A DNA stretch of 39,976 nucleotides from Treponema sp. (GTDB lineage Bacteria > Spirochaetota > Spirochaetia > Treponematales > Breznakiellaceae), in assembly GCA_031258115.1 (NCBI GenBank), contig JAIRNJ010000125.1, positions 1 through 39,976 of the forward strand, in the 5' to 3' direction. Of the stretch, positions 1-39,976 are shown piece after piece; position 1 is the stretch's first letter; every line of letters begins with the position of its first letter. The notes below the pieces were generated by a model, which was not told the DNA's origin, did not search any database, and saw nothing but the letters and a program-made list of their open reading frames with translations. A program made the position numbers and the translations under genes.

Positions 1-36
1 TTGCCGGCTGTATCAATTTGCAGCATACTTTATTAC

Positions 37-960
37 ATGGAAAAAATAGCCGAAAGGGTCAGGATCATCAGGATTGCCTCTTTAACGGCTCTCTTTGGAA
101 ACGCAGTGTTGGCCTTTGCCAAGATCGCCGCGGGTTTCCTGGCCGGAAGTCTTGCAGTGGCGGGCGACGGCATTGACTCTTCGGTGGATGTACTTATTGC
201 CATTATGTCTCTGATTGTAGCGGGAATGATCTCCTCGCCTGCGGACGAGGGACATCCCTGGGGACATGGCCGGGCGGAAACCATTGCTACAAGTCTCCTT
301 TCCTGTATTCTCTTTTTTGCCGGCGCCCAGTTGGTTCTCAAGTCGGTTTCCGGTTTTTTGACCGGCGCACAGCACGAAGTTCCCGAGCGGCTGGCCCTCT
401 ATGCCACGCTTTTTTCCATCGGGGGGAAACTCATCATGGCCTGGACTCAGTACAGTCTGGGAAAGAAGGCGGGCTCGGCCATGCTCAGAGCCAATGCAAA
501 AAACATGACCGGGGACGTGATTCTTTCGGGGGGAGTCCTTCTGGGCCTGGTACTTTCCATGATAAGCGGCATCGGGATTATTGATTCAATTGTTGCCATT
601 CTGGTGGGCATCTGGGTAATGAAGTCGGCTGTCGGCATCTTTATGGAAGCCAATGCGGAACTCATGGACAGCAGCACGCAGGAATTCTACCGTACCGTTT
701 TTGAAGCAGTCCGCTCGGTTCCCGAGGCAGGCAACCCCCACCGTACACGGATGAGGAGGATTGCGGGGCTTTGGGACATCGACATTGACATTGAAGTCGC
801 TCCCAACATGACGGTACTGGAGGCCCACTGGATTGCACACAGGGTGGAGCAGGCAATCAAAGAGCAATTGGACGGGGTTTACGACATCATGGTCCATGTG
901 GAACCTGCAGGCAACGAAGAAGAAGAAGGTTACGGCCTGGCCGAAAAAACCCTGGAGTAA
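37..960 (+). CDS. Cation diffusion facilitator (CDF) family transporter; first ATG at 37 preferred over TTG at 1
   Basis: Multi-TM protein with CDF-like N-terminus (GNAVLAFAKIAAGFLAGSLAVAGDGIDSSVDV), HPWGHGRAE motif and C-terminal cytoplasmic domain. True start may lie elsewhere because the window begins here. Confidence 0.9.
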   Translation: MEKIAERVRIIRIASLTALFGNAVLAFAKIAAGFLAGSLAVAGDGIDSSVDVLIAIMSLIVAGMISSPADEGHPWGHGRAETIATSLLSCILFFAGAQLVLKSVSGFLTGAQHEVPERLALYATLFSIGGKLIMAWTQYSLGKKAGSAMLRANAKNMTGDVILSGGVLLGLVLSMISGIGIIDSIVAILVGIWVMKSAVGIFMEANAELMDSSTQEFYRTVFEAVRSVPEAGNPHRTRMRRIAGLWDIDIDIEVAPNMTVLEAHWIAHRVEQAIKEQLDGVYDIMVHVEPAGNEEEEGYGLAEKTLE

Positions 961-976
961 AAGAGCCTTTTCAAAA

Positions 977-2626
977 TCAGTAAAGGTATGCCGAGCCCTC
1001 CCAGGGCAGTATTTCTGAGACAGAAAGACTGTCATAGTTTGAAACAAGAAGTTTTCCTTCCGCCTTTGCCTCAGAGGGCCGGGGAATTTTTTCCCCGGAG
1101 AAATTGCAAACCGTAAGCAGTGTCCTGCCTTCGTAATGGCGGCGGTATACCCAGAGCCTTTCATCATCGGGCAGCAGGACTTCGTAATCCCCATGAACAA
1201 TGACCGGATACTCTTTTCGCAGGCGGATAAGTTTTTTGTAGAAACTGTACACCGATGCGGGATCTTTTACCTGGGCGGCGGCATTGATAGTCTTGTAGTT
1301 GGGGTTTACGGGAATCCAGGGCTTTCCGGTACTGAAACCCGCATTAAGACTGTCATCCCACTGCATGGGAGTACGGGCATTGTCCCGGCCTCTTGCCGCA
1401 ATGGCCGCCAGCATCTCTGCGGGACTTAGGATTTTCTTTTCCTCCACCAGTTCTTTCCAGGCATTGAATATTTCCACATCCCGGCAGTCGTCAAGGCTCC
1501 TGACGGGGGCATTGGTCATTCCCAGCTCTTCCCCCTGATAGATATAGGGCGTACCCTTCATCATGTGGAGGCAGACGGCCAGCATCTTTGCGCTCCGCTG
1601 CCGCAGTTCGTCCGTAGAGTCGTCTCCGAAGCGGGAAACCGCCCGGGGCTGATCATGGTTATCCCAGAAAAGACTGTTCCAGGCCTTGCCCTCCAGTTCC
1701 GTCTCCCATGCGCCGAGGACTTTTTTCAGATCCCGGAGCCTGTAACGTTTTAGCGTCCACTTGCCGGTTTCGGCATCCTCATCGATCCCCACATGCTCAA
1801 ACTGGAAAACCATATTCAGTTCGGTGCCTTCGGCATTGGCGTATCTCTTTGCTTCATCAATGGTTACCCCCGCGGCTTCGCCCACCGTCATGATGTCGTA
1901 ATGGGACAGCACCTTTTTGTTCATTTCTTCAAGGTATTCATGTACATGGGGGCCGTTACAGATATTGGCGCCCTTACCGCCGTCTGCGGCAACAGTGGCG
2001 GGGAATTTGGAGATCATGCTGATAACATCCATGCGGAAACCGTCAATACCCTTGTCAAACCAGAATTTCATCATCCGGTATACTGCATCCCGGACGGCGG
2101 GATTGTCCCAATTCAAGTCCGGCTGGGCTTTGGCAAAGAGATGCAGGTAGTACTGGGCGGTTTTTTCATCAAACTGCCATGCGGAACCCGAAAAGACGCT
2201 TCTTAACTGATTGGGAGGTCCGCCATTGAAACCGTCACGCCAGATATACCAGTCCCGTTTAGGATTATCCCTTGATGAACGAGATTCGATAAACCAGGTA
2301 TGCTCATCGGAACTGTGATTTACCACCAGATCCATGACAATTTTAATGCCGCGCCTGTGAGCCTCCGAGAGCATTTCATCGAAATCTGCCATGGAGCCAA
2401 AGAGGGGATTTATGGCCTCATAGTTGCTGATGTCGTAGCCGTTATCCACCATGGGAGAAGCGTAAACCGGAGAAAGCCAGATCACATCAATTCCCAGGTC
2501 TTCAAGGTAATCCAGTTTTGAAACGATGCCCTTCAGATCCCCTTCTCCCAAACCTATGCTGTCCTTAAAACTACGGGGATAGATCTGATATATAACCGCT
2601 TCTTTCCACCATTCTTTTTTGCCCAT
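977..2626 (-). CDS. malL: GH13 alpha-glucosidase / oligo-1,6-glucosidase
   Basis: WWKEAVIYQIYPRSFKDS start, DVIWLSPVYASPMVDNGYDISNY, GFRMDVISMISK, GEAAG, FWDNHDQPRAVSRFGDD: classical GH13 regions. Confidence 0.93.
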   Translation of the reverse strand: MGKKEWWKEAVIYQIYPRSFKDSIGLGEGDLKGIVSKLDYLEDLGIDVIWLSPVYASPMVDNGYDISNYEAINPLFGSMADFDEMLSEAHRRGIKIVMDLVVNHSSDEHTWFIESRSSRDNPKRDWYIWRDGFNGGPPNQLRSVFSGSAWQFDEKTAQYYLHLFAKAQPDLNWDNPAVRDAVYRMMKFWFDKGIDGFRMDVISMISKFPATVAADGGKGANICNGPHVHEYLEEMNKKVLSHYDIMTVGEAAGVTIDEAKRYANAEGTELNMVFQFEHVGIDEDAETGKWTLKRYRLRDLKKVLGAWETELEGKAWNSLFWDNHDQPRAVSRFGDDSTDELRQRSAKMLAVCLHMMKGTPYIYQGEELGMTNAPVRSLDDCRDVEIFNAWKELVEEKKILSPAEMLAAIAARGRDNARTPMQWDDSLNAGFSTGKPWIPVNPNYKTINAAAQVKDPASVYSFYKKLIRLRKEYPVIVHGDYEVLLPDDERLWVYRRHYEGRTLLTVCNFSGEKIPRPSEAKAEGKLLVSNYDSLSVSEILPWEGSAYLY

Positions 2627-2637
2627 GGTTCAATCTC

Positions 2638-3150
2638 CTAAAAATTTACCACAGCCGGAAGTGAAATATCCGAGGCATTTTTAATGGAGCTTAAGAAGTA
2701 TAAAAAACGGGAAGACCAGGCCCGGATAAGCCTGTTAAGCATCGCCTCTGTTTCGTCCCCGGTAAACCGGAACATGGCAGTGTAGGCGCCCTGATTATTC
2801 TGCAGGGGAACAGCTATGAAAAGCGCCTCTCTCTCCCGGCGCTGAAAGGCGGTATAGCCCTGAATGCCCTGCCGGTTTTGCCAGCCGTCTTGGGAAAACA
2901 CGAGAGGTTCACCGCAGATCCAGACAGAGAAGATCATATCCGCCCCTGTTTCCCCGGTTTTAAGACTGTATTCACCATGAAGAACAGGGAAACCGTTAAG
3001 CTCTATTCCGGGAAGCCCCCGGCTCCAGACGTTTCCCCGGACAAGGATCGCCCCCTGTTCCTGGGCGCCGAGCCCTGCCGCCGCAAGCAGGAAAAATAAA
3101 AAGACGGAAAGCTTCACATAAATATCTTTTAATTCGTTTACAAATATCAT
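2638..3150 (-). CDS. Small predicted exported protein, unknown function; GTG start at 3117 (VKLSVFLFFLLAAAGLGAQ) is plausible
   Basis: ORF with hydrophobic signal-peptide-like N-terminus, 11 bp upstream of the GH13 gene on the same strand. Confidence 0.65.
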   Translation of the reverse strand: MIFVNELKDIYVKLSVFLFFLLAAAGLGAQEQGAILVRGNVWSRGLPGIELNGFPVLHGEYSLKTGETGADMIFSVWICGEPLVFSQDGWQNRQGIQGYTAFQRREREALFIAVPLQNNQGAYTAMFRFTGDETEAMLNRLIRAWSSRFLYFLSSIKNASDISLPAVVNF

Positions 3151-3162
3151 ATAATTGGCCTA

Positions 3163-5097
3163 ATGGCTCCGAATCTTGAACTCTATCCCATTCTAAAATC
3201 CTATACGAATAAATACAATACTCCTTACATTGAAATAAAGGAATTTATCGAATTTCTTGAGAAATATTCCAAAAGGAAGATGGAAGAACATCCTGAATGG
3301 GTTAAATGGACTAGTAACACAGCCGGCAAATTCTGGGCGGAGCTTACGCCTCTTGCGGAGGCCGAAAAGCTAATCCTCATGGCGGATACTGCCGGCGACC
3401 GGATTTTTATGCCTTCATACTATGCGGATCTTATACGGGATGCCTACCAGTCCCCGGATGACGCCGCCATGGATCCTTTTCCCTCTGAAGAATATCTGCG
3501 TATCATTCTGCCGGAAGATCATGTCTCCTATCTCAATGTCGAAAACGATCTGGCTCCCTATTTTGAACGGGAAGAAAACAAGGGAGAGGCCGATTATCCG
3601 CTGGATTCTCCCCAGGCCAATGCAATCGTCAAACTTATCTTTCCGGACAGCTTTGGTCATGCGCTGGTTCTTGTCCCGATGATACCCCGGCGGATCATCG
3701 AAGCCGCCCTGCTCAAGGTCAGGTATTTTCTCCGCAAGGGAGGCAACAAGGAATATACCCTCCACAAACTCAGTCCTCAATTCCAGAACAAGGAAAGGTA
3801 TCTTCGGGATATTCTCGATCAGATCCTTATCCGTCCCCTGGACTGCGTTACAAACATGGAAAATTTTGGTGATTTCCAGTATCTTTTCTGGGCATATTTC
3901 TGTACTCTGGCAAAAAATGACATCAAAAAGAAAAAAGAAAAGCTGGGAGAAGATATAGCTATCTTTCAGGCCGTTTCAATAATAGAAGCCTGTAATGTTC
4001 TTTACAAGGCCAGGGCGGTAAAGGAACGGGAGAAGGAACTCGCCTTCAAAAGCCTGGAACTGCACATGGGAAAGCCGCCCTACTATTATACGCTGGATCA
4101 GATTACCAAATTCACTTCAGATAAAGGGGTTCTGCTTTTAAGCCAGTATTCAGAAAAGGAACTGGATGCCCTTATCAAGAAAAAGACTACGGAGAGCCAG
4201 GATCGTCAACTGCCCGAATGGCTTGTGCTTACGGGGAAGAAAGGTGAACGCTGGTTCATCCTTAAAAGCCGTTACCTTTCCCTTTGTACCCGGCTCCTCA
4301 TTGAAACCCGTCCCAAAATCAGACAGGCAATTACCAAACGCTGGACAGCCCTTCTGCGTTCTTTCCAGACAGAGTCTCCCATGGAGAAGGACTCCGATTT
4401 TAATACGCTTCTTGAAAGTTATACTGCCGGTATCAGTCCTGTACTTATGGCCCTGCTGGAGGATCAGAAACTGGTTTGGGTCTATGAAGAAATGGAACAT
4501 GAGGAAACCGGTATTCCCGCCGCCTCCAGAATCTTCACCAAGGGGCGCCTTTTACCCATAAGCAATCTCTATGCACTGCGGAGAAAGGATCTTATTACCG
4601 ATGCGCGGATTATGCTTCCTTTCTGGTATTCGATTCCCATTTTTTCCGCCATTGCGGCCCTTTTTTACAGGCTGGGGAAGGGTAAAAAGAAAAAAGGCCA
4701 GGATTCCGGGGAAGAGGCAGGTGATGAACTTTTGGCGGAAACAGAAGATATTTCCGGGCAGCTGCGGAATACCGCCAGAGAAATTGAAATGCAGCATGTA
4801 CCTGCAGGTTATACCCTGGAATCGTATCTTTCCGAACTTGAAAGCCGCTGGGTGAGGCTTATCGGCAGAGAAAACCGGCAAAATCTGATAGAGGATGTCC
4901 ATTCTCTGATCCGGGATTGTCTGCGCACGCTTTTCCGGACACAGAAAAGGAAAATTATCAACCCGGAAAGTATAAAAAAGATGGCCTTCGCCCTGATAGC
5001 CCGCAATCCTACCCTGCAAAGCATCAAGGATCAGGATACCCTAAGAATCTACATTGAACTTTATACAGTCAAGCTTCTGGAACATATAAAGCGCTGA
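3163..5097 (+). CDS. Hypothetical protein, 644 aa, one probable TM segment (FWYSIPIFSAIAALFYRL)
   Basis: Long ORF preceded by TATAAT and followed by a terminator-like hairpin; no family signature recognised. Confidence 0.85.
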   Translation: MAPNLELYPILKSYTNKYNTPYIEIKEFIEFLEKYSKRKMEEHPEWVKWTSNTAGKFWAELTPLAEAEKLILMADTAGDRIFMPSYYADLIRDAYQSPDDAAMDPFPSEEYLRIILPEDHVSYLNVENDLAPYFEREENKGEADYPLDSPQANAIVKLIFPDSFGHALVLVPMIPRRIIEAALLKVRYFLRKGGNKEYTLHKLSPQFQNKERYLRDILDQILIRPLDCVTNMENFGDFQYLFWAYFCTLAKNDIKKKKEKLGEDIAIFQAVSIIEACNVLYKARAVKEREKELAFKSLELHMGKPPYYYTLDQITKFTSDKGVLLLSQYSEKELDALIKKKTTESQDRQLPEWLVLTGKKGERWFILKSRYLSLCTRLLIETRPKIRQAITKRWTALLRSFQTESPMEKDSDFNTLLESYTAGISPVLMALLEDQKLVWVYEEMEHEETGIPAASRIFTKGRLLPISNLYALRRKDLITDARIMLPFWYSIPIFSAIAALFYRLGKGKKKKGQDSGEEAGDELLAETEDISGQLRNTAREIEMQHVPAGYTLESYLSELESRWVRLIGRENRQNLIEDVHSLIRDCLRTLFRTQKRKIINPESIKKMAFALIARNPTLQSIKDQDTLRIYIELYTVKLLEHIKR

Positions 5098-5120
5098 GCC
5101 GTTTCCGGCTGCTTTTTTTG
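5097..5120 (+). terminator. Rho-independent terminator for the 644-aa ORF
   Basis: AGCCG-TTTC-CGGCT followed by GCTTTTTTT; overlaps the stop codon. Confidence 0.7.
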
Positions 5121-5196
5121 CAATTTTTTTGTTTTCATTGAAGCGCCTTGCATCTCCGCACCATATATATAGCTGACGCAGAAATTTGTCTGCGGC

Positions 5197-5251
5197 CGGC
5201 AGCCTGTGCTGCCGAATGTGTGCAATGGGAGGGTAAAGCCCTCCAAGGGAG
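5197..5251 (+). promoter_or_regulatory. Structured 5' leader of ssb: two consecutive hairpins and RBS
   Basis: CGGCAGC-CTGT-GCTGCCG (5197-5214), GGAGGG-TAAAG-CCCTCC (5228-5244), then AAGGGAG 5 nt before ATG 5257. Confidence 0.5.
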
Positions 5252-5256
5252 CAGCT

Positions 5257-5757
5257 ATGAACAATCTCAACTCTATTCTGATTGAAGGTAACCTGGTCAG
5301 GGATCCTCTCTACCGTTCCACCCCCAAAGGAACTCCGGTTTGTACCTTCAGTCTTGCCTCCAACCGTTACTATAGACAGGATTCGGAACTGGAAAAGGAG
5401 GTGAGTTTTTTTGACGTGGAAACCTGGGCCAAGCTGGCGGACAATTGCTATAACCTGGGGCATAAGGGCCGGGGAGTCCGGGTGGTAGGCCGGCTCAAAC
5501 AGCAGCGCTGGAATGGATCGGACGGGAAACCCCGTTCCAGGATTACCATTGTCGCCGAACATGTGGAATTCCGTCCCGAATTCAAAAAGGAAGAGGCTCG
5601 TCCCGGTACCGGCGATGCCCTGGCGGAAGAAGTCGCCGAACATGCGGAAAGCCAGCCCCCTCTCCCCGAAGAGGCGCCTGTGGACTACAATCCCCGCATC
5701 GAGGAGATGTACGAAGAGAATCCTACTCCTTTTCCGGACGAAGTAGTTAACTTTTAG
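5257..5757 (+). CDS. ssb: Single-stranded DNA-binding protein
   Basis: MNNLNSILIEGNLVRDPLYRSTPKGTPVCTFSLASNRYYR OB-fold start; acidic C-terminal tail ending FPDEVVNF. Confidence 0.92.
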   Translation: MNNLNSILIEGNLVRDPLYRSTPKGTPVCTFSLASNRYYRQDSELEKEVSFFDVETWAKLADNCYNLGHKGRGVRVVGRLKQQRWNGSDGKPRSRITIVAEHVEFRPEFKKEEARPGTGDALAEEVAEHAESQPPLPEEAPVDYNPRIEEMYEENPTPFPDEVVNF

Positions 5758-8086
5758 TGGTTTTGGAGATGGAGGGAATACCGGCTCCGGGTTTTCCCGG
5801 CGTACCGCGGCCCTTCATCTCCTTTTCCGCGGGGTATTCTGCTTCCTGGTAGAAGCCGTTTTTCCAGTTAAAGCGGCTGCATCCGGGCAGGGGCAATCCT
5901 TTTTTTGCCGCCTCCATTACGTCCCTGTAATCCTTTTTTTTCAGGGTACGGCCCGTGAGTGAAAAATCAAATATAAAACGGTGGAAATTCGCTTCCATGA
6001 GGAATGGGATCTTGTCCACAATGGAAAAAGGTTGTTCGGGGATTACAAACGAACCGCTTGGATCTTCCTTCCCGCCATTACTGCTTTTTAGGGAAAACAG
6101 TTCATCCCTGGGGCCTGCAAATTCTCCAAAGCCGTAATGCGTTCCCAGATCGGAACGGATACGGAAGAGGGGCGGCCAGGCAAAGACCGGCACAAAAACC
6201 GATGAACGGATGTTTCTTTCCATGGTTTTTTCCAGGTTCTGCCTGTTGTTTTCCAGCGGCGAGACAACATAGCTTGCCCCCAGGGAGGATACAAAGGCCA
6301 CCGCCCAGCGGTTAAATGTATAAAGCCAGGGCCCGGCGATAAGAACCTTTCCGGCTCCGGTATCCCGGAATAGAGAAAAATGCCCCGGATTATTCAACAT
6401 GAAGAAACCGTAGCCTTTTTCCGAAAGAAGAGCCGCGGCTTCGCCAAGGAAGGCCTCCTCCGATTGAGGAAAGAAAGGATCCAGGGTCAGGATGATCTCT
6501 TCCGGTTTGAAAGGCAGGGGCTGTTTATTTTCGATAAGACGGGCAAAGGTCTTCCGGTTCAGGGGAAGAATGAGCTTGACCGGCTTATCAGATTGTACAA
6601 TGTACATATCTTCTATTCCGGAAACCGCAACATAGAAGCCCGCCGCTAAGGAATTTTGACCCATTCGCTTTCCGGCGGCATGTTCCGGTAAAACATTCCC
6701 GGGATTGTTTTCTTTGGTTTGAGCAGGCGGGGCGCTTTCCCGTCCGGGTTTCCGTTTATAAGGATCCAGATTCCTGGGAATCACCTGGGCATAACGCTTT
6801 GACATCGTCCTGGTTTGTGTCAGATAAACTAAATCCCCTGTTTCAAATCCTTCGGGCACGGAAAGCCAGTATGATTTGCCCTGTGTATCCGCTTCTTCAA
6901 CAGAAGCAAGTTTATGGGAAAGCCGCATGGAATCGTCGGCCTTGTGAAGCCGGATGGAATCTCCGGCAGCAGGCATCAAAGTTCCGTTTCCGGGGCCAAG
7001 GAGGGCCCGTCTTTTTTCTCCCGAACCCTTTATTTTGAGAATTGTCCCCAAATTTATGCCTGTTCCTCCACTCTGAGCCGGATTAAGCCAGTCTATCACT
7101 TCAGGTTTTGACGAAGCCGATTCAAACAGATACCTGGTCTTGGGACGGGCAAAATCGTTTTTCAGAATACTCCGGGCTTCACGGATCGCATTTTCGATAC
7201 CTTCATTTTTTAACGTACCATCGGTATCTATCGAATCAAATAAATTCGAGTTGAGCGCCGCATCGATTATACGGCGGTATGCGGCGGTTACCGCCCCCAC
7301 ATACTCGGCGCTTTTCATGCGGCCTTCAATCTTGAAGGAGCTTACACCTGCAAGCGCCAGATCGGGGATCTTTTCCAGAAGTTCAAGATCTGATGGGCTA
7401 AAGTAGTATCCCTGTTCGTTATCCTGCCGGTAAAGTCTGCGGCAGGCCTGGGTACACATACCCCTGTTGGCCGACTTCCCTCCCAGATAACTTGAAAAAA
7501 GGCAGAGTCCTGAAACCGAGATACACAGTGCGCCGTGGACAAAACATTCCAGTTCAAGGTTGGTACTGGCCCGGATATTCCGGATTTCTTCCAGGCCGAG
7601 TTCCCTGGCAAGGACTACACGGGAAACTCCGTAACGGGAGAGGGCATTGGCTCCCCGTCCCGAGGCAATGTTCATCTGGGTGGAAGCATGGAGCTTTAGG
7701 GAAGGGAAATTATTCTGTACCATCTTGAGGACTCCAAAGTCCTGTACAATGAGGGCATCCGGCCCGATGCCGGAAAGGTAGCGGAGCATCTGGTACATCC
7801 GGTCTCCTTCGCGCTGTTCAAAAACCGTATTTACCGTTACATAGACTTTCTTTCCCATACGGTGAATATTTTTCAGGGCCCCTTCAAACTGGGAAAAGGC
7901 GAAATTGGCACTCCTCATCCGGGCATTGAAGCTTTTGAGCCCCAGATATACCGCATCGGCCCCCTCGCCAATGGCGGCGTCAAGCGCTTCGGGGGAACCT
8001 GCGGGGGCCAGAAGTTCAAGTTTATGCATGGAGCTTCGTTTCATGGTGGATTCGGTTTTTAAGCTTAGCTCTTCCGGTTTTGCCAT
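5747..8086 (-). CDS. Peptidase U32 family protein (collagenase-like / RlhA-TrhP type RNA hydroxylation family)
   Basis: ELLAPAGSPEALDAAIGEGADAVYLGLKSFNAR, ELECFVHGALCISVSGLCLFSSYLGGKSANRGMCTQACRR U32 signature. Start ambiguous (8086, 8044 or 8029). Converges on ssb with 11-bp overlap. Confidence 0.93.
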   Translation of the reverse strand: MAKPEELSLKTESTMKRSSMHKLELLAPAGSPEALDAAIGEGADAVYLGLKSFNARMRSANFAFSQFEGALKNIHRMGKKVYVTVNTVFEQREGDRMYQMLRYLSGIGPDALIVQDFGVLKMVQNNFPSLKLHASTQMNIASGRGANALSRYGVSRVVLARELGLEEIRNIRASTNLELECFVHGALCISVSGLCLFSSYLGGKSANRGMCTQACRRLYRQDNEQGYYFSPSDLELLEKIPDLALAGVSSFKIEGRMKSAEYVGAVTAAYRRIIDAALNSNLFDSIDTDGTLKNEGIENAIREARSILKNDFARPKTRYLFESASSKPEVIDWLNPAQSGGTGINLGTILKIKGSGEKRRALLGPGNGTLMPAAGDSIRLHKADDSMRLSHKLASVEEADTQGKSYWLSVPEGFETGDLVYLTQTRTMSKRYAQVIPRNLDPYKRKPGRESAPPAQTKENNPGNVLPEHAAGKRMGQNSLAAGFYVAVSGIEDMYIVQSDKPVKLILPLNRKTFARLIENKQPLPFKPEEIILTLDPFFPQSEEAFLGEAAALLSEKGYGFFMLNNPGHFSLFRDTGAGKVLIAGPWLYTFNRWAVAFVSSLGASYVVSPLENNRQNLEKTMERNIRSSVFVPVFAWPPLFRIRSDLGTHYGFGEFAGPRDELFSLKSSNGGKEDPSGSFVIPEQPFSIVDKIPFLMEANFHRFIFDFSLTGRTLKKKDYRDVMEAAKKGLPLPGCSRFNWKNGFYQEAEYPAEKEMKGRGTPGKPGAGIPSISKTTKS

Positions 8087-8088
8087 TT

Positions 8089-8104
8089 TTTCAGTATACT
8101 GAAA
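8089..8104. promoter_or_regulatory. 16-bp perfect palindrome carrying overlapping divergent -10-like elements between the U32 gene and trxA
   Basis: TTTCAGTATACTGAAA is self-complementary; TATACT at 8095-8100 (+) and 8098-8093 (-), each 6 nt from an ATG. Confidence 0.6.
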
Positions 8105-8106
8105 GC

Positions 8107-8430
8107 ATGAGTAACGGAATAGATTTAACAGACGATAATTTTGAGACGGAAGTTCTCAATGCCCCCGTACCGGTTTTGATTGATTTTTGGGCTTCCTGGT
8201 GCGGCCCCTGCAAGATGATAGGCCCCTTCATTGATCAGCTTGCCGGTGAATATGAGGGAAAAGTCAAGATTTGCAAGGTAAATGTAGACGAACAGGGAGA
8301 GCTTGCCGGCCGTCATGGAGTGGTTTCCATCCCCACACTGGTTGTCTATAACAAGGGGAGTCTTGTCCGCCGGCAGGTAGGAGCCCTTCCCAAAAACGCC
8401 ATCGAAAACCTGTTCAAAGATCTCGCGTGA
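8107..8430 (+). CDS. trxA: Thioredoxin
   Basis: DFWASWCGPCKMIGPFIDQLA active site; cis-Pro region VVSIPTLVVY. Confidence 0.96.
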   Translation: MSNGIDLTDDNFETEVLNAPVPVLIDFWASWCGPCKMIGPFIDQLAGEYEGKVKICKVNVDEQGELAGRHGVVSIPTLVVYNKGSLVRRQVGALPKNAIENLFKDLA

Positions 8431-8471
8431 GATAGTTTCATCACCGGGTATTTTGAAAAAGCCTCTGCAAA

Positions 8472-9497
8472 CTACTCAAAACGCTTGGGGTTGTTCGGCC
8501 CTCCGGGAGTAGCCGCTCCGGTAGCGCAAATATACCAGTCCGCCGCAGTATTGGTGTCCGCCGCCGTTTCGATTCGGGACAGGCTTCGGGTCATGGCGGT
8601 TTTAAGATTGTAGCTTATTACCGCATCCTGCGGGCCGGGAATCTTTCCCGATGCTGATTTCCAGGCTCCCTGTTTGTGGAGGAATTCCGCCGCCTCGACA
8701 AAATGTTCTTTTGACCACCATGCATCGGGATTTTCACTGAGCATTATCCCGTCTATTACCTTATCATCCTGATCGAGAAAATAGATCGCATCGGTTTTGT
8801 GGATCAGTTTCTCTGTTCCGGGAATCCAGAGATCCCTGGCTCCTGCTATAGCATCGGTTCCGGGTGATTCTTCCAGATCGGAACCCAGTTCGTCCAGAGA
8901 GGCAGCCTCGATCTTCCGCAGGTGAATGAGGATATATTCCCCTTCGGCTGCTTCCATCCGGGAAAATTCGTAGACAAGCGGTCTTTTGGTATAACCGGCA
9001 ATGATCAGCCGTACTGCTCCCATGTCGCCCGCAGTCAGAGTATGGAGTTCGATGAATTCAGCCTTGGGTTTTGAATATTCGGTACGTATCTCCGTAATGA
9101 GAAAAGACGGAATCCGGTCATTCCGGGCCCGGAAAGGAATAAGAACATTAAGGGTATTGCCCCATTCATCCTCCACCAAAAGATCCGCAGTAAATTTGTC
9201 TCCGGGAGGAGCCGCTTCCTGCAGCATTACCCGGAGTATCTCTCCTTCAACGGTGGATTCGACCTTTAATGCCGGAGAAAAATTAAGGGAAACAAGCCTT
9301 ACCGGTATTGAAAACTGAAAATCGATCTCGAGACTCGACACGGGCTTACAGTCGATAAACACCGGAGACAGGGAACTTCCCCCCGAAATTCCCGTTGCCG
9401 GAACCGCCTCTTCGATAAGCGTCTCCCCGGTGGAACAGGAGCAGGCGGGAAAGAACAGGATCAGGGCCAATAGACCCAGTCCAAATAGTTTGTTCAT
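8472..9497 (-). CDS. Lipoprotein with lamin-tail-domain (LTD)-like region
   Basis: Lipobox-like LILFFPAC; FLITEIRTEYSKPKAEFIELHTLTAGDMG and terminal GAATPGGPNNPK resemble LTD proteins. Confidence 0.7.
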   Translation of the reverse strand: MNKLFGLGLLALILFFPACSCSTGETLIEEAVPATGISGGSSLSPVFIDCKPVSSLEIDFQFSIPVRLVSLNFSPALKVESTVEGEILRVMLQEAAPPGDKFTADLLVEDEWGNTLNVLIPFRARNDRIPSFLITEIRTEYSKPKAEFIELHTLTAGDMGAVRLIIAGYTKRPLVYEFSRMEAAEGEYILIHLRKIEAASLDELGSDLEESPGTDAIAGARDLWIPGTEKLIHKTDAIYFLDQDDKVIDGIMLSENPDAWWSKEHFVEAAEFLHKQGAWKSASGKIPGPQDAVISYNLKTAMTRSLSRIETAADTNTAADWYICATGAATPGGPNNPKRFE

Positions 9498-9572
9498 GAT
9501 GAACCTCCGCCTTTTATAGGGCGCGCTGCTGTGAATTGCTTCAATGAAAAAAGATTTTTATGCTTTTTTTGT

Positions 9573-9596
9573 TTTGGGATCAGATTTGGGATCAGA
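9573..9596. repeat. Perfect tandem duplication, 2 x 12 bp (TTTGGGATCAGA)
   Basis: Read directly at 9573-9584 and 9585-9596. Confidence 0.9.
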
Positions 9597-9615
9597 TATT
9601 GAAGCGAAAAGTTTT

Positions 9616-9634
9616 GGGCTTACCCTTTAAGCCC
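9616..9634 (-). terminator. Candidate terminator of the gnd operon (weak U-tract)
   Basis: GGGCTT-N7-AAGCCC at the stop codon of 9627..10757; followed on minus strand by AAAACTTTT. Confidence 0.4.
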
Positions 9635-10757
9635 GTTTAGTTTCTGATGTCTTCCTCTCAAGGGCCCGGTACAGGGCGGTAAAGAAATCCCGGTTGTCGC
9701 TTTGAATGTAGTCAACAGGACAGCCCATGCGGTTAAAGGTCTTCATAAACCTGAGGTAATATGCGGGGTTGTCCATGGGGGGCTCCCCCTTTGACCAATC
9801 CCATGATGACTCCTGAATATCCGCCACATGAATGGCACAGTCCCGAATAGTGCCCGCCCCGCCCGCGGCATTCCTGGCCATGGAAAGGGCTTTTTCAAAA
9901 ATCATGGGCGACATTACCGCCGAGCCCACCGAAAGATAGACCCCGCCCTGAAGTTTTTCCACGCCGGCAACGTATTCCAGAAAATCCCGCTCGGCACAGC
10001 GGCCCAGAGCCGCCCCCCGGTTTGCCCGGTGGGTGTAAATAATATCGTGACCGAACATGGGATGGCAGGTGAAGGGTCTTCCCGCTTCACCGGCCGCGGC
10101 AAGAACACTGTAGGACTTCCAGGGATGCTTTATGGAAAGAAACCCCGGAGGAATATTGAGCGTTTCGATAAGCTCGTATAAATCCAGGGCCGCCGATGCC
10201 CGGGCCGCCCCATCGGCGGCGGCGCTATTTTCCGCATTTAGAAAATTTCCGGCGGCATCGAGAAGTTCTCTCCTTTCGGGGATGAGAAGGCCGTCTTTCA
10301 GGATCATGGAGCCTACAGATGCGCCGTAACCGAGGCCCTCCCAGGCGCCGGTCGCCAGGGCCAGATTGATGTAAAGACCGGTCTCTTCCCAGGTGCCGAA
10401 GCGGCCGGCGGCGATGTTTTCCCGCACGTCTTCGCTGCTCTTCCCCTGGAAGGCGAATTCCCAGTCGTGAATCACCACTGCACCGTTGGCCGCCAGGTGG
10501 GTAAACCAGCCTTTTTTCAGCATGGCGCCCAGAAGCCGTCCCAGACCGTTTTTGACGGCATGGGCCCCCGATGCGCAGATAACCGATGCGTCTTTTTTAC
10601 GGGCGGCGATTATTTCACCGGCGATTTTTTCCGCCTTTTCCGCCAGGGCCGGGGGAACAGCACCCCTTTCCGCCTCTTCCGCGGCGGCCTCAATTTCAAC
10701 TTTGCTGTACCGTTGTTTTATGGGGCTGCTGGTAATCCGGGAACGATCAAATTTCAT
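9627..10757 (-). CDS. Conserved protein of uncertain function (possible nucleotide-binding/DHS-like fold)
   Basis: Motifs ICASGAHAVKNGLGRLL, LAANGAVVIHDWEFAFQGKSSEDV; 2-bp gap to upstream kinase/HAD gene. Confidence 0.8.
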   Translation of the reverse strand: MKFDRSRITSSPIKQRYSKVEIEAAAEEAERGAVPPALAEKAEKIAGEIIAARKKDASVICASGAHAVKNGLGRLLGAMLKKGWFTHLAANGAVVIHDWEFAFQGKSSEDVRENIAAGRFGTWEETGLYINLALATGAWEGLGYGASVGSMILKDGLLIPERRELLDAAGNFLNAENSAAADGAARASAALDLYELIETLNIPPGFLSIKHPWKSYSVLAAAGEAGRPFTCHPMFGHDIIYTHRANRGAALGRCAERDFLEYVAGVEKLQGGVYLSVGSAVMSPMIFEKALSMARNAAGGAGTIRDCAIHVADIQESSWDWSKGEPPMDNPAYYLRFMKTFNRMGCPVDYIQSDNRDFFTALYRALERKTSETKRA

Positions 10758-10759
10758 TT

Positions 10760-12730
10760 TTACTCCCAGCCGCAGAGACGGGCAAGTTCACCGGCCCAGG
10801 AGAAATCGGGGATGAGCACATCCGCGCCGCCGAGGATCAGCCGTTCACGTTTGGCCGTATTGCGGCCGTAGCGGCGCTTTTCGTCGCTCAGTACGCCCAC
10901 GGCAAAGAGGCCCTCTTTTTTCGCCTCCCGCATTTCCACGGGGCCATCGCCGAAAACCACAACCTGAGCCCTGCCGGCAGGAAACTTCGTTTCCCGTTCG
11001 ATTGAATTTTTAAGTTCGGCGGCCCTGATTTCGGTAATGATGTTCCGTATGACGATCTTTTTCGGATCGTTTTTGATGTCCCCCACGGCGCCCCGTATAC
11101 CGCCGTTAAAAAGCCCGGCGTAACCGAGAAGCTCAGCTTCCCGGCGGACGTCTTCCTCGTCGGTACCACTGGCGAGGTAGAGCCTTGTTCCGGCCGCGGC
11201 GAGTTTTTTGAGAAAGTCCACGGCTCCCTTGATGGTGAAGTCTTCTGTTGAAAGCCTGCCCGATTCAAGGCCGGCAAGGCGTTTTTCCATGGAGGCAAGG
11301 AGGGCTTGATTGTAAACAGCCTTGTATTCTTCGGGAGAGAGAATATCTTCTTTTTTTACCTGCCCGAATGAGAGAACCATGTCCCGCAGCCGGTACATCT
11401 GGGCCAGGGTCTGAACGCCGGTGGTTGTTTCGATGAGGGCGGAAACGGCGTCCCGTATGCGGGACAGTTCTTCCGCTTTTGGGACATCGCTTTTCTTTGA
11501 AGAACCGGGACGGCTTATCCTGCCCAGGACGGCGTCAATCATTACGGTGTACATCACTTCTTCCCAGCCCTGGCGCAAGACCGAAATAGTGCCGTCATGA
11601 TCGAAAATCGCCGCTTCAGGATAAGAGCGGCGCCCTTCGGCGGGCATGGATTCAGTGGCAATAATTTCAATTTCCGTATCGCCGGAAAAATGTTCAAGGC
11701 TTTCATCCCGGGCAAGACGGGAATTGTAATTGAAGTCCCCTTCTTCCGCCAGGGCTATGACCTCTTCCGCAGTAGGATGGCCGGTTTCAAAAAGTTTCCC
11801 CAGGGAAACTCCGGCCGAAAAAGTTCCTATGAGGGCCGCATCCCCAAGAGGGAGTCCCGCTCCCAGGGCGGTAACAAGCCCGGCCAGGAATGCGTCCCCC
11901 GCGCCAACTATGTCGATTTCCCTTGTAAAATGAAGGCTGTTGAATTGGGAACAACCCGATTCATCCTGGGCAAGGGCGCCGTCTTTGTCCAGGGTAATCA
12001 CCACCGGAAGGCCCCAGTGTTCATAGAGGCGTGTTGCCGCAAAATACGGATCCGCAGCGTCTTTGGCCGCTACACCCTGGGCCTCCAGAATTGCGGCGGC
12101 TTCACTGCGGTTGAGTTTGTGTATAGTGAAATTGTAGCGGCTGTTGAGTTTTCTGCAGTCTGAAAACCAGAGAACCTTATCCCGGTTTTTTTCGATGAGG
12201 GCGGCGAGTTTTTCCTGAAAATACGGTGAATGCAGTCCCGAAGGAACCTGCTCGTTTACAACCACGCAGTCGTATTCACCCAGCCTGGACTTCAGCAGTT
12301 CCAAAAGAATGTCCACCGTTGTATTTTTGGGACGGTTGTTATTCCCCATGTCATAACGGGGAAGCTCCTCCCGGCCCAGGTATATCTTGTGGAACACATG
12401 GGTCTGCCAGTCTTCATCCTGGGTAAGAATGCCCGAAACGCCAATGCCCTTCCCGGCAAGGAGATCCAGAACTATTCCGCCCCAGCAGTCGTTTCCTGCG
12501 ACACCGTAAAGGTCAACTTTCCGGGCGCCCAGACTTGCGCAGTTGGCCGCAGTATTACAGGCGGCGCCGAGATCCTGCTTCGACTGAAAAACAGAATAGG
12601 ACTGGAGCCCGGTTTCCGCAGAAATTTCGGCGCCCCCGGTTCCGGTAAGGTAGTAAAGATCCAGGCAAACATCCCCAATAACGGCGATGGAAGGAGGGTT
12701 TTTATACGGGAAAAAGCCGTGTATATCCAT
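10760..12730 (-). CDS. Bifunctional fusion: N-terminal PfkB/RfaE-like carbohydrate kinase plus C-terminal HAD-superfamily hydrolase
   Basis: N-term AVIGDVCLDLYY and DIVGAGDAFLAGLVTALG (PfkB); C-term AAIFDHDGTISVL (HAD motif I) and VVFGDGPVEMREAKKEG (motif IV-like). Confidence 0.88.
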   Translation of the reverse strand: MDIHGFFPYKNPPSIAVIGDVCLDLYYLTGTGGAEISAETGLQSYSVFQSKQDLGAACNTAANCASLGARKVDLYGVAGNDCWGGIVLDLLAGKGIGVSGILTQDEDWQTHVFHKIYLGREELPRYDMGNNNRPKNTTVDILLELLKSRLGEYDCVVVNEQVPSGLHSPYFQEKLAALIEKNRDKVLWFSDCRKLNSRYNFTIHKLNRSEAAAILEAQGVAAKDAADPYFAATRLYEHWGLPVVITLDKDGALAQDESGCSQFNSLHFTREIDIVGAGDAFLAGLVTALGAGLPLGDAALIGTFSAGVSLGKLFETGHPTAEEVIALAEEGDFNYNSRLARDESLEHFSGDTEIEIIATESMPAEGRRSYPEAAIFDHDGTISVLRQGWEEVMYTVMIDAVLGRISRPGSSKKSDVPKAEELSRIRDAVSALIETTTGVQTLAQMYRLRDMVLSFGQVKKEDILSPEEYKAVYNQALLASMEKRLAGLESGRLSTEDFTIKGAVDFLKKLAAAGTRLYLASGTDEEDVRREAELLGYAGLFNGGIRGAVGDIKNDPKKIVIRNIITEIRAAELKNSIERETKFPAGRAQVVVFGDGPVEMREAKKEGLFAVGVLSDEKRRYGRNTAKRERLILGGADVLIPDFSWAGELARLCGWE

Positions 12731-12749
12731 GGTTTAATGGCCAATAGTG

Positions 12750-14216
12750 CTACACAGTATACGTTGTTGCGCTGGTGGAACCGCCGTGTCCGGTCCAGTT
12801 GGTATGGAAGAACAGGCCCCGGTTTTTGTCTACCCGTTCATAGGTGTGGGCGCCGAAATAATCCCTCTGGGCCTGCAGAAGGTTTGCCGGAAGCCGTTCA
12901 CTGCGGTAGCCGTCAAAGTAGGCAAGGGCGCTGCTCAGGGCCGGAACAGGTATACCGTTCCCAATCGCCGCGGCGCAGACCCTCCGCCACGAATCCTGCG
13001 CTTCTTCTATTAGCCCGGTAAAGAAGGGATCGAGAAGCAGGTTTTCAAGTTCCCTGTTGCGCTCAAAGGATTCCTTTATTTTTCCCAGAAAACTTGAACG
13101 GATGATACAGCCGCCTCTCCACATGAGGGCGATGCCGCCGTAATTTAAGTTCCATTTGTATTCCCTGGCCGCTTCCCGCATCAAAAGATAACCCTGGGCA
13201 TAGGACACGATCTTGGAAGCGTAAAGGGCCTTCTCAAGGTCTTTGATAAAACCTTCTTTGTCCTCAGGCGGGATAATTTTTGGCCCCGCAAAGATTTTGC
13301 TTGCCCGGACTCTTTCGTTTTTGGCGGCGGAGAGGCAGCGGCCAAAAACCGCTTCCGCTATGAGTGTAAGTGGAACACCGAATTCCAGGGCCGCAATACC
13401 TGTCCACTTGCCTGTCCCTTTCTGCCCTGCGGTATCAAGGATCTTTTCCGCCAGAGGCTGACCATCTTCATCGTTATAGGCCAGAATGTCCCTGGTTATT
13501 TCGATGAGGTAGCTGTTAAGCGCTCCCTGATTCCAGGCGGAAAAAACATCGTGCATCCGGGGATAGGAGAGACCCAAAAGCTGACGCATGATGTCGTAGG
13601 TTTCGCAGATAAGCTGCATGTCTCCGTATTCAATGCCGTTATGAACCATTTTTACAAAGTGACCCGCACCGTTTTCCCCTACCCAGTCGCAGCAGGGAAC
13701 AGGCGTTCCCCCCGGCACTTCTTCAATTTTTGCGCTTATGGCCTGCAGAACCGGTTTTACCAGGGGCCAGGCGGCAGGCGAACCGCCGGGCATAATGGAA
13801 GGGCCGGTAAGGGCGCCTTCTTCACCGCCGGAAACTCCGGTACCGATGTAGAGGAGCCCTTTGGATTCTATATAAGAGGTTCGGCGTATGGTATCCTGAT
13901 AGTTTGAATTCCCGCCGTCAATGATGATGTCTCCCGGTTCAAAAACCTGCAAAAGCTGTTCGATGGTATCATCTACCGCCTGCCCGGCCTTTACCATGAT
14001 CATGACCTTTCTGGGTCTTTCCAGGGTCCGGGCCAGCTCTGTCATACTATGGCAGGGAAAGATTTTCTTTTTCGCCGCCCGGCCTTTTACAAAATCATCC
14101 ACCCTGGAAACAGTCCGGTTAAACACCGCTACGGAAAAGCCCTTGTTTTCCATGTTGAGCACGAGATTTTCTCCCATCACCGCAAGCCCGATCAGTCCAA
14201 TGTCCGCCTTTGCCAT
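12750..14216 (-). CDS. gnd: 6-phosphogluconate dehydrogenase (decarboxylating)
   Basis: DIGLIGLAVMGENLVLNMENKGF, IIDGGNSNYQDTIRR, GTGVSGGEEGALTGPSIMPGG, KMVHNGIEYGDMQLI, C-term FHTNWTGHGG. Confidence 0.97.
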   Translation of the reverse strand: MAKADIGLIGLAVMGENLVLNMENKGFSVAVFNRTVSRVDDFVKGRAAKKKIFPCHSMTELARTLERPRKVMIMVKAGQAVDDTIEQLLQVFEPGDIIIDGGNSNYQDTIRRTSYIESKGLLYIGTGVSGGEEGALTGPSIMPGGSPAAWPLVKPVLQAISAKIEEVPGGTPVPCCDWVGENGAGHFVKMVHNGIEYGDMQLICETYDIMRQLLGLSYPRMHDVFSAWNQGALNSYLIEITRDILAYNDEDGQPLAEKILDTAGQKGTGKWTGIAALEFGVPLTLIAEAVFGRCLSAAKNERVRASKIFAGPKIIPPEDKEGFIKDLEKALYASKIVSYAQGYLLMREAAREYKWNLNYGGIALMWRGGCIIRSSFLGKIKESFERNRELENLLLDPFFTGLIEEAQDSWRRVCAAAIGNGIPVPALSSALAYFDGYRSERLPANLLQAQRDYFGAHTYERVDKNRGLFFHTNWTGHGGSTSATTYTV

Positions 14217-14255
14217 AGTCGCCTCTTGTAGTAGTATATGGGAAGGAGGATCGTT

Positions 14256-14837
14256 ATGTCAAAGCCTGAGCAAGTCCAGCGCTGTTCCTGGTGCGGAGAG
14301 GACGAAGTATACCTTAAATACCACGACAGGGAATGGGGTATGCCCTGTCATTCAAGCAAAAAACTTTTCGAGTCCCTGATCCTCGACGGCGCCCAGGCCG
14401 GGCTTTCCTGGATCACGATCCTCAAACGCCGGGAAGCTTACCGTGCGGCCTTTGATAACTTCGATGCCGAAAAGATCGCCCGTTACGGGAAAAAGGATAT
14501 TGAGCGGCTCATGGCGGACAGCGGTATTATCCGCAACCGGAGAAAGATTGAAAGCGCCATCGGCAATGCACAGGCGTATCTTAAATTGACGGAAACCGAA
14601 GCTTCCTTTTCCAAATGGCTCTGGAATTTTGTAGACGGCAAGCCCGTATTAAACCACTGGAAGGATCCTTCGGAAATACCCGCTTCCACGGAACTTTCGG
14701 AAAAAATAAGCAAAGACCTGAAAAAACACGGGTTTTCTTTTGTGGGCCCCACGATAATCTATGCCTGGCTTCAGGCCGAAGGGCTGATAAACGATCATCT
14801 TGTTTTCTGTTTCCGCTGGAAGGAATGTCAGAAGTAA
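14256..14837 (+). CDS. tag: DNA-3-methyladenine glycosylase I
   Basis: RCSWCGEDEVYLKYHDREWGMPCHSSKKLFESLILDGAQAGLSWITILKRRE is diagnostic of Tag; GGAAGGAGG RBS upstream of ATG 14256. Confidence 0.95.
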   Translation: MSKPEQVQRCSWCGEDEVYLKYHDREWGMPCHSSKKLFESLILDGAQAGLSWITILKRREAYRAAFDNFDAEKIARYGKKDIERLMADSGIIRNRRKIESAIGNAQAYLKLTETEASFSKWLWNFVDGKPVLNHWKDPSEIPASTELSEKISKDLKKHGFSFVGPTIIYAWLQAEGLINDHLVFCFRWKECQK

Positions 14838-14838
14838 A

Positions 14839-17676
14839 ATGAAATTCCCCCGTCCCATTTCGGAATATATATTCGAAGCCCTGCCTGACCGGGACTGCAA
14901 TTTTGTTTTTCCCTCAGCGGTACCGGCCCGGTTTTGGCTCGAAAAGGCGGCGCTGGAAAGTATGAAGCCCCTGGCGGAGGAGCGGTTTCTGGCATGGGAC
15001 GAGTTTAAGGCGCAAACCCTGGCCCTGCACTTCCACGACAGGGAAGCCGCAGGGAAAGCCGCCAGGACGGTGTTTGCGGGCAGCCTCCTCCGGGAGAATG
15101 CAGGCGCGGCCGGGGAGGGAAACGCATGCCTTCGGGATTTTATCAATTACCGGTATGCAAATTTCTGGGAACCTTTTGTCTCTCCTTTGGCGGCCCTGCT
15201 TCCTGGTCTTGAAGGACTCAACACACGCGTGAACAGCAGTCCCCGCAAACAGGAACTTCTGGAGGATCCCTGGTTTGCCGATCTTCTCTGGATCAGGCAG
15301 CGTTATGAAGTGTTTCTGGGAACCTACGGTCTCTACGAGCCTTCCTGGAACAGGACGGATTTTACTTTTGCGGACAAAAACTGGATACTCTTTTTCCCGG
15401 AACTGGCGGATGACTGGGAGGAATACCGGGAAGAATTGACGGCAGCCGCAGGAACGAAAGGTAAATTTTCTCTCAGAATCATTACGCTAAAAGACATCAC
15501 CCCGCCAAAAATTCCTTCCGGGGAAAAAGTACAGGCCGCGGCGCGTATTCTGAATGGGGCCGCAGTACAGGATGGAAACTATATCCGCTTTGAATCGGCA
15601 GCGGAGGAACAGCGCTGGCTGGCCCTTATCATCCGGCAGCTTATGGAAGAGGGGGGCCTTGAGTCCGAAGACATCATTATCAGCTATCCGGGGGCGGACG
15701 ATACGGAACGTTTGATTCTGGATCTGGCCCGCCGGGATATACCGGCCCTGCTTCGCGGGGGGAAAAGCCTTTCGGGGTACGGAGGAGGGCGGATCTTTTC
15801 AAGCCTTGCAGACTGCGTTTCAAACCGCTGGTCGTATCAGTCCATGAAGAATCTGCTTCTCGATCAGGCCTATCCCTGGAAAGACAGGGAAAGCATCAAC
15901 GCTTTGCTGGATTTTGGGCTCCGTTACCGCTGCATGGCTTCTACAGGGGAAGAAAAATTTGATGTGTGGGAAAATACATTTTTCAGGATGAAGGGTTACC
16001 GGGGTAGTTTTGCCATTTCCATTGACGAGATCAATGCTTTTTATACACGGCTGAAAAAGGATATCCGGAATCTGGTAAACGCAGCCTCGTTTGAAGGACT
16101 CAAGGAACAGTGGCACATCTTTGAAAACCGCTACTTTGACAGGGATAGTATCAATGAGGATACCGACAATATTCTTGCCCGGGCCATGAAGGCCCTGGAT
16201 GAACTGATCCTGGCCGCAGGACGTTTTCGGGACATGGAAAACCTTGAGGAAAAAGGTCTTGTGTACAGCATTTTTAAATCCTATCTGGGGGATATGAAGT
16301 ACGTATTTCAGGGTGGAAAACAGGCCGTATCGATCTACGATTACAAGGTAGGAGCGGGTATTGCGCCCCTCGTTCACTTTGTTATCAACATGGGGCAGAA
16401 CAGCGCTTCTGTTACCGGGACTGAAGCGGGGGGAGATTCAATCCGGGAAGACAGGAAACAGCTTTTGAGTCTCAGGGAACGGGATCTTTCCGCGGCCTTT
16501 GTCCGCGCCTATGCTTTTTCCGGCGGCTTTACGGTGTTCAGCGCCGCAAAAAAAACCTGGGCAGGCCCCGCTGTACCCCTCAACGCCCTGGAGGGGGAAC
16601 TTTCCCTGAAAGCCCTGGAGATTCTAAGCTTCCCCCCCGAACCGTCCAATACCCTCTTCCGCGTCGAGGCGGAGGAGGGCCTGAAAATTCTGGGAAGCGG
16701 CGGAAGGGATCTTCGCTCCGCTCCCCTGGCAGAACCTCTGCTGCGGGAAAGACTCAGGGAGACGCTCGGCAGTTCCAAACGGAAAACCGGGAAAAATGCC
16801 GGGGATCTTGAACTCTCTCCCACGGATCTTAACGAGTACCTTTCATGTCCCTTCCGCTGGCTTCTGGAACGGGGACTCGGTGTTTCGGAAAAGCAGACCG
16901 GAATCGAGACCATTGACCAGCGGGATCTGGGTATGCTTTACCACAGGATTTTGGAGACCTTTTTTTTAAGAATTGAAAACGATTCAAAAAAATTTGACAA
17001 AAAAAAGCTTGAAACCTACAGGAAATGGCTCAATGAAGAGGTAGACACTGCCCTGAATAATGCCCGGCAGCGGGAGGGGGCATTTCAGGAATCGGTGTAT
17101 GACATGCTCCGCGACAGAATCAATGCCGCCCTTGAAGATTATCTTGAGGCCGATGCGGCGATTCTCGACGGCGCGGCGATTCTCAAACCTGAGTATCCGC
17201 TCCGCAGGGAATATCCGGATCTCGGCCTCGCCATGACCGGGAAAGCGGATCTTGTACTGAAAAGAACGGAAAAAGACTATATTCTTACGGATTTTAAAAC
17301 CGGCCTCATGCCTGACAAGAAAGAACTTCTCGCGGACGAAGAGACGGCGCCGGCCAATGTCCAGCTTCCCGCATACATCAACATGCTGGAACACGGGAGC
17401 AGCGCTAAAGTGAATGTGGCCCGCTTCTATTCGCTGGATAACCGGGAATACCGGGATGTTATCAATGATGATGTCCCCCCAAATCCCTTACATACTCTGC
17501 CCATGAACCGGAAAGACTATCAGTGTGAAATAGACTGGGTAGACAGGATCCTTGCCGCTCTTGTTTCCGCCATGAATGAAGGAGACTACCGGATACCTGA
17601 AATGGAGGACAGGGACTGCGGAGGCTGCAGTGTTTCTGCTCTCTGCCGCAGCGTTTATACAGGGTTTGATACATGA
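14839..17676 (+). CDS. addB: AddB/RexB-like subunit, PD-(D/E)XK nuclease with predicted Fe-S cluster
   Basis: LNEYLSCPFRWLLERGLGV, nuclease core KADLVLKRTEKDYILTDFKTG, C-terminal RDCGGCSVSALCRS cysteines; followed by UvrD/AddA with ATGA overlap. Confidence 0.82.
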   Translation: MKFPRPISEYIFEALPDRDCNFVFPSAVPARFWLEKAALESMKPLAEERFLAWDEFKAQTLALHFHDREAAGKAARTVFAGSLLRENAGAAGEGNACLRDFINYRYANFWEPFVSPLAALLPGLEGLNTRVNSSPRKQELLEDPWFADLLWIRQRYEVFLGTYGLYEPSWNRTDFTFADKNWILFFPELADDWEEYREELTAAAGTKGKFSLRIITLKDITPPKIPSGEKVQAAARILNGAAVQDGNYIRFESAAEEQRWLALIIRQLMEEGGLESEDIIISYPGADDTERLILDLARRDIPALLRGGKSLSGYGGGRIFSSLADCVSNRWSYQSMKNLLLDQAYPWKDRESINALLDFGLRYRCMASTGEEKFDVWENTFFRMKGYRGSFAISIDEINAFYTRLKKDIRNLVNAASFEGLKEQWHIFENRYFDRDSINEDTDNILARAMKALDELILAAGRFRDMENLEEKGLVYSIFKSYLGDMKYVFQGGKQAVSIYDYKVGAGIAPLVHFVINMGQNSASVTGTEAGGDSIREDRKQLLSLRERDLSAAFVRAYAFSGGFTVFSAAKKTWAGPAVPLNALEGELSLKALEILSFPPEPSNTLFRVEAEEGLKILGSGGRDLRSAPLAEPLLRERLRETLGSSKRKTGKNAGDLELSPTDLNEYLSCPFRWLLERGLGVSEKQTGIETIDQRDLGMLYHRILETFFLRIENDSKKFDKKKLETYRKWLNEEVDTALNNARQREGAFQESVYDMLRDRINAALEDYLEADAAILDGAAILKPEYPLRREYPDLGLAMTGKADLVLKRTEKDYILTDFKTGLMPDKKELLADEETAPANVQLPAYINMLEHGSSAKVNVARFYSLDNREYRDVINDDVPPNPLHTLPMNRKDYQCEIDWVDRILAALVSAMNEGDYRIPEMEDRDCGGCSVSALCRSVYTGFDT

Positions 17677-20600
17677 AAAAACTTAACCCCGAACAGATTG
17701 CCGCCAGGGATGCGGAACAAAATGTCGTAGTATCTGCCGGCGCCGGTTCGGGGAAAACCATGGTTCTGGCGGAACGCTATGTCCGGCTTGTAACCGAAGG
17801 CGGGCTGAATGTGGAGGAGGTGTTGACTCTCACCTTTACCCGGAAGGCCCAGGCGGAGATGTATGCCAGGATCTACCGGAACCTTGCTTCTTCAACGCAC
17901 CCCAGGGCCGCGGAACAGCTTGCCCGTTTCAACCGTGCACGGATCTCCACCCTCGATTCCTTCTGCGCCGCAATTACCAGGGGAGGAGCGTCCCGGTACG
18001 GAATCTCCGGCAATTTCATCATGGATGAAGGCGCGGACGCGTGCAGGGACTGTGCGGTGGAGATCCTCATGCGGTATAAAAAAGAGCCTGCCATCCGCAG
18101 GCTTGTAGCCGCACGAAGCTTCGACCTGATTGTAGATGATCTCTTCTCGGACTTCGGCATGAGGGAAGTGAGTTTTGTCTCCACAGAAACCTATGTTTCT
18201 CTGGCGGAAAAACAGCTTGCCTTTCTGGATGCCGAAAAAGAACGGGTTATCGAAAGTATCAACCGGGATCTTGAAAGCATACTGGTTCTTGACATTTCGG
18301 CCTCCGGCTCCAAAACCGCCGCAACATTGATGGAAGAGGCCGGGAAACACCATCCCCTGAAAAATGTGCGGAAACCTGTTTCCGCGGAAAGCGGGAAAGA
18401 TCAACTGAAAACCCTCATTGAAGAGGCCGCTCTGTTCTGTTCAGGCGGTTTTCCCATGCCCCGTTCCAATGCAAAAGATCCGGCTCTGCAGAAATTGAGG
18501 CCGTTGGTTGAATCGATCAGGGAAGCCGCGGCGGCCCTGGGGAATATAGCCGGTACACTGCTTTACCGTGAAGACATCCCCGTTCTGGGAAGGATCTTTG
18601 ACGAGTATGCGGCATTATTGCTGGATACCAAACGCCGGCTTGCCCTTTTGAGTTTTAGGGACACGGCGGAACTGGCGCTTGATATACTCAAACATGACAT
18701 GGCGCTGCGGGATCACTACAAGAGGCAGATCAAGGCGGTTATGATCGATGAGTTTCAGGACAATAACCGGCTTCAAAAAGAACTCCTGTACCTCGTATCG
18801 GAGGAGCCCGAAAACCATGCTCTGAACCGTATCCCTCTTCCGCACGAACTTTCCGCAAAAAAGCTTTTCTTTGTAGGTGACGAGAAACAGTCGATCTACC
18901 GTTACCGGGGCGCGGATGTTTCGGTTTTCCGGGGCCTCAGCGAGGAACTCGGCGGTTTTCTCGAACTAAATACCAACTACCGTTCCACACCCGAATTGAT
19001 CGAATTCTATAATTCACTTTTCCCCGGTGTATTCGGAAGGCCGGAGTATGCATTTGAGGCCGAATTCCGTGGAATCAATACAGACAAAAGGGAAGCGGAA
19101 AACCGGCCGGATGGCACGGGTGGCGGAAACGTTTCGCCTGTGGAGCTGTTTCTCCGGAAGGGAGAAACCGGGGCCGAAGGAGAAAGTCTTGTTCCTGTTC
19201 CCTGGCGCTGGGCAGAGGCCCTGGCCGCGGCTGAACGGGTGTACCGGCTGGTAAAGGACGGAGAGGCCGCCTGGGGGGATATTGCCCTCCTCTTCCGCAG
19301 TACAACCCATCAGGCCGATTATGAGCGTGTCTTCCGGCAGGCGGGGATTCCCTTTACCGCATCCGATCCCAGAGGCGTCTATGCCGAAGGGCCGGCAAAC
19401 GATTTCTATGCCCTGCTCAGGCTCTGTCTTTTCCCCCAGGACAGCAATGCATACGGCGCGGTACTCCGTTCTCCCTTATGCGCCATAGGAGACGAAACTT
19501 TTTTGCGGATCATGCTGGAGCGGGAGGCCCTGCCCGAACCCTTCCCCGCGGAGGCTCCGGCTTCCTGGTTTCAGGATGAAGAGGACAGGGCACGGTATGT
19601 GCGGGGCAGGGAAATTTATGAGAGAGTACGGCAAAAGGCTGACCGGGAAGGAATAGGCCTCATCCTGGCCTGGCTCTGGTACGAAACCGGATACCAGGCT
19701 TCTCTGGCCGCGGACAGCGGGAAACAGCCCGGCCTGGATCATTTCGAGTACCTCTACAGCCTCGCTCTCGATGCGGACAGCCGCGGCTTAAGCCTTGCCG
19801 CCTTTCTCGATGAGCTTGCCCCCCTCATGGGAAGTACCGAAAAGATGGAAAGCGAAGCTATAGCCGGGGGAAAAAATGCGGTCAGCTTTATGACGGTTCA
19901 TAAAAGCAAGGGCCTCGAATTCCCGGTAGTTATCCTGCCCTTCTCGGAAAGCCCCGGCATGGGGGAACGGAACAGCAAACCCTGGTACCGTCATCCCGAA
20001 TACGGCCCCGCGGTGAATTTCAAGTCCGATACGGCCCGGCGGAAGGAAAGCGCGATAAACTACTTCTGGAACATCATCAACGAAGAGAATAAAAAGAAAG
20101 AAGCCGCAGAACTCAAACGCCTCTTTTATGTGGCCGCCACCAGGGCCATGAAAAAGCTTATCATATTCGGCGTAGAACATCCCCGTTCATCACAGAGCTT
20201 CATGGGGCTGCTGGAAGCCGGTTTTGCCGCGAAGCCGGATATTCCCCACTGCAAACGCAAGTCTTACAATCTGCCTTTCCTGAAAACGTACCCCAGGGCC
20301 CTGTCTCTTCTCCGTTCAAACGTAAAGGCCATCGGAAAAGGAATGGAAGCCGGCAGCTTAAAAGCTCCAACAGGCGCCTTCACGCCGAAGGAGCCTTCCG
20401 TCATCCGCACCAGCCCCAGCGCCCTGCAGGAAGCCGCGGCGGGAGGGGAAAGCCATCCGGAGCAGCTCCGCGGTTCAGAACTTCCCGATTTCCGCTGTGA
20501 ATCCCTGCTCAAGGGGGATCTCCATCTCCTTTTCGGAACCCTCTGCCACCGGGCCATTGAGATCCTTTTTGATCCTGAATTTCCCCCTGAGGCAAAACGG

Positions 20601-21050
20601 GATCGCGTGGAACGGGAGGCTGCCTCCCTTTTCGGGAATGCAGGACTGGGCGGCACGGTTTCTCTTTTGGCTGAGGAAGCTTTTACGAAGGCGGAAGACT
20701 TCCTGAAAAGCGAAACCGGACGGCAAGCCTCCGCGTCTTTGCGCCGGGCAAGCGAGTTCGCATTCCGTCTGCCCCTGAAAAACGGCGCAACATCGATCCT
20801 TGTCAAAGGGATCATGGATCTGATCTTTGAAGATTCAGGCCATTGCATCATCGTGGACTTCAAAACCGACCGCTACAGAGACCCGGAACTTCACCGGATC
20901 CAGCTTGCCGCATACCGGGCGGCCTCTCCGGCTTTTTCGGACCTGGAACCCAGGATCTTTCTTTGCTACCTGCGCGATTTAAGTTTTCTGGAATGCAAGA
21001 AACTGACTGAAGAGGATCTCTTTTATCCGGGAATACCGGGGAGAACATAA
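17673..21050 (+). CDS. addA: AddA-like UvrD-family helicase/nuclease
   Basis: Walker A SAGAGSGKTMVLAERYV, VMIDEFQDNNRLQ, VGDEKQSIYRYRGAD, MTVHKSKGLEFPVVIL, FYVAATRAMKKLI; C-terminal nuclease IIVDFKTDRYRDPELHRIQLAAYR. Confidence 0.94.
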   Translation: MKKLNPEQIAARDAEQNVVVSAGAGSGKTMVLAERYVRLVTEGGLNVEEVLTLTFTRKAQAEMYARIYRNLASSTHPRAAEQLARFNRARISTLDSFCAAITRGGASRYGISGNFIMDEGADACRDCAVEILMRYKKEPAIRRLVAARSFDLIVDDLFSDFGMREVSFVSTETYVSLAEKQLAFLDAEKERVIESINRDLESILVLDISASGSKTAATLMEEAGKHHPLKNVRKPVSAESGKDQLKTLIEEAALFCSGGFPMPRSNAKDPALQKLRPLVESIREAAAALGNIAGTLLYREDIPVLGRIFDEYAALLLDTKRRLALLSFRDTAELALDILKHDMALRDHYKRQIKAVMIDEFQDNNRLQKELLYLVSEEPENHALNRIPLPHELSAKKLFFVGDEKQSIYRYRGADVSVFRGLSEELGGFLELNTNYRSTPELIEFYNSLFPGVFGRPEYAFEAEFRGINTDKREAENRPDGTGGGNVSPVELFLRKGETGAEGESLVPVPWRWAEALAAAERVYRLVKDGEAAWGDIALLFRSTTHQADYERVFRQAGIPFTASDPRGVYAEGPANDFYALLRLCLFPQDSNAYGAVLRSPLCAIGDETFLRIMLEREALPEPFPAEAPASWFQDEEDRARYVRGREIYERVRQKADREGIGLILAWLWYETGYQASLAADSGKQPGLDHFEYLYSLALDADSRGLSLAAFLDELAPLMGSTEKMESEAIAGGKNAVSFMTVHKSKGLEFPVVILPFSESPGMGERNSKPWYRHPEYGPAVNFKSDTARRKESAINYFWNIINEENKKKEAAELKRLFYVAATRAMKKLIIFGVEHPRSSQSFMGLLEAGFAAKPDIPHCKRKSYNLPFLKTYPRALSLLRSNVKAIGKGMEAGSLKAPTGAFTPKEPSVIRTSPSALQEAAAGGESHPEQLRGSELPDFRCESLLKGDLHLLFGTLCHRAIEILFDPEFPPEAKRDRVEREAASLFGNAGLGGTVSLLAEEAFTKAEDFLKSETGRQASASLRRASEFAFRLPLKNGATSILVKGIMDLIFEDSGHCIIVDFKTDRYRDPELHRIQLAAYRAASPAFSDLEPRIFLCYLRDLSFLECKKLTEEDLFYPGIPGRT

Positions 21051-21077
21051 ACCTGCCTGAATGTCCGGGGAGGGAAT

Positions 21078-21250
21078 AAAAAAAGCGCAGAGAGAGAAGG
21101 TAATGAAAGGCTCGTCGCATAACATAACCGCCGGATGAATACAAGCTGTCAAGCAAAACAACGCGGTACGTTCTCTCTGCGCTATAATTCCGTATTCGGA
21201 CTGCAAACAGCGGCCTTCTTGTGTCCGGGCCGTATACTGTTTGCATTTCC
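21078..21250 (-). ncRNA. Candidate structured small RNA, no known family recognised
   Basis: Minus-strand promoter (TTGTCA 21279-21274, 17-bp spacer, GTATAT 21256-21251); TGCAAACAG/CTGTTTGCA and CGGCC/GGCCG compound hairpin; loop CGGAC complementary to GTCCG; 12-bp closing stem AGCGCAGAGAGA/TCTCTCTGCGCT; then T-run to 21078. Confidence 0.5.
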
Positions 21251-21340
21251 ATATACTAAATATGACTATTTTTTGACAAAAAGGCAATAGTTTACTGAAA
21301 AAATAATGATAAAAAACATCAGGTAATTTGTTTGCAGCCC

Positions 21341-21375
21341 AAAAATCATGCTCACTGTTAAAAATCATGCTCACT
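21341..21375. repeat. Short tandem duplication (AAAAATCATGCTCACT x2, 3-nt spacer)
   Basis: Read directly at 21341-21356 and 21360-21375. Confidence 0.85.
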
Positions 21376-21409
21376 TGAAGGAAACGGCCCGGAGAGATAG
21401 AGTAAAGCC

Positions 21410-21931
21410 ATGTTCCGTTACTGCCCTTCCTGCGCCTCCCAAAATATCCGTTTTGAACGGGAAAAGGTGTTCCGCTGCCCCGACTGCGGCTTTACCTACT
21501 ATCACAATATTGCCGCCGCTACCGGCTGCGTGATACAGGCCGGGGGGAAAGTCCTGTTTCTCGTCCGGGGCAAGGAGCCTGCAAAAGGCAGGCTGGATCT
21601 GCCGGGGGGCTTTGTGGATAGGGGCGAAGGGGCGCTGGAGGGTCTGCGCCGGGAACTGCGGGAAGAGATAGGCTGGGAGCCGCCCGGAGACGCAAAGCTT
21701 GAACTATTTGCCAGTTTCCCCAATGTGTATCCCTACAAGGGCATCGTATACCAAACTTGTGATCTTTTTTTTACCGTGGAAGCGCCCGGATTAAGAGAAG
21801 AAGATTTCCGGCTGGAGGCCGCCGAGATCGGGGGCCTGCGTTTTGCAGACCCAAGAGAGATAAAAAGCGAAGAGCTGGCCTTTGATTCCACCCGGCGGGC
21901 GGTGGAGGCCTTTTTAAAGTACCGTAGATGA
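21410..21931 (+). CDS. NUDIX hydrolase with N-terminal zinc ribbon
   Basis: CPSCASQNIRFEREKVFRCPDCG zinc ribbon; GGFVDRGEGALEGLRRELREEIG Nudix box. Confidence 0.95.
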   Translation: MFRYCPSCASQNIRFEREKVFRCPDCGFTYYHNIAAATGCVIQAGGKVLFLVRGKEPAKGRLDLPGGFVDRGEGALEGLRRELREEIGWEPPGDAKLELFASFPNVYPYKGIVYQTCDLFFTVEAPGLREEDFRLEAAEIGGLRFADPREIKSEELAFDSTRRAVEAFLKYRR

Positions 21932-21977
21932 TTGGAAGGCGGGGTCCATACCCCGGGGTTCTTCGTTCCCGGAATTT

Positions 21978-23750
21978 CTAATTTCCCTGGAGTTTTGTTA
22001 CCAGATCCAGCAGCTCATCCGACTTGCCGCGAAGCGCGTGAAGCTCTTCATCCACCTCGTTGACCAGTTTTTCATTCTCCGAAGCAATGCCGGAAACCTC
22101 ATTCACCAGGGCGGTAACTTCGCTGGAGGAGGAGGACTGTTCATCAACAGATGCGGCGATGGACTGAACCTGCATCATGACGTCTTTTACGGTATTCTGG
22201 GCTTCCGTCAGGGACACTACGGTTTTTTCCGAAAGAGCCGTTACCTGGGCAATGGAGTTGACCGCAGTATCCATGCTTGTTATGTTGATCTCCGCCAATT
22301 TCTGCATGTCCTTGATGCTGCCCTCCACTTCCTGGGCCGCTGACTTGGTTTTTTCCGCCAGGGCCCGCACTTCTCCCGCTACAACGGCAAAACCCCTGCC
22401 CGCTTCTCCCGCATGGGCGGCCTCTATCGAGGCATTCATTGCCAGAAGGTTGATCTGGGCGGCAATATCGGAGATAACCTTCATGATATCCCCGATGGAA
22501 TTGGACTGTTCCCCCAGCTTGTGTACATTTTCCGTCAGGCTCTGGGCAATATTGTGCATATTTTCTATGGCCTTGCCCGATTCCCGTACCATGCCGACTG
22601 AGACCTCCACCTTTTCGTTGGATATTCGGGACTGACCGGCCGCGGTTTCGGCGCTTTGCGCAATGTACAGCACCCCGGCACTCAGATGCTCTATGGACGC
22701 AAGAATGCCCCGGATCCTTTCGGCCTGGTTGAGGCTCCCGTCCTTTACACCCGCAGAACTGTGTGAAATACTGGTGACTCCTTCTTCTACTTCACGGGAA
22801 ACGGTTCCCACCTGACTTGCAACTTCCAGGATGGTAGCGCTGGCTTTCCGGGCTTCCTCCGCCTGGGAACGGGCTTCCGTTTCCTTGATCTGGGCAGTAT
22901 TGAGACTGGAACTAAGGCTCCGGGCCATATCCATAAAGGCCCGCTGAAGATGGGAAATTTCATCCTTTCCAAGGGCGTTGAGACTGGTATCAAGATTTCC
23001 TGAGGCCAACTGCCGGGCCGCGCTGACAGTTTCCTTGAGAGGCTTGCTGATCGAACGCAGAATAAGTATGCAGAGCATCAATATCAGAACAAGGAGAATT
23101 CCGACACTGAGACCTATGACGGCCATCCGGTGAAAAAGACTTTTTGAGAGCTCTTCCCTCAACTCCGCCTGGTGTGCATCAATGTTATCAATGTAGATAC
23201 CGGTAGAGATCCAGATATCCGTACCGGGAATGTACTCCACATAGGCGAGTTTGGGAGCGTCCTGCATGTTTCCGCTGGGTCCCGGTTTGGGGAAGGTAAA
23301 GGAAACAAAACCGCCGCCTTTCCGGGCGTTTTCATAGAGATCCCGTACATAGTAGATCCCGTTCTTGTCCGCAGTGTTACCCAGATCCTCTCCTTCCCGC
23401 TGGGGCAGGGTGGGGTGCATAAAGATAACCGTTCCTATATAGGTATAGTAGTATCCGGACTGATCTTCTTCAAAACGGTAGTCCTTGATATAGGAACTGA
23501 TGATATCGTGCTGTTCCTGCCGGCCAGAAACCCCATCCAGGGCCCGGCTCAGGGCTACGGCCATGGTTTGAGTGCCCAGCCGTATCTTTTCCTCCTGGCC
23601 TTCAAGCATTACCTTTGCGGCATCGGCAATACCTTCCTCGTTAATCTGAACGGCAGTTATATAGGTAATTACCACGAGAGCGGTAATGGATAAAGCCAGA
23701 ATTAAAATCATACCGATGATACGGATACTTATGGAGATATTACGCAGCAT
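21978..23750 (-). CDS. Methyl-accepting chemotaxis protein with periplasmic Cache-type sensor
   Basis: N-term TM, sCache-like [41 protein letters not shown], signalling hairpin [40 protein letters not shown]. Confidence 0.96.
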
Positions 23751-23921
23751 AGAAGGCTCCCTCTCGCAAGGATAACATATTTTGAAGAATATTACAGAGG
23801 CTCAGCCGGGAAAGTAATGTACTTTCACCACGGCAATCCAGGCTCATGATTCTTCTTTATTCGCAGTGGGGTCTAATACCCAAGATCATGCCTGCGCATG
23901 GGAGCTTTAGGGTGAGGAGCT

Positions 23922-25484
23922 TCATTCTTTTGCGGCGGAAGGCCATTTGCGGTTGAATTCCGCAAGGCCGCTGTATATCCCGGTAAGGGCCTCGTAGGTC
24001 TTGTTGAAGAGGCCGTAGAGATCTCTGTAACGCGGCCCCTGTGCAGGATCAGGCTCTATCGTGTCCAGCAGGGGGTTAAACTGCCGGATCACGGAAAAGT
24101 CCCTGAAGGCGCCTATGCCTACTCCCCCGCAGATTGCCGCTCCAAGGCTTGTGGCTTCTTTGGTGTATTTGGGAACGACGAGGCGTTTCTGCCATATATC
24201 CGACAGTATCCTCAGCCATGCCTTGCCTTTGGCCCCGCCGCCTATCATGATCATTTCGTCAATTTTTCCGCGGGGAGCGCCTTTCTCCACGATGTCCAGA
24301 ATCACCTTGAGGTTGAAACCGACTCCTTCAAGCACCGAGCGGGAAAGGTCTCCTTTGCCGGTGGTTATTGAGAGGCCCACAAAAGCGCCCCGGGCGGAAT
24401 GGTTCCAGCGGGGGGAGCGTTCACCCAGAAGATAGGGAAGGTAGAGGAGGCCTCCCGATCCGGCGGGAGAGGCCGCGGCCCCTTCGTCGATCAGCTTGTA
24501 GGGATTGATTCCCTTTTTTTCAGCTTCTGCGATTTCTCCACCGCAGAGGGTGTTTTTGTACCAGTTATAGGAATAGGCCGCAGCCTGCATGGTTCCGCAG
24601 GGAGTGTAGAGTTTTGAATCCAGATGTACCCAGGTAAAGCTGCGCATTTCAGGATCGTAGACAGGCTCCCTGCTGGCAAGCGAAATCCAGGAAGAGGAAC
24701 CAAGTACATTGTACGCATTTCCTTCACTCACCACCCCGGCGCCCACGCAGGCGCAGCTACCGTCCCCGCCGCCTGCAATCACCGGAGTTCCCTCCAGAAG
24801 ACCGGTTTCCCCGGCCGCCTGAGCACTGACGGTTCCGGCTTTTGCCGTGGAGGGCAGGACTTCGGGGAGCATGGAGAGGGGTATGCCAAGGGCATCCAGA
24901 ATACTTTTGTCCCATTCTTTTTTCTTTAGATCAAATAGATTGGTTCCCGATGCGTCACTATAATCGCTTACGATATTTCCTGTAAGCCGGAGTATGATGT
25001 AATCCTTTGCATGGATCATCTTTCCGGTACGTTTGAAGATTTCGTTTTCGTGATCCCGTACCCAGAGGAGTTTTGCGGCGGAATAGGAGGCGCTGATCCT
25101 GTGGCCCGTGGTCTTGTAGACATAGTCCATGCCCAGGGCTTTTACCATGGCCGCTTCCTGTTCGGAAGCTCTGGTATCTGCCCAGATGATGATGTTCCGC
25201 AGGGCATTGCCCTGGGCGTCCACAAGGAGGCAGCCCATCATCTGACCGGAGAAGCTCACCGCCGCTACATCCGAGGGGGAAACTTTCGCCTGCTCCAGAA
25301 GCCGTTTGGTGGAAACACAGACCGCCTGCCAGAAATCTTCAGGCTTCTGCTCGACAAAACCCGGCCCCGGATAGTAGACCGGGTATTCGTAGAGTACGCC
25401 CGCGTCCATTTCCCCGTCCAGAGAAAGGAGAGTGGCCTTGTTGCCGGAGGTTCCCAAATCGTGGGCCAGGATATAGGATGCCAT
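23922..25484 (-). CDS. xylB: FGGY-family carbohydrate kinase, xylulokinase-like
   Basis: ILAHDLGTSGNKATLLS, FSGQMMGCLLVD, IIIWADTRAS, GGGAKGKAWLRILSDIWQK. Substrate is not provable from sequence. Confidence 0.85.
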   Translation of the reverse strand: MASYILAHDLGTSGNKATLLSLDGEMDAGVLYEYPVYYPGPGFVEQKPEDFWQAVCVSTKRLLEQAKVSPSDVAAVSFSGQMMGCLLVDAQGNALRNIIIWADTRASEQEAAMVKALGMDYVYKTTGHRISASYSAAKLLWVRDHENEIFKRTGKMIHAKDYIILRLTGNIVSDYSDASGTNLFDLKKKEWDKSILDALGIPLSMLPEVLPSTAKAGTVSAQAAGETGLLEGTPVIAGGGDGSCACVGAGVVSEGNAYNVLGSSSWISLASREPVYDPEMRSFTWVHLDSKLYTPCGTMQAAAYSYNWYKNTLCGGEIAEAEKKGINPYKLIDEGAAASPAGSGGLLYLPYLLGERSPRWNHSARGAFVGLSITTGKGDLSRSVLEGVGFNLKVILDIVEKGAPRGKIDEMIMIGGGAKGKAWLRILSDIWQKRLVVPKYTKEATSLGAAICGGVGIGAFRDFSVIRQFNPLLDTIEPDPAQGPRYRDLYGLFNKTYEALTGIYSGLAEFNRKWPSAAKE

Positions 25485-25510
25485 AATCGTTCCTCAAACA
25501 AATGTGCATA

Positions 25511-25530
25511 TTGTCATTACATACTATCAT
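25511..25530. promoter_or_regulatory. Candidate operator upstream of the xylB-like gene
   Basis: TTGTCATTACATACTATCAT matches the 25608 palindrome at 15 of 20 positions. Confidence 0.45.
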
Positions 25531-25581
25531 TAGATGCTACCATTTCCCGGCCAATCTGTCAAATAAGGTTTAACCTGAGTA

Positions 25582-25627
25582 TTTACTTCTTATGCAGAAT
25601 CCATATAATGTTATTACATAATGACAT
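25582..25627 (+). promoter_or_regulatory. Promoter of the aroE-like/pgi/gntR genes with overlapping palindromic operator
   Basis: TTTACT (25582-25587), 16-bp spacer, TATAAT (25604-25609); palindrome ATGTTATTACATAATGACAT (25608-25627). Confidence 0.6.
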
Positions 25628-25699
25628 GCGACCTTTGGCCGCGGGTGTGAGGATTTGACTGTACGATGCCGTTTAGACGGCTTGTGCATGGAGGAATAC

Positions 25700-26635
25700 A
25701 TGAAGAAGCTTGCGGCAGCCGGAACGCGTACTTTTTACTTCATCGGAGTAAGTACCGGACAGTCGTCCATCATGAAGGTATTCCCCAAATGGGCCGAATA
25801 CCTCGGTTTGGATGCGCTTATCGCGGGAATCGATCTGCCCCTCCATGCCCCGGCGGAAGAATACCGGCAGGTAGTAGAATTCATTAAAAACGATCCCCTC
25901 TCCCTGGGGGCCCTGGTAACCACCCACAAACTGGATCTCTACAAGGCATGCAGGGATCTTTTTGATTATGCCGATCCTTTTGCGCAAAAACTGAAGGAAG
26001 TTTCAAGCCTCTCCAAGAGGGACGGCAAATTCCGGGCCCATGCAAAGGATCCCATCTCTTCCGGAATGGCCCTGGAATCCTTTGTGCCGGCCAATTTCTG
26101 GAAGGATCACGGCGGTGAGGCGCTGCTTTTGGGTGCGGGCGGGAGTTCCCTGGCCATGTCCCTCTACTTCTCCCGGGAAAAATTCGGAGAGAACATGCCC
26201 AGGCGGATCACTATTGCCAACCGCAGCCTGCCCAGGCTTGAATCGGCAAAGGCGGCTCTTGCCGGCTGTGACAGGCGGATAGAATTTCGTTTTATCCATA
26301 ATCCCGTCCCGGCGGACAATGACAAATTGGTGGCCGCCCTGCCCTCCTATTCCCTGGTAGTTAACGCTACGGGACTGGGGAAGGATGCTCCCGGTTCACC
26401 TACCACCGATGCGGTTTCCTATCCTTCCAATTCTCTTGTGTGGGAGATAAACTACCGGGGAAATCTTATCTTTATGCGGCAGGCCCAGGCCCAGGCAAAG
26501 GAAAAGATGCTCCACGTAGAGGACGGATGGAACTATTTTATTTACGGCTGGACTCAGGTTATTGCCGAAGTTTTTAATATTGATATTGACGGGCCTGCCC
26601 TGGAGAAACTCAGCAGTATTGCCAAAGGAGAATAA
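25700..26635 (+). CDS. Shikimate dehydrogenase (AroE)-like oxidoreductase
   Basis: FIGVSTGQSSIMKVFPKWAEYLGLD, LGALVTTHKLDLY (catalytic Lys context), AKDPISSGMALE (Asp context), LLLGAGGSSLAMSLYF nucleotide-binding motif, LVVNATGLGKD. Confidence 0.82.
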   Translation: MKKLAAAGTRTFYFIGVSTGQSSIMKVFPKWAEYLGLDALIAGIDLPLHAPAEEYRQVVEFIKNDPLSLGALVTTHKLDLYKACRDLFDYADPFAQKLKEVSSLSKRDGKFRAHAKDPISSGMALESFVPANFWKDHGGEALLLGAGGSSLAMSLYFSREKFGENMPRRITIANRSLPRLESAKAALAGCDRRIEFRFIHNPVPADNDKLVAALPSYSLVVNATGLGKDAPGSPTTDAVSYPSNSLVWEINYRGNLIFMRQAQAQAKEKMLHVEDGWNYFIYGWTQVIAEVFNIDIDGPALEKLSSIAKGE

Positions 26636-26641
26636 TTGATT

Positions 26642-27238
26642 ATGGAAGTACATACACAGTTTGACTGGCAGAAAGGTTTCCTGCTGGATTTTTCCATAAA
26701 GAATGGCCTTTCCGGAGGAGCCCCGTCTACAAAACGGGTGCTTTCCCAGATGAAGAACATGTATGCCGATGCGGAAGCCTTTGACAAGGCCGTGGCCTCA
26801 GGGGATCCTCTGGTCTACGAATTCTATGAACTGGGAGCGCCTGAATCGGCAGGGGATCTGGCTTTTGGGACTTCCATCGTATATCCGGGTAAAGTAGGGA
26901 ATGAATATTTTATGACCAAGGGTCATTTTCATACCGTTCTGGAAACAGCCGAAGTGTACTATACTTTTTCCGGTGAAGGCTTCATGCTTATGGAAAATCC
27001 GGAGGGGGATGTACAGTTGATCTCCATGATACCGGAGAATGCGGTCTATGTGCCGAAACGTTATGCCCACCGGAGTATCAATACCGGAAAAATTCCGTTG
27101 GTATCTTTCTTTACATTTCGCGGCGATGCAGGACATAACTATGCTACCATCGAAACCAAAGGCTGCCGCAAGCTGGTAGTTGAAGGCAGGGACGGCAGGC
27201 CCGTAATGATCGATAACCCCCGTTGGCATGAAACATAG
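26642..27238 (+). CDS. Cupin-type (archaeal-type) glucose-6-phosphate isomerase
   Basis: MTKGHFHTVLETAEVYYTFSGEGFMLM and VYVPKRYAHRSINTG match the cupin PGI signature and metal-ligand pattern. Confidence 0.88.
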   Translation: MEVHTQFDWQKGFLLDFSIKNGLSGGAPSTKRVLSQMKNMYADAEAFDKAVASGDPLVYEFYELGAPESAGDLAFGTSIVYPGKVGNEYFMTKGHFHTVLETAEVYYTFSGEGFMLMENPEGDVQLISMIPENAVYVPKRYAHRSINTGKIPLVSFFTFRGDAGHNYATIETKGCRKLVVEGRDGRPVMIDNPRWHET

Positions 27239-27245
27239 TTTCTTT

Positions 27246-27278
27246 TCTGTCCGCAAAGTAACCGACTTTGTGGACAGA
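27246..27278 (+). promoter_or_regulatory. 14-bp intercistronic stem-loop between the cupin PGI and GntR genes
   Basis: TCTGTCCGCAAAGT-AACCG-ACTTTGTGGACAGA; the only mismatch is a G-U pair in RNA; no following U-run. Confidence 0.6.
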
Positions 27279-27304
27279 CCCTAGTTAAGGAGTAAAGGCG
27301 CTTT

Positions 27305-28072
27305 ATGGTACAGGCATTGAGTTCGATAAAGCTCGACAAGAGTATACCGGTTCCCCTGTATTATCAGCTCAAGAAGCAAATCTTGAGTCTTTTCGAAAAC
27401 GCCTCTCTGCAGGAAGGGGATATACTGCCTCCGGAAAATGAACTTTGTGAAACCCTCAATGTCTCAAGGCCCACCATAAGGCAGGCCTTTAGCGAACTGG
27501 CGATGGAAGGCTACCTTGCCCGTTACAAGGGCCGGGGTACATTTGTCTGCAAACCCAAGGTAGAGGAGAAGTTCTTCAACAGGCTCCAGAGCTTTAATGC
27601 GGAAATGATTTCCAAGGGCCTTAGTCCAAAAACCGAAGTTCTGGGGCTTGAACGCTTAAACGGCCCCCACGAAGCCAATGAAAGGCTTAATTTGCCCCTG
27701 AGCGCCGCCCTTATCCGCCTGTCCAGGCTCCGCTGGGCCAATGATACTCCTCTGGTGTATGTGGAGACCTTTCTGCCCTTTGACCGGTACAGGGCCCTTA
27801 TGGATGTGGATTTCCGCACTACTTCTCTGTATCAGTCCCTGGACAAGCTCTGCCATGTACGGGTCAACAAGGTGCGCCGGGAGATTGAAGCGGTAAATGC
27901 CAGGAAAAAAGAGGCGAAACTGCTCCAGATCGCCCAAAACAAGGCCCTGATCCTGGTAAAAACCGTTGCCTATTCCGGGGACGATCCCCTGCCGGTGGAG
28001 TTTTCCATAGCCCGCTACCGGGGAGACCGGAACAAATTCAGCGTTGATATTCTGGGCTATTACCTTTCCTGA
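27305..28072 (+). CDS. GntR-family transcriptional regulator (HutC/UTRA type)
   Basis: PLYYQLKKQIL...GDILPPENELCETLNVSRPTIRQAFSELAMEGYLARYKGRGTFV wHTH; C-terminal UTRA-like domain. Confidence 0.95.
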   Translation: MVQALSSIKLDKSIPVPLYYQLKKQILSLFENASLQEGDILPPENELCETLNVSRPTIRQAFSELAMEGYLARYKGRGTFVCKPKVEEKFFNRLQSFNAEMISKGLSPKTEVLGLERLNGPHEANERLNLPLSAALIRLSRLRWANDTPLVYVETFLPFDRYRALMDVDFRTTSLYQSLDKLCHVRVNKVRREIEAVNARKKEAKLLQIAQNKALILVKTVAYSGDDPLPVEFSIARYRGDRNKFSVDILGYYLS

Positions 28073-28125
28073 CAGATGTGATATAATTAAAAATATCTGT
28101 TTACCGGTGATGAGGTAATAATCCA

Positions 28126-30969
28126 ATGAAAAATATACAGTTCCGAATCAGTGCGGCTCTGCTGGTGATCTGTATTATCAGTCTGGGCGTCATCGCCATC
28201 GTCGGGGTCAGGGAAGCCGGGAAATCCATATACAACCAGGCACTGGGAAAGATTGGGCAGAATACCTGGCGGGAAGCTACCAGAATTTCCGGCTGGCTCG
28301 AAAGCAATGCCTGGTATGTTTCCGCAATGGCTATCGCCCTGGGACAGCTCCCCGAACTTTCACCGGAAAAAATACAGACTCTTCTGCAGACATGGCATGA
28401 AGCCAACGACCAGTATGCCCATGTATACCTGGGTTTTCCCGACGGGAAGGCTCTCTGGTCAAGCGGCTGGGAGCCTGACTATGATCGCTATAAATCTTAT
28501 GAAAGAAACTGGTATATCGGCGCCATGGAAAATCCTGACCGGTACTACATAACCGAACCATATATTGACGCCAGAAGCATAGGGTATTTTTCCGCCGATG
28601 GCAAACCGGTGCATACTGAAAATTCATACTGCATTACCGTTTCCCGCGTGATTGAGGTGGACGGCAGCATAACCGGCGTAACCGGAGCGGATATCTATAT
28701 CAATACCCTGAACCAGATTGTTCACTCTACCCAGGTAGGGAATAACAGCTATGCTTTTCTCACCGATGAGAGCGGAGATCTTTTTATTCATCCCCTGTAC
28801 ATGCCCGACGAAAAAACGGGGTTTCAGAATATCAGGATAATTGAAGACGGTGTTTATGCGTCCCTCATGGACATAATTCCCGGAACCACAATTTCCCTGC
28901 GCGGAGCCGATGGGATTGCCCGTTTCTACACTTCACAGCTTATCGACAATACGGGCTGGTATTTTTTTACCGCCCTTCCGGTTTCGGAAATTACCGGGCC
29001 CATCAACCGGCAGATTGCTTTCTCCATAATAATATTTATCATAGTATTACTGCTGATTGTTTTACTGATGCTCATGACGGAATGGGCGCTTTCCAAGGCC
29101 GCAAGAACCGCCTCGGATGAATCCAGGATGAAGACAGAGTTCCTGGCAAACATGAGCCACGAGATCCGCACCCCTCTTAACGGCATTATCGGTTTTACGG
29201 AACTTGCCCTGGGCGCAGGAAAACTAAACGAACTTTCCAGGGATTACCTGTGGAAAATAAAAATAAGCGCCACGGGGCTTCTTGATATAATAAACGACAT
29301 TCTTGATATTTCAAAGATCGAAGCGGGAAAAATAGAGCTTGAATCCATTCCATTCAGCATGCATGATGTATTCAAACAGTGTGAGGTTATCAGCAGTGTC
29401 CGTGCCATGAGCAAGGGGATAAACCTTTACTTTTATCTGGACCCCCTTACCCACAGGATGCCTTCCGGAGACCCGACAAAACTCAGGCAGGCGCTTCTCA
29501 ATCTTCTTTCCAATGCCATTAAATTTACCGACCATGGTACCGTTAAGATGAGGGCTGCCGTCACCGAAGAAACGGAAAGCGAAATTACATTTCGTTTTGA
29601 AGTCGAGGATTCGGGAATCGGCATGACCGAAGACCAGATGAAGCATATCTTTGAACCTTTCAGACAGGCCGACAGCAGTACTACCAGAAAATATGGCGGA
29701 ACAGGGTTGGGCCTTTTCATCACCAAACATATTATAAGCCTCATGGGCGGCGAACTCAATGTGGAAAGCAGTCCCGGCAGGGGAAGTACATTCAGTTTTG
29801 TCCTGAAGTTCCCCCTGTCCGGAGAGTCCGATAAAAGCGGAGAAGAGAATAATTATGTCATGTCAATGCAGGAGAGCCCGTCCTTCAGGGGAGATCTGCT
29901 GGTTTGCGAAGACAATGAAATGAATCAGGATGTTATACGGGAACATCTGCAGCGCCTGGGATTCAGGGTTCAAATCTGCGGGAATGGCGAGGAAGGGATT
30001 AAAGCCGTCCGGGAGAAAATGGAGAAAGGGGAATTTTTCGATCTTATCTTTATGGATATTCACATGCCGGTCATGGACGGGCTTGAGGCGTCAAAAAAAC
30101 TCTCGGAACTGGGAAACAAGACGCCGGTTATCGCCATGACAGCCAATGTAATGACCCAGGAAAAGGAGATCTATGCAAAACACGGGATGAAAGGTTATCT
30201 CAGTAAGCCTTTCCTGGTACAGGAACTGTGGGCCTGTCTTTTGAAATATCTTACGCCTCTGGAAAAACCTGTTTCCGGGGAAGACGGTTCTTCCGTTTGG
30301 GACGATGCAGAATCCCCCCGGGGGAAAGGGCTGATTTCCAAACATTCCGCTGTCGATACGGCGTTTCCGTTTCCCCGGAATATTATCGACAGTAATATCG
30401 GCATGAGATTGTCGGGAGATCCGAAACTTTATACAAAACTGCTCAGGGATTATAAAAAAAGCAATACCGGTATTTTTGAGGAACTGAACAAATCCATTGC
30501 TGACGGTGATATTGTAAAGGCTCACCGCATGGCCCATGGTCTAAAAAGTGTTTCCGGCCTGATTGGAGCATTGCGTGTACAAAATGCCGCTTACGATATT
30601 GAAAAAAGCCTTGCGGGCGGCAGGGCGGATTATAGTGAAGTTCAGATGAAGGAACTGGAGACGGCTCTGCAGGATGTGTTTAAGGAGCTGGCCTTAATGT
30701 TCGACGAAGAAAAAAAACGGGATACGGAAAATAACATTCTGGACAGGAACCGGGCAATGCTGCTTTTTGAACGTCTTGAGCCGCTTCTTAAAGGCTTAAA
30801 TCCAAAAAGTCAAAAAATGCTGGACGAAATCCGGGAAACGCTTTCACCCCTGGGAGCGGAAGCGGAAAAATTGATTGATTATATTGATAACTACGAATTC
30901 GAAACGGCGTATCGTGTTACACAGGAAATAAAAAACCTGATAATGAGAGAGGATGAACATGGAAAATGA
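28126..30969 (+). CDS. Hybrid sensor histidine kinase: Cache sensor, TM, HisKA, HATPase, receiver, Hpt
   Basis: MKTEFLANMSHEIRTPLNGIIGF, GTGLGLFITKHIISLMGG, LLVCEDNEMNQDV...DLIFMDIHMPVMDGLEA, AHRMAHGLKSVSGLIGA. Confidence 0.95.
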   Translation: MKNIQFRISAALLVICIISLGVIAIVGVREAGKSIYNQALGKIGQNTWREATRISGWLESNAWYVSAMAIALGQLPELSPEKIQTLLQTWHEANDQYAHVYLGFPDGKALWSSGWEPDYDRYKSYERNWYIGAMENPDRYYITEPYIDARSIGYFSADGKPVHTENSYCITVSRVIEVDGSITGVTGADIYINTLNQIVHSTQVGNNSYAFLTDESGDLFIHPLYMPDEKTGFQNIRIIEDGVYASLMDIIPGTTISLRGADGIARFYTSQLIDNTGWYFFTALPVSEITGPINRQIAFSIIIFIIVLLLIVLLMLMTEWALSKAARTASDESRMKTEFLANMSHEIRTPLNGIIGFTELALGAGKLNELSRDYLWKIKISATGLLDIINDILDISKIEAGKIELESIPFSMHDVFKQCEVISSVRAMSKGINLYFYLDPLTHRMPSGDPTKLRQALLNLLSNAIKFTDHGTVKMRAAVTEETESEITFRFEVEDSGIGMTEDQMKHIFEPFRQADSSTTRKYGGTGLGLFITKHIISLMGGELNVESSPGRGSTFSFVLKFPLSGESDKSGEENNYVMSMQESPSFRGDLLVCEDNEMNQDVIREHLQRLGFRVQICGNGEEGIKAVREKMEKGEFFDLIFMDIHMPVMDGLEASKKLSELGNKTPVIAMTANVMTQEKEIYAKHGMKGYLSKPFLVQELWACLLKYLTPLEKPVSGEDGSSVWDDAESPRGKGLISKHSAVDTAFPFPRNIIDSNIGMRLSGDPKLYTKLLRDYKKSNTGIFEELNKSIADGDIVKAHRMAHGLKSVSGLIGALRVQNAAYDIEKSLAGGRADYSEVQMKELETALQDVFKELALMFDEEKKRDTENNILDRNRAMLLFERLEPLLKGLNPKSQKMLDEIRETLSPLGAEAEKLIDYIDNYEFETAYRVTQEIKNLIMREDEHGK

Positions 30970-31864
30970 AAAAAAATATTGCATCATGATCGCCGACGAC
31001 GATAAAGCAAATCTGGATATTCTAAGCAGCATTTTAATGAACGAATACGATCTCCGGATTGTGAGAAACGGTAAAGCCGTGCTGGAGCAGGTAGTGGATA
31101 GCCCGCCGGATCTGCTGCTGCTTGATGTGATGATACCCGGTCTTACCGGATTTGAAGTTCTTGCGAATCTTAAGCAGGTAGAGTCAACCCACCATATTCC
31201 GGTTATTTTTATTACCAGTCTTAACGGTGAAGATTATGAAGAGAAGGGGCTCAGACTCGGTGCGGTGGATTATATAACCAAGCCTTTTAACCGGGGCATA
31301 GCGCTGGCCCGGATCCGTTCCCAGATACAGATTGTACGTTATATCAGGGAAATTGAGAGGCTGGGGATGATCGACGCACTTACGGATATTCCAAACCGCA
31401 GAAACTTTGATATCAGGATACGGGAAGAATGGCGGCGTGAAGCCCGTACCGTAAGCAGCCTTTCCATGATGATGGTCGATATTGATTTTTTCAAGCACTA
31501 CAATGATACCTATGGACATCCCCAGGGAGACATTCTCCTCCGTTCCCTGGCAAGCCTTTTTACCGTTCATCTCAAAAGGCCTTCGGATTTTGTGGCCCGT
31601 CTGGGCGGGGAAGAATTCGCCATCCTTCTGCCGGGGGCCAGCAGGGAAGGCGCTGCTGTTATGGCCGAGAAGATTCGGGCGGCAACCGAAGAAATGATAA
31701 TCCCCGTAGCAGATCAGAAAAAAAACACCAATGTTACAATCAGTATCGGTGTGGCTACGCTTATTCCCGACAAGGATACTCCGGTAGAGGAACTTGTTGA
31801 AAAGGCGGATAAAAACCTCTATGCGGCCAAGGCAGCCGGCAGAAACAGGGTCGTGGCCGGCTAA
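30959..31864 (+). CDS. Response regulator with GGDEF diguanylate cyclase output
   Basis: Receiver CIMIADDDKANLDILS...LLLLDVMIPG; GGDEF-type active site ARLGGEEFAILLPG. Start at 30953 or 30959. Confidence 0.95.
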   Translation: MENEKKYCIMIADDDKANLDILSSILMNEYDLRIVRNGKAVLEQVVDSPPDLLLLDVMIPGLTGFEVLANLKQVESTHHIPVIFITSLNGEDYEEKGLRLGAVDYITKPFNRGIALARIRSQIQIVRYIREIERLGMIDALTDIPNRRNFDIRIREEWRREARTVSSLSMMMVDIDFFKHYNDTYGHPQGDILLRSLASLFTVHLKRPSDFVARLGGEEFAILLPGASREGAAVMAEKIRAATEEMIIPVADQKKNTNVTISIGVATLIPDKDTPVEELVEKADKNLYAAKAAGRNRVVAG

Positions 31865-31907
31865 ACGCGCCTGAATCCGCAGGCGGATAAAAAATATCCA
31901 AAAATAC

Positions 31908-31936
31908 TTGACCCAAGTGTTACCTTATGCTAACAT
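31908..31936 (+). promoter_or_regulatory. Promoter of the ABC exporter pair with embedded inverted repeat
   Basis: TTGACC (31908-31913), 17-bp spacer, TAACAT (31931-31936); TGTTA-N8-TAACA at 31918-31935. Confidence 0.5.
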
Positions 31937-32055
31937 ATTCTTAATAGTTATTATAAACTAACAAATGTCCATACTATTCATTCCGGTCTCGATCAACTAA
32001 GGAGACAATTATAACGCAAGAAAAAAGCCGGAAAATACAAAAAGGAGGTTTAACA

Positions 32056-33900
32056 ATGGGAAATAATATCGCGCGGAAAACAGGCATGGCCCGGCTATGG
32101 GAACTGGCGTCATCAAAAAAAGCGCTGGTGTTTGCCGCCTGTACCCTGTCGGTGCTGGGCATCGCCGTATCGTTCACACCCTTTGTGTCGGTGTACCTTA
32201 TCATCGGCCAGTTGGTAGCGCATTTTGGGGATTTAAGCGGCATGGACAGATCTCTGGTCATCCGTTACGGATACCTGGCCGCAGGCGGCGCCGCCTCGGC
32301 GGTGTTGTTCACTTTTTTCGCCCTCATGTGTTCGCACGTGGCCGCCTTCACTACGCTTTACAGGCTCAAGCTGGATTTTACCCGGCACATCGCATCGCTG
32401 CCCATGGGCTTTCACACCGAAAATTCCACCGGCAAGATACGAAAGGTGGTGGACGAAAACATCGAAAAACTGGAAGGGTTCATCGCCCACCAGCTCCCCG
32501 ACCTGGCCGGTTCCTTCGCTATGCCCGTTATTACCCTGATCATCCTCATGGTTTTTGACTGGCGGCTCGGACTGGCAGGCCTCGTACCCATCATACTCGT
32601 CTATTTCATTCAGGCGGCGGGCTTCAGTTCCAAGCCGGCGAAGACCTTCATCACCCATTATCAAGATTCGCTTGAGGACATGAACAACGCCGCCGTGGAG
32701 TACATCCGGGGCATTTCGGTTTTGAAGGCTTTTAACCAGACCATCTATTCGTTCCGCAAATTTCACGAAACCATAAAAACCTACGGTAAATTTGTGCGGG
32801 ACTACACCAACAGTTTTGAGAACCACATGACTCTTTTTATGCTGGTGATAAACCACGTGTACCTGTTTTTGATTCCCGTGATCCTCCTTATTTCCGGGAA
32901 GGTAAGCGATTATCCCGCCTTTGCCCTGGCCTCCGTATTCTATCTGATTTTCTCCGTATCCATACCAACGCCCTTCACCAAACTGATGTATGTCGCGCAG
33001 CTCGGCAGACAGATAGCCGATGGCATTGAGCGGATGGATCGGGTACTGGATGTGCCGCCTTTGCCGGAAAGCTCCGCACCTAAAACAACCGCCTTCTACG
33101 ATATCTCTTTTGAAAACGTCAGCTTTAGTTACGATAAAGAAAACGAGGCACCCGCCCTTTCGGAGATTAGCTTTACCGCAAAACAGGGAGAAGTGACGGC
33201 GCTGGTGGGGCCCTCGGGGAGCGGTAAGTCTACCATTGCCCACCTTATCCCCCGTTTTTACGATGTAGCCGGCGGGTCAATCAAAATTGGCGGTGTTGAT
33301 ATCCGGGACATGTCAAGCGATTACCTTATGGGGATCGTAAGTTTTGTGTTTCAGGATGTGTTCCTTTTCAAGCAGAGTGTCATGGACAACATCCTCATCG
33401 GCAACAGAAATGCTGCCCGCAGCGAAGTCATTGCCGCGGCAAAGGCCGCCCAGTGCCATGACTTTATCGAAAAACTGCCGTCGCTCTACGATACGGTGAT
33501 CGGTACCAAAAACATCCACCTTTCCGGGGGAGAGCGGCAGCGGCTGGTCATTGCCCGGGCCATTTTGAAAAACGCCCCCATCATCGTGCTGGACGAGGCG
33601 ACCGCTTTTGCCGACCCCGAGAACGAACAGAAAATCCAGAGGGCCTTTGAGGAACTGATGAAAAACAAAACCGTCATCATCATTGCCCACCGGCTTTCCA
33701 CAGTCCGTGGAGCGGACAAGATTGTGGTGGTGGATCAGGGCAGGATCGCAGAGGAAGGCCGGCACGATGATCTGGTAAAAGCCGGAGGCCGCTACAGCCG
33801 CATGTGGGAACGGTACACGGGAACCATGAACTGGACTCTTACCAATAAAACTTTCACACGTGAAAGTTTCTTAAAGGAGAATGATAATGTTCGCAATTAA
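32056..33900 (+). CDS. ABC transporter, fused permease/ATPase (heterodimeric exporter-fold subunit 1)
   Basis: GPSGSGKST, HLSGGERQRLVIARAI, VLDEATAFADPENE; AAAGGAGG RBS. Confidence 0.95.
   Translation: MGNNIARKTGMARLWELASSKKALVFAACTLSVLGIAVSFTPFVSVYLIIGQLVAHFGDLSGMDRSLVIRYGYLAAGGAASAVLFTFFALMCSHVAAFTTLYRLKLDFTRHIASLPMGFHTENSTGKIRKVVDENIEKLEGFIAHQLPDLAGSFAMPVITLIILMVFDWRLGLAGLVPIILVYFIQAAGFSSKPAKTFITHYQDSLEDMNNAAVEYIRGISVLKAFNQTIYSFRKFHETIKTYGKFVRDYTNSFENHMTLFMLVINHVYLFLIPVILLISGKVSDYPAFALASVFYLIFSVSIPTPFTKLMYVAQLGRQIADGIERMDRVLDVPPLPESSAPKTTAFYDISFENVSFSYDKENEAPALSEISFTAKQGEVTALVGPSGSGKSTIAHLIPRFYDVAGGSIKIGGVDIRDMSSDYLMGIVSFVFQDVFLFKQSVMDNILIGNRNAARSEVIAAAKAAQCHDFIEKLPSLYDTVIGTKNIHLSGGERQRLVIARAILKNAPIIVLDEATAFADPENEQKIQRAFEELMKNKTVIIIAHRLSTVRGADKIVVVDQGRIAEEGRHDDLVKAGGRYSRMWERYTGTMNWTLTNKTFTRESFLKENDNVRN
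33848..33869. repeat. Near-perfect palindrome AAACTTTCAC-AC-GTGAAAGTTT at the ABC gene junction
   Basis: 10-bp inverted arms inside the 3' end of subunit 1, just before the AAAGGAG RBS of subunit 2. Confidence 0.8.
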
Positions 33901-35632
33901 GAAAACCCTCGCCCTGTCGGAAACGGGCTGGCACGATTTTAAACGGGCCGTCTTTGCCTGTGTGCTCTCCAATCTCTGCCTTTTTTTGCCCTTCATCATT
34001 ATCATCCAGACCATTGTTACCCTCCTTGATCCCCTGATGTCAGGCGGGACACTGGACACACAGAAACTGTTGCTGCTGCTGGCAGCCGGATGCGCGGCCG
34101 CGCTGCTCTATTTCTTTGTCTACCGTAACGAATACCGGAAAACCTATACCACCGCGTACAACGAGTCCGCGAAGATCCGCATTGAGGCCGCCGAACATAT
34201 CCGCAAGCTGCCATTAAGTTTTTTCAACAACAAGGATCTTTCGGAGCTGACCGCCAACATAATGGCCGATTGTACCAGCGTTGAGCATACCATGAGCCAT
34301 GTCGTACCGGGTCTGCTTTCGGTGATCATCACCTCCGCGCTGATTACGGTGGTACTCTGCTTTTACGAGTGGCGTATGGCCCTCTCGCTTTTTGCGGCCC
34401 TCCCCATTGCCCTCTGCATTATCCTGCTCACCCGCACACTGCAGGCGAAATTCGGGGAACGCCATGTAATCGCCAAAATGAATGTATCCGGCCAGGTTCA
34501 GGAATACCTGGAGGGCATCAAGGTGGTTAAGTCCTTTGGACTCTCAGGTGAAAAATCAAAAGCCCTGGAATCCGCCCTGCGGAACATGATGTGGGAGGCC
34601 ATTAAATTTGAAGGCCTCGCCGGAATTTTCGTTACCCTTGCTTCCATAATTTTGCAAGCCGGTATGGGCCTGGTGATTCTTGTGGGCGTAACACTGCTCA
34701 GCGGCGGAAGCCTCGACCCCATCCGGTTTTTGATGTTCGTCATCATCTCCGCGAAAATCTATTCGCCTCTTTTGGTGTTACTTACCCTGCTGCCGGAATT
34801 TTTCTATATGCTGGTTTCCACCGCCCGCCTGCAGCGGCTGCGTAAAGAAAAATCCATGACCGGCGATGAAAACATAAGTCTTCAGAATTATGATATAGAA
34901 CTGCAGGGCGTCAGCTTTGCCTATGGCGGCGAGGAAGTCATAAAAGATATTTCACTGAAAATTCCGCAAAACAGCATGACCGCTTTGGTGGGGCCCTCAG
35001 GCAGCGGCAAGAGTACCCTTTCCCGGCTCATTCCCCGGTTTTGGGACCTAAAGGAGGGGAGAATCCTCATCGGCGGCAGGAACATCAGGGACATTGATCC
35101 TGAGCGGCTTTTGAGTTACATGAGTTTTGTGTTTCAGGACGTGGTGCTTTTCAACGATACGGTGATGAACAATATCCGCATCGGCAAACACGATGCCGCC
35201 GACGAGGAAGTGTTCGCCGCCGCAAAACTTGCCCGCTGCGACGAGTTCGCCGCCGCCCTGCCCCAGGGCTACGAAACCGTGATAGGGGAAAACGGTTCCA
35301 CCCTGTCCGGCGGGGAGCGGCAGCGTGTTTCCATTGCCCGGGCCCTGCTCAAGAATGCCCCTATCGTGCTCCTTGACGAAGCCACCGCCAGTCTTGATCC
35401 GGAGAACGAGGGCCTTATACAGGAAGCGATCTCGGAGCTTGTAAAAAGCCGTACCATCATCGTCATTGCCCACCGCCTGCGTACCGTCATGGGCGCCGAC
35501 AAGATCGCAGTGCTTGAAAACGGACGGCTGGTTGAGGAAGGGAGAGGCGGTGAACTACTGGCGAAGAAGGGACTCTTCGCAAGATTGTACAACATACAGC
35601 AGGAAAGCCTCGGATGGACAGTGGGAAAATAA
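33887..35632 (+). CDS. ABC transporter, fused permease/ATPase (heterodimeric exporter-fold subunit 2)
   Basis: GPSGSGKSTLSRLIPRFW, TLSGGERQRVSIARALL, VLLDEATASLDPENE; overlaps subunit 1 by about 14 bp. Confidence 0.95.
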   Translation: MFAIKKTLALSETGWHDFKRAVFACVLSNLCLFLPFIIIIQTIVTLLDPLMSGGTLDTQKLLLLLAAGCAAALLYFFVYRNEYRKTYTTAYNESAKIRIEAAEHIRKLPLSFFNNKDLSELTANIMADCTSVEHTMSHVVPGLLSVIITSALITVVLCFYEWRMALSLFAALPIALCIILLTRTLQAKFGERHVIAKMNVSGQVQEYLEGIKVVKSFGLSGEKSKALESALRNMMWEAIKFEGLAGIFVTLASIILQAGMGLVILVGVTLLSGGSLDPIRFLMFVIISAKIYSPLLVLLTLLPEFFYMLVSTARLQRLRKEKSMTGDENISLQNYDIELQGVSFAYGGEEVIKDISLKIPQNSMTALVGPSGSGKSTLSRLIPRFWDLKEGRILIGGRNIRDIDPERLLSYMSFVFQDVVLFNDTVMNNIRIGKHDAADEEVFAAAKLARCDEFAAALPQGYETVIGENGSTLSGGERQRVSIARALLKNAPIVLLDEATASLDPENEGLIQEAISELVKSRTIIVIAHRLRTVMGADKIAVLENGRLVEEGRGGELLAKKGLFARLYNIQQESLGWTVGK

Positions 35633-35709
35633 GAGAGCCGGAACTTTGGGAACTGCGCAGATCCTTACACCTTAATTTGTACTCCGGGGATCGGCGCGCC
35701 TTGAATGTT

Positions 35710-36648
35710 TTAGTTCAAATGCCTTTCCAGCCACTCAAGGGTATCCCGGTACACTTCTTCCCTGTTGGCTTCGTTGAGCATCTCGTGGCGGCCGCCCTTG
35801 TAGAGTTTGAGGCTGACGTCTTTTACGCCTGCCTCCTTTACCGACCGGTATACCTTCTCCACACCCTTGCCGTAATCGCCTACAGGATCTTCATCGCCAG
35901 CAAAAAAATAAACCGGAAGATCTTTGGGAATTTGCAAAGGCCATGCCGGGCTGCCGATTTCTTTTAAGCCATTGAACATATCGTAATAGGCTCCGGCAGT
36001 AAACACAAAGCCGCAGTTTTCATCATTTGCATAATCAATACAAACCTGGTCAACGGTAGAAAGCCAGGCACAGTGGTTTACCGGGTTTTTTATCCGTTTG
36101 TTGTAGGACCCCATCGAAAGATTGTAGATAAAATAAGCGGGAGAGCGCGGGCCCTTCAGTTTTTTCTGAATGGACGAAAGAAGGCTGGCTACACCCAGCG
36201 CGGGGTTCGGGCCCATGGTACCGCTCAGAATGCAGCCCGAAAGACCCTCTCCGTAACGGGTGATATAGGAACGGGCCAGGAAAGACCCCATGCTGTGGCC
36301 CAGCAAAAATACCGGAAGCCCCGGATAGCGGCCGCTTGCTTCATCCATAAGGGCCTTCATGTCCTTGAGAACACATTCCCAGCCGTCCTTCTCCGCGAAG
36401 AAACCCTTGAGCGCCGCATGGGATCCGTGGCCTGCATGATCCTCCGCACAAACCACATAACCCTTGTTGGCCAAGAAACTTGCAAAGTCTTTATAACGGG
36501 ATGAATATTCCCCCATGCCGTGTGCAATCTGCAGCACCGCCTTGGGTTTGGAACCCTGCCAGAGCTGGGAGAATATTTCTCCTTCTCCGCTTGAAGCCTT
36601 GCGCATCCATGTTTTGTTTTCGATCATGTTATTTCTCCTTCGTATCAA
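35710..36648 (-). CDS. Alpha/beta hydrolase (monoacylglycerol lipase / serine aminopeptidase S33-like)
   Basis: QIAHGMGEYSSRYKDFA, CAEDHAGHGSH, FLLGHSMGSFLAR nucleophile elbow, GDEDPVGDYGKGV, GGRHEMLNE. Confidence 0.93.
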   Translation of the reverse strand: MIRRRNNMIENKTWMRKASSGEGEIFSQLWQGSKPKAVLQIAHGMGEYSSRYKDFASFLANKGYVVCAEDHAGHGSHAALKGFFAEKDGWECVLKDMKALMDEASGRYPGLPVFLLGHSMGSFLARSYITRYGEGLSGCILSGTMGPNPALGVASLLSSIQKKLKGPRSPAYFIYNLSMGSYNKRIKNPVNHCAWLSTVDQVCIDYANDENCGFVFTAGAYYDMFNGLKEIGSPAWPLQIPKDLPVYFFAGDEDPVGDYGKGVEKVYRSVKEAGVKDVSLKLYKGGRHEMLNEANREEVYRDTLEWLERHLN

Positions 36649-36706
36649 TAATAGGGTTCTCCGTTGCCGATAATTCCACCGTGACAGAGAAAGCCGGTCT
36701 CCATCA

Positions 36707-37558
36707 TTATCCCTTTACGCCTCCCTCGGTGAGTCCCGCCACAATATATTTCTGCCCAACGGCAAAGATCGCCATAGTGGGAATAAGGGCAACAATAATA
36801 CCCGCGCTCATCACGTCCCAGCTGATTCCCGCTTTTGATATAAAGGAATTCAGGGCTACGGGAACCGTAAGTTTTATATCGGTAGAAAGCAGCATTACTG
36901 CCAGAAAGAGTTCGTTCCAGACATTGACAAAGGCGAAGCTGAAAATTGCCACGAGGCCCGGCAGGCTGACGGGAAGGATCACCCGGAAAAGGGCGCTCAG
37001 GGGATCGCAGCCGTCGATGAGGGCCGCTTCTTCAATTGATGCGGGAATATGATCAAAAAAACTTTTGGCCATTATAGCGCCGAAGGCTACAGTAGTAGCC
37101 GAATAGATTATGGCCAATACAAGCCGGTTATTGGTAAGATGAAGCTTTGTCAGCGTGAAGAAGAGGGGTGCCATAAGGATAAAAGTAGGCACCATCTGTG
37201 TAAAATAGAGTACAAGAAGGAGACCCTGAATCCGGCGCATCGTGCGTAGCCGGGAGAGGGCAAAACCCGCCAACACACTCACGATAAGCCCGCCTCCCGC
37301 GGCACAGAGGGAGATCCACAGCGAATTCAAAAAATAGGATCCAAAACGGGCAAAGCCGAAAAGTTTCCGGTAGCCTTCCAGACTTATATAGGAAGGAATG
37401 TAACGCAGGGGAAAGGTAAAAATTTCTTGGGAAGGCTTGATCGAAGTAATAAAGATCCAGAAAAGGGGGAGGATGGCAAAGGCCAGAAACAGTGCGAGGG
37501 CAATGAAACGGAAACAGGCGGCAATGTTCCGCGTGAGCCTGCGAGGTATATGTATCAC
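36707..37558 (-). CDS. Carbohydrate ABC transporter permease (MalG-like)
   Basis: TSIKPSQEIFTFPLRYIP; EAALIDGCDPLSALFRVILPVSLPGLVAI EAA loop. Confidence 0.94.
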   Translation of the reverse strand: MIHIPRRLTRNIAACFRFIALALFLAFAILPLFWIFITSIKPSQEIFTFPLRYIPSYISLEGYRKLFGFARFGSYFLNSLWISLCAAGGGLIVSVLAGFALSRLRTMRRIQGLLLVLYFTQMVPTFILMAPLFFTLTKLHLTNNRLVLAIIYSATTVAFGAIMAKSFFDHIPASIEEAALIDGCDPLSALFRVILPVSLPGLVAIFSFAFVNVWNELFLAVMLLSTDIKLTVPVALNSFISKAGISWDVMSAGIIVALIPTMAIFAVGQKYIVAGLTEGGVKG

Positions 37559-38529
37559 AGTACCAACTCCTTTCGGGCGACAATACGCAGATAGAAAAAG
37601 GCAAAGATAAAGAGAATCGAAATGATGATAAAACCCACTGCCGATCCCTGGCCGTAATCATAGTTTTTGGTTATCTTGTTGATCATCTCGGTGGCGAAAA
37701 TGTTGGTGGCATTGGCAGGCCCTCCTCCTGTCATGCCGTAAATTACATCGGGAAAATTCATAATCCACATCAAGCGTAAAAGTATGGTAGTGGTAATGGT
37801 AGACTGAATGTAGGGAATGGTTATCCAAAAAAGTTGCCGTACTTTTCCGGCGCCGTCAATTTCCGCAGATTCGTAGAGTTCCCGCGGAACGGACTGCAGG
37901 GCAGCCAGCAGCATTATTGCAAAGAAAGGGATACCGTACCAGATATTGGCAACAATAACAGAGAATATGGCTATACCGGGATTGGAAAGAAAACCGACAG
38001 GACTTTTAAGGATACCAATTCTGATAAAAATATCATTTATCACCCCAAACTGCCCATTGAAGAGCCATGCCCAGACAAGGCCGATGGCAAAACCGGAAAG
38101 AGCCCAAGTATAGAATACAAAACCGGTAAAGACGCCCCGCCCCCTGAAAGGCCTGCGGAGAAGCAGCGCAAGGGTAAAACCCAGGATGAACTGGCCTGCC
38201 AGAGAAACGGACACCCACACGGCAGTGTTCATCAGTATCTGGACAAATTTGATGTTGGGATTGGTAATGATGACAGCAAAATTATCCAGCCCGTTAAAAC
38301 CCTTCTGGGAGATATTAAACATGGTATAACGAGTGAATGCGGTGAGCATGCCCTGTACGATGGGATAATAAATAAAGAGGAGGAGGAGTACGCTCATGGG
38401 AATAAAGAGCCACAGATATGCACGAGCCGCCGAAGACGGCGTCCCGATTTCCTTACGCACCCGTCCTCCCAGGGAGAACCTTCGTCCGCTTTCGCTTGCC
38501 TGACGGAGGGTTCCGGTTTGTTTCTTCAC
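37555..38529 (-). CDS. Carbohydrate ABC transporter permease (MalF-like)
   Basis: YLWLFIPMSVLLLLFIYYPIVQGMLTAFTRY; ELYESAEIDGAGKVRQLFWITIPYIQSTI EAA loop. Confidence 0.94.
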   Translation of the reverse strand: MKKQTGTLRQASESGRRFSLGGRVRKEIGTPSSAARAYLWLFIPMSVLLLLFIYYPIVQGMLTAFTRYTMFNISQKGFNGLDNFAVIITNPNIKFVQILMNTAVWVSVSLAGQFILGFTLALLLRRPFRGRGVFTGFVFYTWALSGFAIGLVWAWLFNGQFGVINDIFIRIGILKSPVGFLSNPGIAIFSVIVANIWYGIPFFAIMLLAALQSVPRELYESAEIDGAGKVRQLFWITIPYIQSTITTTILLRLMWIMNFPDVIYGMTGGGPANATNIFATEMINKITKNYDYGQGSAVGFIIISILFIFAFFYLRIVARKELVL

Positions 38530-38537
38530 AGAACGTT

Positions 38538-39806
38538 TTACTTCCAGTAATCCGACCAGGCTTTAGCGGCCTGTTCCGGGGTAGTCTGTCCCAGAAGGGT
38601 GGATTGCATGTACTGTTCCTGGATCTGGGACCAGCCGGGGAATTTTTCCGAAGCATAGGGATACTTTACAAAGGTAAATTTTCCCGGTGTATTGAGTTCC
38701 GTCTGCCACGCCTGATATACGCCGCTTGAGAAGTAGGGATCGCTGGTGTATGAAGTAGAATGGATGGGCAGGGCGCCGTAGGCTTTACAGAAGGCGGAAT
38801 TCTGCTGGTACGAAGAAAGCCAAGCGATGAATTCCCAGGAAGCTTCCTTGTTTTTTGCATAGGCAGGAATACTGTAACCGGCATAGCCATTATCAATGCA
38901 CACCGTTCCGCTCTTACCCAGAGGCATGGGAACTACCGTGTACTGATCCCGCGTGAGATGCTCATCCAGCAGGGGAACCGTATCGGGATCCTGCACCAGA
39001 ATGGGAGTAACGCCGGAAACAAAGGCATTGATCTGCTCGTTGAAACCCCAGTTTACAGAATCGGAAGGGGTCGCATTCTTGAAGAGATCCACATAGGCCT
39101 TGAGGGCCGTCAGGAATTCCGGGCTGTCATAGATGCTGGAACCGTTCTTTAACTTATAGAGGTTGGCGGGATCCACATTGCGGACATCGGAAACGATGAG
39201 AGGATCCGTGGATTTGAAGGGATTCCCCTTACCCCGCAAGGTAAAGCCGTACTGATTTGCGGAAGGATTGGTGATCTGCTTGGACATGACATAAAGTTCA
39301 TCCAGGGTAGCCGGAGTTCTGTTGACGCCCAGCTTTGCAAGAACATCGGTTCTGAGGAAGAGGGCCTTGACCATGAACCATTGGGGGATCAGGTAGGGCT
39401 TGCCTCCCGCCTCATTAGCCGCTTCGATGGCAGCGGAGAGCAGAGTCCCTTTTTCATTCCATTTGTCCAGATAGGGAGTAAGATCGGTAAGCCAGCCGTT
39501 GGTTACATAGGTACTGGCTGTGAGATCCCGGACTTCCACCACATCCAGAGGCTCTTTGGCATTGAGGCTCATGGCAAGGCGATTATCCGCCTGTTCGTAG
39601 GGTGGTGAAATGAGGTTGATGGTCACATTGGGGTGGCTCTTCTCGTACTCGGCGATCATGCCCCTGAGTACTTCGGTTCTGCCGGGACTGGTCATGACTT
39701 CAAGGAAGTTGAGTTCGATCTTCCCCGAAGTATCCTTTTTGCCCGCGGCAAAGAGTGCGCCCGCCGCCAGACAGACGGCAAGCATGACAATTAATAGTTT
39801 TTTCAT
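38538..39806 (-). CDS. Extracellular sugar-binding protein of the ABC importer
   Basis: Signal peptide MKKLLIVMLAVCLAAGALFAAGKKD; family-1 solute-binding pattern (WEFIAWLSSYQQNSAF); GGAGG RBS. Confidence 0.93.
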   Translation of the reverse strand: MKKLLIVMLAVCLAAGALFAAGKKDTSGKIELNFLEVMTSPGRTEVLRGMIAEYEKSHPNVTINLISPPYEQADNRLAMSLNAKEPLDVVEVRDLTASTYVTNGWLTDLTPYLDKWNEKGTLLSAAIEAANEAGGKPYLIPQWFMVKALFLRTDVLAKLGVNRTPATLDELYVMSKQITNPSANQYGFTLRGKGNPFKSTDPLIVSDVRNVDPANLYKLKNGSSIYDSPEFLTALKAYVDLFKNATPSDSVNWGFNEQINAFVSGVTPILVQDPDTVPLLDEHLTRDQYTVVPMPLGKSGTVCIDNGYAGYSIPAYAKNKEASWEFIAWLSSYQQNSAFCKAYGALPIHSTSYTSDPYFSSGVYQAWQTELNTPGKFTFVKYPYASEKFPGWSQIQEQYMQSTLLGQTTPEQAAKAWSDYWK

Positions 39807-39976
39807 CGCATTTCCTCCATATTGGAAATTATTCTACTTTTTGGGATTTTTGTCCATAAATTTAACAGAAGACAGGTGTAAAAAATGGCTTATTCCGCTT
39901 ATGGTTAATCCTCATTGCGCCGGGCATCTTTGGCTGTGTCAAAACCAAATTACCGTGAAGCGGGGGGACAGGCCGG

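Follow-up and report, generated by a model that had tools for sequence, protein, structure and literature searches.

Small RNAs of spirochaetes have been sparsely catalogued, with six annotated in the whole phylum, compared with 345 in Proteobacteria, according to a 2022 review (PMC9029176). In Borrelia, the supposed Hfq (BB0268) is a flagellar protein, and the true RNA chaperones are still being sought (PMC11607428). In this study we have analysed a window of 39,976 nucleotides, positions 1 to 39,976 of contig JAIRNJ010000125.1 from a Treponema genome, in which an earlier reading, here called the original prediction, placed a candidate novel structured small RNA on the minus strand between addA and a NUDIX gene. 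Like the intergenic trans-acting small RNAs of other bacteria, this candidate has a promoter-like region, a structured body and a T-run end. If the reading is true, a conserved small RNA in a genus without detectable Hfq would offer a concrete handle on Hfq-independent regulation; the surprise would be limited, because lineage-specific small RNAs are expected.

Results

The conserved block occupies positions 21078 to 21330 of the window on the minus strand, about 250 bp between addA and the NUDIX gene. The interval originally proposed, 21078 to 21250, lies within this conserved unit, but the alignment extends the unit about 75 bp further upstream, to about 21327. The features discussed below are, from 5' to 3' on the minus strand:

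21265 to 21327, minus strand: AT-rich upstream block (ATTACCTGATGTTTTTTATCATTATTTTTTCAGTAAACTATTGCC...), kept in each of the genus's five genomes (A2 alignment)
21282 to 21287, minus strand: candidate -35 box TTGCCT, invariant in the five genomes
21259 to 21264, minus strand: candidate -10 box CATATT, 17 nt past the -35 box, invariant in the five genomes
21197 to 21256, minus strand: 5' domain, with the hairpin TGCAAACAG-TATA-CGGCC/GGCCG-CTGTTTGCA at 21245 to 21202
21084 to 21183, minus strand: 3' domain, with an invariant 12-bp stem AGCGCAGAGAGA / TCTCTCTGCGCT (21183 to 21172 / 21095 to 21084) and a 76-nt interior
21151 to 21156, minus strand: UUGCUU, an invariant loop predicted to be unpaired
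21133 to 21141, minus strand: UAUUCAUCC, the longest stretch both invariant and predicted unpaired, inside an invariant 24-nt run (21144 to 21121)
21078 to 21084, minus strand: T-run after the 12-bp stem, resembling the 3' end of an intrinsic terminator, where conservation stops

The genome carrying the window spans 2.9 Mb in 326 contigs and is 92% complete, and the five genomes of its GTDB genus (G000 to G004) all entered the homologue set. The related records named Treponema are presumably metagenome-assembled genomes from termite guts, judging from isolate naming. A BLAST search returned exactly one strong match to the block in each of the five genomes, at 94-96% identity, and across the whole block the copies are 95-98% identical to that of the window. 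The original prediction had allowed for a repetitive element; with one copy in each of the five genus genomes, this and a MITE are ruled out. Beyond the genus, neither a DNA search nor covariance model R1 found a match to the block in the other 195 genomes of the family, and covariance model R2 of the 3' domain, run over 394 genomes of the order, gave the five genus copies and chance-level matches only. Three weak matches outside the genus were set aside, one lying within an ORF (L214), one being a generic terminator hairpin (L213) and one having an E-value at chance level for a search of many genomes (L212). Matches to the block in phage and plasmid records were likewise at chance level, and one exact 17-mer shared with viral contigs was taken as chance. 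This absence beyond the five genomes is weak evidence for a true restriction to the genus, because between genera non-coding sequence may change too much to be recognised.

The surroundings of the block vary from species to species. In G001 an extra 196-codon ORF without a Pfam match separates the NUDIX gene from the block, in G002 an insert of about 1.7 kb lies between the block and addA, in G003 a gene for a patatin-like phospholipase lies downstream of the block, and in G004 the NUDIX gene is found on a separate contig and the block has a different upstream sequence. Since the flanking genes differ between species while the block is kept, the block behaves as a unit independent of addA and the NUDIX gene. 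The intergenic site adjoining it is a small insertion hot spot, occupied in other species by an unknown 196-codon ORF (L149, 4025-4615), by lipoprotein-like and unknown ORFs (L150, 7950-9680) or by the patatin-like phospholipase gene (L151, 27-857). Nearby, the C-terminal end of addA (window 20999-21059) diverges past about 20999 in G002, and the addA contig of G003 ends at the same point. At 21341 to 21375, just upstream of the NUDIX gene, the window carries a tandem direct repeat of AAAAATCATGCTCACT with a 19-bp period; only two copies occur in the genome, G003 has one partial copy, and G001 and G004 have a different sequence there. This repeat is possibly the remnant of an insertion element.

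The original prediction noted that no gene in the same orientation follows before the convergent addA. In G000, G002, G003 and G004, all four genomes where it is visible, the downstream gene is indeed convergent on the block, the contig of G001 ending before this point. Because these genes point towards the block, the RNA would not be the leader of a downstream gene, and by gene orientation the block would be an independent transcription unit. Rfam scans at gathering and relaxed thresholds gave nothing credible for the block, in keeping with the earlier impression that it resembles neither tmRNA, SRP RNA or RNase P nor any known riboswitch consensus. If the block were a 5' leader or riboswitch left behind when its downstream gene moved away, it would likewise present a structured domain with a terminator-like end, but the convergent gene in four genomes and the absence of any Rfam riboswitch match leave this explanation extremely improbable.

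At fourfold sites, identity is 85-93% in addA, addB, nudix and mcp. The element differs in G002 at 13 of 251 positions, compared with 143 of 979 fourfold sites of the neighbour genes (p=1e-5), and its differences are also fewer than those at neighbour-gene fourfold sites in G001 (p=2e-4) and G004 (p=8e-4); the excess of conservation is not significant in G003 (p=0.15), where only 83 fourfold sites could be compared. Because element differences are rarer than fourfold differences in three of the four comparisons, the block evolves more slowly than sites close to neutrality. The conserved region is also sharply bounded. The upstream and promoter part is 93-99% identical in the A2 alignment and gives way to divergent flank, the 3' domain is 95-99% identical, and directly past the T-run identity drops to 28-83%.

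This conservation does not reflect a minus-strand protein. Across the five genomes the minus-strand ORF from the ATG at 21252 measures 130, 61, 23, 21 and 90 codons, and the indels behind these changes are small and mostly not multiples of three. A minus-strand protein is ruled out because the indels break the reading frames; the block is non-coding by this measure, as the original prediction had said in finding no convincing gene. On the plus strand, opposite the 3' domain of the RNA, we observed an 11-codon ORF (MKGSSHNITAG, window 21084-21149) with AGAAGG before its ATG. Its start (GTG in G004) and the Shine-Dalgarno-like motif are kept in most of the five genomes, which would suit a block encoding a peptide, either this one or the product of the frame from 21252; but every substitution in it changes a residue, no plus-strand promoter is conserved for it, it covers only a minor part of the block, and the longer frame is unstable in length. 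We therefore consider a peptide-coding block very improbable.

Upstream of the structured part, the -35 box originally chosen, TTGTCA, is variable, reading TTGTCA, TTGACA, TTGTCA, TCGACA and TCCACA across the five genomes. The invariant pair TTGCCT-17-CATATT is probably the promoter instead, and from its position the RNA is predicted to start at about 21251 to 21253 and to be about 170 nt long. A promoter scanner run on the block gave no standard sigma-70 match, and neither pair of boxes matches sigma-70 strongly. The AT-rich block further upstream is possibly an UP element or a regulator site. A Fur box at 21302 (14/19) was rejected, since an equal score occurs inside addA, regulon-like copies were not found, and the site lacks the palindrome present in the promoter of the genome's Fur-family gene. 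The promoter of that Fur/PerR-family gene carries a palindromic ATAATAATAACTATTATTAT-like site (L159 1440-1480, G000:C160), which suggests that the gene is autoregulated.

The window copy folds better than its dinucleotide shuffles (z = -4.5), and the five homologues give z values of -4.4, -4.2, -1.6, -4.5 and -4.9, between -4.2 and -4.9 in four of the five, while the lowest value among 134 sampled stretches of the window is -2.7. The letters and coordinates of the original prediction proved right throughout: the hairpin of 9 + 5 bp with its TATA bulge and 12-nt loop, GTCCG at 21201 to 21197, TCCG-AATA-CGGA, the perfect 12-bp stem and the T-run. Conservation separates these elements. The 12-bp stem, the inner ACCGC/GCGGT helix and the 9-bp stem of the 5' hairpin persist in every one of the five genomes, but the upper 5-bp stem of that hairpin frays in G002 and G003, and its loop varies in length. 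The fold prediction gives an outer 5' helix (GTAT/ATAC, UGGA/UCCG), some of whose pairing is lost in G002 and whose left arm may coincide with the transcription start. The H-type pseudoknot that had been proposed loses CGGAC in G003 and GTCCG in G002, and the competing TCCG/CGGA hairpin is broken in G001, G002 and G004, in each case uncompensated, so that a switch between the two is not conserved. No other 12-bp inverted repeat whose arms lie 40-120 nt apart occurs in the window, but the 12-bp stem by itself is weak evidence, because shuffled windows had 0-3 such repeats. A terminator search on the block gave no short-loop terminator match. The named helices have 0 double changes, not above shuffles, among five sequences too similar to be informative, and the consensus made by RNAalifold has one compensatory pair among these near-identical sequences.

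The complementary strand folds about equally well, so folding alone cannot fix the strand. This equality would also be seen if the fold were the by-product of an element acting as DNA, such as a regulator site, a recombination site that attracts insertions, or an addA terminator or spacer, and the differing genes inserted on either side of the block, with the 1.7 kb separating addA from the block in G002, would fit as well. Against such an element, the block is single-copy, its conserved T-run is found on one strand only, and at some 250 bp it would be long for a protein-binding site; nor does it look like an addA terminator, since no T-run follows the stem on the plus strand. An element of this kind is in our view unlikely.

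Discussion

Taken together, the conserved sequence with its sharp boundaries, the broken reading frames, the orientation of the genes and the absence of an Rfam family make a stand-alone small RNA the best reading, and we infer that the block is likely to be a minus-strand gene for an RNA of about 170 nt. The central idea of the original prediction, a stand-alone minus-strand small RNA outside Rfam, is thus supported, but its pseudoknot/hairpin switch and probably its promoter are not. Several points count against a small RNA gene: the named helices without double changes, the comparison with G003, the equal folding of both strands, the lack of a sigma-70 or short-loop terminator match, and the searches beyond the genus without a homologue.

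On this reading, the conserved AT-rich promoter region would drive an RNA of about 170 nt whose fold would comprise a 5' hairpin followed by a 3' domain, the 12-bp stem closing the latter and, together with the T-run, doubling as an intrinsic terminator. The favoured mode of action is in trans and without Hfq, with invariant stretches of the 3' domain that are predicted to be unpaired base-pairing with mRNAs, and with UAUUCAUCC as a candidate target-pairing seed and UUGCUU as a second candidate, both proposed from the predicted fold. Trans-acting antisense function by base pairing is, on this model, nearly as probable as its opposite. The fuller proposal, a new small-RNA family of one termite-gut Treponema genus that regulates mRNAs independently of Hfq and has a large domain whose closing stem is the terminator, is advanced tentatively. 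Most likely the candidate is a credible, undescribed, genus-level RNA, and an ordinary regulatory RNA in kind.

A small RNA dependent on Hfq needs Hfq in the organism, and no PF17209 match was detected in the 92% complete genome. CsrA is encoded there, a point shared with RNAs of the CsrB/RsmZ type, and the window copy has GGA motifs, as a protein-titrating RNA such as a CsrA sponge would. Unlike the CsrB/RsmZ type, however, the candidate has few and unconserved GGA motifs, most being lost in relatives (the loop GGA in G003, CGGA in G001 and G004), and the chance that it is such a sponge is very slight indeed. 6S RNA (RF00013) is similar to the candidate in length and is one long hairpin with a central bubble, whereas the candidate has two tandem domains and no Rfam match; the 6S model itself had no match in the window or in the genome. 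From the described intergenic trans-acting small RNAs the candidate differs in the 76-nt structured interior between the arms of its terminator stem, in a genome without detected Hfq, and in being known here from sequence alone. It resembles them in being single-copy and lineage-restricted, and in having no downstream gene in the same orientation.
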